Shown here in pieces: positions 1 through 64,000 of a DNA stretch of 64,000 nucleotides. A program made the translations under genes and the position numbers. How positions within the stretch are numbered: position 1 is the stretch's first letter; each line of letters opens with the position of its first letter. The stretch covers positions 1-64,000 of the forward strand of contig CACYLY010000014.1 in NCBI GenBank assembly GCA_902775355.1, given 5' to 3'. Source of the stretch: Oscillospiraceae bacterium. GTDB taxonomy: Bacteria; Bacillota; Clostridia; Oscillospirales; Oscillospiraceae. Under the pieces are notes generated by a model. The model worked only from the letters and a program-made list of their open reading frames with translations. It was not told the origin of the DNA and ran no database searches.

Positions 1-318
1 CTGTTCACCAAGGATTTCAACGAGCGCACCAAGGCCGACATGGGCCTGATGATCCCCGTTGTCATCACCGTGTACTCCGACCGCAGCTTCACCTTCGTTT
101 GCAAGACTCCTCCTGCCGCCCTTCTGATCAAGAAGGCCTGCGGCATTGAGACCGCTTCCGGCGTGCCCCAGCGGGACAAGGTCGCCACCATCAGCATGGA
201 AGACGTGCGCAAGATCGCCGAGCAGAAGATGCCCGACCTGAACTGCACCGATCTCGAGTCTGCCATCAGCATGATCAAGGGCACCTGCCGTTCCATGGGC
301 GTGGTCGTCGGCGAGTAA
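1..318 (+). CDS. rplK: 50S ribosomal protein L11, 5' truncated by window edge
   Basis: This is the C-terminal part of L11, which binds the GTPase-associated region of 23S rRNA. The frame is open from base 1, and its first residues ([10 protein letters not shown]) match the middle of L11, so roughly the first 35 residues lie outside the window. The conserved stretches [13 protein letters not shown] and [12 protein letters not shown], and the C-terminal helix with MPDLN and [10 protein letters not shown], are present. It is followed after 59 bases by rplA, the usual rplK-rplA order. No rplJ or rplL follows. Confidence 0.97.
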
Positions 319-377
319 GAGCCCCTACGTGGGAGGATCTATCCATCCATTACACCACTATTTAGGAGGAAACAAAA

Positions 378-972
378 TTGTTTAGAGGAAAGAATTATAA
401 AGAGAGCGCAAAGCTCATTGACAAGCAGGCCCTGTACGATCCTCAGGAGGCTCTGCAGCTGGTCATCAACGCCAGCAAGGCCAAGTTCGACGAGACCGTG
501 GAGCTCCACGTGAAGCTGGGTGTCGACGGCCGTCACGCCGACCAGCAGGTCCGCGGCGCCATCGTGCTGCCCAACGGCACCGGCAAGACTGTCCGCGTGC
601 TGGTGTTCTGCCCGCCCGAGCAGGTGGAGGACGCCCTGGCTGCCGGCGCCGACTATGCCGGCGGCATGGAGTACGTCGAGAAGATCCAGAAGGAAGCCTG
701 GTTCGAGTTCGACACCGTCATCGCCAATCCCAAGATGATGGGCACCGTGGGCCGTCTGGGTAAGATCCTGGGCCCCAAGGGCCTGATGCCCTCCCCCAAG
801 GCCGGCACCGTCACCCCCAACGTGGCCCAGGCCGTGAAGGAAGCCAAAGCCGGTAAGGTCGAGTACCGTCTGGACAAGACCAACATCATCCACTGCCCCA
901 TCGGCAAGGTCTTGCGTCACCGCCTCCACCATGGGCCCCGGCGTCAAGATCAACGCTCAGAAGCAGCTGTAA
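378..972 (+). pseudogene. rplA: 50S ribosomal protein L1 with internal deletion and frame change
   Basis: L1 forms the mobile L1 stalk and releases deacylated tRNA; it also autoregulates its operon in many bacteria. Residues 1 to about 175 match the family well, with [17 protein letters not shown] and [19 protein letters not shown]. After HCPIGK (near base 905) the frame shifts. The expected L1 C-terminus, [17 protein letters not shown], is encoded in the next frame and ends at the TAA at 970-972. Compared with full-length L1 (about 230 residues), some 33 codons are missing at the junction. The uninterrupted frame instead runs on to 989 as 203 residues with a nonsense tail. L1 is rarely lost, so an assembly error or mixed-population artefact is the likeliest cause. 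The start has a strong upstream AGGAGG. Confidence 0.85.
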
Positions 973-987
973 GCCGTTTCGGACGAT

Positions 988-1025
988 AAAAACGCTCCCG
1001 ATCCCAAAGGATCGGGAGCGTTTTT
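988..1025 (+). terminator. rho-independent terminator after rplA
   Basis: A GC-rich stem (ACGCTCCCGATCC paired with GGATCGGGAGCGT) with a short loop is followed by T5. It ends the rplK-rplA unit without rplJ or rplL. Confidence 0.9.
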
Positions 1026-1041
1026 GCTTATGCCCGCAGGA

Positions 1042-2049
1042 TCAGTACCGGGGCTCGAAGTCCCCCGCCTGCTGACAGGCCGGATTGGGCCGCAGGGTGG
1101 ACGACTGCGCGGCGCTGTTCTGCACGGCGCTTCTGTTGGTCTGGTTCCGCATGATGCTCCAGGACACCCAAAGACCCAGGCCCATGAAGAGGAAGCGCTT
1201 CAGCAGCTCGCCGCCCAGCTCGCCCAGCACGTCCGGATCCGTTATCAGCGTCGCGGCTTCGCTCAGCGCGGTGCCCAGGCTGAGACCGTAGCCCTGGATA
1301 ATGTAGATGGCCAGCTCCAGCCACAGCATCAGCGGCACGGCGATCAGGCTCAGCACCACCACGATAATGATGGAGCCAGTGTCCATCTTGCCCCGGAAGA
1401 GCTTATAGCCGAACACGGCGCAGATGGGCACCAGGGCAAACAGCAGGCTGTAAATCGTCTGCGTGAAGACTATGGTCAGCAGGTTGGGGATCAGACCCAC
1501 CAGCATGCCCAGCACCGCGCCCACGATGCCCGTGGCATAGCTGCCGTTGGTCTGGTTTTCCTCAGCCTTCTCCCGGGTCTGCGCCTCCCGCTCGCGGATG
1601 GCGGCGGCGTTCACCGGCTGGAAGCTGAGCACGCCCCGGTCCTGGATCAGGCAAAGGCTGTCCGGCCGGGCGGCGCCGGTGACGGCGCAGGTATTGGCGG
1701 GCGCCACGCCGTTTTCCCGCAGCGCGGCGGTGATCGCGTCCAGCCGCTCCCGCAGACGGGGCAGGGCCTCGTCCTTGCCGCCGAAGGAGACGGAAAAGCT
1801 GATCCGGCTCTTGGTGTATCCCTCGGTCCCGCCGATCCGCACTCCCTTTTCCTTCACCGCCTTGGCCAGCGTCCGGCGCAGGGCCGCCGTCGCTTTGTCC
1901 AGCCGCACCGCCGCGTCCACAAAGAAGGTCCGGGAACTCAGCTTGCGCAGCGTGATGGCGTAGCCGTTCCAGGTGCCGAAGAAATAATTGCCCAGACTCT
2001 CAAAGCCCAACTGGGAAATGGCGGACAACACGTCCATTTCGGTTGCCAT
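1042..2049 (-). CDS. multi-pass membrane protein of unknown function
   Basis: The 335-residue protein is not recognised as a named family. The ATG at 2049 is chosen because GGGAGGAACTGAT lies just upstream; the open frame extends further but would run into an AT-rich presumed promoter region. The N-terminal 160 residues are soluble with alternating charged helices. About four or five hydrophobic segments follow between residues ~165 and ~310 (for example IVGAVLGMLVGLIPNLLTIV and SIIIVVVLSLIAVPLMLWL). The C-terminus is polar and rich in Asn, Gln and Ser. It is convergent with rplA and divergent from the next gene. Function unknown. Confidence 0.7.
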   Translation of the reverse strand: MATEMDVLSAISQLGFESLGNYFFGTWNGYAITLRKLSSRTFFVDAAVRLDKATAALRRTLAKAVKEKGVRIGGTEGYTKSRISFSVSFGGKDEALPRLRERLDAITAALRENGVAPANTCAVTGAARPDSLCLIQDRGVLSFQPVNAAAIREREAQTREKAEENQTNGSYATGIVGAVLGMLVGLIPNLLTIVFTQTIYSLLFALVPICAVFGYKLFRGKMDTGSIIIVVVLSLIAVPLMLWLELAIYIIQGYGLSLGTALSEAATLITDPDVLGELGGELLKRFLFMGLGLWVSWSIMRNQTNRSAVQNSAAQSSTLRPNPACQQAGDFEPRY

Positions 2050-2237
2050 ATCAGTTCCTCCCGTGTCTTTTGTACGTTTTTCTCTCCGCGGCGCGTCTCC
2101 GCCGCTTTGCCGAGTCACACTATACCAGATTTCTTTCCGTTTCTCAAGTCCTGTTTCCTCCGGGTGGGCAAAAGGAGGTCTCCCGATCGGGGCAAATATC
2201 AATTTTTCTTAACATTCCTTTTTTTGTAACTATTTTG

Positions 2238-2266
2238 TAGACATTCGGAGCAGCTTGTGCTATACT
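2238..2266 (+). promoter_or_regulatory. sigma-A type promoter
   Basis: TAGACA, 17 bases, TATACT: one -35 and one -10 mismatch from consensus at the standard spacing. It lies 34 bases upstream of the ATG at 2300. Confidence 0.6.
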
Positions 2267-2299
2267 TTCCTTGATATCCTTTGAAAGGAGCCTTTTGAA

Positions 2300-3241
2300 A
2301 TGGAGACAAAGAAGAAAAACGAAAAAGATCGGATCTCTGCGGTCCTGTTTATCGTTGTTTTCCTGCTGGTCGTCGTGATCGTCATCATGGTGCTCAAGAC
2401 CGTGGACGACAAGCGCGCCGCGCAGCAGGCCCAGGAGCAGAACGCCAACACCCAGACCTATCAGTCCGTCGATCAAAGCTCGGATGCGCTGGTCATCGGC
2501 ACGGACGGGTCCGTTACGCCCAATCCCTATGAGCCGGTGAACGCGCTGCCCGGCTCCGGCAACTCCGGGAACACCGGCAATACCGGCAATACCGGCAACA
2601 CCGGCAACGGCGGCGGCACCGGCAATACCGGCAACGGCGGCGGCCAGGGCACGACCACCCAGCCCACCACGGCCCCGGCCAACAATCCGGCGCCCGCTCC
2701 GGTGAACAATCAGCCCGGCAACACCAATACCCAGCCCGGCAACACCAACACCCAGCCCGGCAATACCAACACCCAGCCCGGCACCGCCGCCGAGACGCCC
2801 ACCCAGCCCGCTCCCGCGGAGGAGCAGCCCTTCACGCCTGCCGTGATCGGCACCGGCACCTTCGTCTCCGACTCCGGCACCTGGCTGAACATCCACGCCG
2901 ACTGGTCCGTGAAGACGATCAGCACCAGCCAGATCGAAGTCACCGTGACCGTGTACGTCGACCACCAGAGCCTCTTTACCGGCGCCATCGACGACTCCGT
3001 GGGCATCCAGGTGGACGGCCAGTATGTCACCTTCAATTCTCCGAAGATCAATTACGACAAGAACGATCCCAAGATGACCGAGCTGGCTTCCCACACCTTT
3101 ACCGTGGACCTGGCCCAGGGTGAGTCCCGCAACATCGGCATCAACGTCGCCTGGGGCTACGGCGGCGAGTACGGCAGCCCCAAGGGCCGCGTGAAGATCG
3201 ACTCTCTGGAGTGCGGCGGCACCGTGGCCGTCACCAGATAA
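2300..3241 (+). CDS. membrane-anchored exported protein with low-complexity linker
   Basis: The 313-residue protein has a short basic N-terminus, one transmembrane anchor (residues ~13-32, AVLFIVVFLLVVVIVIMVL) and no cleavage signal, so it is probably a type II anchored extracellular protein. Residues ~85-175 form a disordered linker of GNT/GNGGG repeats followed by three copies of QPGNTNT. The last ~130 residues look like a compact beta-rich domain starting near TGTFVSDSGTWLNI. The ATG has a good ribosome site, AAAGGAG. No known enzyme motif is visible; a cell-surface or cell-wall role is an inference from topology. Confidence 0.75.
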   Translation: METKKKNEKDRISAVLFIVVFLLVVVIVIMVLKTVDDKRAAQQAQEQNANTQTYQSVDQSSDALVIGTDGSVTPNPYEPVNALPGSGNSGNTGNTGNTGNTGNGGGTGNTGNGGGQGTTTQPTTAPANNPAPAPVNNQPGNTNTQPGNTNTQPGNTNTQPGTAAETPTQPAPAEEQPFTPAVIGTGTFVSDSGTWLNIHADWSVKTISTSQIEVTVTVYVDHQSLFTGAIDDSVGIQVDGQYVTFNSPKINYDKNDPKMTELASHTFTVDLAQGESRNIGINVAWGYGGEYGSPKGRVKIDSLECGGTVAVTR

Positions 3242-3265
3242 GCGGCACGGCACACAAACGGATAT

Positions 3266-3318
3266 CGTCCCCCGTCACGGCGTCTGCAAAGGACGCCGTG
3301 GCGGGGGCGTGTTTTTTT
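3266..3318 (+). terminator. rho-independent terminator
   Basis: A long GC-rich hairpin (CCCCCGTCACGGCGTC with GACGCCGTGGCGGGGG) precedes a run of seven T and ends the gene at 2300-3241. Confidence 0.9.
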
Positions 3319-3320
3319 GT

Positions 3321-3349
3321 TTGACGAATCGGCGGGCGCAGCGTACAAT
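3321..3349 (+). promoter_or_regulatory. sigma-A type promoter of nth
   Basis: TTGACG, 17 bases, TACAAT. The predicted transcript has a ~72-base leader that contains a GC-rich inverted repeat (3393-3412) and T5 just before the nth start. Confidence 0.7.
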
Positions 3350-3427
3350 GAGCTTGCTGAAAAAAGATAGAAAGGCTCCCCCGGAAGGGAGACGGCGCGG
3401 CCCGGGCCGTGCCGGAGGGCTTTTTCC

Positions 3428-4063
3428 ATGCGTACCCAGGAACAAGTCAACGAGATCGTCCGGCTGCTGCTGGCGGAATACCCGGAGGCCAGCTGCACGC
3501 TGGACTACGGCAAGGATTATGAGCTGCTTTTCTCCGTGCGTCTGGCCGCCCAGTGCACCGACGAGCGGGTGAACCAGATCACCCCCGCCCTCTTCGCCCG
3601 CTTCCCGACGCTGGAGAGCTTTGCCCAGGCGGAGGTGGAGGAGGTGGAGAAATACGTCCACTCCTGCGGCTTTTTCCGGGCCAAGGCCAGGGATATCGTC
3701 GCCTGCGCCCAGGTGATCCTGGAAAAGCACGGCGGCAAGGTCCCCGCCACCATGGAGGAGCTGATCCGTCTTCCCGGCGTAGGCCGCAAGACCGCCAATC
3801 TCATTTTAGGGGACGTGTTCCGGGTCCCCGGCTCCGTGGTGGTGGACACCCACTGCATCCGCATCTCCAACCGGCTGGGTCTGGTGGACGACTTGAAGGA
3901 CCCCCCGAAGATCGAGGCGGCCCTGCGGAAGCTCCTGCCGCCGGAGAGCTCCTCGGACTTCTGCCACTGCATCGTGCTCCACGGCCGGGCCGTGTGCGAG
4001 GCCCGAAAGCCCCGCTGCGAGGCCTGCTGCGTCAAGCACCTGTGCCAGCATTTCTCCGGCTGA
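3428..4063 (+). CDS. nth: endonuclease III (base-excision repair glycosylase/AP lyase)
   Basis: The 211-residue, full-length Nth protein removes oxidised pyrimidines and cleaves the abasic site. The helix-hairpin-helix reads LPGVGRKTANLIL with the catalytic Lys in GVGRKTA. The catalytic Asp is in VVVDTHC. The C-terminal 4Fe-4S ligands are spaced C-x6-C-x2-C-x5-C (CEARKPRCEACCVKHLC). The preceding bases hold a GC-rich hairpin followed by T5 immediately before the ATG, which could attenuate or reduce translation; this is inference. A further acyltransferase gene starts nine bases after the stop, so co-transcription is likely. Confidence 0.95.
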   Translation: MRTQEQVNEIVRLLLAEYPEASCTLDYGKDYELLFSVRLAAQCTDERVNQITPALFARFPTLESFAQAEVEEVEKYVHSCGFFRAKARDIVACAQVILEKHGGKVPATMEELIRLPGVGRKTANLILGDVFRVPGSVVVDTHCIRISNRLGLVDDLKDPPKIEAALRKLLPPESSSDFCHCIVLHGRAVCEARKPRCEACCVKHLCQHFSG

Positions 4064-4072
4064 GGAGGCGCC

Positions 4073-5137
4073 ATGAAACGAGACGCGAATCTGGACCTGA
4101 TCCGCTGCGTTGCGGTGCTCTTTGTGCTGATCCTGCACTTCATCCTCTACAGCGGCTGGTACCTCACGCCCAATGTGGATTTCTCCCACTGGTTCATGAA
4201 TATGCTGCGGGCTCTGTTTCTCAACTGTGTGCCGCTTTTCATGCTGCTCACGGGCTATCTGTGCTGCCGCAGGGAGCTGTCCGCCCGCTATTATCTGGGG
4301 CTGGTGCGGATCTATGTGCTCTATCTGTTCTCCTGCCTGGCCAGTCTCCTGGTCCGTCATTTCGCGCTGGGGGAGATCCTCAGCCTGCGTTCGGTGCTTT
4401 ACGGCGTCCTGAACCACAGGGCCAACAGTTACAGCTGGTATGTCGCCATGTATACCGGCCTGTTTCTGCTGATCCCCTTTCTGAACCTGGCCTGGGCGGG
4501 GCTGAAAACCCGGCGGAAGCGGCTGGTGCTGCTGGGGACCATGCTCTATCTGACGGCGCTGCCCGGTCTGCTGAACCTGCGCCATCAGATTTACCTGGTC
4601 TGGTGGGCCAGTCTCTACCCCCTCACCTACTACTTCATCGGCGCCTACATCCGGGAGTATCGGCGCAAGCTGCGGCCCGGTCCCCTGGCCCTGGTCCTTC
4701 TTGCGGTCCTGGCCGGCGCTGCCGCGGTGAATTTCTTTCTCAGCCGCCCCGAGGGCTTTGTCTTCGTGGACGGCAACAACTACGAGGGCTTTCAGGCCCA
4801 GATCTGCTCCGTGCTGCTCTTCCTGCTGCTGCTGAACCTGGATCTGAGCCGCTGCCCGAAGGGGCTGGCCGCCGGGATCCGCTGGCTGTCCGGCCTGTCC
4901 TTCCCGGTCTATCTCTTCTCCAACGCCACGGATCTGCTGGTCTACTCCCTGTGCCGAAAGCTGATCCCCCAGGGCGGCGCCTGGGTCTACGCCTATGCCC
5001 TCGGCGCGCTGGCGAGCCTGCTGCTCTGCATCCCCCTGGCCTGGCTGGCGGAGCGGCTGGCCCACCCCCTGATCAAAGGGATCAAAAAGGGCCTGCGCAG
5101 TCTGTACCGCCGCCTGACGCCGAAGAAGGCGGAGTGA
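4073..5137 (+). CDS. acyltransferase 3 family membrane protein, copy 1
   Basis: This 354-residue integral membrane protein resembles the acyltransferase 3 family (OatA/WecH type), which O-acylates surface glycans. The signature first helix is present (LDLIRCVAVLFVLILHF, with the conserved Arg and His). About ten hydrophobic helices follow, with a basic C-terminus (KKGLRSLYRRLTPKK). It starts nine bases after nth. A second, clearly homologous gene of identical length follows 46 bases downstream, pointing to a tandem duplication. The substrate cannot be read from the sequence. Confidence 0.85.
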   Translation: MKRDANLDLIRCVAVLFVLILHFILYSGWYLTPNVDFSHWFMNMLRALFLNCVPLFMLLTGYLCCRRELSARYYLGLVRIYVLYLFSCLASLLVRHFALGEILSLRSVLYGVLNHRANSYSWYVAMYTGLFLLIPFLNLAWAGLKTRRKRLVLLGTMLYLTALPGLLNLRHQIYLVWWASLYPLTYYFIGAYIREYRRKLRPGPLALVLLAVLAGAAAVNFFLSRPEGFVFVDGNNYEGFQAQICSVLLFLLLLNLDLSRCPKGLAAGIRWLSGLSFPVYLFSNATDLLVYSLCRKLIPQGGAWVYAYALGALASLLLCIPLAWLAERLAHPLIKGIKKGLRSLYRRLTPKKAE

Positions 5138-5183
5138 ACCGGCGGCCATCTGTGTCCGCGGGACGATGAATCGAGGGAAAGCT

Positions 5184-6248
5184 GTGAAACGAGACGCCAA
5201 TCTGGACCTGATCCGCTGCATCGCGGTGATTTTTGTGCTGTTTCTGCACTTTATCATCGGCAGCGGTTGGTATGACATGCCCAATCTGGGCTTTTCCCAC
5301 TGGGCAATGAACCTGCTGCGGGCCCTGTTCATCAGCTGTGTGCCGCTGTTTCTGCTGCTCACAGGCTATCTTTGCTGCCACCGGGAGTTCTCCGCCCGCT
5401 ACTATCTGGGCCTGGTGCGGATCTATGTGATCTACCTGCTGGCCTGCCTGGGAAGCCTGCTGACCCGGCGTCTGGCCCTGGGGGAGAGCATCAGCCTGCG
5501 AGAGGCCGTAGGCGGGATCTTCAACCACTATGCCAACGGTTACAGCTGGTACGTGGCCATGTACACCGGCCTGTTCTTGCTGATCCCCTTCCTGAACCGG
5601 GCCTGGGCAAGTCTGGAGGCCCGGAAGCTGCGGCTGATCCTGGTGTGGACCCTGGTCTATCTGACCGCGGTGCCGACCCTGCTGAATCTGCGCCTGCATC
5701 TCTACGAGGTCTGGTGGAAGAATCTCTATCCTCTGGCCTACTACTTTATCGGCGCTTATTTCCGGGAGTATCGCCGCAAGCTGCGGCCCGGACTGTTGGC
5801 CCTTGCTCTGGCGGCCGCGCTGTGCGGCGCCGCCTCGCTGAACTATTTCGTCTGCCGCCCCGGCGTGTTTGCCTGGATGGATTACAGCTGGTATGACGGA
5901 TTTGAGACCATGGGGATCGCCGTGCTGGTCTTCCTGCTGCTGTTGAATCTGGATCTGAGCCGCTGCCCGAAGGGGCTGGCCGCCGGGATCCGCTGGCTGT
6001 CCGGCCTGTCCTTCTCGATCTACCTGTTTTCCGACGTGACAGACACGGTGATCTACCGCCTGGGGCAGCGGGTGATCCCCCCCGGCGAGAGCTGGATGTT
6101 CGCCTATGCCCTGTGCGCCCTGGCGAGCCTGCTGCTATGCATCCCCCTGGCCTGGCTGGCGGAGCGGCTGGCCCGGCCCCTGACCGAAGGGATCAAAAAG
6201 GCCTTGAGCAGGCTGTTTTGCCGCCCGGCGCCGAAGAGAACGGAATGA
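5184..6248 (+). CDS. acyltransferase 3 family membrane protein, copy 2
   Basis: This is a paralogue of the preceding gene, sharing long identical blocks (KRDANLDLIRC, GLAAGIRWLSGLSF, the C-terminal IPLAWLAERLA). The GTG at 5184 is preferred over the ATG at 5166. It sits behind GAGGGAAA, begins KRDANLDL exactly as copy 1 does, and gives the same length of 354 residues. Divergence is concentrated in the middle loop (residues ~225-245, SRPEGFVFVDGNNYEG versus CRPGVFAWMDYSWYDG), which suggests different acceptor specificity. That last point is inference. Confidence 0.85.
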   Translation: MKRDANLDLIRCIAVIFVLFLHFIIGSGWYDMPNLGFSHWAMNLLRALFISCVPLFLLLTGYLCCHREFSARYYLGLVRIYVIYLLACLGSLLTRRLALGESISLREAVGGIFNHYANGYSWYVAMYTGLFLLIPFLNRAWASLEARKLRLILVWTLVYLTAVPTLLNLRLHLYEVWWKNLYPLAYYFIGAYFREYRRKLRPGLLALALAAALCGAASLNYFVCRPGVFAWMDYSWYDGFETMGIAVLVFLLLLNLDLSRCPKGLAAGIRWLSGLSFSIYLFSDVTDTVIYRLGQRVIPPGESWMFAYALCALASLLLCIPLAWLAERLARPLTEGIKKALSRLFCRPAPKRTE

Positions 6249-6293
6249 GCCCCGCGGATGGCCGCAGAAGGGTCTTCCGGCGGCTTGTTCGAC

Positions 6294-6322
6294 TTGAAAA
6301 TACTCCGGCGAGGTACTATAAT
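6294..6322 (+). promoter_or_regulatory. near-consensus promoter of the 6432-9485 cluster
   Basis: TTGAAA, 17 bases, TATAAT: a single mismatch from the sigma-A consensus. Transcription from here would begin near 6329. This excludes the in-frame ATG at 6258 as the start of the following gene. Confidence 0.85.
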
Positions 6323-6431
6323 CAAACCAAATTATCCGCGCCCGCGACAAGATCCGCCGGGGGATGGAACGGTCCCGCCCTCGCCGGCTCTGCGCGCCGA
6401 AAACACCCAAGAAGAGAGAGAGGGAGCGGCA

Positions 6432-6953
6432 TTGTCAATTCTCCTTACACCCCAGCTCGGTCCCGGCGAATGGGCCGACATCATCTCCTGTGTCTTCACG
6501 ATCGTCGCACTGGCGTTCACCCTGTATCTCTGGCTGCTGGACAATCTCAGCGGGGACGAGTCGAAATTCGTTGAGAAAAAAGGCGAAATCCTGAAAGAGC
6601 TCAACGCCTGCCTCGAGAGCCTGGAGGATACGTCCAAAGATACCCCCACCGACGAAAAGCCTTCCAAAGACTTTCTCCAAACGCTGCAGAAGGCGGACAC
6701 GCAGCTGGAAGCCCTGGTAAGCTACCGCTTCTGGGCCCGCAGCAAGCAGAAGGAAGAGTTCGAAAAGATCCGCGTCTTCCACGAGGACAGCCGCTACCTG
6801 ATCAGCTTGCTCGGACGCTTAAGCGATCCCTCCGGGCAACCGAAGTCTCTGGCAGCCGTCCTTCCCCTGAACAGGACGCAGATCGAGGAGATCCGCAAAG
6901 AGTACCGAAAGGGTCTGCTCTTCATCATCGAGTTCATCGAAAACCGGGAGTAA
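6432..6953 (+). CDS. small membrane-anchored coiled-coil-like protein, unknown
   Basis: The 173-residue protein is not recognised. The TTG start at 6432 is chosen because it follows GAGAGAGGGAG and lies downstream of the promoter at 6294-6322. The N-terminus carries one transmembrane helix (residues ~14-36, DIISCVFTIVALAFTLYLWLL). The rest is charged and helical (many Glu/Lys), compatible with a cytoplasmic coiled coil. It is followed eleven bases later by a multi-pass protein, so the two are probably an operon and may form a complex. Function unknown. Confidence 0.7.
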   Translation: MSILLTPQLGPGEWADIISCVFTIVALAFTLYLWLLDNLSGDESKFVEKKGEILKELNACLESLEDTSKDTPTDEKPSKDFLQTLQKADTQLEALVSYRFWARSKQKEEFEKIRVFHEDSRYLISLLGRLSDPSGQPKSLAAVLPLNRTQIEEIRKEYRKGLLFIIEFIENRE

Positions 6954-6963
6954 AGGAGCCGCT

Positions 6964-8418
6964 ATGTCAAGTATTGTTCGGATCCTGCTGGCAGGGGCCA
7001 TCCTGTCCCTGCTCATCTACCTGACCCACAGCATCCGCACCTGGGCCTTCGGCCGGCATGAGGCCGTGACCTTCGAGTGCTCCGCGGCGGCCTGTCTGAT
7101 TTCCCTTCTCCTGTTCCCGCAGCTGGGCTGGCGCCCGAGTCTGATCCTGTGGGCGGCGGGGCTCTTCGCGGCCTTCCTCGCCAACGCCTTCACCCAGTGG
7201 GTTTTTTACATGAAGCTGCAGGACAACATGAAAGGCGCCTTCGGAAAAAGGGCCCGCTATCTGAATACCCTGGGGTCGTCCGATCCGCAGGGAACGGAAC
7301 GCGCCAAGATCATCACCGACACCCTCCAGACCATGGCCTCCGTGGCGGTCATGCCCTCCTTTTCACGCTTTCTGGAGGAATCCAAGTTTTTCAACGACCC
7401 CGGCAGCTTTATCGGGCTCGTGAAATCCATCCTGCGGCGCCAGCGCTTCCAGAAAAAGAAATTCCAGATGCGCGAGTGCTTTGCCCGGATCGTGAACCTG
7501 CTCTGCCCCTGCAAGCCGATGATCGGCAGCGCGGAGGCCGACGCCGCCGGGGGCAAGATCGCCGGGGAGGACCCTGACCAAAAAAGCCCGGGCAGCGATA
7601 CGATCCCGAGCGTCCTGCACGCAAACGAGCTGGCGCTCAACTACACGCAGGAGAAGATCGGGCTGGCCGTCTTTGACGTGCTGGGCTTCGGCGCGGCGAT
7701 CTGGATCTGGCACGGGCTCGACCTGGCCGCCAAAGCCGAGACCGCGCCCGGTGCGGGCCTCCACGGGCTCTGGTATCTCCTGCTGCTGCCCCTGTTCGCC
7801 TGGCTGGACCTTGTGCTGCGGCGCCGCGCCTTCGCCCGCTATGAGTCCTTCGGCTACGAGCTCTCCTTCGCCGCTCTGATGGCGGTCGCCTTCTGCGTGC
7901 TGCGGACCTGGCTCGCCGGCCGCCCCATCGCCGTCTGGGCCTGGGTCGTCCTGGGTCTGGTGTTCAGCCTGTTCCTGCTCTCCTCTTTTCTGGACCACCG
8001 ACTCGACAAGCGTCTGCACGCCCGGATCGACCGCATCTTTGTGAAGCTCATCGAGGGGATCCCGCCGGAAACCGAGACGAACCGGGCCATGCGGACGATC
8101 CTGAAGGACCTGCGGACGATCAGCGCCTGGGCAATCGTCCCCTTTACCGACACAGATGGGCCTCTGGAAAGGCCCGTCAAAAAACTGCCGGAGGGGAAAC
8201 GGAAGCAGTTCAGAGAGCTCGTGAAGAAGAAAGACAAAATGCCCGAGCAGATGGCAAAAATCCTCGCCGCCCTCGTGCCGGAACCCAAGCACGATATCTC
8301 GGAAGGCATGTTCTCCATCGATCCCAAGGATCAGAAAAAGACGCAGGCCGCCATGATGATCATCGGCTCCCTGGGGGTCGCCGCCGTGGTCGCCGCCGCA
8401 TGCTGGGGCGTCCTGTGA
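6964..8418 (+). CDS. multi-pass membrane protein, unknown
   Basis: This 484-residue protein belongs to no family I recognise. Two or three hydrophobic segments lie in the first 85 residues. A cytoplasmic stretch of ~130 residues is rich in Lys/Arg and contains CPCKP. Four helices lie between ~225 and ~350, then a charged segment, and a final hydrophobic C-terminal helix (MMIIGSLGVAAVVAAACWGVL). A ribosome site (AAAGGAG) precedes the ATG. Its 3' end overlaps the next gene by 19 bases, so the three genes from 6432 are probably translated from one message. Confidence 0.72.
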   Translation: MSSIVRILLAGAILSLLIYLTHSIRTWAFGRHEAVTFECSAAACLISLLLFPQLGWRPSLILWAAGLFAAFLANAFTQWVFYMKLQDNMKGAFGKRARYLNTLGSSDPQGTERAKIITDTLQTMASVAVMPSFSRFLEESKFFNDPGSFIGLVKSILRRQRFQKKKFQMRECFARIVNLLCPCKPMIGSAEADAAGGKIAGEDPDQKSPGSDTIPSVLHANELALNYTQEKIGLAVFDVLGFGAAIWIWHGLDLAAKAETAPGAGLHGLWYLLLLPLFAWLDLVLRRRAFARYESFGYELSFAALMAVAFCVLRTWLAGRPIAVWAWVVLGLVFSLFLLSSFLDHRLDKRLHARIDRIFVKLIEGIPPETETNRAMRTILKDLRTISAWAIVPFTDTDGPLERPVKKLPEGKRKQFRELVKKKDKMPEQMAKILAALVPEPKHDISEGMFSIDPKDQKKTQAAMMIIGSLGVAAVVAAACWGVL

Positions 8419-9485
8419 GCTCTCCCGGCAGGCCGGCGCCGGGGCCGGATCCGGCGAGAGCGCAGCAAGCAGACAAAAAAGGCCCGGCCGGGAAACGGTC
8501 GGCCCTCATGATCGCAGCCGGCGCGCTGGTCCTTTTGGCAGCGGCGCTGGCGGTCTTACAGGGGATGTTCATGAAACACAAAGCTTCGATCGATCTCTAT
8601 CTGGAAAACAGCACGCCGGTCTGTCGGATCCCCGATCTCGACCGGGGCTTCATCCCGCAGGGGCTCTCCTACTGGCCCGATACGGACAGCATCCTGATCA
8701 CCGGCTACATGGGTCTGGGCGGGAGTTCCCCGATCTACATCGTGGACCGCTCCAGCGGCCTGGCCAGGAAGATCCTCATGGAAAAGCCCGACGGCAAGCC
8801 CTTCCGCGGCCACGCGGGAGGCATTTCGATCTGCGGCGGACGAGTCTACATCGCCGGGAGCACGGAGGGCTGCATGTATGCTCTGGATCTGAAGGCGCTC
8901 CTGTCCGCGGAGGACGGCAGCACCCTGCGCGCCGCCGCGAAGCTCGGCCTCGCCGACGGGGAGGACAAGATCCGGGTCTCCTTCACCAGCGTGGACAGGG
9001 ACGTTCTCTTTGCCGGGGAGTTTCGCAAGGCCCCGATCTTCCTCACGCAGCCTTCCCACGCGGTCCGGACGCCGGACGGGACGCAGAAGGCCTATCTTTT
9101 CGGGGCCGTGCCGGACGCGGCGGGCCGCGCGGAGCCGTTTTGCGTGTATTCCATCCCAGACAACGTCCAGGGCGCCTGTTTTGACGAAGGCTATCTGTAC
9201 CTGTCCCAGACGGACGGGCTCTTCTCCGCCCGGATCCTGTGCTACGCGCTGGACGAACTGCAGCCGGCCGGCGCCCGGCGGGTGCTGGGGAAAGAGGTCC
9301 CGCTCTACCTGTTGACCGAGAGCAGCGCCCGCAAGATCACCCGGGTCCCGCCCATGTCGGAGGAGATCCTGGTGGTGGACGGCCGGCTCTATATCTTGTT
9401 CGAGTCCGCGTCCAACCGGTATCGCATCGGCAGGAAGCTGGGGCTCGACCAGGTCTGGTCCACGCCGGTATCCTTCTTCCGCTGA
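8400..9485 (+). CDS. membrane-anchored protein with propeller-like extracellular domain
   Basis: The 361-residue protein has one anchor helix (residues ~35-56, SALMIAAGALVLLAAALAVL) after a Pro-rich cytoplasmic tail. An extracellular domain of ~300 residues follows, with repeated beta-blade-like strings (DSILITGYM, GGISICGGRVYIAGS, CFDEGYLYLSQTDG, EILVVDGRLYILFES). These recurring hydrophobic strands with G/D turns suggest a beta-propeller, but no catalytic motif is visible. It overlaps the preceding gene by 19 bases and closes the cluster. A downstream ATG at 8565 would remove the anchor and is less likely. Confidence 0.65.
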   Translation: MLGRPVSSPGRPAPGPDPARAQQADKKGPAGKRSALMIAAGALVLLAAALAVLQGMFMKHKASIDLYLENSTPVCRIPDLDRGFIPQGLSYWPDTDSILITGYMGLGGSSPIYIVDRSSGLARKILMEKPDGKPFRGHAGGISICGGRVYIAGSTEGCMYALDLKALLSAEDGSTLRAAAKLGLADGEDKIRVSFTSVDRDVLFAGEFRKAPIFLTQPSHAVRTPDGTQKAYLFGAVPDAAGRAEPFCVYSIPDNVQGACFDEGYLYLSQTDGLFSARILCYALDELQPAGARRVLGKEVPLYLLTESSARKITRVPPMSEEILVVDGRLYILFESASNRYRIGRKLGLDQVWSTPVSFFR

Positions 9486-9546
9486 AGCGGGCGGACACAG
9501 AAAGGCCCCCTGCGTCAAGGGGGCAAAAAGGAAAGGAGATTGGGAA

Positions 9547-11055
9547 ATGACCAATCAGCAGAAGCTCCGGAAACTTTTCGCGATCCTGGACGAGATCCGG
9601 TCTTACGGCAACGCCATCGGCAAGATGAGCTTTGACATGGAGTGCTGCGCGCCGGAGGAGGGCATCGAGCCCGCCGGCGTGGACATGGCCGTCCTGGGCA
9701 AGCACATCCACAAGCTGACCCACAGCAAGCGCTTTGAAAAACTGGTTCAGGAGCTCCACGCGGACAGCGAGGGCCTGACGCCGGTGCAGAAAAAAGCCGT
9801 CGAGCACCTGTACGACGACTGGAGCAAGACCAAAAACATCTCCGCCAAGCTGTCCTACGAGATGGACCTGGCCTCCAACAAGGCCTACGGGGCCTGGCTC
9901 AGCGCCAAGAAGGCCAACGACTTCTCCCTGTTCCGGGACTCTCTGGCGGATCTGATCCGCTACACCCGCCTGGCCGTGGACCTGCGGGACGAAAAGAAGG
10001 CCACGGTCTACGACACCTGCCTGGACGACATTGAGAAGGGCGGCAGCATCGCGCAGCTGGACGCGTTCTTCGCCGCGCTGAAGGAGCGGATCGTGCCCCT
10101 GCTGAAGCGGGTGGTGGAGGAGGGCAAGCCCATCCGGGAGGACTTCATGTCCCGGCCCGTCCCCATCCCCCGGCAGGAGGCCATGTCGAAGTATCTGCTG
10201 GAGCTGGAGGGCCTGCGGCAGAGCGCCCTGGTGCTGATGACCACCGAGCACCCCTTCACCACCAACTTCGGCAATCACGACGTGCGCGTCACCACCCACT
10301 ACCACGAGGACAGCTTCATCTCCAACGTGTTCACCACCCTCCACGAAGGCGGCCACGCGCTGTTCATGCAGAACGAGCCCCAGGAGCTGCACGACAACCA
10401 CTGCGCGGACAACATGTCCAACGCCATGCACGAGACCATCTCCCGCTTCTACGAGAACCTGATCGGCCGCAGCGAGGCCTTTATCGCCCTGGTGGCCCCC
10501 AAGATCCGGGAGCTCAGCGAGGGCGTGTTCGACGACGTCACGGACCGGGAGCTCTACGAGGCGGTGAACGTGGCCCGGCCCAGCCTGATCCGCACCGAGG
10601 CGGACGAGCTGAGCTACTGCCTGCACATCATGGTGCGCTACGAGCTGGAGAAGCGCTTCATCAACGGCGAGATCACCGTGGACGAGATCCCGGCCCTCTG
10701 GAACGCCAAGTACAGGGAATATCTGGGCATCGAGGTGCCCGACGACGCCCGGGGCTGCCTGCAGGACGTGCACTGGTCCGGCATCGCCTACGGCTACTTC
10801 CCCTCCTACGCCCTGGGCAACGCCTACGGAGCCCAGATCCTGCACACCATGAAGCGGGACTTCGACGTGGACGCCGCCGTCCGGGCCGGGGACCTCATCA
10901 AGATCCGGGACTGGCTCACCGAGCACGTGTTCTCCATCGCCTCCCTGACCACGCCGGACGAGTGGATCCGGGCCGTCACCGGCGAGAGCCTGAACGTGAA
11001 CTACTTCCTGGACTACCTGGAGGAGAAGTTTACGAAGCTGTACGAGCTGAAGTGA
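9547..11055 (+). CDS. M32 family metallocarboxypeptidase (carboxypeptidase Taq type)
   Basis: This 502-residue, full-length zinc carboxypeptidase releases C-terminal amino acids in the cytoplasm. The zinc motif is HEGGH in TTLHEGGHALFM. The family motif DVRVTTHY lies just upstream, and HETISRFYENLIGRS corresponds to the HES/TQSR block that carries the third ligand. The start ATG follows AAAGGAGATTGGGAA. It is transcribed with the preceding cluster's orientation but after a 61-base gap. No signal peptide. Heptad repeats begin 28 bases beyond the stop. Confidence 0.92.
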   Translation: MTNQQKLRKLFAILDEIRSYGNAIGKMSFDMECCAPEEGIEPAGVDMAVLGKHIHKLTHSKRFEKLVQELHADSEGLTPVQKKAVEHLYDDWSKTKNISAKLSYEMDLASNKAYGAWLSAKKANDFSLFRDSLADLIRYTRLAVDLRDEKKATVYDTCLDDIEKGGSIAQLDAFFAALKERIVPLLKRVVEEGKPIREDFMSRPVPIPRQEAMSKYLLELEGLRQSALVLMTTEHPFTTNFGNHDVRVTTHYHEDSFISNVFTTLHEGGHALFMQNEPQELHDNHCADNMSNAMHETISRFYENLIGRSEAFIALVAPKIRELSEGVFDDVTDRELYEAVNVARPSLIRTEADELSYCLHIMVRYELEKRFINGEITVDEIPALWNAKYREYLGIEVPDDARGCLQDVHWSGIAYGYFPSYALGNAYGAQILHTMKRDFDVDAAVRAGDLIKIRDWLTEHVFSIASLTTPDEWIRAVTGESLNVNYFLDYLEEKFTKLYELK

Positions 11056-11418
11056 GCGGGCAGCGCCGCGGGCGCAGGGGTGCGCAGTTCGCAGTGCGTA
11101 GTTCGTAGTTCGTAGAAGACGGGGATGCGCTCTTGCCTCCCCCCGAGGGGGGAAAGCAAGCTGCCGCTGCCAGCGGCAGAAGAAGGCGGTTTGCTTTTAC
11201 CGCAGCGGTCGAAAAAACCGAGGATCAGCGCAAGCCCGAAGGTTTTTTCGGGTACCGCAAGGCGGACAGCTGGCATCCGCCGATCTCACGCGAGGTGGAT
11301 GACGGAAGGGATTCAGCGCGTTTTCGTCGTTCCGCTTTCATAAAACGAGGGACGCTGCCGTCTGGCAGCGTCCCTCAAGCTGTCTGAGGACGCGGCGTTT
11401 TTGCCGCGTCCTTGCAGT
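11056..11418. repeat. non-coding mosaic: heptad repeats, palindromic repeats and hairpins
   Basis: No gene is seen. From 11084 to 11118 there are five 7-bp units (GCAGTTC, GCAGTGC, GTAGTTC, GTAGTTC, GTAGAAG). From ~11268 to 11311 there is an inverted repeat (GCATCCGCC...) also found near 19380 and 26477. The perfect hairpin at 11347-11376 has a T-rich tail on the minus strand. A second hairpin at 11388-11411 is described separately. Confidence 0.75.
11388..11411. repeat. 24-bp hairpin, left copy flanking the RAYT gene
   Basis: A perfect inverted repeat (GGACGCGGC, 6-base loop, GCCGCGTCC), identical over 24 bases to the copy at 11952-11975. The two copies enclose the transposase gene as direct repeats 564 bases apart. 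Confidence 0.85.
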
Positions 11419-11930
11419 TTATTCTGTATAATACCGATCTTCCGCCCACCTGGCGGGATTCGTGTCGATATAGTCCCAGATTTTCCGGTAGTCCGCCTCG
11501 CCCCGGATGCCATGCTCGTAATAGGATCGCTGGAAGATGTTTTGGCCTAAATCTGCGTTGACAAAGCGTTTCAATGTGCTGATTGCGTGGGGGATAACGG
11601 CATTTGTAGGGGCCGGCGCCCTCGACGGCCCGCAGACTTCCCGCTCAAATAGCCCTTCAATTCGAAGGAGCATATGAATGTGATCGGGCATGATGAAATA
11701 TTTGTCAACATGCAGCCCATCAATGCGGTTGGAGGACAGAATATATTTCTCCACGATTCTCCCGCTTTCTGTCAGGGCCAGTTTCGGGCCGTCGAGGGCG
11801 CCGGCCCCTACGGAGATATCCGAGAGGATGCAGCGTCGATCCTGCGTGCAGATCGTGACGAAATAGGCGCCGGGGCGGAACAATTATATTCCGACAGGCG
11901 AATTTGTTTGCGTTTCGGGAGGTCTGTCAT
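11419..11930 (-). pseudogene. REP-associated tyrosine transposase (RAYT, IS200-like Y1), frameshifted
   Basis: RAYTs are HUH-type single-strand transposases that act on REP hairpins. The main frame (11419-11883) shows GAYFVTICTQDRRC, the metal-binding HIHMLL in MPDHIHMLL, and the C-terminal block QRSYYEHGIRGEADYRKIWDYI with the catalytic Tyr region. The expected N-terminus, MTDLPKRKQIRLSEYNCSAP, is in another frame starting at the ATG at 11930. One base is missing in the run of four G at ~11872-11875, so full-length protein needs a frameshift correction. Two REP-like sequences lie inside the coding region (~11607-11634 and ~11787-11814, opposite orientation) and encode SRAPAPTN and VGAGALDGP. 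Recent decay, a sequencing slip or programmed frameshifting are all possible. Confidence 0.85.
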
Positions 11931-11951
11931 TTTCGTTTTCCCTGTTCATCG

Positions 11952-11975
11952 GGACGCGGCGTTTTTGCCGCGTCC
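11952..11975. repeat. 24-bp hairpin, right copy flanking the RAYT gene
   Basis: Identical to 11388-11411. Followed on the plus strand by a T-rich tract, so it can also act as a terminator. Confidence 0.85.
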
Positions 11976-12016
11976 TTTTCTTTTTCCTTGGGATATAAAC
12001 GTCCGCCGGCCCCGGC

Positions 12017-13990
12017 TCAGGGTCCCGCATCCCCCACATACACGAACTGGTGCAGGTAAATGACGTCCCCGTCTTTCATGTACAGGACCCAGGCCAGCTC
12101 CACGCTGCTCCAGCGTTCGTCATAATTCGGCGTCGCTTCGGCGGCGGCGAAGGACCGGCTCGCCGCCTGGGGCGCTCCGAAGTGCTGGAAGAGCACGGTC
12201 CCGCTCTCCCTGTCTGCTGCGCGGAGCTCCACCCGCTCGATCAGCTCCCCGAAGGCCGCGCCCTCCTCCAGCGCAGCTCCCTCCGGCACGGCACAGAGCA
12301 GGGAAGCGAGCTGTCCCTTTCCGCTCTCCGGCAGCGGAAGATGGATCTCCTCGCAGGGCTTCGCCTCCTCCGCCGTCTCCGCGAAGCTGAGGAAGAGGCG
12401 GTAGTTCACGCCGTCCTCCGCCGTATACCGCATGTCGACCACCGGAGCTCCGGCATTGTAGATCTGGGCCCCGACGTATACGAATTGATGCAAGTAAATG
12501 AGATCTCCGTTTTTCATGTGGAGGATCCAGAGCAGCTCGTTCCGGCTCCCGAACATGCTGTTGTCCAGCGCCACCGCCGCCGCGGCGAAGGGCTGGCCCG
12601 ACTTGAACGGCGCCCCGTCAAGCTCGCTCCAGACATAGCCGCTCCCCTGGTCGCCCACACGGACGTCCACCTGCTCGATCAAGTCCCCGAAGGCGGCGCC
12701 CTCCCAAAGCTTGCCGCCCTCCGGCTGCGCGCAGAGCTTGGAGACGACCTGCCCCGCTGTGTTCTTCGGGGCCGGGAGAAAGAAGATCTCGCTGGGCCCC
12801 GCGTCCACGTCCTTGTTCGCAAAGGTGAGGAAGAGCCGGTAGCGCACACCGTCCTCGGCGGTATACTCCATGTCATAGGCCGGCTCGCCGAAGTTATAGA
12901 TCTGAGGTCCCTGCTCCACGGCCACGAACTGATGCAGGTAAAGGACGTCCCTGTTCTTCATCCGGATGATCCAGAGCAGCTCGTCCTTTCCCCAGCCCTC
13001 GTCATAATCCAGCGTCACCGCCGCCGCGGCGAAGGGCCTGTCGGCTTCATGGGGCACATCAAAGCGCTCAAAGGCCACGGCCGCGCTCTCCATATCTCCC
13101 ACGCGAAGGTCCACTTTCTCGATCAGCTCCCCGAAGGCCGCGCCGTCCGTCAGCGTACCGCCCTCCGGCGCGGCGCAGAGCAGGGAGACGAATTGCCCCT
13201 TCCCGCTTTGCGGGAACGGGATGGGGACCAGCTCGCAGGGCTCCGCCTCCGCCGCCGTCTCCGCGCAGGTGAGAAAGATCCGGTAGTTCACACCGTCCTC
13301 CGCGGTGTACTGCATGTCAAAGGCAGGCGCGCCGGCGTTGTTCACCTCCGTCTCAAGGTCGACGTGCACATACTGGTGCAGATAGATGATATCTCCGTTT
13401 TTCATATGCAGGATCCAGCCCAGTTCGTTGTACCAGCTGGCCGTGTCATAGTGCAGCGCCACCGCAGCCGGGGCGTAGGGCCAGTCGGCGTCATACGCCG
13501 CCTCGCCATGCGTCAGCGCCTCGGATCCGCCCAGCCCCGCCGCGCGGATCTCCACATAGTCGATCAAGGCACCGAAGGCCGCGCCGTCCCCCGGCGTGCC
13601 GCCCTCCGGCACGGCGCAGAGCAGGGACAGGAGCTGACCCTGTCCCTGCTTTGGGGGCGCTAGGCGGATTTTTTCGCAGGGCTCCGCCTGTCCCGCCTTC
13701 TCCGCAAAGCTGAGGAAGAGGCGGTAGTTCACGCCGTCCTCCGCCGTATATTGCATGTCGACTGCCGGAGCTCCGGCGTTGTAGATCTGCGGCTCATGGC
13801 GGAGCCTCCAGCGCCGGAGCCAAAAGCCGCCGGCCAGCAGCAGCGCCAGAGCCAGCAGCGCCAGGACCGCCCGGCGGTGCTTGAGGCGCGGGGCTTTCAG
13901 CGGCGTCTTTTCGATCAGTTCCTTCTCGCAGACGGGACAGAACCGCGCGTCCTCCGGCAGCTCGGCGCCGCAAAATTTGCAGTGCTCCAT
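12017..13990 (-). CDS. zinc-ribbon membrane protein with four extracellular repeats
   Basis: The 657-residue protein begins with a cytoplasmic zinc ribbon (CKFCGAE...FCPVC, Cys 4, 7, 18, 21). A basic stretch and one transmembrane helix (~40-60, AVLALLALALLLAGGF) follow. The rest is four tandem repeats of ~145 residues, starting near 67, 215, 360 and 510. Each opens with a variant of IYNAGAPAVDMQYTAEDGV-YRLFL and contains EGAAFGELIE and LLWILHMKNGD-IYLHQFV. The repeat family is not one I recognise. It lies nine bases downstream of a Ser/Thr kinase gene, so the two are probably one operon. A sensor whose extracellular repeats bind a ligand is inference. Confidence 0.8.
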   Translation of the reverse strand: MEHCKFCGAELPEDARFCPVCEKELIEKTPLKAPRLKHRRAVLALLALALLLAGGFWLRRWRLRHEPQIYNAGAPAVDMQYTAEDGVNYRLFLSFAEKAGQAEPCEKIRLAPPKQGQGQLLSLLCAVPEGGTPGDGAAFGALIDYVEIRAAGLGGSEALTHGEAAYDADWPYAPAAVALHYDTASWYNELGWILHMKNGDIIYLHQYVHVDLETEVNNAGAPAFDMQYTAEDGVNYRIFLTCAETAAEAEPCELVPIPFPQSGKGQFVSLLCAAPEGGTLTDGAAFGELIEKVDLRVGDMESAAVAFERFDVPHEADRPFAAAAVTLDYDEGWGKDELLWIIRMKNRDVLYLHQFVAVEQGPQIYNFGEPAYDMEYTAEDGVRYRLFLTFANKDVDAGPSEIFFLPAPKNTAGQVVSKLCAQPEGGKLWEGAAFGDLIEQVDVRVGDQGSGYVWSELDGAPFKSGQPFAAAAVALDNSMFGSRNELLWILHMKNGDLIYLHQFVYVGAQIYNAGAPVVDMRYTAEDGVNYRLFLSFAETAEEAKPCEEIHLPLPESGKGQLASLLCAVPEGAALEEGAAFGELIERVELRAADRESGTVLFQHFGAPQAASRSFAAAEATPNYDERWSSVELAWVLYMKDGDVIYLHQFVYVGDAGP

Positions 13991-13999
13991 GTCCCGTCC

Positions 14000-14701
14000 T
14001 CACTCCAGATCTTCCATCAGGTAGAGCACGCTCTTATACCGTTTCCTGGGGTTGATTTGCGTGCAGCGCTGCACGACCCGGCCCAGCCTGCCGGAAGCCA
14101 GCTCCCTGGAAGGGTGCTTGCCCGTCAGCATGATGTTCAGCATCACGCCCAGGGAATAGATGTCGGCCCGGCCGTCGGTCTGGGAGATGCCGTACTGCTC
14201 CGGCGCGGCATAGCCCGTGGTGCCCAGCACCACCGTGTCCGTGCGCTGCTGGTCCTTTACCACGCGGGAGGCGTCAAAGTCGATGAGCACGGCCTCGTCC
14301 CCCCGCAGGAGCACGTTTTCGGGCTTCACGTCCCGGTGCACGGCGTTCAGCGAGTGGAGCACGTAGAGCCCCCGGCAGAGCTGCAGGGCGATGCCTCGGG
14401 CCTCATTGGGGCGCAGCGGCCCGCCCTCCAGGAGGAAGTCCAGCCTGTCCCCGCTCACATATTCCTCCAGAACGGCGACCCGGCCGTCCTTCTCGGCGAC
14501 GTCATAGATCCTCGGCAGGTTCCGGCAGGAGACGCCGAGCAGCTTGCGGTAGACCTCGCCGCTGCCCTCATGACGCCGCAGGATATACTGCCGTCCGCTT
14601 TTTTTGTGTCGCAGCAGCCAAATGCCGCCGGCGGGCGTGTTTTTCAGTTCTTTTTCCTCTTCGAAGTTCTCACGGATCAGACGCAGGAATTCATCGTACA
14701 T
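14000..14701 (-). CDS. Ser/Thr protein kinase, single catalytic domain
   Basis: This is a 233-residue Hanks-type kinase with no transmembrane helix. Visible motifs: catalytic loop HRDVKPENVLL (Asp, Lys and Asn present), metal-binding IDFDASR in place of DFG, activation segment GTTGYAAPEQYG and the conserved Asp in RADIYSLGVML. The beta-3 position normally occupied by the ATP-anchoring Lys reads YILRRH, so Arg replaces Lys; activity may be reduced or depend on a neighbouring residue. The ATG follows GAGGTG. It is upstream of the zinc-ribbon repeat protein and divergent from an XRE-type regulator, a linkage that suggests a local signalling module. Confidence 0.88.
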   Translation of the reverse strand: MYDEFLRLIRENFEEEKELKNTPAGGIWLLRHKKSGRQYILRRHEGSGEVYRKLLGVSCRNLPRIYDVAEKDGRVAVLEEYVSGDRLDFLLEGGPLRPNEARGIALQLCRGLYVLHSLNAVHRDVKPENVLLRGDEAVLIDFDASRVVKDQQRTDTVVLGTTGYAAPEQYGISQTDGRADIYSLGVMLNIMLTGKHPSRELASGRLGRVVQRCTQINPRKRYKSVLYLMEDLE

Positions 14702-14817
14702 GGGGGCACCTCAAGACCGTATGCAGGCTGCATCGTATTGAAATTTCGGCAAAATCATGTAAAATAACTACAAATAAAGTATAATACAAACAGCAGGGAA
14801 AGTAAAGGAAGTGCGGG
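14702..14817. promoter_or_regulatory. divergent intergenic region, kinase / XRE regulator
   Basis: The AT-rich spacer contains TATAAT at 14780-14785 inside GTATAATAC. This is nearly self-complementary and gives TATTAT on the other strand, so -10 elements for both genes could overlap. TTGAAA at 14739-14744 with TAAAAT 16 bases further on is another plus-strand candidate. No clear operator is seen. Confidence 0.45.
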
Positions 14818-15237
14818 ATGCGAAACACAGATGATCTCCGGCAGGAGCTGATGGAGAGCGAGGATCTGGACCGTTTTCTCTCCGAAAACAAGGACAGCTT
14901 CGAGACGAAGGAATGCGGCGCGGCGCTGCAGCGTCTCTTTGAGGGCGCGGATATCTCCAAGGCGGAGCTGGCCCGGCGCGCAGGGATGAGCACGGTGTAT
15001 CTGTATCAGGTCTTTTCCGGGCGGCGCAGACCCTCCCGGGACCGGTTGCTTTGCCTCTGCTTCGGTCTGGGCTGCTCCCTGGAAGCCGCGCAGGAGCTGC
15101 TGAAAAAGGGCGGCCATTTACCGCTCTATCCCAAAAACCGCCGGGACGCGATCATCCTCTTCGCCTTCAGCAAGGGCATGTCGCTGCAGGATACGAACGA
15201 CCGGCTTTTCCGGGAGAATGAGGAGACCCTGTCGTAA
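14818..15237 (+). CDS. XRE-type helix-turn-helix protein
   Basis: The 139-residue protein has a central HTH (residues ~45-90): ISKAELARRAGMSTVYLYQVFSG, followed by RRRPSRDRLLCLCFGLGCSLEEA-like helices typical of Cro/cI-type DNA-binding domains. The C-terminal 45 residues (LYPKNRRDAIILFAFSKGMSLQDTNDRLF) resemble those of small HTH proteins that sit next to Ser/Thr kinase genes in Firmicutes. The ATG follows AAGGAAGTGCGGG. Regulation of the divergent kinase operon is inferred from position only. Confidence 0.8.
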   Translation: MRNTDDLRQELMESEDLDRFLSENKDSFETKECGAALQRLFEGADISKAELARRAGMSTVYLYQVFSGRRRPSRDRLLCLCFGLGCSLEAAQELLKKGGHLPLYPKNRRDAIILFAFSKGMSLQDTNDRLFRENEETLS

Positions 15238-15608
15238 AGCAACGGACCCTTTTCTCAGAACGGCAGAGCTTGTCGGCTTTCATCGAAGGGGCGGCTGTCA
15301 GCCGCACGGAAGGTCAAGGGGACGGCTTGTGAAAAAGCGAGGCGAAGCGCACATTTGTGCAAGTTCGTCTCGCTTTTTCTTGCCTTTTCCGTTTCCCGCA
15401 CGGACGGCTGACGGCCGCCTCCGCGGCTCTGCCCCTTTGTCCGCGGTGCTTTGAGACAGCCCCTTTTCATCAAGATCGCACGAAAAAAAACCGCAAACAC
15501 GATGCAGCCGGATAATTGTTTTCGTCTTTTCACTATGCTAATGTTGCCTTGGTATCGGGCGGCGCGCCGCCGCCAAAAGCACACAATATAACGATGGGAG
15601 GCAATTCT
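15238..15608. repeat. non-coding spacer with terminator-like inverted repeat
   Basis: No gene is seen in 371 bases. A long imperfect hairpin at 15331-15379 (GAAAAAGCGAG...CTCGCTTTTTC) is terminator-like on both strands and could end the XRE gene. GC-rich inverted sequences flank it (GGCTGTCAGCCGC near 15293, GGCTGACGGCCGCC near 15406). A weak promoter-like TTGTTT/TAATGT pair lies near 15517-15545. Confidence 0.6.
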
Positions 15609-16085
15609 ATGGCAACAATGGAAGAAAAGATGGGCGCTCTTACCAGGCTGATGCAGGATGGGATCTTGAGCGCAGGCGAGTTCGCACGCGTGGTCGCCGC
15701 CTTGAACGGCGCCGAAGCCGCGGCGGTACCCGCAAAGGTAAAAAGTCCTCTGGAGCTGCAGTATGACGAGGTGTTTTCCAAGCATATCATCAACGCGTTC
15801 AAGTCTCCGGCCTCCTGCAAATGGCCGGAGCTGACTCCCGAAATGGTCGTGAAGGGAACGATCAAATTTGACGGCAAAGAGAACCAGTGCACCTATATCG
15901 ACACCTACATCGACGCGCCGAACTCCTACGGCGCTCTCCTGAGGCAGAAACTCAAGCTCGTGGTCGATGAAAACGGGAAAATCACAAGAGCGCTTCAGGA
16001 ACTCAAAACCAGCGGCGTTACGCTTCTGGGGATCCTTGCAAACGCCGCGCTGAAAGACAGCTGGGGAGATATTTGCAAGCTCTGA
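15609..16085 (+). CDS. SHOCT-like N-terminal domain protein, unknown
   Basis: The 158-residue soluble protein has a short N-terminal helix pair (MGALTRLMQDGILSAGEFARVVAAL) with the pattern of SHOCT domains. A ~110-residue domain follows, with alternating strands (VVKGTIKFDGKENQCTYIDTYID, LRQKLKLVVDENGKI), unrecognised. The ATG at 15609 is chosen for the GGGAGG seven bases upstream; an earlier in-frame start has no ribosome site. It leads a run of four small exported or membrane genes in the same direction. Confidence 0.7.
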   Translation: MATMEEKMGALTRLMQDGILSAGEFARVVAALNGAEAAAVPAKVKSPLELQYDEVFSKHIINAFKSPASCKWPELTPEMVVKGTIKFDGKENQCTYIDTYIDAPNSYGALLRQKLKLVVDENGKITRALQELKTSGVTLLGILANAALKDSWGDICKL

Positions 16086-16130
16086 GCGGCGGACGCTTTG
16101 TAAAAAGAAAGAAAGGCAGGTGAGCTCGTC

Positions 16131-16463
16131 GTGGCTTCAACATGCAAAAAATGCGGACACGAGATAGACGGAAGCAGCCCGATCTGCATGTATTGCGGCG
16201 CCGCGATCGACGACGCAAGCATTTCACAGGAAGCAAAGGCCCGGATGCAGGGGCAGATCCAGCAAGAGGTCATCACGCGGTCCGTTTCGAACGCAGGTAC
16301 CTCCGCGAAAGCGTTGGGGGCCTTTTTGATCATTCTCGGCATCCTGGCCGATGTGGTCTCCATGATTTTGATCTTTGCCGACGGCGGCGGGGCGTTCGGC
16401 GTTGTTACCGTCGTCGGTACGGTGCTGTTTATTCTCGGGCTTGTATTGGTTTCCAATCATTAG
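16131..16463 (+). CDS. zinc-ribbon small membrane protein
   Basis: The 110-residue protein begins with a zinc ribbon (CKKCGHEIDGSSPICMYCG) and ends with two hydrophobic helices (ALGAFLIILGILADVVSMILIF and VVTVVGTVLFILGLVLV). The start is GTG at 16131, behind AGGCAGGTGAG. Such zinc-ribbon plus two-helix proteins are common in Clostridia and have no defined function. It follows the SHOCT-like gene after 45 bases. Confidence 0.75.
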   Translation: MASTCKKCGHEIDGSSPICMYCGAAIDDASISQEAKARMQGQIQQEVITRSVSNAGTSAKALGAFLIILGILADVVSMILIFADGGGAFGVVTVVGTVLFILGLVLVSNH

Positions 16464-16563
16464 CGGGAACGCCGCGGCAGAAAGAAGCGCGGTACGCCCC
16501 CGAAACAGCTTTTGGCTTTTCGCCGCCCTATCATCCACATAAATATAGAAAGGAAAACCAAAA

Positions 16564-16911
16564 ATGAAGAGAGTTCTTGTGTTCCTGTTAGCCTTGTCGA
16601 TGGTGCTTGCCCTGTGCGCCTGCGGAGGCGGCGGGAAAAAAACGCAGTTTAACCCGCAGGAAGCGCTGAAACGAGAGATCCAGGCCGACGCTGCGGTGTA
16701 TATCAAGTTCAATTACAGCAACGTGAAGAACGTGATGGTCTCGGTCACCACCATCAACAATGACGGAGACGTCTATACCGCCAAGGGAAAGGTTACGGTC
16801 ATCGACGATTACGGCGACAAGTATATCGGCAACTTTGACGCGAAGTACACCCTGAACGGCGAAAGCTTCACGAAGAACAAGCTGGACATCAGCACGCCCA
16901 AAAAGCAGTAA
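16564..16911 (+). CDS. small lipoprotein, unknown
   Basis: The 115-residue protein has a lipoprotein signal (MKRVLVFLLALSMVLALCAC, modified Cys followed by GGGGKK). The mature part of ~95 residues is beta-rich with many polar residues (KNVMVSVTTINNDGDVYTAKGKVTV). The ATG follows AGAAAGGAAAACCAAAA. The next gene encodes a second lipoprotein with a nearly identical signal peptide. Extracytoplasmic location is clear; function is not. Confidence 0.8.
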   Translation: MKRVLVFLLALSMVLALCACGGGGKKTQFNPQEALKREIQADAAVYIKFNYSNVKNVMVSVTTINNDGDVYTAKGKVTVIDDYGDKYIGNFDAKYTLNGESFTKNKLDISTPKKQ

Positions 16912-16951
16912 AAAAGATTTCAAAAACAAAAACCGATCAGGAGGAAAGAAA

Positions 16952-17437
16952 ATGAAGAAGTCCCTTGCGCTGCTGCTGGTTCTGTCCATGGTGTTTGCCC
17001 TGTGCGCCTGCGGTGGCGGCGTTAAAAAGCTTACGGTCCAGGAGGTGGAGGCCGCCTATGAGAAAAGCGACGGGAAGCTGCAGACCGAGACCTCCGGCGA
17101 CAATGTGACGAGCTTTACCTACGTGCTGGAGGATATCAACGCGAAAAAGCTGGTCGACAAGGACTATGTCCGCGACGCCGTCGACGCCGTGCTGAGCGGA
17201 GACGCCTCCCGGATCACCTACAACCATATTAAGGTCTCCCGCGCCGTGTTGGCGATGATGAACACCCTGGTCCTTCTCGGAGAGGGAGATGACGAGGACT
17301 TCGACTCCAGCGCGTTTATCGAAAGCATCCTGGAGATCCTCTGCGACAACAAGACCCCCGAATACAGCGGCTGGACGGTCTCCACAAAGATCGACCAGAG
17401 CGCCGACACGCTGACCATCACCGTCAGCTCCAAATAA
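16952..17437 (+). CDS. small lipoprotein, unknown
   Basis: The 161-residue lipoprotein has the signal MKKSLALLLVLSMVFALCAC and the lipid-modified Cys followed by GGGVKK. The mature region is acidic (GEGDDEDFDSS) and ends in a beta-strand-like segment (SADTLTITVSSK). Strong ribosome site AGGAGG. The N-terminus resembles that of the preceding lipoprotein, but the mature domains do not obviously align, so they may share only export and expression. Confidence 0.78.
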   Translation: MKKSLALLLVLSMVFALCACGGGVKKLTVQEVEAAYEKSDGKLQTETSGDNVTSFTYVLEDINAKKLVDKDYVRDAVDAVLSGDASRITYNHIKVSRAVLAMMNTLVLLGEGDDEDFDSSAFIESILEILCDNKTPEYSGWTVSTKIDQSADTLTITVSSK

Positions 17438-17527
17438 GCGGGAAGGCCGTCCTCTGCCGCCCGGAAAACGGGCTCGGCCGACCGGCTCCGCTCAAGGAAT
17501 AAAAAACAAGAGAAAAGAGGTCGTATC

Positions 17528-17911
17528 ATGAGCAAAAGCAAGAAAATCGTATCTCTCGCGCTTCTGGCCCTCGGGCTGCTGATGGTGATCTCCGGCGTCG
17601 TCCTGATCTGCCAGATGGGCGCAAGCCATACCGGCGGAAACGGAGGCCTGTCCCGCGCTTCCACCTCCATCAGATTCAACGCGGATTTTTACACCACCTC
17701 CGCGCAGGCTACCGGACTGGCGGCCAACAGCGTCATAGATATTTACAAGCTGCTCTCCTTTGTTTCCGGCATGTTCTTCATCTTCGCCGGCGGCATGGAT
17801 ATCTGCCTGACCCTGTTGAAGTTTGATATCGAGGACGAGCTTCGGCAACACCTCCCCTCCCGCAAGGAAGCGCCGAAGCCGGAGGACGCCGTCCAGCCTC
17901 CTTCCCTCTGA
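17528..17911 (+). CDS. small two-helix membrane protein, unknown
   Basis: The 127-residue protein has a first helix at residues ~7-29 (IVSLALLALGLLMVISGVVLI), an exposed polar loop of ~45 residues, and a second helix (LLSFVSGMFFIFAGGMDICLTLL). It ends in a charged, Pro-rich cytoplasmic tail. The ATG follows AAAAGAGGTCGTATC. It closes the small-protein run and is followed by a terminator. Confidence 0.7.
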   Translation: MSKSKKIVSLALLALGLLMVISGVVLICQMGASHTGGNGGLSRASTSIRFNADFYTTSAQATGLAANSVIDIYKLLSFVSGMFFIFAGGMDICLTLLKFDIEDELRQHLPSRKEAPKPEDAVQPPSL

Positions 17912-17950
17912 TAAAACGCCTTGACGGAGAAAGCTCCGTTCTTCCCGCAT

Positions 17951-17988
17951 AAACAGGGACGCAGCGGTTTCGCTGCGTCCCTGTTTTT
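17951..17988. terminator. bidirectional terminator
   Basis: The stem AAACAGGGACGCAGCG / CGCTGCGTCCCTGTTT has T-runs on both strands. It separates the plus-strand small-protein genes from the minus-strand acetyltransferase gene. Confidence 0.88.
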
Positions 17989-18010
17989 CACGATCCTCAA
18001 AACGGAAAGC

Positions 18011-18643
18011 TCAAATCTGCTCCCCCAGCTCCGCGATCAGCTTTTCCAGCTCTTTCGCGAATTGCCCGATGTGCAGCCCGTCGATGAAGCGGTGGTTGAC
18101 CTCGACGGAGAGGCCCAGCAGCAGGCGGCCGTTTTCCTCCGTGTATTTGCCCCAGGCGATGCGGGGGATGGCGTCGTCCGGATCCAGGTCCCGCTCGTTG
18201 GTGAGGGCGGTGAGATCCAGCCAGGGCAGGCAGGAGAGGAAGATCATGTCGATCCCCTCGCCGGAAAAGTCGATGAAGAAGTCCTGCTCCTCCGCCTTTT
18301 CCCCGGCCGCGGCGCAGAAGTCCTCCAGGCTCCCCTCGCAGGGCAGGGTGACGATCTGGAAGTTCTCGTTCCCGGGCTTCAGATGGGTGAAGCTGGGCCG
18401 GCGGCTCTCCAGGCGCACCAGCTGACCCTCCCGCAGGGCGTAGGAGAAGGCCTCCACCCGCCCCAGGGCCCGGGTGCACAGCCAGATCATGCTGTGGTAG
18501 AAGGACAGGCCCCGCTCTTTGGTATAACGCCGCAGCGCCGTCACGTCCAGGCGGAAGGTGACGGCGTAGAAGGGATGGGAAATGCCGGAGAAAAATTCAT
18601 AGATTTCCCGTCTCGGCCAGCTCTCCGGGTCAACGGGCCGCAT
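18011..18643 (-). CDS. chloramphenicol acetyltransferase-like protein
   Basis: This 210-residue protein is related to the CAT acyltransferase fold, which transfers acetyl from acetyl-CoA to a hydroxyl. The catalytic His region reads VNHRFIDGLHIGQF, matching HHxxxDGxHxG except that the first His is Asn. DFSGEGIDMIFLSCLPWLDLTAL aligns with the family middle strand. The ATG at 18643 follows CGGGAG and overlaps the end of tdk by 14 bases, so the two are translationally coupled. Whether it confers resistance cannot be told; many chromosomal CAT-like genes act on other substrates. Confidence 0.78.
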   Translation of the reverse strand: MRPVDPESWPRREIYEFFSGISHPFYAVTFRLDVTALRRYTKERGLSFYHSMIWLCTRALGRVEAFSYALREGQLVRLESRRPSFTHLKPGNENFQIVTLPCEGSLEDFCAAAGEKAEEQDFFIDFSGEGIDMIFLSCLPWLDLTALTNERDLDPDDAIPRIAWGKYTEENGRLLLGLSVEVNHRFIDGLHIGQFAKELEKLIAELGEQI

Positions 18644-19217
18644 CCTGCTGCTCCCGGATCTTCCGCTTCCAGCAGCTGTGGCACATGGCCACATAGCTGT
18701 CGTTGCCGCCCAGCATCACCTGGGCGCCCTCGGTGACGACCCGTCCGGCCCCGTCGATGCGGGCGTTCACCGTGGCCTTGCGGCCGCAGGTGCAGATGGT
18801 CTTGATCTCGGTGATGGAATCCGCCAGCTCCATGAGCCGCCGGGCGCCGGGGAAGAAATGGGTCAAAAAGTCCGTCCGCAGGCCGAAGCACAGCACCGGC
18901 AGATCGTCCTCGTCCACCAGGGTCCGCAGCTGGTCGATCTGCTCGGGGGTGAAGAACTGGGCCTCGTCAGCGATGATGACGTCGTGCTTTCCGGCCTCCC
19001 GGTAGGCCTCGATGATGTCCTGCTCCGGGGTGATGACCTGGGCCTTGTTCGCCAGGCCGATGCGGCTGCGGATCACGTCCGCCCCGTCCCGGGTGTCCAC
19101 GCTGGGCTTGATGAGCCAGACGGTCATGCCCTGCTCCTCGTAGTTGAATTTGGTGATCAGCGCCTGGGCGGACTTGGAAGAGCCCATCGCGCCGTATTTG
19201 AAGTATAGCTTTGCCAT
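18630..19217 (-). CDS. tdk: thymidine kinase
   Basis: This 195-residue type II thymidine kinase phosphorylates thymidine to dTMP in salvage. P-loop GAMGSSKSAQAL at residues 9-20, Walker B DVIIADEAQFF, and the zinc/lasso region ICTCGRKATVNARI...CHSC with four Cys are all present. The ribosome site AAGGAAAGGAG is adjacent to CTATAAGGAA, the edge of a palindromic repeat unit that begins at ~19233. It overlaps the CAT-like gene downstream. Confidence 0.95.
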   Translation of the reverse strand: MAKLYFKYGAMGSSKSAQALITKFNYEEQGMTVWLIKPSVDTRDGADVIRSRIGLANKAQVITPEQDIIEAYREAGKHDVIIADEAQFFTPEQIDQLRTLVDEDDLPVLCFGLRTDFLTHFFPGARRLMELADSITEIKTICTCGRKATVNARIDGAGRVVTEGAQVMLGGNDSYVAMCHSCWKRKIREQQDAAR

Positions 19218-19585
19218 TTCAATCTCCTTTCCTTATAGGCTCCCTCTCCGAGGGCCTTGGGTCTGTCGCGCCGCCGTCTCCCGCGAGCGCCGTGACTGAG
19301 GGAGCGTCGGTCCGAGACGGCGGGCGCGACCTGAAGCGTCCCTACGGGGAGGGCGGGCGTCAGCGCCGGCCGGACCCCTTCCGTCATCCGCCTCGCGTGA
19401 GATCGGCGGACGACACCTCCCCCGTGCGCGGGGAAGGCAAATACTCCCTCCGTCATCCGGCTTGCGTGAGACGCCGGATGACACCTCCCTCAGAGAGGGA
19501 GGCAAGAGCCCCGCATCCCCGTCTTCTACGAACTACGAACTCCGTACCGCCGTGTCCCCGTCTTCTACGAACTACGAACTACGAA
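19218..19585. repeat. palindromic repeat cluster plus heptad repeats, non-coding
   Basis: No gene is seen. The stretch carries palindromic units of the GTCATCC...GGATGAC type (19384-19418 and 19450-19500) with their GAGGGAGG arms. Two near-identical blocks follow at 19513-19541 and 19556-19588, made of CTACGAA heptads (read GTTCGTA on the udk strand) plus CCCCGTCTTC. The second block runs into the udk stop codon. Confidence 0.75.
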
Positions 19586-20203
19586 CTACTGCATCAGATG
19601 CGCCCGGACCCGCTCGATGACCATTTCCAGGGCCACCTGGTTGTGGCCGCCCTGGGGGATGATCACGTCCGCCCGGCGCTTGGAGGGCTCCACAAACTGC
19701 TCGTGCATGGGCTTGACGGTGTTGAGATACTGGTCGATGACGCCCTCCAGGCTCCGGCCCCGATCCCGCACGTCCCGCACGATGCGGCGCAGGATGCGCA
19801 CGTCCGCGTCGGTGTCCACGTAGATCTTGATATCCATCTCCCGGCACAGCTCCAGGCTCTCGTAGATCAGGATGCCCTCCACGATGATGACCCGGGTGGG
19901 GCGGATGAGGATGGTCTTGTCCGTCCGGTCGTGGATGGAATAGTCATAGACCGGGCAGAGGATGCTCTTGCCCTGCTTGAGCTGCCGGATGTGCTCCAGC
20001 ATCAGGTCCGTGTCAAAGGCGTTGGGGTGGTCGTAGTTGAGCTTGGACCGCTCCTCGAAGGGCATGTCGTGATGGGCCTTGTAGTAGTTGTCGTGGTGGA
20101 TTACCGAGACGTCCTCTCCGAAGGCCTGGATGAGTCTGCGGGTGATGGTGGTCTTGCCGCTGCCGGTGCCGCCGGCGATGCCGATTACCATGATGTCTTG
20201 CAT
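19586..20203 (-). CDS. udk: uridine kinase
   Basis: The 205-residue enzyme phosphorylates uridine and cytidine. The P-loop GIAGGTGSGKTTITRRL is at residues 8-24. HHDNYYKAH and the acceptor-site region NYDHPNAFDTDL follow, with IIVEGILIY and the lid DVRDRGRSLEGVIDQYL. The ATG follows GGAGGAAAGGCT. The stop codon TAG is itself part of a GTAGTTC heptad tract that continues downstream. It belongs to a salvage neighbourhood with tdk and deoD. Confidence 0.96.
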   Translation of the reverse strand: MQDIMVIGIAGGTGSGKTTITRRLIQAFGEDVSVIHHDNYYKAHHDMPFEERSKLNYDHPNAFDTDLMLEHIRQLKQGKSILCPVYDYSIHDRTDKTILIRPTRVIIVEGILIYESLELCREMDIKIYVDTDADVRILRRIVRDVRDRGRSLEGVIDQYLNTVKPMHEQFVEPSKRRADVIIPQGGHNQVALEMVIERVRAHLMQ

Positions 20204-20280
20204 AGCCTTTCCTCCATCCTGTTTCGGCGCTTTTCGCCTTGTTTCGCCTTATCATACCATAGTTCTTTCTCTCTTTCAAT

Positions 20281-20309
20281 TTGACTTTTCACTTTTTCTT
20301 CGCTATACT
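20281..20309 (+). promoter_or_regulatory. sigma-A type promoter of deoD
   Basis: TTGACT, 17 bases, TATACT, 50 bases upstream of the deoD start. Confidence 0.75.
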
Positions 20310-20359
20310 GAAATGCAAGAGCATCCCGCTTAATCGAACTACAAAAGGAGGAACCCGTC

Positions 20360-21097
20360 ATGCCGATCCCCACCCCTCATATCAACGCAAAAAAAGAAGA
20401 TTTTGCCAAAACCGTTCTGATGCCAGGCGACCCCCTGCGGGCCAAGTTCATTGCCGAGACCTTCCTCACCGATCCGGTGCTGGTCAATAACGTCCGCGGC
20501 GTTCAGGGCCACACCGGCACCTGGAAGGGCGTGCCCGTCACGGTCATGGCCTCGGGCATGGGCATCCCCTCCATCGGGATCTACAGCTGGGAGCTGTTCC
20601 ATTTCTACGATGTGGACAACATCATCCGCATCGGCTCCGCCGGCGCGCTGCAGGACAATATCAAGCTGCGGGACATCGTGATCGCCCAGGGCGCCTGCAC
20701 CAACTCCAGCTATGTCAAGAGCTTCGGGCTGGGCGAGCTGGCCACGTACGCCCCCATCGCGGACTTCACCCTGCTGTCCAAGGCCGTGGAGGCCGCCCGG
20801 GAGCACGGGATCGACCCCCACGTGGGCAACATCCTGTCCTCCGACCCCTTCTACACCCCCGAGGGCCACGGCAAGAACGACGAGTGGAAGCGCATGGGCG
20901 TGCTGGCCGTGGAGATGGAGGCCGCCGGTCTCTATGCCAACGCCGCCTATGCCCACAAGCGGGCCCTGTGCATCTGCACCATCTCCGACCACATCTACCG
21001 TCCGCAGGACAATCTGACCGCCGAGGAGCGGCAGGTGGGCTTCACCCAGATGATGGAGATCGCCCTGGATACCGCCGTGAAGATGGCCCAGCTCTGA
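20360..21097 (+). CDS. deoD: purine nucleoside phosphorylase, DeoD type
   Basis: The 245-residue hexameric-type phosphorylase cleaves purine (deoxy)nucleosides with phosphate. MPGDPLRAKFIAETFL and GHTGTWKG carry the phosphate-binding residues. GMGIPSIGIYSWEL and RIGSAGALQ are family blocks. VEMEAAGLYA is the ribose-binding segment, and TISDHIYRP holds the catalytic Asp. The ATG follows AAAGGAGG. It has its own promoter and terminator and precedes a nucleoside importer locus, consistent with uptake followed by phosphorolysis. Confidence 0.97.
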   Translation: MPIPTPHINAKKEDFAKTVLMPGDPLRAKFIAETFLTDPVLVNNVRGVQGHTGTWKGVPVTVMASGMGIPSIGIYSWELFHFYDVDNIIRIGSAGALQDNIKLRDIVIAQGACTNSSYVKSFGLGELATYAPIADFTLLSKAVEAAREHGIDPHVGNILSSDPFYTPEGHGKNDEWKRMGVLAVEMEAAGLYANAAYAHKRALCICTISDHIYRPQDNLTAEERQVGFTQMMEIALDTAVKMAQL

Positions 21098-21115
21098 TCC
21101 TTCCTCCGCTTCGGA

Positions 21116-21150
21116 AACCGGAGGCGCCTTTCGGCGCCTTCGGTTTTTTC
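21116..21150 (+). terminator. rho-independent terminator after deoD
   Basis: AACCGGAGGCGCC / GGCGCCTTCGGTT stem followed by T6. Confidence 0.9.
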
Positions 21151-21205
21151 GTCATGCTGACCAGCGGGGACGAAAAGCACCTTCGTATTTTGTTGAAACT
21201 TTTCC

Positions 21206-21235
21206 TTGATTTACACTGTGGGGACATGCTATAAT
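21206..21235 (+). promoter_or_regulatory. promoter of the BMP lipoprotein gene
   Basis: TTGATT, 18 bases, TATAAT, 67 bases before the ATG at 21303. Confidence 0.65.
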
Positions 21236-21302
21236 ACTGTGCGGTACGGCGAGGAGCCGTTCCCAAATCAGTCCATCAAAATCATTTAATGGAGGAAAAA
21301 AA

Positions 21303-22511
21303 ATGAAAAAGATTCTCGCACTGCTTCTGGCTCTGTGCATGGTTCTTGCTCTGGCTGCCTGCGGCGAAACCGCTCCTGCCGAGAAGCCCGCTGAAGAGCC
21401 CGCTGCCGAGCCCGCCGCCGAGCCCGCTGCTGAGCCCGCCGCTGAGCCCGCTGCCACCTCGAACATCCGCGTTGCCATGATCACCGACTACGGCGACATC
21501 ACCGACCAGTCCTTCAACCAGACCACCTATGAGGCCTGCAAGGAGTACTGCGAGGGCGCCGGCCTGGACTTCAAGTACTACAAGCCCGGTTCCGACTCTG
21601 ACGACGACCGTATCACCATGATTGAGAACGCCATCGAGGAAGGCTTCAACGTCGTCGTGATGCCCGGCTACGCCTTTGCTCCCGCCATCGTCGCCACCGC
21701 CCCCAACTACCCCGACGTCACCTTCATCGCGCTGGACGTCTCCGAGTATGACCTGCAGGACGCCAACGGCACCGCCGCTGACTTCTCCTGGGTCTACCCC
21801 GCCAACCTCTACTCCGCTGTTTACCAGGAAGAGCTGTGCGGCTACATGGCCGGCTACGCTGCTGTGAAGCTGGGCTACAAGAACCTGGGCTTCCTGGGCG
21901 GCATGGCTGTTCCCGCCGTTATCCGCTACGGCTACGGCTTCGTGCAGGGCGTTGACGCTGCCGCTGCCGAGCTGGGTCTGACCGACGTCACTGTCAACTA
22001 CGCTTACGGCAACCAGTTCTACGGCGACGCTGACATCACCGCCGCTATGGATACCTGGTACGCCGGCGGCACCGAGATCGTCTTCGCCTGCGGCGGCGGC
22101 ATCTTCACCTCCGCTGCTGAGGCTGCTGCCAAGGTCAATGGCAAGGTCATCGGCGTTGACGTTGACCAGGCTCCCACCATCGACGGCCTGTACGGCGAGG
22201 GCATGACCGTTACCTCCGCCATGAAGGGTCTGGCTCCCACCGTCAAGACCATGCTGGCTGCTGTTCAGGCCGGCAAGTTCGAGGGCGGCAAGGTCGAGAC
22301 TCTGGGCCTCGTGTCCGAGAATCCCGAAGAGAACTACGTGCAGATCCCCACTGGCACCACCCAGTTCTCCGACACCTTCACCCTGGAGGATTACCAGGCT
22401 CTGGTCGCCAAGATGTTCAAGGGCGAGATCACTGTTGACAACGACACCACCAAGACCGCTGCCGACTTCGCCACTGTCATCACCGTCAACGATCTGGGCA
22501 ACCTGAAGTAA
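21303..22511 (+). CDS. BMP-family ABC transporter substrate-binding lipoprotein (nucleoside)
   Basis: The 402-residue lipoprotein captures the substrate for the ABC importer encoded downstream. The signal MKKILALLLALCMVLALAAC ends at the modified Cys. A linker of repeated EPAA units (residues ~30-50) follows. The BMP fold is evident from VAMITDYGDITDQSFNQTTYEA, VVMPGYAF, FLGGMAVPAVIRYGYGFVQGV and IFACGGGIFTSAAEAA. The DITDQSFNQ motif is typical of purine-nucleoside-binding members. A terminator separates it from the ATPase gene, which would let the binding protein be made in excess. Confidence 0.93.
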   Translation: MKKILALLLALCMVLALAACGETAPAEKPAEEPAAEPAAEPAAEPAAEPAATSNIRVAMITDYGDITDQSFNQTTYEACKEYCEGAGLDFKYYKPGSDSDDDRITMIENAIEEGFNVVVMPGYAFAPAIVATAPNYPDVTFIALDVSEYDLQDANGTAADFSWVYPANLYSAVYQEELCGYMAGYAAVKLGYKNLGFLGGMAVPAVIRYGYGFVQGVDAAAAELGLTDVTVNYAYGNQFYGDADITAAMDTWYAGGTEIVFACGGGIFTSAAEAAAKVNGKVIGVDVDQAPTIDGLYGEGMTVTSAMKGLAPTVKTMLAAVQAGKFEGGKVETLGLVSENPEENYVQIPTGTTQFSDTFTLEDYQALVAKMFKGEITVDNDTTKTAADFATVITVNDLGNLK

Positions 22512-22530
22512 TTCCCTTCCCATCGCATTT

Positions 22531-22561
22531 AAAGGGCAGGCCGAAAGGCCTGTCCTTTTTC
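22531..22561 (+). terminator. terminator between binding protein and ABC genes
   Basis: AAAGGGCAGGCC / GGCCTGTCCTTT hairpin and T5. It probably allows partial read-through and so differential expression. Confidence 0.88.
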
Positions 22562-22587
22562 TATTTGCTCTTTTTCTTCATTTTTTG

Positions 22588-22617
22588 TTTACAAACCGCC
22601 CCTCTCTGTTGTAAAAT
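22588..22617 (+). promoter_or_regulatory. possible promoter of the nucleoside ABC operon
   Basis: TTTACA, 18 bases, TAAAAT, 36 bases before the TTG start of the ATPase gene. Confidence 0.5.
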
Positions 22618-22652
22618 GTTTTTATGATTCCTAACAAGGGAGGTCGATACCG

Positions 22653-24191
22653 TTGGATAGTCCGTACGCAATCGAGATGCTGCACATCACAAAAAGATTC
22701 CCCGGCATCATCGCCAACGACAATATCACCCTCCAGTTGAAAAAGGGCGAGATCCACGCCCTTCTGGGGGAAAACGGCGCTGGCAAATCCACGCTGATGA
22801 GCGTTCTGTTCGGCCTGTACCAGGCGGAGGAGGGCATCATCAAGAAAGATGGCGTTGAGGTCCAGATCAAAGACCCCAACGACGCAAACCGTCTGGGCAT
22901 CGGCATGGTGCACCAGCATTTCAAGCTGGTGGAATGCTTCTCTGTTCTGGACAACATCATTCTCGGCGTTGAGCCCACAAAGAACGGCTTTCTCCAGAAG
23001 AAGGAGGCCCGGGAAAAGGTCATGGCCCTGTCTGACAAGTACGGCCTGAGCGTGAACCCGGACGCCATCATCGAGGACATCACCGTCGGCATGCAGCAGC
23101 GCACCGAGATCCTGAAGATGCTGTACCGCGACAATGAGATCCTGATCTTCGACGAGCCCACCTCCGTCCTCACCCCCCAGGAGATCGACGAGCTGATGCA
23201 GATCATGAAGAACCTGGCGGCCGAGGGCAAGAGCATCCTGTTCATCTCCCACAAGCTGGCGGAGATCATGGCTGTGGCCGACCGCTGCAGCGTGCTGCGC
23301 AAGGGCAAGTACATCGGCACCGTGGAGACCAGGAACACCACCATGGAGCAGCTGTCCGCCATGATGGTGGGCCGCAACGTCAACTTCCATGTGGAAAAGC
23401 AGCCCTGCCACCCCGGCGAGGTGATCCTGGACGTGAAGAACATGAGCGTCGCCTCCAAGGTCCACAAGAAGGACGCCGTGAAGGACGTGAGCTTCCAGGT
23501 CCGCGCCGGCGAGATCGTCTGCATCGCGGGCATCGACGGCAACGGTCAGACCGAGCTGGTCTACGGTCTCAGCGGTCTGGAGCCTCTCAAGTCCGGCTCC
23601 ATCACCCTCAAGGGGCAGGACATCACCAAGGCCTCCATCCGCAAGCGCTCCACCTCCGGCATGAGCCACATCCCCGAGGACCGGCACAAGCACGGTCTGG
23701 TGCTGGATTATCCCCTGGAGTACAACATGATCCTCCAGCGCTACTTCGAGCCGGAGTTCACCGACAAGATGGGCTTCCTGAAGCGCAAACCCATCCGGGA
23801 GTACGCCGAGCGGCTGATCGCCGAGTACGACGTGCGTTCCGGCCAGGGCCCCGTCACCCCCGCCCGCAGCATGTCCGGCGGCAACCAGCAGAAGGCCATC
23901 ATCGCCCGTGAGATCGACAAGAATCCCGATCTGCTGCTGGCCGTCCAGCCCACCCGCGGTCTGGACGTGGGCGCCATCGAATCCGTCCACAAGCAGCTGG
24001 TCGCCCAGCGGGACGCCGGCAAGGCCGTTCTGCTGGTCTCCCTGGAGCTGGACGAGGTCATGGACGTGCCCGACCGCATCCTGGTCATGTACGAGGGCGA
24101 GATCGTGGGCGAGCTGGATCCCAAGAAAACCACCCAGGAGGAGCTGGGCCTGTACATGGCAGGCGCCAAGAGAGATGAGGTGAAGGCATGA
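22653..24191 (+). CDS. nucleoside ABC transporter, tandem ATPase
   Basis: The 512-residue protein has two ABC domains, as in NupA/YufO and sugar-type importers. The first has Walker A GENGAGKSTLMSVLFG and Walker B ILIFDEPTSVLTPQE. The second has a degenerate P-loop GIDGNGQTELVYGLSG, signature MSGGNQQKAIIAREI and LLAVQPTRGLDVGA, the usual asymmetric pattern. The start is TTG at 22653, supported by AAGGGAGG eight bases upstream. It overlaps the permease gene by four bases, forming an operon with the two permeases. Confidence 0.93.
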   Translation: MDSPYAIEMLHITKRFPGIIANDNITLQLKKGEIHALLGENGAGKSTLMSVLFGLYQAEEGIIKKDGVEVQIKDPNDANRLGIGMVHQHFKLVECFSVLDNIILGVEPTKNGFLQKKEAREKVMALSDKYGLSVNPDAIIEDITVGMQQRTEILKMLYRDNEILIFDEPTSVLTPQEIDELMQIMKNLAAEGKSILFISHKLAEIMAVADRCSVLRKGKYIGTVETRNTTMEQLSAMMVGRNVNFHVEKQPCHPGEVILDVKNMSVASKVHKKDAVKDVSFQVRAGEIVCIAGIDGNGQTELVYGLSGLEPLKSGSITLKGQDITKASIRKRSTSGMSHIPEDRHKHGLVLDYPLEYNMILQRYFEPEFTDKMGFLKRKPIREYAERLIAEYDVRSGQGPVTPARSMSGGNQQKAIIAREIDKNPDLLLAVQPTRGLDVGAIESVHKQLVAQRDAGKAVLLVSLELDEVMDVPDRILVMYEGEIVGELDPKKTTQEELGLYMAGAKRDEVKA

Positions 24192-25357
24192 AAAAAATCC
24201 TGAAAAACGATGCCGTCCAGTCCCTGATCGCGTCTCTCCTGTGCATCATCCTGGGCCTGCTGATCGGCTACATCGTGCTGCTGTTCATTAACCCCGCCGG
24301 CGCCTGGGACGCTATCCTGGCCGTGCTGAAAAACTTCCTGAAAACCGCCAACCACGCCCGCCGCGTGAAGCTGCTGGGCGCCACCCTGGTCCGCACCGCC
24401 CCGCTGCTGATGTGCGGCCTGTCCGTGCTCTTTGCCTACAAGGTCGGCCTGTTCAACATCGGCGTCGCCGGTCAGTACGTCGCCGGCGTCTGCGCCAGCC
24501 TTTACGCCGCGCTGGCCTGGCACTGGGGCTGGCTGCCCTGCGTCCTCTTCGCCATCGTGGCCGCCGCCGCCCTGGGCGCCATCGTGGGCGTGCTCAAGGC
24601 CTACTGCAATGTCAACGAGGTCATCTCCGGCATCATGCTCAACTGGATCTCCCTGTATTCTACCAACATGATCCTGTCGAAATACAAGGAAGAGGCCAGC
24701 CACTATACCCTCTACCTGAGCAAGGCCTCCCCCAAGTCCATCCTGCCCGGCGCCGGACTGGACAAGCTGCTGGGCTATGACAAGGTCACCATCGCCATCC
24801 CTCTGGCCGTTGTGATCGCCATCGTGGTGTACATCGTGCTCAACCGCACCAAGTTCGGCTATGAGCTGCGGGCCACCGGCAACAACAAGAACGCCGCCAA
24901 GTACGCCGGCATGGCGGAGAAGCGCAACATCATCCTGACCCTGGTCATCGCGGGCGGCCTGGCCGGTCTCGGCGGCGCCATGCTGTACCTGACCGATATC
25001 GAGCGCTGGTCCGTTACCCAGACCTCCGTCCCCGGCATGGGCTTCAACGGCATCGCCGCCACCTTCCTGGGCGGCCTGAACCCCATCGGCACCATCTTCT
25101 CCTCCTTCTTCATCCAGCACATCACCGACGGCGGCCCCAACGTGGACACCACGTATTACTGCGCGCAGATCTCCGATCTGATCTCCTCCATCATCATCTA
25201 CCTCTGCGGCTTTGTGCTCTTCCTGAAGACCGCCATCAACCGGGGTCTTGCCAGGAGCGACGAGCGCCAGGCTGCGAAGGAAAAGGAGGCCGCGCAGGCG
25301 GCACAGGCCCCCAAACCGGAAGATGTTCCTGCCACTGAGAAAGGAGGCGAGAAGTAA
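24188..25357 (+). CDS. nucleoside ABC transporter permease 1
   Basis: The 389-residue permease of the BPD_transp_2 type (YufP/NupP-like) has about ten hydrophobic segments. Diagnostic stretches include APLLMCGLSVLFAYKVGLFNIGVAGQY, NVNEVISGIMLNWIS and ATGNNKNAAKYAGM. The last ~45 residues are a cytoplasmic Ala/Lys/Glu-rich tail. It overlaps the ATPase gene by four bases and the second permease gene by one base. Confidence 0.93.
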   Translation: MKKILKNDAVQSLIASLLCIILGLLIGYIVLLFINPAGAWDAILAVLKNFLKTANHARRVKLLGATLVRTAPLLMCGLSVLFAYKVGLFNIGVAGQYVAGVCASLYAALAWHWGWLPCVLFAIVAAAALGAIVGVLKAYCNVNEVISGIMLNWISLYSTNMILSKYKEEASHYTLYLSKASPKSILPGAGLDKLLGYDKVTIAIPLAVVIAIVVYIVLNRTKFGYELRATGNNKNAAKYAGMAEKRNIILTLVIAGGLAGLGGAMLYLTDIERWSVTQTSVPGMGFNGIAATFLGGLNPIGTIFSSFFIQHITDGGPNVDTTYYCAQISDLISSIIIYLCGFVLFLKTAINRGLARSDERQAAKEKEAAQAAQAPKPEDVPATEKGGEK

Positions 25358-26298
25358 TGCTGCTGCTGCTTCAATACACCCTGATCTTTGCTTCCATTCT
25401 GCTGTTGGTGGCTCTGGGCGGCTGCTTCTCGGAGCACTCCGGCGTGATTAACCTGGGTCTGGAAGGCATCATGGTCATCGGCGCCCTGGGCGGCGCTCTG
25501 ATGATGCGGGCCCTTCCCGCCACCACCCCCGCCATCGTCATCGTCCTGCTGACGCTGCTGGCGGCCATCGTCTTCGGCGTGGCTTATTCGGCGCTGCTGG
25601 CCGTGGCCAGTATCAACTTCAAGGCTGACCAGACCATCGTCGGCACCGCGCTGAACCTGCTGGGCACCGCCGGCGCCACCGTTCTGGTCAAGGCCATCAA
25701 CACCGCCGCCAACCCCAACGACCACTCCGCCACCATCCAGTACATCGAGCAGAAGAAGGCCTTTATCCACTACTTCGGCTCCTTTGAGTTCAACTGGTTC
25801 ATGGTGATCTCCCTCGTGATCCTGGCCCTGGCCTGGATGGTCCTCTATCGGACCAAGTTCGGCCTTCGCCTGATGGCCTGCGGCGAGCATCCCCAGGCGG
25901 CAGCCTCCGTGGGTATCAGCGTGTTCAAGATGCGCTGGTCCGGCGTGCTGATCTCCGGTATGCTGGGCGGCCTGGGCGGCATCTGCTACATTCTGGCCGG
26001 CGTTTCCCAGTGGCAGTTCGAATACGGCGTGGCCGGCTTCGGCTTCCTGTCCCTGGCGGTCATGATCTTCGGCCAGTGGAAGCCCACCCGCATCGCCCTG
26101 GCGGCTCTGCTCTTCGGCTTCTTCCGCGCCCTGTCCAATGTCTACAACGGCATTGATATCCTGGCCGCGCTGAACATCCCCAGCACCGTTTACAACATGC
26201 TGCCTTACATCGTGTCCCTGATCGTCCTGGCCCTGACCTCCAAGAAGTCCCGGGCGCCCAAGGCGGAAGGCATCCCCTACGACAAGGGCATGCGCTGA
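25357..26298 (+). CDS. nucleoside ABC transporter permease 2
   Basis: The 313-residue permease (YufQ/NupQ-like) shares the family pattern: GGCFSEHSGVINLGLEGIMVIGALGGAL, DQTIVGTALNLLGTAG and RLMACGEHPQAAASVGISV. It forms the heterodimeric channel with permease 1. The ATG at 25357 overlaps the upstream stop and follows AAAGGAGGCGAGA. It ends the operon, with a terminator 22 bases beyond the stop. Confidence 0.93.
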   Translation: MLLLLQYTLIFASILLLVALGGCFSEHSGVINLGLEGIMVIGALGGALMMRALPATTPAIVIVLLTLLAAIVFGVAYSALLAVASINFKADQTIVGTALNLLGTAGATVLVKAINTAANPNDHSATIQYIEQKKAFIHYFGSFEFNWFMVISLVILALAWMVLYRTKFGLRLMACGEHPQAAASVGISVFKMRWSGVLISGMLGGLGGICYILAGVSQWQFEYGVAGFGFLSLAVMIFGQWKPTRIALAALLFGFFRALSNVYNGIDILAALNIPSTVYNMLPYIVSLIVLALTSKKSRAPKAEGIPYDKGMR

Positions 26299-26320
26299 GC
26301 CGCAGTCCCCTTCACACGCA

Positions 26321-26355
26321 AAAAAACACGGGAGTTTTTCTCCCGTGTTTTTTTG
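26321..26355 (+). terminator. rho-independent terminator of the nucleoside ABC operon
   Basis: AAACACGGGAG / CTCCCGTGTTT hairpin with T7 (and A-run on the other side). Confidence 0.92.
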
Positions 26356-26850
26356 CGTCCCCCGCCGCCGTCCGTCCCGCCTGCGTCGGCGTCCGTCCCG
26401 CCTGCGTCGGCGTCCGTCCTTGGCCGTAGGGGCGACCGACCGTCGCCTGCGCTCTTGCCTCCCCCTCCGGGGGAGGTGGCATCCGCCGATCCCCCGCGAG
26501 GCGGATGACGGAAGGAGTCCGTCGTCCGAAACGTTCCGACGCCCCGTTCTCGCCGTAGGGGCGGCCCTTGCGGCCGCCCGCGCTTTCCCTTTTGCGCTTC
26601 GGCACGTCTGCGGGCGATTCGTGAATCGCCCCTACGGCGTGGGACGGGATGTTGGCGCGGATTCCCCGCAGCGCCAAGCATCCCGACGCGCGGGAAGCGT
26701 GCGACGATCCAAGCTCTGCTTGCTCGGCGTCGTCTCCCGCGCGCCCGCGGCGCCGGGCAATGTCCGTTGCCGCGGAAAAGATCCTTCGACTCGTTGACGC
26801 TCGCTCAGGATGACACGGCTGGGCCGGCCCCTGCGGATCATCTTCACAAA
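26356..26850. repeat. non-coding repeat mosaic
   Basis: No gene is seen. It contains a 21-base direct repeat (26383-26424, GCCTGCGTCGGCGTCCGTCC units), GTAG-hairpin REP modules (for example 26416, 26555, 26630) and a palindromic unit at 26472-26516. At 26775-26813 there is a CCTTCGACTCGTTGACGCTCGCTCAGGATGACA-type element; a diverged relative occurs at 32262-32295. Confidence 0.7.
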
Positions 26851-26851
26851 G

Positions 26852-26880
26852 AAAGGACCGGCCGCGCGGCCGGTCCTTCT
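26852..26880 (-). terminator. terminator of mscL
   Basis: Perfect stem AAGGACCGGCCGC / GCGGCCGGTCCTT, followed on the minus strand by TTTCTTTG; 26 bases after the mscL stop. Confidence 0.85.
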
Positions 26881-26905
26881 TTTGTGTATGGGTGATTCTT
26901 TCGCT

Positions 26906-27340
26906 TTACTTCTTCTTCAGCTCGGCCAGGATGTCGGTGAGCAGCTCCTCGGTGGTGGGCTTGGGCGGCTCCTCGGCCTTGGCTTCCTCTTCCTCTTTCT
27001 TCTTCTTGGCCTCGGCGATCTCCTTGGCCTTGTTGAAGGCCTTGACCACGCAGAAGAGCACAAAGGCCACGATCAGGAAGTTGATGACCGCGCCGATAAA
27101 GGTGCCCAGACCCAGGACGATTTCTTCCTGTCCTTCCGCCTCATTCGCAGCGCGGATGACAAAATTCAACGCATCTGTGCCTTTCGCGTTGAACAGCAGC
27201 CCCAACAGCGGGGTGATGACGTTGGCCACCAGGGAGCTGGTGATGGCGCCGAAGGCTCCGCCGACGATGACGCCGACCGCCATGTCCAGGACATTGCCCT
27301 TGGAAATGAAGGTCTTGAATTCCTCAAAGAACTTTTTCAT
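26906..27340 (-). CDS. mscL: large-conductance mechanosensitive channel
   Basis: The 144-residue MscL releases solutes on hypo-osmotic shock. The N-terminal helix MKKFFEEFKTFISKGNVLDMAVGVIVGGAFGAI and the TM1 pore lining are conserved. TM2 is TFIGAVINFLIVAFVLFCVV. The C-terminal bundle is an extended charged coil (EAKKKKEEEEAKAEEPPKP) ending in the usual helix LLTDILAELKKK. The ATG follows AAAAGGAGG. It lies 48 bases after serS on the same strand. Confidence 0.97.
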   Translation of the reverse strand: MKKFFEEFKTFISKGNVLDMAVGVIVGGAFGAITSSLVANVITPLLGLLFNAKGTDALNFVIRAANEAEGQEEIVLGLGTFIGAVINFLIVAFVLFCVVKAFNKAKEIAEAKKKKEEEEAKAEEPPKPTTEELLTDILAELKKK

Positions 27341-27388
27341 TTGGGATCCTCCTTTTCATTCATATATTGCCAACCGCGTTGCCGCGGG

Positions 27389-28708
27389 TCAGCGCTTGGG
27401 TACCAGGACGGTCTTGCCGCCCATGTAGGGAGCCAGCACCGCGGGGACGGTGACGCTGCCGTCGGCCTGCAGGTGGTTCTCCAAAAACGCGATGAGCATG
27501 CGCGGCGGGGCCACCACGGTGTTGTTCAGCGTGTGGGGCAGATAGGTCCTGCCGTCGGCGCCCTTCACGCGGATCTTCAGGCGCCGGGCCTGGGCGTCCC
27601 CCAGGTTGGAACAGGAGCAGACCTCAAAATACTTCTGCTGCCGGGGGGACCAGGCTTCGATATCGCAGGACTTGACCTTCAGATCCGCCAGGTCGCCGGA
27701 GCAACACTCCAGCTGCCGCACCGGGATCTCCAGGCTGCGGAAGAGCTCCACGGACCAGCGCCACATCTTCTCGTACCAGGCCATGGACTCCTCGGGCCTG
27801 CAGACCACGATCATCTCCTGCTTTTCGAACTGGTGGATGCGGTAGACGCCCCGCTCCTCGATGCCGTGGGCGCCCTTCTCCTTGCGGAAGCAGGGGGAAT
27901 AGCTGGTCAGGGTCTGGGGCAGGCTCTCCTCCGGCAGGATCTGGTCGATGAACTTGCCGATCATGGAGTGCTCGCTGGTGCCGATCAGATACAGGTCCTC
28001 GCCCTCGATCTTGTACATCATGGCGTCCATATCCGTCTGGCTCATGACGCCCTCCACCACGTTGCCGTGGATCATGAAGGGCGGGATGCAGTAGATAAAG
28101 CCCTTGTCGATCATGAAGTCCCGGGCGTAGGCCAGCACTGCCGAGTGGAGCCGGGCAATATCGCCCATGAGATAATAGAAACCGTTGCCGGAGACCCGGC
28201 CGGCGGCGTCCATGTCCACGCCGCCCATGCGCTCCATGATCTCCGTATGGTAGGGGATGGGGAAATCCGGAACCAGAGGCTCGCCGAAGCGCTGGACCTC
28301 CACATTATAGCTGTCGTCCGGTCCCAGAGGCACGGAGGGGTCGATGATATTGGGGATCTGCAGCAGGATCGCATGGATCCGGGCTGCATACTCCTCCTCC
28401 AGCTTCTCCAGCTCCTCCCGGCGGAGATCGTTTGCCTTGACCTTGGCCATGTTCTCGTCGATCTGGGCCTGGATGGAAATCTTTTCCATTTCCGAGGCCT
28501 TTTTCAGCTTGCCGAAGAGGGGCCCGTTGGCCTTGCTCAGGGCGTTGCGCTGGGCCCGCAAGTCGCTGGCCTCGGTGATGGCGGCGCGGTTTTTGGCGTC
28601 CAGCTCCAGGACCTCGTCCACCAGGGGCAGCTTGGCATCCTGGAACTTTTTGTGGATATTTTCCCGGACTATTTCGGGATTTTCACGAATAAAGCGTATA
28701 TCCAGCAT
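27389..28708 (-). CDS. serS: seryl-tRNA synthetase
   Basis: The 439-residue class II synthetase is full length. The N-terminal coiled-coil arm that binds the long variable arm of tRNA-Ser occupies residues ~25-105. Motif 2 is FRKEKGAHGIEERGVYRIHQFEKQEM. The adenylate-binding segment with NNTVVAPPRMLIAFLE is at the end. Its ribosome site (GAAGGAAGG) lies within the last codons of parB, three bases away, so it is co-transcribed with parAB. No T-box leader is seen. Confidence 0.97.
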   Translation of the reverse strand: MLDIRFIRENPEIVRENIHKKFQDAKLPLVDEVLELDAKNRAAITEASDLRAQRNALSKANGPLFGKLKKASEMEKISIQAQIDENMAKVKANDLRREELEKLEEEYAARIHAILLQIPNIIDPSVPLGPDDSYNVEVQRFGEPLVPDFPIPYHTEIMERMGGVDMDAAGRVSGNGFYYLMGDIARLHSAVLAYARDFMIDKGFIYCIPPFMIHGNVVEGVMSQTDMDAMMYKIEGEDLYLIGTSEHSMIGKFIDQILPEESLPQTLTSYSPCFRKEKGAHGIEERGVYRIHQFEKQEMIVVCRPEESMAWYEKMWRWSVELFRSLEIPVRQLECCSGDLADLKVKSCDIEAWSPRQQKYFEVCSCSNLGDAQARRLKIRVKGADGRTYLPHTLNNTVVAPPRMLIAFLENHLQADGSVTVPAVLAPYMGGKTVLVPKR

Positions 28709-28711
28709 GGT

Positions 28712-29587
28712 TTAACCTTCCTTCTTCAATCTGCGCAGCGCGGCGATCAGGTCCTCCCGATCCTCCGCGTTGTAGTAATCCAGCACGATCTTGCCGCCCC
28801 GGGCGCCCTCCAGCAGCTGCACCCTCCGTCCCAGGCTGCGGGTCAACTCCTCCGCGATCTCGGCGGCGTAGTTCACCGCCAGGGGATCCTCGCTCTTGGG
28901 CGTCTGCCGGGCGGCTCTGGCCAGGCGGGCGGTGAGCTGTTCGGTCTGCCGCACGGACAGGGCCTTTTTCAGCACCTCCTGGGCGGCCTCCCACTGAACC
29001 GCCTCGCTGCTGAGGCTCAGCAGGGTCCGGGCGTGGCCCGCGGAGAGCTCCTTCCTCTCCACCAAGTCCATCACCCGGGGGCTCAGGCTCAGCAGGCGCA
29101 GGGCGTTGGCTACGGCGGGACGGGATCGGCCCACGCTGCGGGCGGTCTCCTCCTGGGTCAGGCCGTATTCCTCCATCAGGGTCTTGTAGCCCTTGGCTTC
29201 CTCGATGGGATTCAGGTCCTCCCGCTGGAGGTTCTCCACCAGGGCCAGCTCCGCGGTGCGGCGATCGTCTGCCTCCAGGACCCGGACCGGGACCTCCTCC
29301 AGCCCCGCTAGCCGGGCCGCCCGCCAGCGGCGCTCGCCGGCAATGATCTGATAATAACCGCTGGGCAGCTTCCGGGCCACGATGGGCTGGATCAGGCCGT
29401 ACTGCGCAATGGAATCCGCCAGGGCCTGCAGGGCCTCTTCATCGAAAGTCTTCCGAGGCTGGGCCTCGCGGGGCTCCACCTTGGCGATAGGCAGCGTCAG
29501 CAGCTCGCCCTCCGGCTCGTCCAGCGCGTTGATGGCAAAAAGCGCGTCCAGGCCTAAACCCAGGCCCTTTTTCTCTTTTGCAGCCAT
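28712..29587 (-). CDS. parB: chromosome-partitioning protein ParB (Spo0J)
   Basis: The 291-residue CTPase and centromere-binding protein loads at parS and spreads as a clamp. The CTP-binding boxes [17 protein letters not shown] and [12 protein letters not shown] are intact. The HTH ([26 protein letters not shown]) matches the parS-reading helix. The C-terminal dimerisation segment ends in [21 protein letters not shown]. The N-terminal [17 protein letters not shown] is the usual ParA-interacting tail. It is 24 bases downstream of parA. Confidence 0.97.
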
Positions 29588-29611
29588 GTGTTTCTCCTTT
29601 TGTGGGGCAGC

Positions 29612-30367
29612 CTACCTGCAGCGGGCGGCAAATTCCGCCGCCAGCGCCATATAAGCCTTGCTGCCCTTGTTTGATTTGTCATAGAGCACGCCGGGGATCC
29701 CGTGGCTGGGCGCCTCGGAGAGCCGGATGCTGCGGGGGATCACCGTCTGATAGACCTTGTCCCCCAAATGCTTGCGCAGCTCCCCGGCCACCTGGTTGGT
29801 CAGGTTGGCCCGGGCGTCGTACATGGTGAGGACGATGCCCTCCACCTTCAGCCGCCGGTTCAGGCGTTTGCCGCACATTTTGATGCTGGTCATCAGGTCG
29901 GCGATGCCCTCCAGCGCGTAATACTCGCACTGCATGGGGATCAGCACGCTGTCCGCGGCCACCAGGGCGTCCACCGTCAGCAGCTCCAGGGAGGGCGGGC
30001 AGTCGATCAGGATATAGTCGTAGTCCGCGTAGAGCTGCTGCAGGGCGTTTTTCAGCACAAACTCCCGATTCTCCCGGTTGATGAGTTCCACCGAGGCCGC
30101 CGCCAGCTCCTTGCCCGTGGGGATCAGGTCCCCGTAGGGCGTATGTACCACGCAGTCCTCGGGCGGGACCTGGTTGATCAGCAGATCGTAGGTGTTGGGC
30201 CGGGTGGTCTTCTTCACGCCCATGCCGGAGCTGCCGTTGCCCTGGGGGTCGCTGTCCACCATCAGGACTCGATAGTCCATGCTGTGCAGCGCCGCCGTCA
30301 GATTCACGCAGGTGGTGGTTTTTCCCACGCCGCCTTTTTGATTGGCGATCGCAATGATTTTAGCCAT
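29612..30367 (-). CDS. parA: chromosome-partitioning ATPase ParA (Soj)
   Basis: The 251-residue deviant Walker ATPase drives origin segregation with ParB and, in Firmicutes, modulates DnaA. The deviant P-loop KGGVGKTTTCVNL is at residues 11-23. DSDPQGNGSSGMG, IDCPPSLELLTVDAL and PMQCEYYALEGIADL follow. The ATG follows CAGGAGAAACGCT. The promoter (30395-30423 on the minus strand) abuts parS. Confidence 0.97.
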   Translation of the reverse strand: MAKIIAIANQKGGVGKTTTCVNLTAALHSMDYRVLMVDSDPQGNGSSGMGVKKTTRPNTYDLLINQVPPEDCVVHTPYGDLIPTGKELAAASVELINRENREFVLKNALQQLYADYDYILIDCPPSLELLTVDALVAADSVLIPMQCEYYALEGIADLMTSIKMCGKRLNRRLKVEGIVLTMYDARANLTNQVAGELRKHLGDKVYQTVIPRSIRLSEAPSHGIPGVLYDKSNKGSKAYMALAAEFAARCR

Positions 30368-30394
30368 AGCGTTTCTCCTGTCTCTAATGGCGAC

Positions 30395-30423
30395 ATTATA
30401 CCAGCATGTCCCGGGGTTTTCAA
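30395..30423 (-). promoter_or_regulatory. parAB promoter
   Basis: On the minus strand: TTGAAA (30418-30423), 17 bases, TATAAT (30395-30400). The -35 hexamer is immediately adjacent to parS. Confidence 0.85.
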
Positions 30424-30439
30424 TGTTTCACGTGAAACT
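30424..30439. promoter_or_regulatory. parS: parS site 1 (ParB binding)
   Basis: TGTTTCACGTGAAACT, 15 of 16 bases of the Firmicute parS consensus. It directly abuts the -35 element of the parA promoter, which suggests that ParB bound here would also repress its own operon. Confidence 0.92.
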
Positions 30440-30736
30440 TTTTAAAATTTTGAGGCTTTTTCGTTGCCCAAAACTGCAAAAAAGCAAAGCAAGCTACATT
30501 TCAAAGCTTCCGATATTAAACTTTATCGTTTTCTAATTGCTTATATCACTTTTCCACTTATATTTCACACACCGTTTATTCAAAGCCGCTTTCCGTAAAA
30601 AGCAAAAAACCGTACGGCTTTTCTTTCTTCAAATAATCGCTGCATGCGCTTTGGATTCCTTCTTTATATTCCATTGCAAGCAGCCTCTGTGAAAATTATT
30701 CATTTTCGTTGTTCGACGCAAATTCCCATACTCTGC
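30440..30736. other. AT-rich spacer between parS and the REP array, no gene
   Basis: About 300 bases of markedly AT-rich sequence with poly-T/A tracts (TTTTTAAAATTTTG, TTATATCACTTTTCCAC). No convincing reading frame, RNA gene or promoter was recognised. Confidence 0.6.
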
Positions 30737-32260
30737 CGTAGGGGCGCTTCCCCTCCCGCTGATTTGCGTCAACGTGCGTTATTACCTGTAGGGGCGACCT
30801 TTGGTCATCCGCCTCGTCCTGCGTCGCCACACCGTCCCGTGCCTGTAGGGGCCGACGCCCTCTGCGGCCCGCTGCCTCGCGCCATCGTTCTGTTTACGGA
30901 GCGATCAGGGGATCGCTCCCTACGCGTCCCGCTTCATCGTCTACGCTGTAGGGGAGGGGCTTGTCCCCTCCCGCCGATCCGTGTTCACTTTCGTCCCGCG
31001 CCTGTAGGGTCCGACGCCCTCTGCGGCCCCCTGCCTCGCGCCATCGTTCTGTTTACGGAGCGATCAGGGGATCGCTCCCTACGCGAGCGTTCTTCTCATG
31101 CCATAGTGCCGAGCGCTGCCCTGCGTCTCCGCGTATATTTCGCCGAGCAATGCTCGGCGCTACGGGGATCTGTATCCTCCTGCCCCAATTTGCGAACCGG
31201 GGCACCCCCCTTTAGGCAAGGGGGGCTTTGCGCCGTTCCGCGCCCACGTTCGCCCCGCGCCTGTAGTGGCCGGCGCCCTCGGCGGCCCGCCGCCTCGAGC
31301 CATCGTTCTGTTTACGGAGCAATCAGGGGATCGCTCCCTACGCGTCCCGCTTCATCGTCTAAGCCGTAGGGGAGGGGCTTGTCCCCTCCCGCCGATCCGT
31401 GCTCACTTTCGTCCCGTGCCTGTAGGGGCCGACGCCCTCGGCGGCCCGCCGCCTCGAGCCATCGTTCTGTTTGCGGAGCGATCAGGGGATCGCTCCCTAC
31501 GCGCGCGTTCTTCTCATGCCATAGTGCCGAGCGCTGCCCTGCGTCTCCGCGAATATTTCGCCGAGCAATGCTCGGCGCTACGGGGATCTGTATCCCCCTG
31601 CCCCGGTTTGCGAACTAGGGCACCCCCCTTTAGGCAAGGGGGGCTTTGCGTCGATCCGCACCGACATTCCGTCTTGCTCCGTAGGGGCGACCTTCGGTCG
31701 CCCGACCCGTCCCGCGTCGCCACACCGTCCCGCTCCGTAGAGGCCGACGCCCTCGGCGGCCCGCTGCCTCGCGCCATCGTTCTGTTTTCGGAGCGATCAG
31801 GGGATCGCTCCCTACACGTCCCGCTTCATCGTCTAAGCCGTAGGGGATGGGCTTGTCCCCTCCCGCCGTTCCGCGCCCGCGTCCGTCCCGCGCCTGTAGT
31901 GGCCGACGCCCTCGGCGGCCCGCCGCTTCACGCCATCGTTCTGTTTGCGGAGCGATCAGGGGATCGCTCCCTGCGCGTCCCGCTTCATCGTCTACGCCGT
32001 AGTGGAGGGGCTTGTCCCCTCCCGCCGTTCCGCGCCCGCGTCCGTCCCGCACCTGTAGGGGCCGACGCCCTCGGCGGCCCGCTGCTTCACGCCATCGTTC
32101 TGTCTACGGAGCGATCAGGGGATCGCTCCCTACGCGTCCCGCTTCTTCGTCTACGCCGTAGGGGAGGGGCTTGTCCCCTCCCGCCGTTCCGCGCCCGCGT
32201 CCGTCCCGTGCCCGTAGGGGCGACCTTTGGTCGCCCGCCGGGGCTTCCCCAGGCAGGGAA
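30737..32260. repeat. REP (GTAG-hairpin) array of about 1.5 kb
   Basis: The stretch is a higher-order tandem array. Module A is GTAGGGGCCGACGCCCTCGG... (copies near 30846, 31002, 31261, 31420, 31735, 31890, 32052). Module B is the complement of GTAGGGAGCGATCCCCTGAT... and occurs seven times just after A. Module C is GTAGGGGAGGGGCTTGTCCC... (near 30950, 31366, 31840, 31998, 32157). A-B-C recurs every ~155-162 bases. A fourth module (near 31082-31240 and 31500-31655) adds GTAGCGCCGAGCATTGC-type hairpins and GGGGCACCCCCCTTTAGG. Long open frames across it are artefacts of the repeats. No gene is supported. Confidence 0.88.
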
Positions 32261-32379
32261 ATGCTACTTCGACCCGCTGTGCTCAGAATGACAACGGTAA
32301 TGTGCCTGGATCGGCATGGCAGGCCAGGCCTGGTCGTTTTTCCTTCGTCCTTGACCATGCTCCGACTCCCGCTTTGCTC

Positions 32380-32395
32380 TGTTTCACGTGAAACA
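32380..32395. promoter_or_regulatory. parS: parS site 2 (ParB binding)
   Basis: TGTTTCACGTGAAACA, a perfect 16-base palindrome matching the parS consensus. It lies 12 bases beyond the gpr stop and 1.96 kb from the first site. Confidence 0.95.
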
Positions 32396-32407
32396 TCCCC
32401 GCGGCTC

Positions 32408-33256
32408 TCACGCATCCAGCAGCAGCTCCATCTCCTCCAGGCTCAGGCCCGGATGGAGGGCCAGGTTCAAGGCCGTTCCCACCAGCCGGGCGCAGGAACG
32501 GACCAGGCTGTCGATGGACCGGGGCGTCACGAACATGCCGCGCAGCGCCGCATCGTCGCTGAGGGCGGAGGCGTCCAGCACCGTGGGGACGCCGATGGCC
32601 AGCACCGGCAGGCCCAGGCTCTCCCGGTTCAGGGCCTCCCGGGCATTGCCCACCCCGGAGCCGGGGGCGATGCCCGTATTGCAGATCTGCACAGACCGGC
32701 ACAGCATCTGCAGATCCGCCCCCGCCAGAGCGTCAATGGCCACCACCAGCTCCGGCGTCGTCTCCCGACAGAGGGCCCGGATCTGCCGGGCGCTCTCCAC
32801 CCCCGAAGTGCCCAAGACGCCGGGGCGGCAGAGGAGGGTGCTGCGGAAGGAGGCGAAGCTCTCTGGGTCTCGCTCCTTCAGATGCTCCGTCACCAGCAGA
32901 TGATCCGCCGTCAGGGAGCCGATGGCGTCCGGGGTGATGTCCGGATTCCCCAGGGCCGTCAGCAGCACCCGGCCCGGCAGCTCTCCGGCGCAGCGCCCGA
33001 TCAGTCGGGCGAGGGTCCCGGCGGCATCGGCAAAGCGATCACGGAAATGCTCCGGCAGCTCCATGGTGATGTAGGTTCCCCGGGGCTTCCCCAGGGCGGC
33101 CTCGCCCCTCTCGTCCAGGATCTCCACGGTGGTGACCGGAAAGCCCTCCAGCGTCTCCTCCCTGGCCCGCACCCCGGACAGCTCCGTCACCGAGCCGTCG
33201 CCGCAAAGTCTGCGCCGCACCTCGCTGGCCAGGTCAGTTCTTCCATTTATTACCAT
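32408..33256 (-). CDS. gpr: GPR endopeptidase (spore germination protease)
   Basis: The 282-residue aspartic-type protease degrades small acid-soluble spore proteins at germination. RTDLASE near the N-terminus, LGNPDITPDAIG, GVLGTSGVESARQI and VVAIDALAGADLQMLCRSVQICNTGIAPGSGVGN are family blocks. The start follows AGAGGAGGAAAAGAG. Genes for rpsT and gpr are divergent here, a common Clostridia/Bacilli arrangement. Its presence indicates an endospore-forming lineage. Confidence 0.95.
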   Translation of the reverse strand: MVINGRTDLASEVRRRLCGDGSVTELSGVRAREETLEGFPVTTVEILDERGEAALGKPRGTYITMELPEHFRDRFADAAGTLARLIGRCAGELPGRVLLTALGNPDITPDAIGSLTADHLLVTEHLKERDPESFASFRSTLLCRPGVLGTSGVESARQIRALCRETTPELVVAIDALAGADLQMLCRSVQICNTGIAPGSGVGNAREALNRESLGLPVLAIGVPTVLDASALSDDAALRGMFVTPRSIDSLVRSCARLVGTALNLALHPGLSLEEMELLLDA

Positions 33257-33362
33257 TTTACTCTTTTCCTCCTCTTTACGCTTCTATATATTGTGGTCGC
33301 AAAGGGGAATCTCTATGCAAAACACCTACGCAAAAAAAGGTGAAAGAAAAATGAAAAAATGC

Positions 33363-33391
33363 TTGCATTTCGGGAATTTCTCTGCTATACT
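33363..33391 (+). promoter_or_regulatory. rpsT promoter
   Basis: TTGCAT, 17 bases, TATACT, 58 bases upstream of rpsT. Confidence 0.7.
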
Positions 33392-33448
33392 CATAAAACG
33401 CGAGTTAAGTTTTAACTCAATTTTGTAGGAGGAGGTGGCGATCAAAGC

Positions 33449-33712
33449 ATGGCCAACATCAAATCTTCTGCCAAGAGAGACGAGAAGTCCAAGCAGCTCC
33501 GGGCCAAGAACCGCGCGGATAAGACCGAGCTCAAGACCATGATCAAAAAGTTTGACGCAGCCGTTGCCGAAGGCAACCGCGACACTGCCGTCAGTGCCTA
33601 TAAAGTTGCTGTTAAGACTGTTGACCGCGCAGCCGGTAAGGGCCTGCTGCACAAGAACAATGCAGCGCACAAGAAGTCCGCTATGGCTACGAAGCTCAAC
33701 GAGATGGAGTAA
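33449..33712 (+). CDS. rpsT: 30S ribosomal protein S20
   Basis: The 87-residue S20 binds 16S rRNA at the body of the 30S subunit. MANIKSSAKR at the N-terminus, KTMIKKFDAAV and the C-terminal AAGKGLLHKNNAAHKKSAMATKLN are diagnostic. The ATG follows GTAGGAGGAGG. Monocistronic, with its own promoter and terminator. Confidence 0.97.
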   Translation: MANIKSSAKRDEKSKQLRAKNRADKTELKTMIKKFDAAVAEGNRDTAVSAYKVAVKTVDRAAGKGLLHKNNAAHKKSAMATKLNEME

Positions 33713-33728
33713 GCTCCGTTTTGCAGCA

Positions 33729-33765
33729 AAAGGGACGTGGGAAACATAAGTTTCCGCGTCCCTTT
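33729..33765 (+). terminator. rpsT terminator
   Basis: Stem AGGGACG...GAAA / TTTCC..CGTCCCT followed by TTT; its GGGACG arms resemble those of the hairpins at 11347, 11388 and 17951. Confidence 0.75.
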
Positions 33766-33830
33766 GGCATTTTTCGGAGCTTTTCCCTTTGGCCTCCCCC
33801 TCCGCGCCGCGTCTTTTCTCCGGTTCAGCC

Positions 33831-33859
33831 TTGACGGGGGAGGGCGGAGAGCATATAAT
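33831..33859 (+). promoter_or_regulatory. promoter of the lipid kinase gene
   Basis: TTGACG, 17 bases, TATAAT. Transcription would begin near 33866, which favours the TTG at 33891 over the ATG at 33873 as the start codon. Confidence 0.8.
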
Positions 33860-33890
33860 CAGAAGGCATACCATGAAAGGAGCGAGTCCC

Positions 33891-34781
33891 TTGAAGCGCA
33901 GACTCCTGCTGATCGTCAATCCCGCCGCGGGACGCGGCGCATATAAAAAGGACTTCGCCGACGCGCTGAAAGTGCTGGACGACGGAGGCTGCACCCCCAC
34001 CGTCTGCTTCACGGCCGGAACCGGGGACGCAACCCGTCTGGCCCACAGCCTGGGCGCGGATTTTGATCTGCTGGCCTGCATAGGCGGCGACGGCACCCTC
34101 AGCGAGGTCATGGCAGGGCTCATGCAGCTGCAGAACCCGCCCCCGCTGGGCTACATCCCCATGGGCACCTCCAACGACGTGGCGTCGACGCTGGACCTCC
34201 CCAAAAACAACCCCGTCGCCGCCGCCCGCCGGATCCTGGACGGCACGCCGCATCCCTACGATGTGGGCGGCTTCGGAGAGCGGGACTTTTTCGCCTATAT
34301 CGCGGCCTTCGGCGCTTTCACCGAGGTGAGCTACGCCACGCCCCAGAACCAGAAGAAGCTGCTGGGCCATCTGGCCTACGTGCTGCAGGGGGCGGCGCTG
34401 CTGCCCAGGATCGAGGTCTACCCCACCCGGGTGGAGTACGACGGCGGCGTGGTAGAGGAAAACCTGGTCTACGGCAGCATGTCCAACTCCACCTCTGTGG
34501 CGGGCATCGTGCGCCTGCCGGAGGAGATGGTCTCTCTGGGAGACGGCCTGTCCGAGCTTGTACTGGTGAAGGACCCGGGGAACCTGATGGCTCTCAGCGA
34601 ACTGGCGGACAGCGTGCTTTCCCGCCGCTTTGACAGCGACAAGCTGCTGATCCTGCACACCAAAAAAGCCCGCTTCACCTTCGACCGCCCCGTGCCCTGG
34701 ACCCGGGACGGGGAGGCCGGCGGCAACCACCGGCAGATCGAGCTGCGCAACTATGAAGCGCCGATCCGCCTGATCTTTTGA
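33891..34781 (+). CDS. diacylglycerol kinase family lipid kinase
   Basis: The 296-residue protein resembles DgkB/YegS-type lipid kinases. The nucleotide-binding motifs are NPAAGRG (residues ~9-15), CIGGDGTLSEVMAGL and PMGTSNDVASTL. The middle beta-sandwich region (GGFGERDFFAYIAAFGAFTEVSY) is typical. The start is TTG, behind AAAGGAG at seven bases. It phosphorylates membrane diacylglycerol or a related lipid, feeding phosphatidate recycling; the exact substrate cannot be told. Confidence 0.9.
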   Translation: MKRRLLLIVNPAAGRGAYKKDFADALKVLDDGGCTPTVCFTAGTGDATRLAHSLGADFDLLACIGGDGTLSEVMAGLMQLQNPPPLGYIPMGTSNDVASTLDLPKNNPVAAARRILDGTPHPYDVGGFGERDFFAYIAAFGAFTEVSYATPQNQKKLLGHLAYVLQGAALLPRIEVYPTRVEYDGGVVEENLVYGSMSNSTSVAGIVRLPEEMVSLGDGLSELVLVKDPGNLMALSELADSVLSRRFDSDKLLILHTKKARFTFDRPVPWTRDGEAGGNHRQIELRNYEAPIRLIF

Positions 34782-34810
34782 TTGAAAATCACGGCCTTTG
34801 TGGGTATAAT
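34782..34810 (+). promoter_or_regulatory. asnS promoter
   Basis: TTGAAA, 17 bases, TATAAT, beginning at the stop codon of the lipid kinase gene. The leader is ~43 bases, too short for a T-box. Confidence 0.85.
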
Positions 34811-34859
34811 GATAAAAATGACGTGTATCCGTCGGATACAGAGAGAGGAAGTCTGAACC

Positions 34860-36257
<1,398 letters not shown>

Positions 36258-36283
36258 TCTACCGCAAACCGAACAGCGGATGA

Positions 36284-36310
36284 AAAAGGCGGCCCCCGGG
36301 CCGTCTTTTT
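36284..36310 (+). terminator. asnS terminator
   Basis: AAAAAGGCGGCCC / GGGCCGTCTTTTT hairpin with U-rich tail, 26 bases after the stop. Confidence 0.88.
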
Positions 36311-36343
36311 CAAGGTCTTTCTTACATAGATGGAGTGCTTTGC

Positions 36344-37939
36344 ATGAAAGCATTGAAAATCATACTGCTGGTCCTGCTGATCCTGCTGATCCTGGCGCTG
36401 GGACTGCTGATCTGGCAGCGCTTCGCCCCCGGCGGTCTGCTGGCCCCGCCCGCCGTTTCGCCCACGCCGGCCCCGCCGGAGCTGGGGCCGCTGAGCCCGC
36501 CCCCCGCCGGGTCGGGGGAGGATGAGCAGGCCCTTCTGACCCAAGCCTATGCCCGGGTCTGGGACTACGCGGCCACGGGGGAGATGGAGGCCGGCGAGAC
36601 CTCTGCCCGGGTGCCCCTGCGCCTGACCCTGCTGAACGCCGACGCCCTGGCGGGCTCCGGTCTGCGGGAGGAACTGCTGCAGCGCCTGGAGGAAAAGGTG
36701 GCCGCCGCCCGGCGGAGGAGCGAGATCTACGGCGAGGACGGGGCCTACCTGCCCGAGCTGCTGCGGACCTGCTACCGGGAAGCGCTGGAGGCGCGCCTGG
36801 AGCATCTGGAGGACTACCGGGGCGTCTGGGATACGGAGCTGCGCTATGTCTACCGGGAGACGGGCTGGGAGATCCAGAACGGGGAGGCTCTCTATCCCTT
36901 CTTCCCCGACGCGGAGAAGCTCTATGCCGCCGCCACGGCGGAGATGCCCCTGCTGCCGCTGCACTATTCCATCCCGGAGGACGCCCTCTGGGGCAGCGTG
37001 CCGGAGGAGAGCGGCTATCTGATCACCGAGGACCCGGCGGAGGTGGCGGCCCTGCTGGAGCGGCCCGAGGCCAAGGCCCTCATCGGAGACCAGGAACTGC
37101 TGTGGAGGCCGGATCTTCCCTTTGTTTACGGCACCAAGATCCGCTGCTATCTGGACGAGACCATTCTCTGCATCCTCTGGCAGGAGCCGGAAAAGGGCTG
37201 CATGGCCACGATCTCGGAGATCTTCATCGCCGACGGCTCCCAGCTGCGGCGCAAGATCTCCAGCGACGAGCCCTGGAGCCTGTGGTTTGAGCGCACCAGC
37301 GAGTTTGCCCAGAAATCCAACGCCGTCCTGGCCCTCAGCGGGGACTTCTACTACCACGGCCGCGACTGCGGCGTGTCCGTCTACCAGCGGGGGATCGTCC
37401 GCTTCCGGCCCGAGAACGCCGACACCTGCTTCATCACCGCCGGCGGGGACATGCTCTTCCTCTATCGGGGCGCCGGGCTCAACGAGAGTGAAATGCGCCA
37501 GTACATCGAGGACAACGACGTGGTCTTCTCCCTGGCCTTCGGGCCGGTGCTCATCGACGACGGCGTGGACGTAACGCCGGAGTACTATCCCTGGGGCGAG
37601 ATCAAGGACTACTACGCCCGCTGCGCCCTGGGCATGCTGGGGCCCCGGCACTACATGACCATGAACATCAACTGCGACACCACCCGCCCGGAGCTGGACC
37701 ATCTGCCCAGCCTGCGGGACCTGGGGGACGCCGTGGTCAAGCGGGGCTGCTGGAAGGCCTACACCCTGGACGGGGGCCAGACCGCCAGCACCGCCTTTCA
37801 GGGGAAGCTGGTGAATCCGGTGATGTATGGCGTGGAAAAGCCCATCAGCGACATCATCTACTTTGCCTCCGCTCTGCCGGGGGACGAGCCGGAGCCGCCC
37901 GCCGAGGGTGAGGAGGCCGCGGCCGTTCCGGAAGGCTGA
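36344..37939 (+). CDS. membrane-anchored phosphodiester glycosidase-like (NAGPA domain) protein
   Basis: The 531-residue protein has a single N-terminal anchor (residues ~5-25, KIILLVLLILLILALGLLIW) and a Pro-rich linker. A helical region of ~150 residues follows, and then a C-terminal NAGPA/DUF2233-like domain (residues ~265-510). Supporting strings are ALSGDFYYHGRDCGVSVYQRGIVRF, ITAGGDMLFLYRG and SLAFGPVLIDDG. Family members remove GlcNAc from phosphodiesters and are often exported. The ATG at 36344 is preferred for TGGAG eight bases upstream. A degenerate heptad tract begins eleven bases after the stop. Confidence 0.78.
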   Translation: MKALKIILLVLLILLILALGLLIWQRFAPGGLLAPPAVSPTPAPPELGPLSPPPAGSGEDEQALLTQAYARVWDYAATGEMEAGETSARVPLRLTLLNADALAGSGLREELLQRLEEKVAAARRRSEIYGEDGAYLPELLRTCYREALEARLEHLEDYRGVWDTELRYVYRETGWEIQNGEALYPFFPDAEKLYAAATAEMPLLPLHYSIPEDALWGSVPEESGYLITEDPAEVAALLERPEAKALIGDQELLWRPDLPFVYGTKIRCYLDETILCILWQEPEKGCMATISEIFIADGSQLRRKISSDEPWSLWFERTSEFAQKSNAVLALSGDFYYHGRDCGVSVYQRGIVRFRPENADTCFITAGGDMLFLYRGAGLNESEMRQYIEDNDVVFSLAFGPVLIDDGVDVTPEYYPWGEIKDYYARCALGMLGPRHYMTMNINCDTTRPELDHLPSLRDLGDAVVKRGCWKAYTLDGGQTASTAFQGKLVNPVMYGVEKPISDIIYFASALPGDEPEPPAEGEEAAAVPEG

Positions 37940-37950
37940 CGGCGTTTTGA

Positions 37951-38067
37951 GGTTTTAGGTTTTAGGTTTGAGTTCTGGGTTTCGAGTTCTGGGTTCTGAG
38001 TCCTGAGATTTAAGTTTAGCGTTCTGCATTTTTATTTTTTCGTTTTGCGTTTACGTTTTACATTTAT
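37951..38067. repeat. degenerate heptad tandem repeat downstream of the glycosidase-like gene
   Basis: About seventeen 7-base steps can be read in one register (GGTTTTA, GGTTTTA, GGTTTGA, GTTCTGG, GTTTCGA, GTTCTGG, GTTCTGA, GTCCTGA and so on). Non-coding. Confidence 0.8.
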
Positions 38068-38070
38068 TAT

Positions 38071-38117
38071 GAAGACGGAGCGTTCGGTGGGATGATCCCG
38101 CTGAACGCTCCGTCTTC
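38071..38117. terminator. 15-bp perfect inverted repeat
   Basis: GAAGACGGAGCGTTC (38071-38085) pairs with GAACGCTCCGTCTTC (38103-38117) across a 17-base loop. No T-run on the plus strand, so it is either a degraded terminator or a repeat-family hairpin. Confidence 0.6.
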
Positions 38118-38362
38118 GCCGTAGGGGCGACCTTTGGTCGCCCGCCGACCCACGTCCACGCGCCGACCCGCGCCGCACCCGTAGCGCCGAGCATTGCTCG
38201 GCGATCCTTCGCGCTGCCGATTCGTTCCGTTTTTCGCCGACCAATGGTCGGCGCTACGGGAAATCCGCGCCAAGGTCCCGTCCCCCGCCGTAGGGGCGAT
38301 TCACGAATCGCCCGCAGACGTGCCGAAGCGCGAAAGGGAGAAAGCGGGCGGCCGCAAGGGCG
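38118..38362. repeat. REP cluster with 203-bp direct repeat, left copy
   Basis: GTAG-hairpin modules at 38121, 38180 and 38292. The stretch 38159-38361 matches 41164-41366 with four mismatches and no gap. The two copies enclose the DUF262/DUF1524 gene as direct repeats 3,005 bases apart. Confidence 0.85.
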
Positions 38363-38407
38363 TCATTCGGCTCGATGCCGTTATATTTTTTTGTTATCCC
38401 CTTTGTT

Positions 38408-38436
38408 TTGACTTTTTTTGGAGGCCAGTATATACT
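38408..38436 (+). promoter_or_regulatory. promoter of the DUF262/DUF1524 gene
   Basis: TTGACT, 17 bases, TATACT, 39 bases before the ATG. Confidence 0.8.
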
Positions 38437-38474
38437 GATATCATCAAATGAATTGAGTAAGGAAAGATGGACCC

Positions 38475-40820
38475 ATGAACAAAATAGATAAAACTGAATC
38501 CCTTACAAAGATCCTTTCCCACAGACGCTTTACTGTTGACGTTTTTCAGCGAGAATACCGTTGGGGGCGGAAGCAAATTGAGCAGATGCTTTCGGATTTT
38601 CAGGATACTTTTGGAGAGTTCTTTGATCCAAATGATCATGATACTCCTGAAGAAGTCGAGAACTATGGCTACTATTATATGGGCTGCATCATCTGCACAG
38701 GTGGATCCCCCAATAAGATCATTGATGGGCAACAGCGTCTGACATCGCTAACTTTGCTGTTGATATACCTTAATAATCTTCAGGCAGAACAGACTGTACA
38801 GGGATATAGGTCTGTTAAGTTTGAGGACATGATCTATGATGATCATTTTGGGAAAAAGAGCTTTAATATCGATGTTAGCGACCGCCAGCTTTGTCTTGAA
38901 GCGCTCCTTTCAAATAATGTCGCTTATCAGCCTGACAACGAGAGCGCTCAAAACATGATGGAGCGTTATAGGGACATTGCTGATTTGTTTCCTGATGAGC
39001 TTAAAGGCGAAGCTCTGGAATATTTCATTTACTGGCTGAAAGAGAAGGTCCTGCTTCTGGAAATTGATACACCATCAGAGGATGAAGCGCACACAATTTT
39101 TCTCACTATGAATGACCGTGGCCTCAGCTTGAACAGTGCTGAGATGATGAAGGCATATGTAATGCAACAGATCGTCGAGGCTGACAGAGCTTTGGTCAAT
39201 CATCGCTGGCAGGATAATATCAACCGCATCAAAAGCGCTTCTTCCTATGATTCCAGCGGTGTCGTGAACACGGAGGACGTTGAATTCATTTCAACCTGGC
39301 TCCGTGCAAAGTATGCACAGACTCTTCGTGAAGGTAAACGCGGAGCTAATGATGAGGACTTCGAGCTTCTTGGTGAGAAATTCCACACTTGGGTACGCAG
39401 CAACGCGAAGACCAAGATGGGGCTCAATAAATCAAGCGACTATAAGAATCTCATAATGACAGAAATGACCCGTGTGACGGATCTTTATCTGAAGCTGAAA
39501 GAATATGGAACTGTCCTGACGCCTGGATACGAGGAAGTGTTTTTCAACGCCAATCGAGACCTGAACTATCAAACCACCTTGATTATCGCCGCTGTTTGCA
39601 GTGACGATTCTGATGAGGATATTAAGCGGAAGATCCAGATGGTCTCCAAGTTCGTTGATGACTTCGCGTCCATCCGCATCTTCAATTTCAAAAAGGTTAA
39701 CTGGAACACAAACAAGTATCTACTGTTTCGTGTCATGCGCGAGATTCGCAATCAAAACTGCCGCACGGTTGGTATGGTGCTTGTAAGGGCACTTCGCCGT
39801 ATGGATGTGAGCGTTGACGCTATTACCAAATTCAGCCTGAATCAGTTCTCTGGAAGATATATGCTGCATCTGTTGGCTCGTTTTACATCCCATGTGAATA
39901 CCATGATGGGTAATCCCTCGCAGTTTGACATCTATGTTGATCGCAAGCGCAAGGGCAACACCTTCGACATCGAGCACATTCTGCCTAATGATTATGACAG
40001 CTATCAGGATTGCTTTGCGACTGCGGATGAATTCCAAACATACAGGCAGATGATTGGCAACCTGATCATTCTGACGAGAGATAAGAATCGTAGCTATCAG
40101 GATATAAAGTATCAGGAAAAAGTTGAAAAGTATCTCGGCGATAATGTTCTCGCACAGGCTTTGAATGACACTGCATATCACAACAACCCGAAATTTTTAG
40201 CAGTGGCTTCTCAGTACGGTTTTTCTGCTATCCCAAAGTTTACGAAAGATAGTATCAATGATCGCGCCAACATCTATCTGCAGATGGCTGTTGACATCTG
40301 GGATCCAAATGCGATTAAAGATATCGCAGGCGGATGGGAAGATGAAACCGAGAAAGAATTCTTCAAGAACGAAAAGGCTCAGGAGTTTACGGTAGAGTAC
40401 TTCGACAAGAGTTGGCCTGATGCCCTTAAATACGGATTCCTCTCCGCGAACATTGGCGGCTCTGGAAAGTACCTGAAGAACATTCAGGAAGGCGATGTGG
40501 TCTACTGCCATATTGCTGGCTCTGGATTCGTAGGGATCGGTATTTGTACTGCTACCGCTCTTCCGATGAATAAATTTATGGTAAATGTCGATGGCACGAT
40601 GATTCCGATTAACGATGCACAGTGGCTAAAGCCTACGTACAAAGCTGCGCTGAAGGAAGACCAGGAAATCTTCATTCGTGTTGACTGGAAAAGCTATGTT
40701 GAGGATCAAAGTGATGGCTATTGGGAAAAAGGAATGACCTCAATACCTCTCGTTGCATATATGTTAAATGATCCAACAACACATAAGAAAGTTAGACAGC
40801 ATTTCGGGTATAAAGAGTGA
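38475..40820 (+). CDS. DUF262/DUF1524 (GmrSD-like) nuclease with C-terminal PUA/EVE-like domain
   Basis: The 781-residue protein combines domains of modification-dependent type IV restriction enzymes. DUF262 (GmrS-like) occupies residues ~5-330, with FQREYRW (24-30) and the NTP-processing motif IIDGQQRLTSL (82-92). DUF1524 (GmrD-like HNH) lies at ~440-600, with FDIEHILPNDYD (His-containing, ~497) and NLIILTRDKN (~532). From ~638 to 781 a further domain reads LKYGFLSANIGGSGKYLKNI and GDVVYCHIAGSGFVGIGICTATALP. This resembles PUA/EVE-type modified-base readers by pattern only. Codon use is clearly AT-richer than its neighbours and the gene stands alone between repeat blocks, signs of horizontal transfer. 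Defence against phage with modified DNA is inferred from the family. Confidence 0.85.
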   Translation: MNKIDKTESLTKILSHRRFTVDVFQREYRWGRKQIEQMLSDFQDTFGEFFDPNDHDTPEEVENYGYYYMGCIICTGGSPNKIIDGQQRLTSLTLLLIYLNNLQAEQTVQGYRSVKFEDMIYDDHFGKKSFNIDVSDRQLCLEALLSNNVAYQPDNESAQNMMERYRDIADLFPDELKGEALEYFIYWLKEKVLLLEIDTPSEDEAHTIFLTMNDRGLSLNSAEMMKAYVMQQIVEADRALVNHRWQDNINRIKSASSYDSSGVVNTEDVEFISTWLRAKYAQTLREGKRGANDEDFELLGEKFHTWVRSNAKTKMGLNKSSDYKNLIMTEMTRVTDLYLKLKEYGTVLTPGYEEVFFNANRDLNYQTTLIIAAVCSDDSDEDIKRKIQMVSKFVDDFASIRIFNFKKVNWNTNKYLLFRVMREIRNQNCRTVGMVLVRALRRMDVSVDAITKFSLNQFSGRYMLHLLARFTSHVNTMMGNPSQFDIYVDRKRKGNTFDIEHILPNDYDSYQDCFATADEFQTYRQMIGNLIILTRDKNRSYQDIKYQEKVEKYLGDNVLAQALNDTAYHNNPKFLAVASQYGFSAIPKFTKDSINDRANIYLQMAVDIWDPNAIKDIAGGWEDETEKEFFKNEKAQEFTVEYFDKSWPDALKYGFLSANIGGSGKYLKNIQEGDVVYCHIAGSGFVGIGICTATALPMNKFMVNVDGTMIPINDAQWLKPTYKAALKEDQEIFIRVDWKSYVEDQSDGYWEKGMTSIPLVAYMLNDPTTHKKVRQHFGYKE

Positions 40821-40925
40821 CAATTAAACATTGTGCCCGTGAGTTGCCTATAGAAAAGACCGGCTGCATAGACAATTGGACGGAGCTTTTGTCCCACCCG
40901 TCCCGGTACAAGTGAAATATTATAA

Positions 40926-40965
40926 CCAACACCCTGCGGATTCAAATTCATCCGCAGGGTGTTGG
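40926..40965 (+). terminator. terminator after the DUF262 gene; left hairpin of a pair
   Basis: A 15-bp perfect stem CCAACACCCTGCGGA / TCCGCAGGGTGTTGG. A homologous hairpin with the same core recurs at 42062-42103 on the far side of the repeat block. Confidence 0.85.
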
Positions 40966-42061
40966 TTTGCGTTCGGGGGGGCGCATCGTGATGCGCCCCT
41001 ACGGCAGAAATGCGCGTCGTCCCGTTCCTGCCTCCCTCTCTGAGGGTCTTGGGTATGGCGCGAGTTAGACTCCCTCAGCCCCAGTGTGCGCACTGGGGCA
41101 CCCCCCTCTAGGCGAGGGGGGCTTGCGTCGATCCGCGGCGCGATGTGGGCATCGCGCCCTACGCGCGCCGACCCGCGCCGCACCCGTAGCGCCGAGTATT
41201 GCTCGGCGATCCCTCGCGCTGCCGATTCGTTCCGTTTTTCGCCGACCAATGGTCGGCGCTACGGGGGATCCGCGCCAAGGTCCCGTCCCCCGCCGTAGGG
41301 GCGATTCACGAATCGCCCGCAGACGTGCCGAAGCGCGAAAGGGAGAAAGCGGGCGGCCGCAAGGGCCCCGTCCCGCGCCCGTAGCGCCGAGCATCGCTCG
41401 GCGATCCCACATTCTGCAGATCCATCCCGTTTTCGCCGACCAATGGTCGGCGCTACGGGGGTCTGTATCCCCCCGCCCCAGTGTGCGCACTGGGGCACCC
41501 CCTCTATGCGAAGGGGGCTTGCGTCGATCCGCGGCACGATGAGGGCATCGCGCCCTACGCGGTTTCATCCGTCTCGCGCCCGTAGGGGCGACCTTTGGTC
41601 GCCCGCCGATCCGGGACAACGCCGGCCCCGCGCCCGCGCCAACCCGTAGCGCCGAGCATTGCTCGGCGATCCTTCGCGCTGCCGATTCGTTCCGTTTTTC
41701 GCCGACCAATGGTCGGCGCTACGGGGGATCCGCGCCAACATCCCGTCCCCCGCCGTAGGGGCGACTTTTGGTCCCCCGCCGAATACGCGCCAAGGCCTCG
41801 TCCCCGCCGTAGGGGAGGGGCTTGCCCCTCCCGCGTTCCGCGCCGATGTCCGTCCTTCGCCGTAGGGGCCGGCGCCCTCGAAGGCCCGCCGTCTCGCGCC
41901 CACATCCGTCCCACGCCGTAGGGGCGCTTCACGAATCGCCCGCAGACGTGCCAAAGCGCGAAAGGGAGAAAGTGGGCGGCCGCAAGGGCCGCCCCTACAG
42001 CGAGAATGGACACGGGCGGACAATGCTGTGTCCCGTCTGACCTGATCCAATTGAATTCCTG
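40966..42061. repeat. REP block of about 1.1 kb, no gene
   Basis: Only GTAG-hairpin REP modules and related palindromes are seen. Forms include GTAGGGGCGATTCACGAATC, GTAGCGCCGAGCATTGC, the complement of GTAGCGCCGACCATTGG, and GGGGCACCCCCCTCTAGG. The stretch 41164-41366 is the right copy of the 203-bp direct repeat. A third partial copy begins near 41645. Frames running through it (for example MVGEKRNESAAR-type strings) are translations of the repeats. Confidence 0.85.
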
Positions 42062-42103
42062 AAACAACACCCTGCGGGAAAATTCATCCGCAGGGTGTTG
42101 TTT
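42062..42103. terminator. right hairpin of the pair flanking the REP block
   Basis: A 16-bp perfect stem AAACAACACCCTGCGG / CCGCAGGGTGTTGTTT, sharing the CAACACCCTGCGG core with 40926-40965. Confidence 0.82.
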
Positions 42104-42201
42104 ACCGTTCGGGCGGGCGCAAAGTTCAGCGCCCCTACGGCGCGAGAGGACACCTCATCCGTCATTCGGCTCGCGGGAGATCGCCGAATGCCACCTTCTC
42201 C

Positions 42202-42888
42202 TCAAGGAGAAGGCTTTGGAGCGCTCTCACAAGCAGGGGTTTTTTCCAGATACGCCCCTACCGCGTACAGGTCCGGCAAAACCGCCTCGGCCAGGCAGCG
42301 CATTTCCTCGTCCGGGGGCATCAGGTCCGGGACCATCAGCGGCCGCATCCCCGCGGCGGCTGCGGCGCGGACGCCGTTGAAGCTGTCCTCGATCACAAAG
42401 CAGCGCGCCGGCTCCGCGCCCAGACCGGCCGCCGCCCGGAGGAAGATCTCCGGGTCCGGCTTGGAGCGCGTCACCCGGTCGCCGCCGATCACTGCGTCGA
42501 AGAAGCCCAGCAGCCCCGCCTCGTCCAGCTCCTGCCGGACCACAGCGGTCTCGGTGGAGGAGGCCAGGGCCAGGGGCATGCCCTTCTCCCGCAGCGCCTG
42601 CAGAAGCTCCCGCACGCCGGGCTTCTGCGGCAGCCTTCCGCCGCTCCAGCGGCTGCGAAAACGGCGCCGGGCCTCGCCGTCAAAGCGCGCGAAGTCCAGC
42701 GCCGGATAAGCGGCGCGGAAAATCTCCTCCGTGCGGGCCTTGTTGGTGCCCACACAGCGCAGAAAGACCTCTTCTATTTTTTCCAGGCCCTGCTCGGCGG
42801 CCAGCTCCCGCCAGACCGCCAGCACCGCCCGCTCGGAGTCGAAAATCACCCCGTCCATGTCGAAAAGGACGGCAAAATCCGCTCTCAT
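42202..42888 (-). CDS. HAD-superfamily phosphatase (beta-phosphoglucomutase-like)
   Basis: The 228-residue subfamily IA hydrolase has motif I LFDMDGVIFDSE (nucleophile and acid/base Asp), a helical cap (~residues 20-90), motif II ALASST, motif III Lys in RSKPDPEIF and motif IV VIEDSFNGVRAA. Sugar-phosphate phosphatase or mutase activity is typical; the substrate is unknown. It overlaps the upstream GNAT gene by four bases (ATGA), so the two are translationally coupled. A palindromic repeat abuts the 3' end at ~42155-42205. Confidence 0.92.
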   Translation of the reverse strand: MRADFAVLFDMDGVIFDSERAVLAVWRELAAEQGLEKIEEVFLRCVGTNKARTEEIFRAAYPALDFARFDGEARRRFRSRWSGGRLPQKPGVRELLQALREKGMPLALASSTETAVVRQELDEAGLLGFFDAVIGGDRVTRSKPDPEIFLRAAAGLGAEPARCFVIEDSFNGVRAAAAAGMRPLMVPDLMPPDEEMRCLAEAVLPDLYAVGAYLEKTPACESAPKPSP

Positions 42889-43454
42889 GCCCGCGAAATG
42901 TCCACCATCTTGTTCAGCCGCGTGGGTCCCAGCACCCGGGAATAGAAGTCCCGGACCACCCGGTGGATCACCGGCGTCAGGTCCGCGCTGCCCTTCAGGG
43001 GCTTGACCATCAGCTCCGCCGGCGTCCCGCCGAGCTTATAGTCGCAGGGGACCGTCTCGTAGCCGAAGCGGGAGAAAAACTTGCGGAGCTTGCGCAGGGT
43101 GTCCTTGTCCTCGGGGTTGAAGACGGCCAGCTCCGCCATCAGGCCCTGCTTCTCGGCATAGTACTTGTTCACCAGGCGCATGGCCTGAGCGCCCAGGCCC
43201 TTGCCCCGGTACCAGGGCAGCACGGCGAAGTACTTGAGCAGCACGTAGCCGTAGACATTGCGGCAGAGGGTCAGAGCGTAGCCCAGCTCCAGCTTGCTCT
43301 CCTCGTCATAGACGATCAGCAGCTCCGCGTCCCCCTTGGAGATGGCGGTGTGCAGGCCCAGCTTGGGCAGCAGCTCCTTCTCGTCGAAGTCCACCTCAAA
43401 CAGGGTGTAGTAGCGCTCCAGGTCCCGGTGACCGCCTTTTCGTATCTGCAGCAT
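42885..43454 (-). CDS. GNAT-family N-acetyltransferase
   Basis: The 189-residue protein carries the acetyl-CoA-binding motif YFAVLPWYRGKGLGAQAMRLVNKYY (motif A, R/QxxGxG/A form RGKGLG). Upstream strands include AELLIVYDEESKLELGYALTL. The C-terminal third (VKPLKGSADLTPVIHRVVRDFYSR) is an added helical tail. The ribosome site GGAGGG is formed by the end of the ABC exporter gene, four bases away. Acceptor unknown. Confidence 0.88.
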   Translation of the reverse strand: MLQIRKGGHRDLERYYTLFEVDFDEKELLPKLGLHTAISKGDAELLIVYDEESKLELGYALTLCRNVYGYVLLKYFAVLPWYRGKGLGAQAMRLVNKYYAEKQGLMAELAVFNPEDKDTLRKLRKFFSRFGYETVPCDYKLGGTPAELMVKPLKGSADLTPVIHRVVRDFYSRVLGPTRLNKMVDISRA

Positions 43455-43457
43455 GGT

Positions 43458-45203
43458 CTATCCCTCCAGATTCTGCGCCCGGCACAGGGCCGCGTAGGCG
43501 CCGTTTTTCGCCATCAGCTCCGCATGGCTGCCAAGCTCGATGATATGTTCTCCTTCCACCACAGCGATGCAGTCGGCGTGCTTCACGGTGGAGAGCCGGT
43601 GGGCGATGATGATGGTGGTGCGGCCCACGCTCAACTCGTCCAGGGACTTCTGGATCCGCTGCTCGGTGACGGTGTCCAGGGCGGAGGTGGCCTCGTCCAG
43701 GATCAGCACCTTGGGGTTTTTCAGAAAGACCCGGGCGATGGAGAGCCGCTGCTTCTGCCCGCCGGAGAGCATCACGCCCCGCTCGCCGATATAGCTGTCG
43801 TAGCCGTCGGGCATGGCCAGGATCTCCTGGTGGATCTCCGCCCGCCTGGCGGCCTCCACGATCTCCTGGTCGGTGGCGTCGGGCTTGCCGTAGCGGATAT
43901 TCTCCCGGATGGTGCCGGCGAACATGAACACGTCCTGCTGCAGGATGCCGATGTTCCGGCGCAGGGAGTGCTGGGTGACCTCCCGGACATCCGTGCCGTC
44001 CACGGTGATGCTGCCCTCGCACACGTCGTAGAAGCGGGGGATCAGCTGGCACATGGTGGTCTTGCCGCCGCCGGAGGGGCCCACCACCGCCATGCACTGG
44101 CCGGGCTTGATGTGCAGGTCGATGTGGCTGAGCACCGGAACGCCGTTATCGTAGTGGAAGCTCACGTCGTTCAGGTCGATCTGCCCCCGGATCTCACCCA
44201 GCTCCTTCGCGTCCGGCGCGTCCCGGATCTCCGGCTCGGTGCGCATGATCTCCAGGAAGCGGGCCAGGCCCGCGCTGCCCTGCATGTACTGCTCGGCGAA
44301 CATCACGAGCTTCCGCAGGGGCGAGACGAAGGTGGAAACGTAGAGGGTGAAGGTGATGAGGTCCACCACGTCCATCTTCCCCAGCATGATGAGGATGCCG
44401 CCCACGGTGATGACCAGCACCTGCATGACGCCGGTGGTGAACTCCATGCCGCTCATGTAGAGGCCCATGGTCTTGTAATACTCCACCTTGGCGCCCTTGA
44501 ACACGTCGTTGGCGGAGTCGAACTTCTCCACCTCCATGTCCTCGTTGGCGAAGGCCTTGGCGGTACGCACGCCGGAGATGCTGCTCTCGATGGCGGCGGT
44601 GATCTCGGCGGTCTTGCGCTTGACCTCGATGTTGGCCTTCTTCATCCGCAGCCGCTGGCTCAGGGTGAACCAGAGGGTCAGGGGCAGGACGATGGCCAGC
44701 ACCAAGGCCAGCTGCCAGCGCAGGAAGAACATGATCACCAGCGAGCCCACGATGGTCAGGCTGCAGATGATGATGTTCTCCGGCCCGTGGTGGGCCAGTT
44801 CCGTCACCTCGAACAGGTCGCTGACCACCCGGCTCAGCAGCACGCCGGTGCGGTTCTTGTCAAAAAAGCTGCAGGACAGGTCCTGCATGTGGGTGAAGAG
44901 GTCCCGGCGCATGTCCGCCTCGGTGAGCACGCCCATCTTGTGGCCCAGCACGGTGATGATGTAATAGAGCACCGATTTGAGCACATAGGCCGCGATCATG
45001 ATGCCCATGACCAGGAAGAACACGCCGTAGAGCTTCTGGGGCAGCATGCTGCGCATGGACTGGCGGGACACATAGGGGAACACCAGGTCGATGATCGACA
45101 CGGCGAAGGCGCAGGCCATGTCGATGGCGAAGAGCTTCCTGTGCCGGGCGATATATCGGATGAAGATTTTCAGAGGCCTGTCGCTGTAATTGATCGGCTT
45201 CAT
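43458..45203 (-). CDS. ABC exporter, fused permease-ATPase
   Basis: The 581-residue half-transporter of the multidrug/lipid exporter type has six transmembrane helices in residues ~15-300. The ATPase has Walker A GPSGGGKTTM, Q-loop ILQQDVFMF, signature LSGGQKQRLSIARVF, Walker B VLILDEATSALD and H-loop IIIAHRLST. The start ATG at 45203 overlaps the rnhA stop (ATGA). Half-transporters dimerise, so it probably acts as a homodimer. Substrate unknown. Confidence 0.93.
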   Translation of the reverse strand: MKPINYSDRPLKIFIRYIARHRKLFAIDMACAFAVSIIDLVFPYVSRQSMRSMLPQKLYGVFFLVMGIMIAAYVLKSVLYYIITVLGHKMGVLTEADMRRDLFTHMQDLSCSFFDKNRTGVLLSRVVSDLFEVTELAHHGPENIIICSLTIVGSLVIMFFLRWQLALVLAIVLPLTLWFTLSQRLRMKKANIEVKRKTAEITAAIESSISGVRTAKAFANEDMEVEKFDSANDVFKGAKVEYYKTMGLYMSGMEFTTGVMQVLVITVGGILIMLGKMDVVDLITFTLYVSTFVSPLRKLVMFAEQYMQGSAGLARFLEIMRTEPEIRDAPDAKELGEIRGQIDLNDVSFHYDNGVPVLSHIDLHIKPGQCMAVVGPSGGGKTTMCQLIPRFYDVCEGSITVDGTDVREVTQHSLRRNIGILQQDVFMFAGTIRENIRYGKPDATDQEIVEAARRAEIHQEILAMPDGYDSYIGERGVMLSGGQKQRLSIARVFLKNPKVLILDEATSALDTVTEQRIQKSLDELSVGRTTIIIAHRLSTVKHADCIAVVEGEHIIELGSHAELMAKNGAYAALCRAQNLEG

Positions 45204-45637
45204 GTGAATTTCTCTCTCTCTGCCACGGCCAGCTTGTCGCAGCGGTTGTTGTATTCGTTGTCGGCGTGGCCCTTGACCCAGTGATAGTGCATCTCGTGCT
45301 GACAGGTGAGGTCCAGCAGCATGGTCCAGAGATCCGGGTTCAGGGCGGGCTTCTTGTCGGACTTGATCCAGCCCTTCCTGCGCCAGCCCCAAGCCCAGCC
45401 CTTTTCCAGGGCGTCGATGACGTACTTGGAGTCGGACCAGAGCTCCACCACGCAGCTTTCCTTCAGCGCCAGCAGGCCCTGGATCACGGCGGTGAGCTCC
45501 ATGCGGTTGTTGGTGGTCATTTCCTCGCCGCCGGAGAGCTCCCGCTCATGGCCGTTATAGCGCAGGACGACGCCCCAGCCTCCCGGCCCGGGATTCCCGC
45601 TGCAGGCCCCGTCGGTATAGAGTTCGACTGTTTTCAT
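45200..45637 (-). CDS. rnhA: ribonuclease HI
   Basis: The 145-residue RNase HI cleaves the RNA strand of RNA-DNA hybrids. The catalytic carboxylates are visible: YTDGACSGNPGPGG (Asp), NNRMELTAV (Glu), WSDSKYVIDAL (Asp) and KGHADNEYNNRCDKLA (His and Asp). The ATG at 45637 has AAGGAAGG seven bases upstream. That sequence is the edge of a palindromic repeat unit (CTTATAAGGAAGG). The same frame is open upstream into the DUF559 gene, so a fusion protein could also be made. Confidence 0.93.
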   Translation of the reverse strand: MKTVELYTDGACSGNPGPGGWGVVLRYNGHERELSGGEEMTTNNRMELTAVIQGLLALKESCVVELWSDSKYVIDALEKGWAWGWRRKGWIKSDKKPALNPDLWTMLLDLTCQHEMHYHWVKGHADNEYNNRCDKLAVAEREKFT

Positions 45638-46402
45638 TCTTTCCTTCCTTATAAGCTCCCCTGTGTAAGGGGAGCTGTCAGCCGCCGTCTCACGAAAGGC
45701 GGATGACTGAGGGGTTGTCCCACCGTCCCCGCTCCTTGTAATCTCCCCTGAGAAAGAGGATTTGTCACCAAATCTGACTGAGGGGTTGTTCAGTTGCTCC
45801 ATTTCGCTTTGATGAGGTTGGACACACAACCCCTCCGTCGCGGCGCTTGCGGGGGACGCGCCGTGACACCTCCCCTTGCTCAGGGGAGGTTCTTTCTGCG
45901 TCTCCGTAAGCTCCCCTGTGTAAGGGGAGCTGGCGCGAAGCGCCTGAGGGGTTGTTCCCCTTTCATCCACCTTCCTTATAAGCTCCCCTGTGCAAGGGGA
46001 GCTGTCCCAGTGCGCACACTGGGACTGAGGGGTTGTAGCTCCACCCTCTACTCTCTGTTTCACGATCAGATCAATATAGGCACATACGCCCTCAAAGTTT
46101 TCTTTCAGCTGATTGTTGGCAATCCGAAGGACTTCCAGGTCATACCCTTCCAGGTACTGCGTTCTGGCCGCGTCTTTCTCCTGCCCTGCCTCTTCGTAGT
46201 GCTGTGAGCCGTCCAGCTCGACGACCAGCTTTGCTTTTGCGCAGTAAAAATCGGCAATGTATTTTCCCAGCACCTTCTGCCTGTAAAACCTGACAGGATA
46301 GCTTCGGAGAAATTGATACCAAAGCTTTCTCTCTTCTTTGGTCATTTCTCTCCGCAGATTTCTGGCAAGAGGAACCAGTTTTTTCGTTCCCTTTCGATCC
46401 AT
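45200..46402 (-). CDS. DUF559 nuclease reading in frame through repeats into RNase HI
   Basis: The open frame has 400 codons. Residues ~1-118 form a DUF559 domain, related to Vsr/PD-(D/E)XK nucleases: LRREMTKEERKLWYQFLRSYPVRF, then GKYIADFYCAKAKLVVELDGSQHYE with the expected Asp and Glu. Residues ~119-255 translate five palindromic repeat units (TTPQ..SSPYTGELIRK-type strings). The last 145 residues are RNase HI. Separate genes are more likely than a true fusion, because rnhA has its own ATG and ribosome site. The DUF559 start codon is served by GGAGGGG, the end of another repeat unit. No stop separates the two domains. Confidence 0.6.
   Translation of the reverse strand: MDRKGTKKLVPLARNLRREMTKEERKLWYQFLRSYPVRFYRQKVLGKYIADFYCAKAKLVVELDGSQHYEEAGQEKDAARTQYLEGYDLEVLRIANNQLKENFEGVCAYIDLIVKQRVEGGATTPQSQCAHWDSSPCTGELIRKVDERGTTPQALRASSPYTGELTETQKEPPLSKGRCHGASPASAATEGLCVQPHQSEMEQLNNPSVRFGDKSSFSGEITRSGDGGTTPQSSAFRETAADSSPYTGELIRKERMKTVELYTDGACSGNPGPGGWGVVLRYNGHERELSGGEEMTTNNRMELTAVIQGLLALKESCVVELWSDSKYVIDALEKGWAWGWRRKGWIKSDKKPALNPDLWTMLLDLTCQHEMHYHWVKGHADNEYNNRCDKLAVAEREKFT
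45640..46040. repeat. five palindromic units between rnhA and DUF559
   Basis: Units begin near 45650 (plus), 45735 (plus), 45829 (minus), 45905 (plus) and 45972 (plus). Consensus: TTCCTTATAAGCTCCCCT, a short loop, AAGGGGAGCTG, a variable second hairpin, then CTGAGGGGTTGT. Only the second hairpin differs strongly (for example CCGCC...GGCGG versus CCCAGTGCGCACACTGGG). Confidence 0.85.
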
Positions 46403-46530
46403 GGGCTACAACCCCTCCGTCATCCGGCTCGCGGGGGATCGCCGGATGACACCTCCCCTTACTCAGGGGAGGTTCTTCCATGTCTCGTTCCTTATAAGCT
46501 CTTCTTGCACAGGGGAGGTTTTTCGCGTAT
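46403..46530. repeat. palindromic unit upstream of DUF559 (inverted) and a partial unit
   Basis: 46406-46475 is an inverted unit (ACAACCCCTCCGTC...GACACCTCCCC...GGGGAGG). Its terminal 19 bases (46403-46421) pair with 46023-46041 on the other side of the DUF559 gene with two mismatches. A partial unit lies at 46489-46521. Confidence 0.8.
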
Positions 46531-46564
46531 TCCTCAATTCCGAATTCTGAACTCCGAATTATCC
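46531..46564. repeat. heptad-like repeat abutting the stop of the next gene
   Basis: ATTCCGA, ATTCTGA, ACTCCGA, ATTATCC can be read in 7-base steps up to the minus-strand stop codon at 46565. Confidence 0.6.
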
Positions 46565-46945
46565 TCAGATCCCCCGCTGGTAGCGGTCCTTCAGCACCAG
46601 GTACTCGCTGCGGTCGATGAGGCCGTTTTTCAGCCAGTCGTCCAGTTGGGCGATGCGGCGGACCTTGTCCCGCTGGAAGTGGTCCTCCCCGGTCTGCTCG
46701 CAGACGATGCAGGGGGCCTCCGGCGCGCGGAAATCCCGGCGGGCGGAGCGGCCGGCGGTGACCGGCGGGCGCTGCATGGACGGCGCGGGCCGGTGCAGCT
46801 CCACGGACGGCGTCTGCCGCTGGGCGGCAGGCGGGGCGGAGGCGTTCTGCCCGCTCTTCTGCTGGCCTTGCTTGTTCTTGGCGGCCTTCAAAATCGCCGG
46901 CAGGATCCAGAACAAGAGAAGAAAGACGATAATTCCACCACTCAT
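46565..46945 (-). CDS. small membrane protein with SHOCT-like C-terminus
   Basis: The 126-residue protein has a short N-terminal helix (IIVFLLLFWILPAILKAA), a disordered Gln/Pro/Ala-rich middle and a C-terminal helical pair (RRIAQLDDWLKNGLIDRSEYLVLKDRYQRGI) of SHOCT type. CIVCEQTGEDH in between may be a partial metal site. It starts 37 bases after gyrA and is probably co-transcribed. The ATG follows AAAGGAGGAGCGCAC. Function unknown. Confidence 0.72.
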   Translation of the reverse strand: MSGGIIVFLLLFWILPAILKAAKNKQGQQKSGQNASAPPAAQRQTPSVELHRPAPSMQRPPVTAGRSARRDFRAPEAPCIVCEQTGEDHFQRDKVRRIAQLDDWLKNGLIDRSEYLVLKDRYQRGI

Positions 46946-46982
46946 GTGCGCTCCTCCTTTTTATTTTTTTCCATTCGGTCTT

Positions 46983-49432
<2,450 letters not shown>

Positions 49433-49439
49433 AATTCCA

Positions 49440-49671
49440 ATTCCTTCCTTATAAGCTCCCCCTCTGGGGGAGCTGTCAGCGAAGCTGACTGAGGGGTCGT
49501 CCCGCTTGCTCCGTTCCTTATAACTCCCCCGCGCAAGGGGAGCTGGCGCGAAGCGCCTGAGGGGTCGTCCAATTTGCTCTATCGGGGCTGGATATACAAC
49601 CCCTTCGTCATCCGGCTCGCGGGGGATCGCCGGATGCCACCTCCCCTTGCACAGGGGAGGTCAAACGGAAC
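49440..49671. repeat. three palindromic units between gyrB and gyrA
   Basis: Units at 49446-49500 (plus; second hairpin CAGCGAAGCTG), 49515-49570 (plus; GGCGCGAAGCGCC) and 49597-49662 (minus; ATCCGGCTCGCG...CCGGAT). Same family as 45640-46040. Confidence 0.82.
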
Positions 49672-51603
49672 TCAAATATCCAAATTCACCACGTACCGAG
49701 CGTTCTGCTCGATCCAGTCCCGTCTCGGCTCCACCTCTTCGCCCATGAGCACGGTGAAGACCTGGTCGGCCAGGATGGCGTCGTTCAGGGTGATGCGGCG
49801 CAGGGAGCGCTTCTCCGGGTCCATGGTGGTCTCCCACAGCTCGTGGGGGTCCATCTCGCCCAGACCTTTGAAGCGGGAGATGTCGATCTTCACATTGGGG
49901 TTCTCGCCCCGCATTTCTGCGCTGATCCGGTCCCGCTGCTCGTCGGAATAGGCCACCCGCTGCTGTTTTCCCCGCTGCAGCTTGTAAAGGGGCGGCACGG
50001 CGGAGTAGACGTAGCCGTTTTCGATAAGGGGCCGCATATAGCGGAAGAAGAAGGTCAGCAGCAGGGTCCGGATATGGCTGCCGTCCACGTCCGCATCGGC
50101 CATGATGATGATCTTGTGATAGCGGAGCTTTTCCATATTGAACTCGTCCCCGATGCCGGCCCCCAGGGCCACGATCAGAGGATAGAGCTTGTCGTTGCCG
50201 TAGATCTTGTCGGCCCGGGCCTTCTCCACGTTCAGCATCTTGCCCCACATGGCCAGGATGGCCTGGAAGCGGCTGTCCCGTCCCTGGATGGCGGAGCCGG
50301 CGGCGGAGTCGCCCTCCACGATGTAGATCTCGCACAGCGAGGGGTCCCGCTCGTTGCAGTCCTGCAGCTTGTCGGGCATCTGGCCGCTCTCCAGCCCGGT
50401 CTTGCGCCGGACGGACTCCCGGGCCTTGCGGGCGGCCTCCCGGGCCCGGTTGGCCATCATGGCCTTCTCCAGGATGGCCTTGGCCGCCTGGGGGTGCTCC
50501 TCAAAGTAGATTGACAGCTGGTCGTTGACAATGCTGTCCACCAGGGTTCGGATATAGGCGTTGCCCAGCTTCTGCTTGGTCTGGCCCTCAAACTGGGCCT
50601 CGGGCAGCTTCACGGAGATGACGGCGGAGATGCCCTCCCGCACGTCCTCGCCGGAGACCTTGTCGTCCCCCTTGATGATGTTGTTCTTCTGGCCGTAGGT
50701 GTTGATGACCCGGGTCAGGGCGGTCTTGAAACCGGTCTCGTGCATGCCGCCCTCGGGGGTGTGGATGTCGTTGGCGAAGGAGACCAGGGTCTCGTTGAAG
50801 CCGTCGTTGTACTGCAGGGCGATCTCCGCGACAGCGTCCCCCTTGGCGCCGGAGAGATAGATGACCTCCTCGTGGATGGGGTTCTTGTGCTTGTTCAGGT
50901 AGCGCACGAACTCCCGGATGCCGCCCTCGTAGCACATGGTCTCGCTCTGCTCCCGGCCCGGGCGCTGATCGGCCAGGGTGATGGTTAGGCCGCCGTTCAG
51001 GAAGGCCTGCTCCCGCATGCGGGTGTGCAGGATGTCATAGTCGTACTCCGTGTCGTCGAACATCTCCGGATCCGGCTTGAAGCGGACCACTGTGCCGGTA
51101 CGATCGGTCTCGCCGATGACGGTGATGGGCTGGGTGATGTCTCCCCGGCTGAAGCGCATCTGGTGGATCTTGCCGTCCTTGTGGACCTGGACCTCCAGCC
51201 ACTCGGAGAGGGCGTTGACCACGCTGGCGCCCACGCCGTGGAGGCCGCCGGAGACCTTGTAGCCCCCGCCGCCGAACTTGCCGCCGGCGTGGAGCACGGT
51301 GAAGACCACCTCCAGGGCGGACTTGCCGGTCTGCTCCTGGGTGTCCACGGGGATGCCGCGGCCGTTGTCGCTGACGCGGATCACGTCCCCCTCCTCGATG
51401 CTCACCTCGATATGGGTGCAGAAGCCCGCCAGGGCCTCGTCGATGGAATTGTCCACGATCTCATAGACCAGGTGGTGCAGGCCCGAGGAAGAGGTGGAGC
51501 CGATATACATGCCCGGCCGCTTGCGCACCGCTTCCAGCCCCTCCAGCACCTGGATCTGAGAGGCGTCGTATTCCTGGGTTACTTTTTCTGTAATGTCTGC
51601 CAT
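49672..51603 (-). CDS. gyrB: DNA gyrase subunit B
   Basis: The 643-residue GyrB is full length. The GHKL ATPase has [24 protein letters not shown] and [21 protein letters not shown]. The TOPRIM domain has [14 protein letters not shown] and [19 protein letters not shown]. The C-terminal block [22 protein letters not shown] binds GyrA. The start at 51603 is chosen because GTGGAGGAACT precedes it. Followed by gyrA after 239 bases of repeats. Confidence 0.97.
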
Positions 51604-51639
51604 AGTTCCTCCACAATATGCAAACAACGCCCGTTCATG

Positions 51640-51750
51640 TCATTGCGACCCGTAGGGAGGCATGCCCACATGCCTCCGGAAGACAAACCACGGAGCGATC
51701 AGGGGATCGCTCCCTACGGTGCGACAATACGTTCTTTAGGCGGGAGTTTG
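51640..51750. repeat. two REP modules upstream of gyrB
   Basis: GTAGGGAGGCATGCCCACATGCCTCC (hairpin, 51652-51677) and the complement of GTAGGGAGCGATCCCCTGAT (51693-51718). No gene is seen. Confidence 0.8.
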
Positions 51751-51790
51751 TCTGCACTCCAAAATACCGGAAATCCGGCATGATAATTTC

Positions 51791-52060
51791 TTATTCCGTG
51801 ACCTGGGTCCGCTCCTCGGCGCGCTTCAGCAGCGTGGCGCTGGCCATCTGGCTCAGATAGACCCGGGTCTGGCCCTTGGCTTTGCACAGCACAAAGGACT
51901 TGGGGAGATCCTCGGCGGCGTTGACGACCTGGCCCGCCTTGTCCGCCATAGAGAGAAATTTGCGGGTCAGGTGGCTCTGGGAGGTGATGTCCAGGTCGAA
52001 AATGCCCAGGATCTCATCATCCCGCACCAGAGTGCCCTTGCCAAGATGCAGGTATTTCAT
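51791..52060 (-). CDS. remB: extracellular matrix regulator RemB-like (DUF370)
   Basis: The 89-residue DUF370 protein starts [24 protein letters not shown], with the family's ITSQSHLTRKFLSMADKAGQVVN. Homologues in Bacillus (YaaB, between recF and gyrB) act as DNA-binding regulators of matrix genes. Position between recF and gyrB supports orthology. It overlaps recF by four bases. The symbol is inferred from synteny and motif. Confidence 0.85.
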   Translation of the reverse strand: MKYLHLGKGTLVRDDEILGIFDLDITSQSHLTRKFLSMADKAGQVVNAAEDLPKSFVLCKAKGQTRVYLSQMASATLLKRAEERTQVTE

Positions 52061-53160
52061 CCGCGGATCCGCCCCTTTTCCACCAGCAGCACCCGGCCGC
52101 CGGTGCGTTGGGAAATCTCCGCGTCCTCGCAGCAGGTGATCAGGGTCTGGCCGCCTCCGATGCGGTTGAGGACGAACTCCTGCCGCTTCTGGTCCAGCTC
52201 CGAGAGCACGTCGTCCAGCAGCAGGATGGGCATCTCCCCGCTCTCCGCGTGGAGGATCTCCCGCTCGGCCAGCTTCAAGGAAAGCGCCGCGGTCCTGGTC
52301 TGGCCCTGGGAGGCGAAGCTCCGGGCGCTGCGGCCATTGATCTGAATGTCCAGATCGTCCTTGTGGGCGCCGGTGAGGCACTGGGCGCTGTCCAGCTCCG
52401 CCTGGCGGTGGGCCTCCTGGTGCTCGCAGATGTCATAATAGATCTCCTTGGCGGAGGCGCAGGGGTCCTTCACGGTGCTCACCGTCTGATAGGCGATGGC
52501 CAGCTCCTCCCCCTTGCCGGAGAATTCCCGGTGGATGGGCGGCGCCGCCTGGTTGAGACGGAGCGCGTAGGCCGCCCGGTAGCGGATCAGCTGGGCCGAG
52601 GCCCTTGCCATGCCGTCGGAAAACTCATCCAGGGTGTCCAGCAGGCTGGGCTTTTCCCGCCAGTCCCGGAGGATCCGGGTCTTGTGCTCGTAGAGCCGGT
52701 TGAACTCCGTCAAAATCTCGGCGTAGCGGGGGCGGATCTGGGAGATGGCGTTGTCCATCAGCCGCCGACGCACCGCCGCGCCCTCCTTGATGAGGTTCAG
52801 ATCGTCCGGGCAGAAGAGCACCACGTTCACCGCGCCCGCCAGCTCCCCGGCGGTCTTTTTCACGCCGTTGACCGTGATGCGCTTGGGCTGACCGGACCGG
52901 AGCCGGATATCCACGGTCTGGTCCCGGTCGTGGCTGAAGATCTCCGCCAGGATCTGGCCCTCGCTGTAGCCGAAGCCGAGAAGCTCTTTGTCATAGCGGG
53001 TGCGGAAGCTCCGCCCGCAGGAGAGCATGTACACGGCCTCCAGCAGATTGGTCTTGCCCTGGGCGTTGGGCCCGCAGATCACGTTGGTGTCGGGGGCGAA
53101 TTCCGCCGTCTCCCACTCGTAATTGCGAAAGCCGTTCAGGGCGATCTTGCGGACTCTCAT
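52057..53160 (-). CDS. recF: DNA replication and repair protein RecF
   Basis: The 367-residue SMC-like ATPase loads RecA at gaps. Walker [18 protein letters not shown], signature [16 protein letters not shown] and Walker [18 protein letters not shown] are present. [15 protein letters not shown] is family-specific. Four-base overlaps with rlbA upstream and remB downstream show tight coupling in the dnaN-rlbA-recF-remB-gyrB order. Confidence 0.97.
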
Positions 53161-53369
53161 GCCTGTTCCACCAGCAGCTCAAAGCGGTCGAAGCTCACCG
53201 TGTCCCCGGGGCGGATCTTCTTGCCCCGCATGGTACACACCTCGCCGTTGACCTTCACCAGGCCCTCGGCGATCGCGATCTTCGCCTCGCCCCCGGTACC
53301 CACCAGCGCCGCGTATTTCAGCAGCGCGTCCAGTTTGATATATTCGGTTTGGATAGCGATCTTTTCCAT
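53157..53369 (-). CDS. rlbA: S4-domain RNA-binding protein (YaaA/RlbA)
   Basis: The 70-residue protein consists of an S4 domain: [49 protein letters not shown]. It is the usual companion of recF in Firmicutes and is associated with large-subunit assembly. The ATG at 53369 follows GAAAGGTATTTGT; a longer start five codons upstream lacks a ribosome site. Confidence 0.9.
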
Positions 53370-53384
53370 ACAAATACCTTTCAA

Positions 53385-53638
53385 AATAATGAAGACGCTT
53401 CGCTAATGAAGAAATGAAGCCGCGTTGCTAATGAAGAAATTGCGGTGTCGCTGCGCGACGGATCGAAATTTCCCCTATCCCCCAGTGTACGCACTGGGGA
53501 CTTCCCCCCAAGGGGGAAGCAAGGCCGCTTCTCGGCTCCCCCTATGGGGGAGCTGTCGAACGAGCGAAGCGAGCGAGACTGAAGGGGTCTTCACTCCTTC
53601 ACTCCTTCATTTCTTCATTTCTTCATTCCTTCATTCTC
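53385..53638. repeat. repeat element between dnaN and rlbA
   Basis: Starts with AATGAAGAAATGAAG (53403-53417) and ends with its inverse in an octad tract CTTCACTC/CTTCATTT/CTTCATTC (53590-53638) that abuts the dnaN stop. Between them are GGGGACTTCCCCCC-type and CTCCCCCTATGGGGGAG palindromes and a GAACGAGCGAAGCGAGCGAG tract. Confidence 0.75.
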
Positions 53639-54751
53639 TTACTCTCCCGCTCTCAGGCGTACGGGCAGGATCATATAGGTGAAGCCGTCGCTGCCGTCCG
53701 CGGCCCGGATCACGCAGGGAGAGGAGGAGGTGTTCAGGCAAATCTGCAGCTCGTCGGTGCCGGCGGCCTTCAGAGCGTCCATCAGATAGCGGTCGTTGAA
53801 GCCGATCTCCAGCCCGTTGCCGCTGCCCTCGCAGGTGCAGAGGTCCTCGGCCTTGCCGAAGGGGGTCATGCACAGACAATCGATACTGCCGTCTCCGAAG
53901 GTCATGCGCACGGGGCTGCTGTTCTTCTCGCTGATGATGAGGGCCACCCGGTCGATGACGGACATGATCTCGCCCCGGTCCACGGTGACGGTGGTGCGGA
54001 ACATCTCAGGAATGGAGCGTTTGTAATTGAGAAATTCCCCTTCCAGCCGCCGGGAGATGACCACGGTCTCCCCGATGAGGAAGGAGATGTGCTTGGCGCC
54101 CACGGAGATCTCCACCGGATCCTCGGTATCGCCGCAGATGCGCTCGATATCCGACAGGGCGGAGCCGGGCACCACGAAGCTGCAGTTCTCCATCCGGGCG
54201 CTCTCCAACTTCTCGCAGCGCTTGGCCAGCCGATAGCCGTCCACGGAGACCAGGGTCAGCATATCGCCCTCCACCTCAAAGAGAGTGCCGGTGTAGATGG
54301 GGCGCACGTCGGTGTCCGCCACGGCGAAGATGGTCTGGTTGATCATGCTGCGCAGGATCTTCTGGGGCAGGGAGATGGTGTTGATGGGGTCCAGCACCGG
54401 CATCTCCGGATAATCCTCGGCGCTGATGCCCATGAAATTGAACTCACTCTTGCCGCACTTGACCTTTACGCTGTTGTTCATGTCCGTGGACAAGGTCACG
54501 ATCCCTTCGGGCATGCGGCGGATCATTTCGCCGAAGAAGCGGGCGCCCACCACAATGGAACCGCCCTGGCTCACGTCGGCCTGGATATTGGTATAAATGC
54601 CTTCCTTCAGGTCATAGCCGGTAATTTTCACATCTCCCTTGGCCTCGATCAGCAGGCCCTCCAGCGCGGGGATGGGGCTCTTGGAGGCGGTGGCGCGGGA
54701 GGCGGTGGCGCAGGCTGCCTGCAGCAGGCCTTTCTCACAGGTGAATTTCAT
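53639..54751 (-). CDS. dnaN: DNA polymerase III beta sliding clamp
   Basis: The 370-residue clamp has three repeated domains. MKFTCEKGLLQAACATASRATASKSPIPALEGLLIEA begins domain 1. VDGYRLAKRCEKLE and FVVPGSALSDIERI lie in domain 2. The C-terminal YMILPVRL carries the partner-binding pocket residues. The ATG follows GAGGAGGATCGACT. It is separated from dnaA by the 226-base oriC spacer. Confidence 0.97.
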   Translation of the reverse strand: MKFTCEKGLLQAACATASRATASKSPIPALEGLLIEAKGDVKITGYDLKEGIYTNIQADVSQGGSIVVGARFFGEMIRRMPEGIVTLSTDMNNSVKVKCGKSEFNFMGISAEDYPEMPVLDPINTISLPQKILRSMINQTIFAVADTDVRPIYTGTLFEVEGDMLTLVSVDGYRLAKRCEKLESARMENCSFVVPGSALSDIERICGDTEDPVEISVGAKHISFLIGETVVISRRLEGEFLNYKRSIPEMFRTTVTVDRGEIMSVIDRVALIISEKNSSPVRMTFGDGSIDCLCMTPFGKAEDLCTCEGSGNGLEIGFNDRYLMDALKAAGTDELQICLNTSSSPCVIRAADGSDGFTYMILPVRLRAGE

Positions 54752-54977
54752 AGTCGATCCTCCTCAAAAAATCTCTCTTATAGGAATATGTCATATATTT
54801 TTTTATTATTGTTATTAGGGAAAAACTTTGTGGAAAAGCCGGAAAAAGCCGGTGATTTCAAGGACCTTCGCTGTGGAGAAAACTGTTGAGGAAACTGTGC
54901 GTTTCCACAGCAAAACGGAGCCTGAGACTTTCCACAATCCGGTTTTGCACTTTCCACAGCGAAAATGTGGAAAAGGA
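54752..54977. other. putative oriC between dnaA and dnaN
   Basis: Six DnaA-box-like 9-mers are visible: TGTGGAAAA at 54829-54837 and 54966-54974, TGTGGAGAA at 54872-54880, and inverse forms (TTTCCACA core) at 54901-54909, 54928-54936 and 54950-54958. All deviate from TTATCCACA by one or two bases. An AT-rich stretch (54785-54820, TCATATATTTTTTTATTATT) next to the first box could be the unwinding element. The location between dnaA and dnaN is a classical Firmicute origin. Confidence 0.82.
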
Positions 54978-56297
54978 TCACATGGCGCCGGTGTTGGTGG
55001 TGATGTTGGAGGTAATGTCCCGAATGACGCCTGCCATGTTGGGGTCGGACTTCAGCAGCTCCTCCACCTTGCGGATGGACGAGAGCACGGTGGCGTGGTT
55101 GCGGCCGCCGTGATGCTCGCCGATGGCGGTGAGGGGGAGATTGGTCAGGGTGCGCATCAGGTGCATGGAGACCTGACGGGCCATGACGGTGTTCTTGGAG
55201 CGGCTCTGGCCGGTGAGCTCTTCTTCTTTAATATTGTAGTACTTGGCGGTCTCCCGGATGATCTTTTCCGGCGTGGGGATGAAGTCTCCGTCCCGGATCA
55301 CGTCTTCGATGGCCTTTTTGGAGGTCTCGATGGTGGGCGTGTCCCCCAGCAGCTCCGTGTAGGCGGTGAGGCGCTTGATGACGCCCTCCAGCTGCCGGAC
55401 GTTGGCGGTGATCTCCTTGGCGATGAAGCTGACCACCTCATCCGTCAGGATCAGGCCCAGCTGGGCCGCCTTGTTGCGGGCGATGGCCATCCGCGTCTCC
55501 AGATCGGGGGGCTGAATGTCCGCCATCAGGCCGCCCTCAAAGCGGGTGCGGAGCCGTTCGTCCAGCAGAGACATCTCCAGCGGCGGCCGGTCGGAGGTGA
55601 TGACGATCTGGTGCCCGGCCTCGTAGATGTTGTTGAAGGTGTGGAAAAACTCGTCCTGGGTGGCGCGCTTGCCGGCGATGAACTGAATATCGTCCACCAG
55701 CAGCAGATCCACGCCCCGGTAGCGGGTGTGGAAGTCGTCCACCGTGCCCTCCTTGATGGCCTTGACCATCTGGATGGTGAACTCGTCCCCCTTCACGTAG
55801 GCGATTTTGGCGCCGGGGTTGTTGGCGTGGATGTACTGCCCGATGGCCAGCAGCAGGTGGGTCTTGCCCAGGCCGGAGTTGCCGTAGATGAACAGGGGAT
55901 TGTAATTTTTCCCGGGCTTCTGGGCCACGGCCAGGGCGGCGGCGTGGGCAAACTCATTGGACTTGCCCACAATGAAGCGGTCGAAGGTATAGCCCTCCAT
56001 CTCCGGCAGATCGCTGTCCCCGCTCCTGGGGGACACATAGTCCGGCAGCTCCTCCTCCGTCAGCACCAGCAGCTCGAATTTGGAGGAAAAGAGATCGGAG
56101 AGGATCTCCTGCACGATCTCGCTGTACCGGTCCTTGATAATATCCCGCTTGAAGTCGGACTTGGTGCAGACCACCAGGCGGGAGTTTTCAATCTCCACGG
56201 GCCGGCAGTCGGCAAACCAGGCTTTGATGGTGGTGGGCGTCAGCTTCTGGGACAGCTGTTCCAGAACGACCTTCCAGATATCGTCAAGAGAATTCAT
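54978..56297 (-). CDS. dnaA: chromosomal replication initiator DnaA
   Basis: The 439-residue AAA+ initiator is full length. The N-terminal domain I is residues ~1-80. Walker A is FIYGNSGLGKTHLL, Walker B LLLVDDIQFIAGK, and sensor segments RLRTRFEGGLMADIQPPD. The DNA-binding signature is TAIGEHHGGRNHATVLSSI, where Asn replaces the commoner Asp. The start at 56297 is preferred for AGAGGTGAAAGCC upstream; the frame extends 16 codons further without a ribosome site. Confidence 0.97.
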   Translation of the reverse strand: MNSLDDIWKVVLEQLSQKLTPTTIKAWFADCRPVEIENSRLVVCTKSDFKRDIIKDRYSEIVQEILSDLFSSKFELLVLTEEELPDYVSPRSGDSDLPEMEGYTFDRFIVGKSNEFAHAAALAVAQKPGKNYNPLFIYGNSGLGKTHLLLAIGQYIHANNPGAKIAYVKGDEFTIQMVKAIKEGTVDDFHTRYRGVDLLLVDDIQFIAGKRATQDEFFHTFNNIYEAGHQIVITSDRPPLEMSLLDERLRTRFEGGLMADIQPPDLETRMAIARNKAAQLGLILTDEVVSFIAKEITANVRQLEGVIKRLTAYTELLGDTPTIETSKKAIEDVIRDGDFIPTPEKIIRETAKYYNIKEEELTGQSRSKNTVMARQVSMHLMRTLTNLPLTAIGEHHGGRNHATVLSSIRKVEELLKSDPNMAGVIRDITSNITTNTGAM

Positions 56298-56348
56298 GGC
56301 TTTCACCTCTGCAGAATGTTGAAAAAACACAGACTTTCTAACCATATC

Positions 56349-56377
56349 ATTATAGCAAAAATTTCAACAATTTGCAA
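56349..56377 (-). promoter_or_regulatory. dnaA promoter
   Basis: On the minus strand: TTGCAA (56372-56377), 17 bases, TATAAT (56349-56354), 51 bases upstream of the dnaA ATG. No DnaA boxes are apparent around it, so autoregulation through the main consensus is not evident here. Confidence 0.8.
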
Positions 56378-56432
56378 GAAGAATTAAATATATATAATGT
56401 AGGAAAAACGGGGCCGGCAAAAAAGTCCTCTC

Positions 56433-56461
56433 TTGACTTTTTCCCGCATCTTCCATAAAAT
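56433..56461 (+). promoter_or_regulatory. psuG promoter
   Basis: TTGACT, 17 bases, TAAAAT, 31 bases before the psuG ATG. Confidence 0.75.
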
Positions 56462-56492
56462 AAACTTTCAAAACAAGGAAATGGAGGTTCTT

Positions 56493-57404
56493 ATGAATAC
56501 TTATCTTGATATAGCGCCCGAGGTCAAAAAGGCTCTGGATGAGGGCCGTCCCGTGGTGGCGCTGGAGAGCACCATCATCTCCCACGGCATGCCCTACCCC
56601 AAAAACGTGGAGACCGCCCTGCTGGTGGAGCAGACCATCCGGGACAACGGGGCCGTCCCCGCCACCGTCGCCGTCATCGGCGGCCGCCTGAAGGCCGGGC
56701 TCAGCCGGGAAGAGATCGAGTATCTGGGCAAGACCGGCCGGGGCGTGGCCAAGGCCAGCCGCCGGGATCTGCCCGCTCTGGTGGCCCGGAAGGCCGACGG
56801 GGCCACCACGGTTGCCACCACCATGATCATCGCCCATATGGCCGGCATCGGCATCTTTGCCACCGGCGGCATCGGCGGCGTCCACCGGGGCGCGGAGACC
56901 ACCATGGACATCTCCGCCGACCTGGAGGAGCTGGCCCAGACCCCGGTGATGGTGGTCTGCGCCGGAGCCAAGAGCATCCTGGACCTGGGCCTGACCCTGG
57001 AGTATCTGGAGACCAAGGGCGTGCCCGTGCTGGGCTACGGCACCGAGGAGCTGCCCGCCTTCTACACCCGCAAGTCCGGCTTCGGCGTGGATTACCGGGT
57101 GGACTCCCCCGAGGAGCTGGCGGCCATCTTCCGCGCCCAGCGGGAGCTCAATTACAAGGGCGGCATGCTGGTCACCAATCCCATCCCCGAGGAGTACGCC
57201 ATGGACAAGGCCGTCATCGACGCGGCCATCGAGCAGGCCCTGGCGGAGGCCAAGGAGCAGGGCATCCACGGCAAGGAGACCACGCCCTTCCTGCTGGCCA
57301 AGGTGGTGGAGCTCACCGGCGGCGAGAGCCTGGAGAGCAATATCCAGCTGGTGCTCAATAACGCCCGCCTGGCGGCCCGGACCGCGGCCGCGCTGCGGAG
57401 CTGA
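56493..57404 (+). CDS. psuG: pseudouridine-5'-phosphate glycosidase
   Basis: The 303-residue enzyme splits pseudouridine 5'-phosphate into uracil and ribose 5-phosphate. ALESTIISHGMPYPKNVETA, GRLKAGLSREEIEYLG, ATTVATTMIIAHMAGIGIFATGGIGGVHRGAE and the lysine region VVCAGAKSILDLGLTLEYLET are characteristic. The ATG follows AATGGAGG. It is monocistronic here with no psuK kinase beside it, so either the kinase is elsewhere or phosphorylated pseudouridine comes from RNA turnover. Heptads GGTTTTA begin directly after the stop. Confidence 0.95.
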   Translation: MNTYLDIAPEVKKALDEGRPVVALESTIISHGMPYPKNVETALLVEQTIRDNGAVPATVAVIGGRLKAGLSREEIEYLGKTGRGVAKASRRDLPALVARKADGATTVATTMIIAHMAGIGIFATGGIGGVHRGAETTMDISADLEELAQTPVMVVCAGAKSILDLGLTLEYLETKGVPVLGYGTEELPAFYTRKSGFGVDYRVDSPEELAAIFRAQRELNYKGGMLVTNPIPEEYAMDKAVIDAAIEQALAEAKEQGIHGKETTPFLLAKVVELTGGESLESNIQLVLNNARLAARTAAALRS

Positions 57405-57936
57405 GGTTTTAGGTTTTAGGTAAACGCTGATCAAATCGCTTTCGGCATCTTGCGGACAATTTGTGCTCTGATTTCATCACTTTTTCTTGCAATACACAAA
57501 GTATTCCTGCGAAGACGTCGGCGCGTAACGGCGGGCGACCAAAGGTCGCCCCTACGGGCGCGGACGGGGCGGCGGGACGCGTAGGGAGCGATCCCCTGAT
57601 CGCTCCGCAGACGGGCTGTCGAGGGCGCCAGCCCCTACAGAGGAAGACGGACCTTGCCGCAGACTACGGCAAAGACGGAATGCTGGCTCGTTATACCTCC
57701 CCTGTGCAAGGGGAGGTGTCGCGGCGCGTCTCACGCAAGCGCCGTGACGGAGGGGTTGTGCCGTATCCGCGAGTGACCGCAAGGGCGGAGCGAGGCGGGG
57801 CCGAAGGATCTTTCCCCCGTAGCGCCGAGCATTGCTCGGCGAAATCCACGCAGAACGACGCCGGGCAATGCCCGGCGCTACGGGGTATTTCGGAACGGCG
57901 GGCGACCAAAGGTCGCCCCTGCGGCACGGATTCCCG
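57405..57936. repeat. non-coding: heptads, then REP and palindromic units
   Basis: 57405-57425 reads GGTTTTA, GGTTTTA, GGTAAAC. About 100 AT-richer bases without recognisable content follow. From 57530 there are REP modules (inverse GTAGGGGCGACC at 57533-57556; GTAGGGAGCGATCCCCTGAT at 57580-57606), a palindromic unit at 57697-57758 (ACCTCCCCTGTGCAAGGGGAGGT...GGAGGGGTTGT) and a GTAGCGCCGAGC/CGGGCAATGCCCGGCG pair at 57820-57883. No gene is seen. Confidence 0.78.
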
Positions 57937-57965
57937 TTGATTCTCGCGGCGAAGTCTGTTATAAT
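57937..57965 (+). promoter_or_regulatory. mfd promoter
   Basis: TTGATT, 17 bases, TATAAT. The -10 ends nine bases before the mfd ATG, so the transcript would start about three bases from the codon. Confidence 0.8.
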
Positions 57966-57974
57966 ACCCTCGCT

Positions 57975-60900
57975 ATGGAACTTCTCATCAAACAAATACT
58001 GACGAACAAGGAAGTCGCCGCCCTCCCCTCCCTGCTGGAGAGCGGAGGACTTCCTGCGCTCATTTCCGGCCTTTCCGCGGTCCACAGGGCCAATCTGGCC
58101 GCGGCGCTGCGGCTGGAGACCGGGCTGCCCCTGGCGGTCCTCTGCCCGGACGATACCGCGGCGGAGAACATGGCCCGGGACCTGGAAGCCATGCTGGAGC
58201 GCCCGGTGGTCAGCCTGGGCATGCGGGACTTCACCTTCTACGCCGCCGAGGCCGCCTCCCGCCAGGCGGAGCAGAAGCGCCTGGCCGCCCTCTACGCCCT
58301 GCGCAAAGGCCGGGCGGAGATCCTCACCGTCTCGGTGACGGGGCTGCTGCAGCGGACCCTGCCCCCCGAGACTCTGGACCAGGCCGCCTTCACCCTGGAG
58401 GCCGGCGGCAGCTATCAGCCGGAGGACGTGGAGGACGCCCTGCTGCGCTGCGGCTACAGCCGCTGTGAGCAGGTGGAGGGCCCGGGCCAGTTCGCCCGCC
58501 GGGGCGGCATCCTGGACTTCTTCTCTCCCGCCGATCAGGAGCCCGTGCGCGTGGAGTTCTGGGGGGACGAGCTGGACTCCATGGGCCACTTCGACGTGGC
58601 CTCTCAGCGCCGCTCCGAGCCCATCGAGCGCTGCACCGTGCTCCCCGCGGCGGAGACCCTGCCCAGTCTCACCCTGGGCGGGCCGGAGACCCTGGCCCGG
58701 CAGATCGAGACCCTGGCGGAGCGCTTTGCCAGAAAGTGCGGCAGCGAGAACGCGGCGAGCCTGGCCGCCACCCTCCGCGGCGACGCGGAGCGGCTCCGGG
58801 GCGGTGTACTGATGTCCGACGCGGACCGCTATCTGCCCCTCATCTACCCCATGGCCTGCGCGCTGGACTACCTGCCGGAAAACGCCCTGCTGGTGATGGA
58901 CCAGCCCGCCCGCTGCGCCGAGCGGGCCCGGGATTTTCAGAAGCAGCTGCAGGAGGATCTGCTGGCGCTGCAGAAGCGGGGTCTGGCGGCCCTGAACGCG
59001 GACAATTACGCTCTGGGCTGGGAAGCGGCCCTCAAGCGCCTGGGGGACTTCCCCCTCTATATGACCGATGCCTTCACCGTGGGTCGTCTGCCCCTGCAGC
59101 CGAAGACCCTGCTGAGCCTGGCCGCCAAGCAGCTGCCCTCCTACGCGGGCAGCGCCCAGGCCGCCGCCGAGGATGTGGCCCTCTATCTGAAGCAGGACCA
59201 CCGGGTGGTGGTGCTGGCCGGGGACGAGCGCCGGGCCAAGGTGCTGCAGGACTTTTTCAAGGACCATGAGATCCCCGCGATCATCGACCCGGCGCTGAAG
59301 AAGCTGCCGGAGCCCGGACAGTGCCGCATCGGCGTGGGAGCCCTGTCGGCGGGCCTGGAATACCCGGGCATCAAGCTGGCGGTGATCACCGACTCCCAGC
59401 TGCTGCGCGCCGGCCGCAAAAAGCCCGCCGCCCGGAAAAAGCTGCCCGCCAACCGGCAGCGGATCGAGAGCTGCGCGGACCTGTCCGTGGGGGACTATGT
59501 GGTCCACGAAAACCACGGCATCGGCCGCTTTGCCGGCATCGTGAAGATGCGGGTGGACGGCTTTGAAAAGGACTATGTGAAGATCTGCTACGCCGGCACC
59601 GACACGCTGTATGTGCCGGCCACCCAGCTGGATCTGGTGACCAAATACACCGGCGGCGGCGAGGAGCGGCCGGTGAAGCTCTCCAAAATGGGCGGGGCCG
59701 AGTGGGCCAGGACCCGCCAGCGGGCCAAGAGCGCGGCCAAGGACATGGCGAAAAAGCTCATCGCCCTTTACGCCGAGCGCCAGCGGCTGCCCGGCCACGC
59801 CTTCGCGCCGGACAGCGAGTGGCAGCGGGAGTTTGAGGAGAATTTCGGCTACACCGAGACCGAGGATCAGCTGCGCTGCACGGCGGAGATCAAGGCGGAC
59901 ATGGAATCCTCCGTGCCCATGGACCGTCTGCTGTGCGGGGACGTGGGCTTCGGCAAGACGGAGGTAGCCATGCGGGCGGTGATGAAATGCGTGCTGGACG
60001 GCAAGCAGGCCGCCATCCTGGTGCCCACCACGGTGCTGGCCCAGCAGCATTACCAGACGGCCCTGCAGCGCTTTTTCGGCTTCCCGGTGGAGATCGGGGT
60101 CCTCAGCCGCTTCCGCACGGGCGGCCAGTCTCAGCGGCTCCTGACGGACCTGGCCACGGGCAAGTGCGACCTGGTCATCGGCACCCACCGGCTTTTGTCC
60201 AAGGACGTGCGCTTCAAGGACCTGGGCCTGCTGGTGGTGGACGAGGAGCAGCGCTTCGGCGTCACCCACAAGGAGCACATCAAGGAGCTCTCCCGGGGCG
60301 TGGACGTGCTGACCCTCTCGGCCACCCCCATCCCCCGGACCCTGAACATGGCCATGTCCGGCATCCGGGACATGTCCACCATCGAGGAGCCGCCGGAGGA
60401 CCGGCTGCCGGTGCAGACCTTCGTGTACTACCTGCACAACCGGGTGGAGGACATCGACCGCTGCGCCCTGCGGCTGCGCAATCTTCTGGAGGACGCCACG
60501 GTGGCGGTGGCCCACGGGCAGATGGACAAGAACATGCTCTCCTCCGTCATGGACAGCGTGGTCAGCGGCCAGACCCAGGTGCTGGTGTGCACCACCATCA
60601 TCGAGACCGGCATCGACATCCCCAACGTGAACACCCTCATCATCGAGGACGCGGACAAGCTGGGCCTGGCCCAGCTGCACCAGATCCGGGGCCGGGTGGG
60701 CCGCTCCACCCGCAGGGCCAGCGCCTATCTCACCTTCCGGCGGGACAAGGTCCTTACCGAGATCGCCGAAAAACGGCTCTCCGCCATCCGGGACTTCGCC
60801 GCCTTCGGCTCCGGCTTCAAGATCGCCATGCGGGACCTGGAGATCCGGGGCGCGGGCAATCTCCTGGGCGCGGAGCAGTCCGGCCACATGCTGGACGTGG

Positions 60901-61421
60901 GCTATGACATGTATATGAAGCTGCTGAGCGAGGCGGTGCTGGAGGCCCGGGGCGTCCCGGTGCCGAAGCTGGCCGAGTGCTCGGCGGACCTGGCCATCTC
61001 CGCCAACATCCCGGAGCGCTACGTGCCCTCCTCGGAGCAGCGGATGGACCTGTACCGCCGCATGGCGGCCATCCGCAGCGAGGAGGAGGCGGACGACCTG
61101 CTGGACGAGCTCATCGACCGCTACGGCGACCCGCCCCCCGGCGTCAGCGCCCTGATCCAGGTGGCGCTGCTGCGGGGCGAGGCGGGGAAGGCCGGCGTCA
61201 CGGACATCGCCCAGAAGCAGGGCACCCTGCGCTTCACGGTGGACAATTTCGACATGGAGCGGGTCTCCGCCCTCTACGCTCTGCCCGAATACAGGGGCCG
61301 CCTCCGGGTGGAGGCGGGCTCCAAGCCCTGCATCAGCCTGAAAATCAAGGCCAGGACCCACGTGCTGGACGAGGCGAGGCGCTTCGTGGCAGATTGGGTA
61401 AAGCAGGCAAATAATTCATAA
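57975..61421 (+). CDS. mfd: transcription-repair coupling factor
   Basis: The 1148-residue Mfd releases stalled RNA polymerase and recruits UvrA. The UvrB-like N-terminal module has RANLAAALRLETGLPLAVL and ARRGGILDFFSPADQEPVRVEFWGDE. The RNA polymerase-interacting domain is at ~490-560 (LSVGDYVVHENHGIGRFAGI). The translocase has Walker A CGDVGFGKTEVAMRA (~652), LVPTTVLAQQH, VVDEEQRFGVTHKE and SATPIPRTLNMAM. The C-terminal TRCF domain is complete. No ribosome site precedes the ATG, and the promoter lies directly upstream, so leaderless translation is likely. Confidence 0.97.
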   Translation: MELLIKQILTNKEVAALPSLLESGGLPALISGLSAVHRANLAAALRLETGLPLAVLCPDDTAAENMARDLEAMLERPVVSLGMRDFTFYAAEAASRQAEQKRLAALYALRKGRAEILTVSVTGLLQRTLPPETLDQAAFTLEAGGSYQPEDVEDALLRCGYSRCEQVEGPGQFARRGGILDFFSPADQEPVRVEFWGDELDSMGHFDVASQRRSEPIERCTVLPAAETLPSLTLGGPETLARQIETLAERFARKCGSENAASLAATLRGDAERLRGGVLMSDADRYLPLIYPMACALDYLPENALLVMDQPARCAERARDFQKQLQEDLLALQKRGLAALNADNYALGWEAALKRLGDFPLYMTDAFTVGRLPLQPKTLLSLAAKQLPSYAGSAQAAAEDVALYLKQDHRVVVLAGDERRAKVLQDFFKDHEIPAIIDPALKKLPEPGQCRIGVGALSAGLEYPGIKLAVITDSQLLRAGRKKPAARKKLPANRQRIESCADLSVGDYVVHENHGIGRFAGIVKMRVDGFEKDYVKICYAGTDTLYVPATQLDLVTKYTGGGEERPVKLSKMGGAEWARTRQRAKSAAKDMAKKLIALYAERQRLPGHAFAPDSEWQREFEENFGYTETEDQLRCTAEIKADMESSVPMDRLLCGDVGFGKTEVAMRAVMKCVLDGKQAAILVPTTVLAQQHYQTALQRFFGFPVEIGVLSRFRTGGQSQRLLTDLATGKCDLVIGTHRLLSKDVRFKDLGLLVVDEEQRFGVTHKEHIKELSRGVDVLTLSATPIPRTLNMAMSGIRDMSTIEEPPEDRLPVQTFVYYLHNRVEDIDRCALRLRNLLEDATVAVAHGQMDKNMLSSVMDSVVSGQTQVLVCTTIIETGIDIPNVNTLIIEDADKLGLAQLHQIRGRVGRSTRRASAYLTFRRDKVLTEIAEKRLSAIRDFAAFGSGFKIAMRDLEIRGAGNLLGAEQSGHMLDVGYDMYMKLLSEAVLEARGVPVPKLAECSADLAISANIPERYVPSSEQRMDLYRRMAAIRSEEEADDLLDELIDRYGDPPPGVSALIQVALLRGEAGKAGVTDIAQKQGTLRFTVDNFDMERVSALYALPEYRGRLRVEAGSKPCISLKIKARTHVLDEARRFVADWVKQANNS

Positions 61422-61429
61422 AATCTCTC

Positions 61430-61458
61430 TTGTGCCCCGCCCCGTGCGGTGCTATCAT
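61430..61458 (+). promoter_or_regulatory. possible promoter of the foldase gene
   Basis: TTGTGC, 17 bases, TATCAT, 34 bases upstream of the ATG at 61492. Confidence 0.5.
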
Positions 61459-61491
61459 ACAAAAGAAATAAACAGGAAAAGAGGAAGCAAC

Positions 61492-62763
61492 ATGAAAAAG
61501 AACAGCGAAAGCGGGGCTCTGCTGACCATCGGCGTGATCGTGCTGATCCTGGCCGTCATCGCGGCTGTGTCCTTCAGCGGGGACAAGCTGATGGCGGACC
61601 CCGTTCCGGTGCCCGAAAAGACCGAAGCCCCCTCCTCCCTGCCCACGCCGCAGCCTGCGGCCGACGCGCAGGATCCGCAGACGGAGCCCGCGCCGGAGGA
61701 AGAGGCCCAGCCCCGCACCCATACCGATTTCGCGGCCATCTACGCCCTCCACGATCCGGAGGATGTGGTCATGACCGTGGACGGCAGAGACGTGACCTGG
61801 CAGGAATACTTCTTCGCTTTTTACAGCCAGGCCGACAACATGGAGCAGACCTTTGAGATGTACCAGTACTACGGTATGGCTGTGGGCTGGCAGGATCAGG
61901 CCGACGAGGAGGGCCACAGCTACGCGGAGCTGGTCGCCGCTCTGGGCGAACAGGACCTGCGCCAGATCCTGCTCGCCGAGACCCTGGCGAAGGAGGAAAA
62001 TGTCAGCCTGCTGCCGGAGGAGGAAGAGGCGGTGCAGGCCGATCATCAGGATCTCATCGCCCGTTTCTGCGGCGAAGACGGCACCGAGGAGCAGCTGTTC
62101 CAGATGCTGTGGGAGGAGCGCTGGCTGAGCCGGGAGATGTACTGGCAGATCCTCCGCTATGACGCGCTGCTCCAGGCCTCCCTCCGCGGTCTTTACGGCG
62201 AGGAGGGCTCGCTGCTGACGGAGCAGCAGGTGCTGGACTGGATGGAGGAGCAGAGCATCGTCTCCGCCGACCACATCCTGATCTCCACCATTGACGCCGA
62301 AACCAACCAGCGGCTGGACGATGCTGCCGCCGAAGAGAAGGCGGAGCTGGCCCGGCAGATCGCCGGGGAGCTGCAGGCCATTGAGGACCCGGCGAAGCTG
62401 GAGGCCCGCTTCCAGGAGCTGAAGGCGGAGCACGGCGAGGATCCCGGCGCGGAGGAGGGCGGCTATGTCTTCGGCCCCGGCGTCATGGTCCAGGACTTCT
62501 ATGACGGGACGCAGGCCCTGGAGATCGGCCAGGTCTCCGACCCGGTCCAGACCTCGTACGGCTATCACGTCATCCTGCGCCGCCCGCTGCATGCGGACGA
62601 TGTGGTTTTGACCGTGAGCGGGGAGCAGAGCGCCAGAAGCCTGATGGCCCAGAGCCTTTTCAACGCCGTGATTCAGGAGCGTTACGACGCCCAGGTGATC
62701 GCGTACGCCCCGGGCTTCGAGGCGCCCAACGTGCTGGATTACCAGGTCGCCGTCGAACCCTGA
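61492..62763 (+). CDS. membrane-anchored PpiC-type (parvulin) foldase
   Basis: The 423-residue protein has an N-terminal anchor (residues ~10-28, LLTIGVIVLILAVIAAVSF), a Pro/Glu-rich linker and a SurA/PrsA-like helical chaperone domain. A parvulin domain at ~260-365 shows SADHILISTID, EELKAEHGEDPGAEEGGYVFGPGVMVQDFYD and GQVSDPVQTSYGYHVILRR. It assists folding of exported proteins. There is no lipobox, so it is anchored by the helix rather than by lipid. Position after mfd is common in Clostridia. The ATG follows GAGGAAGCAAC. Confidence 0.88.
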   Translation: MKKNSESGALLTIGVIVLILAVIAAVSFSGDKLMADPVPVPEKTEAPSSLPTPQPAADAQDPQTEPAPEEEAQPRTHTDFAAIYALHDPEDVVMTVDGRDVTWQEYFFAFYSQADNMEQTFEMYQYYGMAVGWQDQADEEGHSYAELVAALGEQDLRQILLAETLAKEENVSLLPEEEEAVQADHQDLIARFCGEDGTEEQLFQMLWEERWLSREMYWQILRYDALLQASLRGLYGEEGSLLTEQQVLDWMEEQSIVSADHILISTIDAETNQRLDDAAAEEKAELARQIAGELQAIEDPAKLEARFQELKAEHGEDPGAEEGGYVFGPGVMVQDFYDGTQALEIGQVSDPVQTSYGYHVILRRPLHADDVVLTVSGEQSARSLMAQSLFNAVIQERYDAQVIAYAPGFEAPNVLDYQVAVEP

Positions 62764-63086
62764 CGGACAGCCCCGGAAACATAACAGAAAACGCGGAGTG
62801 CGAAAGCGCTCCGCGTTTCAGGCTGTCGACAAAGCCATAGGGCTTTGCCGACAGGAGGGGATTCAGCCTGCTGTGCGCACTCGCTTGCGGGGGACGCTCG
62901 CACACTTGCAGGCTGCAAAGTGTGATTCCCGAGGTACACGCCCCCGGGAATCACAGATTGAACTTTGTTTTTCGCCTTCCGAGGCGAAAAACTCGGTGAG
63001 ACCTATTCTTATCTTGACTTGATCTACGCCTTGAAACGCGGAGTGCGAAAGCGCTCCGCGTTTTTATATACGAACATCAAATAATA
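62764..63086. repeat. insertion between two identical terminator hairpins, non-coding
   Basis: A 30-base hairpin (AAACGCGGAG...CTCCGCGTTT) occurs at 62789-62818 and identically at 63034-63063, 245 bases apart. Only the second is followed by T5. Between them are further inverted repeats: TGTCGACAAAGCC/GGCTTTGCCGACA (62823-62853), GTGTGATTCCCG/CGGGAATCACAG (62920-62957) and TTTTTCGCC/GGCGAAAAA (62969-62992). No gene is seen. Confidence 0.8.
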
Positions 63087-64000
63087 TTATTGTTGTGCTC
63101 TTTTCTCCCGCCGGCGGGCCGCCAGACGGAGCCCGGGGATCAGCAGGAAGGACACCGCCAGCTGCAGACCGGGGATCAGGCTGCGGCTCCAGAAGAGCAG
63201 GGCGGCGGGGTCCAGCTCCGGCAGCAGGCCCAGGCCAAGCGAGAAAAGACCGCAGAGCCAGACGCACCAGCGCCCGTTTTCCAGGTCCAGCCGCCTCTCT
63301 CCTTCCCGGGGCGCATAGCCCAGGGCCAGGCGCAGGCAGCGCTGGGCCGCGTGGAGGCACAGGCCCGCCAGCAGAAAGTCCGGCAGGATCCAGAGCCCCA
63401 CCACCAGGGCCTCCACCCGCTCCAGACTGCGGAAAAAGACCAGGTTTCGCACCAGGGCGAAGAAGGGAACGGCAAAGCGGGCGCTGAGCGCGGCCCCCAG
63501 CCTGCCCTGCACCGCGGCCCCCAGGGCCGTCAGCAGCAGGGAAAGCCCCAGGGTCCAGGCCGCCGTGCGGCGGAAGCCCCCCGCCTTCCGCCCCGCGGGG
63601 AAGAGGCACAGGGCCGAGAGGGCGAAGCTCAGCAGGTTCAGGGAGGGCAGAGCGCCGCGCAGCAGGTCCGGGGCGTCCGCCGGGCCAAGGGGCAGCAGCT
63701 CCGTGAGCTCCAGAGAGCGAAAGGCGCTGAACAGGATGAGACCCAGGGCCGTCAGCAGCACCGGCAGGATCATCCGGCCCAGGCGCAGAAGGCTGCGAAA
63801 GGGGCCCAAGGCCGCCAAAAGGGCGGGGATCCCCAGGCAGACCACGAACAGGGCCGGGCCGCTCCGGGGGTAGGAGCTGACCTGCAGCCGCTCGGCCCCG
63901 AAGCGCAGGGTGAAGCCGGCCAGCACCAGCAGCCAGGCGGCCAGGGCCAGCAGCGCCGCCCGGCCGCCCCGCCGTCCCAGACGGCGCAGGGCGTATTCCG
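63087..64000 (-). CDS. spore germination permease (GerAB/GerKB type), 5' end beyond window
   Basis: The frame is open from 63998 to the stop at 63087 (303 codons visible). It encodes at least eight hydrophobic helices with short basic loops, resembling the amino-acid-permease-like B subunit of germinant receptors. Supporting strings are GFTLRFGAERLQVSSYPRSGPALFVVCLGIPALLAALG, LGRMILPVLL, and the C-terminal LIPGLQLAVSFLLIPGLRLAARRREKR. Internal starts such as the GTG at 63926 are not needed, since the frame continues to the edge. The gerA/gerC partner genes are not visible. Family assignment is by pattern. Confidence 0.72.
   Translation of the reverse strand, partial: EYALRRLGRRGGRAALLALAAWLLVLAGFTLRFGAERLQVSSYPRSGPALFVVCLGIPALLAALGPFRSLLRLGRMILPVLLTALGLILFSAFRSLELTELLPLGPADAPDLLRGALPSLNLLSFALSALCLFPAGRKAGGFRRTAAWTLGLSLLLTALGAAVQGRLGAALSARFAVPFFALVRNLVFFRSLERVEALVVGLWILPDFLLAGLCLHAAQRCLRLALGYAPREGERRLDLENGRWCVWLCGLFSLGLGLLPELDPAALLFWSRSLIPGLQLAVSFLLIPGLRLAARRREKRAQQ

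Follow-up and report, generated by a model that had tools for sequence, protein, structure and literature searches.

A DUF559 nuclease gene enclosed by inward-facing two-hairpin units as a candidate mobile cassette in an Oscillospiraceae bacterium

Why should a small nuclease gene sit between two copies of a palindromic repeat that face each other, and could the enzyme be the agent by which the repeat is spread? The question is raised by a DUF559 gene in the window, by which is meant the whole 64,000-nucleotide stretch of contig CACYLY010000014.1 of an Oscillospiraceae bacterium. RAYT/REP systems have a layout like that of the DUF559 cassettes, and by analogy with them the initial annotation of this locus proposed that a nuclease carried within the repeats may help to spread them. 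In the sequence comparisons set out below the anatomy of the cassette is fixed, its ends are discrete and match each other, unit type is associated with nuclease lineage and gene-less forms occur at the same site. The explanation that we favour, and regard as probable on such comparisons, is that of a selfish mobile cassette in which the units serve as recognition ends for the DUF559 nuclease, with the whole being copied by host recombination or repair and giving rise to gene-less derivatives.

The nuclease gene and its units at the rnhA locus

The DUF559 gene of the window lies, as had been claimed, between inward-facing two-hairpin units, with one unit upstream of the ATG and an opposite-facing one downstream (Table 1). 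Each unit is made up of a pyrimidine arm, a loop, a purine arm, a second hairpin and a purine tail, with both tails directed at DUF559. The 19-base ends (46023-46041 and 46403-46421), described at the outset as inverted repeats with two mismatches, match at 17 of 19 positions, and a repeat search of the window recovered an inverted 17-nt pair at 94% at the two cassette ends. Across all 2.86 Mb of the genome the 13-base sequence GAGGGGTTGTAGC is confined to these two ends, with the backwards control pattern occurring once. The Shine-Dalgarno-like GGAGGGG is indeed supplied by the 5′ unit nine bases before the ATG, and the DUF559 frame does run without a stop through five units, the cassette's own 3′ unit included, and then into rnhA. 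A search of Rfam at gathering scores returned nothing in the window, in three relatives or in the E. coli K-12 stretch considered below.

Table 1. Features of the DUF559 cassette and its surroundings in the window (positions count from the first base of the window)
Feature	Position	Strand	Details
DUF559 (PF04480) nuclease coding region	46070..46402	-	ATG at 46402; Pfam, E 5.1e-30
5′ unit, type A	46403..46473	-	stem ACCTCCCC/GGGGAGGT, second hairpin, purine tail GACGGAGGGGTTGT towards gene; detector gives 46413-46473, tail and end bases extend to 46403
3′ unit, type B	45983..46041	+	faces gene; stem CTCCCC/GGGGAG, hairpin, tail GACTGAGGGGTTGT
Single 400-aa open frame (DUF559, translated units, RNase HI)	45200..46402	-	
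Further unit in DUF559-rnhA spacer	45911..45955	+	unit detectors
Further unit, type A, in DUF559-rnhA spacer	45826..45891	-	repeat search and unit detectors
Degenerate unit in DUF559-rnhA spacer	45740..45789	+	repeat search and unit detector
Further unit in spacer, adjoining rnhA	45656..45718	+	unit detectors
rnhA (RNase HI), downstream neighbour	45203..45640	-	Pfam
Small upstream gene, called SHOCT here	46565..46945	-	every Pfam match below cut-off
Half-unit remnant outside 5′ unit	46497..46520		repeat search
Gene-less inward unit pair (miniature form without nuclease)	49524..49661		unit detector

In the rnhA-linked cassettes L154, L156, L160, L164, L165, L166 and L177 the DUF559 frame is free of stops up to rnhA in all seven (77-420 nt) and joins rnhA in frame in five of the seven, stops being present in 12 of 14 other frames, such that a DUF559-RNase HI fusion with the repeats as linker is possible. 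Elsewhere in the window the gene at 46983-49432, which we take to be GyrA-like, is made up of two overlapping frames (48827-49432 and 46983-49199), which points to a frameshift or a short deletion and may be an error of assembly.

The source genome has three DUF559 genes, these being the window gene, L002 and L003. The inward units around L002 have a different core (CTTCCCC, tail GATGAGG), the 5′ one being imperfect and detected only by the relaxed detector, and the L002/L061 cassette lies between what are presumably a glycine-riboswitch-like leader and serC. L003 lies before a MutS-like start without an inward pair, such that symmetry is no fixed rule even within this genome.

Recurrence, ends and structure of the units

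Two sets of DUF559 genes were compared. In the genus set, 32 of 61 genomes had a DUF559 match, one of these solely within a very long frame, and 57 of the 60 matches were used, those left out being one match cut by a contig edge and two within frames of more than 1,500 aa. The 79 named loci (579 kb) come from the best 80 of 583 relatives, which were selected because they have DUF559, and as such represent a sample of near relatives. Together these give 136 genes, or 134 once the duplicates L137 and L090 are removed, and since L019 and L153 are the same contig counted twice the true gene numbers are one lower.

With a strict detector, 35 of the 79 DUF559 genes of the named loci had both inward units no more than 70 nt away, compared with 16 of 31,365 intervals drawn at random from those loci. 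When the units are taken as the starting point, 39 of the 41 inward pairs with a spacing of 300-600 nt in these 579 kb enclose DUF559, a figure that, the loci having been picked for DUF559, tells which gene occupies such pairs and not their genome-wide frequency. Without recourse to a detector, the inverted repeat of the flanks exceeded the 99th percentile of 1,024 control intervals in 77 of 128 DUF559 genes (31/56 in the genus set and 46/72 at the named loci), six genes with short flanks having been left out. The relaxed detector, applied to all 134 genes, found both inward units at 65, a 5′ unit only at 19, a 3′ unit only at 17 and neither at 33, bearing in mind that the unit detectors require paired stems and favour well-kept units. 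In keeping with what the initial annotation had expected, DUF559 flanks in relatives are strongly enriched for units, and the boundaries of these units are conserved, as is seen in the alignment ends below. Chance symmetry of the two ends was considered as an explanation and is ruled out by the control intervals together with the permutations and genome counts given later.

Some DUF559 lineages look like settled genes. L003, L049, L055 and L056, which form one clade with L033, lie directly 5′ of a MutS-like start and have no inward pair; MutS domains were confirmed by Pfam for L049 alone among the clade members, and this DUF559 clade is perhaps a settled repair gene. A second lineage (L120, L122, L126, L129, L130, L131, L143, L145 and L150) is one in which most members resemble each other in a promoter-like sequence upstream of the gene. 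A gene-less unit pair follows right behind the DUF559 stop in at least four of its loci, L129, L131, L143 and L145 (also the duplicate L137). Approximately 135 nt past the 3′ unit, L091, L095, L097, L098, L103 and L111 share a second A+T-rich hairpin-bearing stretch, for which an Rfam search in L091, L097 and L103 gave no match.

The 65 detected cassettes measure 437-508 nt between outer stem ends, with a median of 456, and each comprises a unit, the DUF559 gene and an inverted unit of like kind with no other gene inside. In a typical cassette AAAG precedes a 5′ unit of CCTCCC...GGGAGG, hairpin and GACGGAGGGATTGT, followed by the ATG, DUF559 and its stop, and then by a 3′ unit of ACAATCCCTCAGTC, hairpin and GACAGCTCCC...GGGAG, after which comes CCTT. 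Flanking DNA is unlike between most cassette loci. Among 169 same-core cassette pairs the left end of the alignment fell between -10 and +3 nt of the outer end of the unit in 116 and the right end between -3 and +10 nt in 109, and on these alignments the homology between cassettes at different loci stops mostly at the outer unit ends. Outside the units of 61 cassettes strong conservation is limited to a single G on the left side and to CC on the right side, with less than 0.5 bit per position elsewhere; there is a weak A/T-rich stretch outside the units and, on the 3′ side, a weak T/A-rich run after the CC. No target-site duplication was detected in these 61 cassettes, the longest direct repeat of the flanks being 3.48 compared with 3.33 when shuffled (53 of 500 shuffles as high). 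Gene-less unit pairs with the same outer ends adjoin cassettes, one of them in the window (Table 1).

The unit cores vary even inside one genome, with CTCCCC, CTCCCTT, CTCCCTC, CTTCCCC, CTCTCC, CCCCTT and others being found. Over 148 distinct units the tail agrees with the mirror image of the purine arm of the stem at a mean of 6.32 out of 8 compared with 5.46 when tails and arms are re-paired (0/2,000 as high). The direct relation between tail and arm is weaker yet also above shuffles (5.51 compared with 5.21, 0/1,000), because the arms are nearly symmetric, and the reverse-complement relation is low (2.07). The second hairpin co-varies, with 98% of cells paired and 20 cells changed on both sides compared with 3.7 when shuffled, in 21 units that were hand-picked from the detected ones such that the covariation leans towards structure. 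In their sequence the units follow the pattern of the intrastrand-triplex repeats (BoxC, PIT and TM), and a triplex is predicted. By reading, the TMECO consensus CCCTCNCCC...GGGNGAGGG is not matched by the cores of the window or of other Clostridia, and there is no GTAG tag, the tails being GAC(T/G)GAGGGG, GATGAGG, GAGGGAG, GGGGGAT and similar.

The position of the units relative to the gene has a bearing on translation. An in-frame ATG lies no more than 25 nt from the 5′ tail in 53 of the 65 cassettes, the 5′ unit probably also acting as a ribosome-binding leader, and the DUF559 stop codon falls within the 3′ unit in 30, before it in 19 and beyond it in 16. The units might on this basis be expression elements, a ribosome-binding leader and a terminator, of an ordinary horizontally transferred gene, with which the near ATG and the CC followed by a weak T/A-rich stretch at the 3′ outer end would agree. 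We find this hardly credible, as the units are widespread without the gene, gene-less pairs keep both ends, the co-variation of tail and stem would be superfluous for expression and PIT elements had neither promoter nor terminator activity in earlier work according to the available text of Holder 2015 (PMC4666352).

Pairing of nuclease and units and the occupancy of shared sites

The two ends of a cassette resemble one another more than they resemble those of other cassettes. Similarity of left and right units was 1.46 within a cassette compared with 0.91 between cassettes, with 0 of 10,000 permutations as high, although there are a few mixed-core cassettes, an example being CTCCCC with CTCCCTT. 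When core type was placed on the DUF559 protein tree (95 labelled of 134 rows) it changed 22 times compared with 59.0 when shuffled (0/200 as low), a count to which common descent of whole cassettes contributes and which is taken on a tree with many unresolved forks. Judged by these protein and unit comparisons, unit type follows nuclease lineage. The same association is seen between genomes, two unit patterns matching in 26 of the 31 genus genomes that have a short DUF559 gene compared with 10 of the 30 that have none (Fisher p 8e-5), in a set in which many assemblies are incomplete and G055 is classed as being without a short DUF559 gene. The mean number of unit matches was 12.6 with the gene and 2.6 without, the backwards control patterns giving zero in these 61 genomes. 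As such the repeats are not equally common where DUF559 is lacking, which was the outcome that the initial annotation had set against its own proposal.

The protein was modelled from a 45-sequence alignment with a mean pLDDT of 87. Foldseek placed the endonuclease-like Neisseria gonorrhoeae protein 3hrl (TM 0.83 by target) first among solved folds and the homing endonuclease I-Bth0305I, 3r3p, second (E 1e-4, TM 0.80 by target length), these two alone passing E 0.001, with mitochondrial ribosome proteins and other nucleases next and Vsr among the weaker matches (E 0.24-0.33). The sequence profile likewise ranks 3hrl (E 2.4e-18) and then 3r3p (E 0.0047), and the six further matches at E 0.35-0.91 resemble chance. 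The catalytic-type residues D51, E62, D64, H68 and D77 do not vary among 18 proteins drawn from Clostridia, E. coli, Deinococcus, Sphingomonas and cyanobacteria, while in the alignment of 45 relatives D51, E62, D64 and D77 are invariant and H68 nearly so. E62, D64, H68 and D77 are presumably the EDxHD motif. By its predicted fold the DUF559 protein is a homing-endonuclease-like (EDxHD/Vsr-fold) nuclease. No HUH tyrosine (Y1) transposase was present among Pfam matches up to E 1, in which DUF559 and RNase H were found. The analogy with RAYT elements holds for the layout, that is a gene in inverted palindromic units accompanied by gene-less copies, and gives way at the enzyme, which has no tyrosine transposase domain.

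DUF559 could instead be a Vsr-like repair nuclease and the units unstable hot spots that receive or tolerate small genes. The weak fold matches to Vsr would be consistent with this, as would the DUF559 clade directly before mutS, the YcjD profile that is reported to find Vsr (PMC1189080, available in part) and the Caulobacter DUF559 protein VsrA, needed for the SOS response in a methylation mutant and proposed as a repair enzyme in the available portion of its description (PMC12907096). Triplex motifs are furthermore reported, in the part of Holder 2015 accessible to us (PMC4666352), as widespread and as marking unstable loci. Hot spots would be expected to hold varied genes, yet gene-spaced inward pairs hold DUF559 almost without exception, albeit in loci chosen for DUF559, and the two ends agree in core and track the protein tree, making this second explanation distinctly improbable.

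Comparison of the same site in different relatives reveals several states. For the stretch separating the upstream gene from rnhA, 30 loci fetched from among 59 genomes with an rnhA match were read. The cassette is present in seven, and by reading L158 and L159 have gene-less unit pairs and L169 has a half unit; L155 and L183 are of little help, ending close to the gene. At the serC site of L002, for which nine loci were given and eight placed, the full cassette is present in G000 and in G043 (here with further units), the near relative G006 has a gene-less pair with the same core as the cassette, G021 and G078 have gene-less pairs with a CTCCCTC core and G080, G062, G036 and G063 have 17-65 nt in which no unit pair was seen. 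The cassette at the L028 site is also present in G084 (four loci given, one placed) and none was placed for the L036 site. In orthologous intergenic regions of G006, G036 and G043 unit arrays are present or absent with the intervening sequence replaced. A search with joined flanks yielded the serC series, with no ancestral junction among the matches listed and no base-exact pre-insertion site. The comparison of empty and filled sites that had been suggested for close relatives accordingly provides filled, gene-less and pair-free states at serC and stops short of a base-exact empty site.

The serC series bears on the main rival to the mobile cassette, namely strict homing, in which the nuclease gene would enter, cut and convert gene-less pairs already in place as its target, with the units being spread by other means. 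Having a same-core gene-less pair and a full cassette in near relatives is what strict homing would generate, and the presence of a homing endonuclease among the nearest solved folds, the matching cores at both cassette ends and the lack of any sign of target duplication are likewise in its favour. Gene loss from a full cassette accounts for the serC pair equally well, however, and the spacers of gene-less pairs differ in both length and sequence such that no common insertion point is visible, while homology spanning both units occurs between unrelated flanks. Strict homing into pre-existing pairs is therefore in our estimation unlikely, if less so than the other two alternatives.

In the selfish mobile cassette that we prefer, the DUF559 protein would most likely recognise the unit itself, or the hairpin or triplex formed by the single-stranded unit during replication, and would then cut or nick it. 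Cutting would drive copying by host recombination or replication repair, and the cassette together with its gene-less derivatives (the unit pair and the solo unit) would be copied into new intergenic places, with gene-less pairs and solo units being parasites or remnants of the cassette. Against it stand the observations that even the relaxed detector finds both inward units at no more than 65 of the 134 genes and that unit patterns occur in 10 of 30 genomes without short DUF559, as well as the mismatch-repair role proposed for Caulobacter VsrA in the available text (PMC12907096). The proposal that the nuclease helps to spread the repeats gains from the recurrence, the boundaries and the unit load, comparisons from which we infer mobility; the act of mobilisation is in this account still conjectural.

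Other phyla, E. coli ycjD and comparison with known systems

Outside the Clostridia, 38 plasmid-collection and three phage records matched, of which 24 and one respectively were fetched. With L305, a very large protein, left out, 24 loci were scored from 23 plasmid-collection records (some being whole chromosomes) and one phage record. At 11 of these there is an inverted repeat across DUF559 that none of 200 shuffles reaches, comprising four Deinococcus, three Sphingomonas, Novosphingobium, Sinorhizobium meliloti, Pseudanabaena and one Picosynechococcus. The remaining 13 have no clear inverted repeat on both sides, Synechocystis and the other Picosynechococcus being borderline and 11 not significant, and in a cross-locus comparison with the 3′ flanks of other loci nine of 24 score above every other locus. 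The Sphingomonas positives are plasmids of one strain and lie inside pntA-pntB, inside sufB-sufC and before dnaG. In Deinococcus the tails by reading point away from the gene, indicating that the orientation is not universal. Most other matches in a phylum-wide search were weak or in long frames, and among 14 loci read from it units are close on both sides in L249 only and upstream only in L248. The flanks of eight of nine loci from a virus catalogue were read, with L281 having units on both sides, L279 and L277 (its 3′ flank cut) having unit-like stretches and the other five having no units, two of these with 3′ flanks of just 15 and 60 nt. Beside a gonococcal DUF559 relative (L298) a flanking short stretch is by reading copied direct and not inverted.

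In E. coli K-12, ycjD (b1289; L311), located between sapF and fabI, is a DUF559 gene (E 1.4e-49) whose product is 46% identical to the window protein over 101 positions. By reading, its last codons and stop lie within CCCTCTCCCTGA and a triplex-type unit, which resembles TMECO, lies between ycjD and fabI. A 751-base query around ycjD was covered to at least 80% in 3,349 of 5,426 E. coli genomes, and places similar to the triplex unit, itself used as a query, were present in 5,375 of the 5,426 (median 17), such that in E. coli the presence of units does not track that of ycjD. Strains without ycjD were considered as empty sites and rejected, the three that were read (L312-L314) having efflux genes next to sapF; an exchange of ycjD and eef is described in the accessible part of PMC12817139. 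Transposase or integrase remnants were never found near E. coli triplex sites, as stated in the available text of Holder 2015 (PMC4666352). It is conceivable, with the balance somewhat against it, that DUF559 proteins are dedicated bacteria-wide mobilising enzymes of palindromic BoxC-type triplex repeats, in which case they would form an element class with an enzyme fold, triplex ends and gene-less derivatives of its own and with ycjD of K-12 as a resident member.

The enzyme class is not new, as YcjD has already been placed in the PD-(D/E)XK superfamily and related to Vsr in the portion of PMC1189080 available. The link of a DUF559 nuclease to palindromic repeats is what is new within the open-licence literature searched, in which no report connecting DUF559 or ycjD with palindromic repeats was found among the matches listed; most subscription journals lay outside this scope. 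As the arrangement recurs in many gut bacteria and in several phyla, the DUF559 nuclease becomes a candidate for the agent by which such repeats, hitherto without a known means of dispersal, are spread, and one that is testable at once as E. coli K-12 carries both ycjD and 23 reported triplex units. If true, the known mobile elements would gain a class that depends on a homing-endonuclease-like enzyme, and a role would be assigned to a large protein family whose name says no more than domain of unknown function.

Among known systems, the EDxHD homing endonucleases (I-Bth0305I, 3r3p) are alike in fold, in profile and in the conserved E, D, H and D, but DUF559 is seen without an intron or intein, its gene lying in inverted repeats of its own at unrelated sites. 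YcjD and Vsr-like proteins, including VsrA with its proposed role in repair, share the DUF559 domain. The gene-less units are like MITEs in being short and non-coding with inverted ends and apparently derived from a gene-bearing form, yet differ in showing no trace of target duplication, nor was a transposase found. The BoxC, PIT and TM repeats likewise have a pyrimidine arm, a purine arm and a third purine tract, are mostly intergenic where read and in E. coli K-12 include one triplex-type unit that adjoins the DUF559 gene ycjD. The Clostridial units differ from them in core and in having a variable second hairpin between the purine arm and the tail, which is absent from the E. coli triplex-repeat consensus as given in the available part of Holder 2015 (PMC4666352). 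Among REPs, those tagged with CGTC seem to have no dedicated transposase according to the accessible text of PMC3733652. The RAYT/REPtron elements (TnpA-REP, with REP and BIME) differ in that RAYT is a HUH tyrosine transposase and not a PD-(D/E)XK-type nuclease, whereas DUF559 units have two hairpins with a purine tail that mirrors the stem and by reading no GTAG tag. With these elements the DUF559 cassettes have in common a single small nuclease gene inside inverted palindromic units, numerous solo or paired units without the gene at other places and an enzyme lineage that is tied to the type of repeat.
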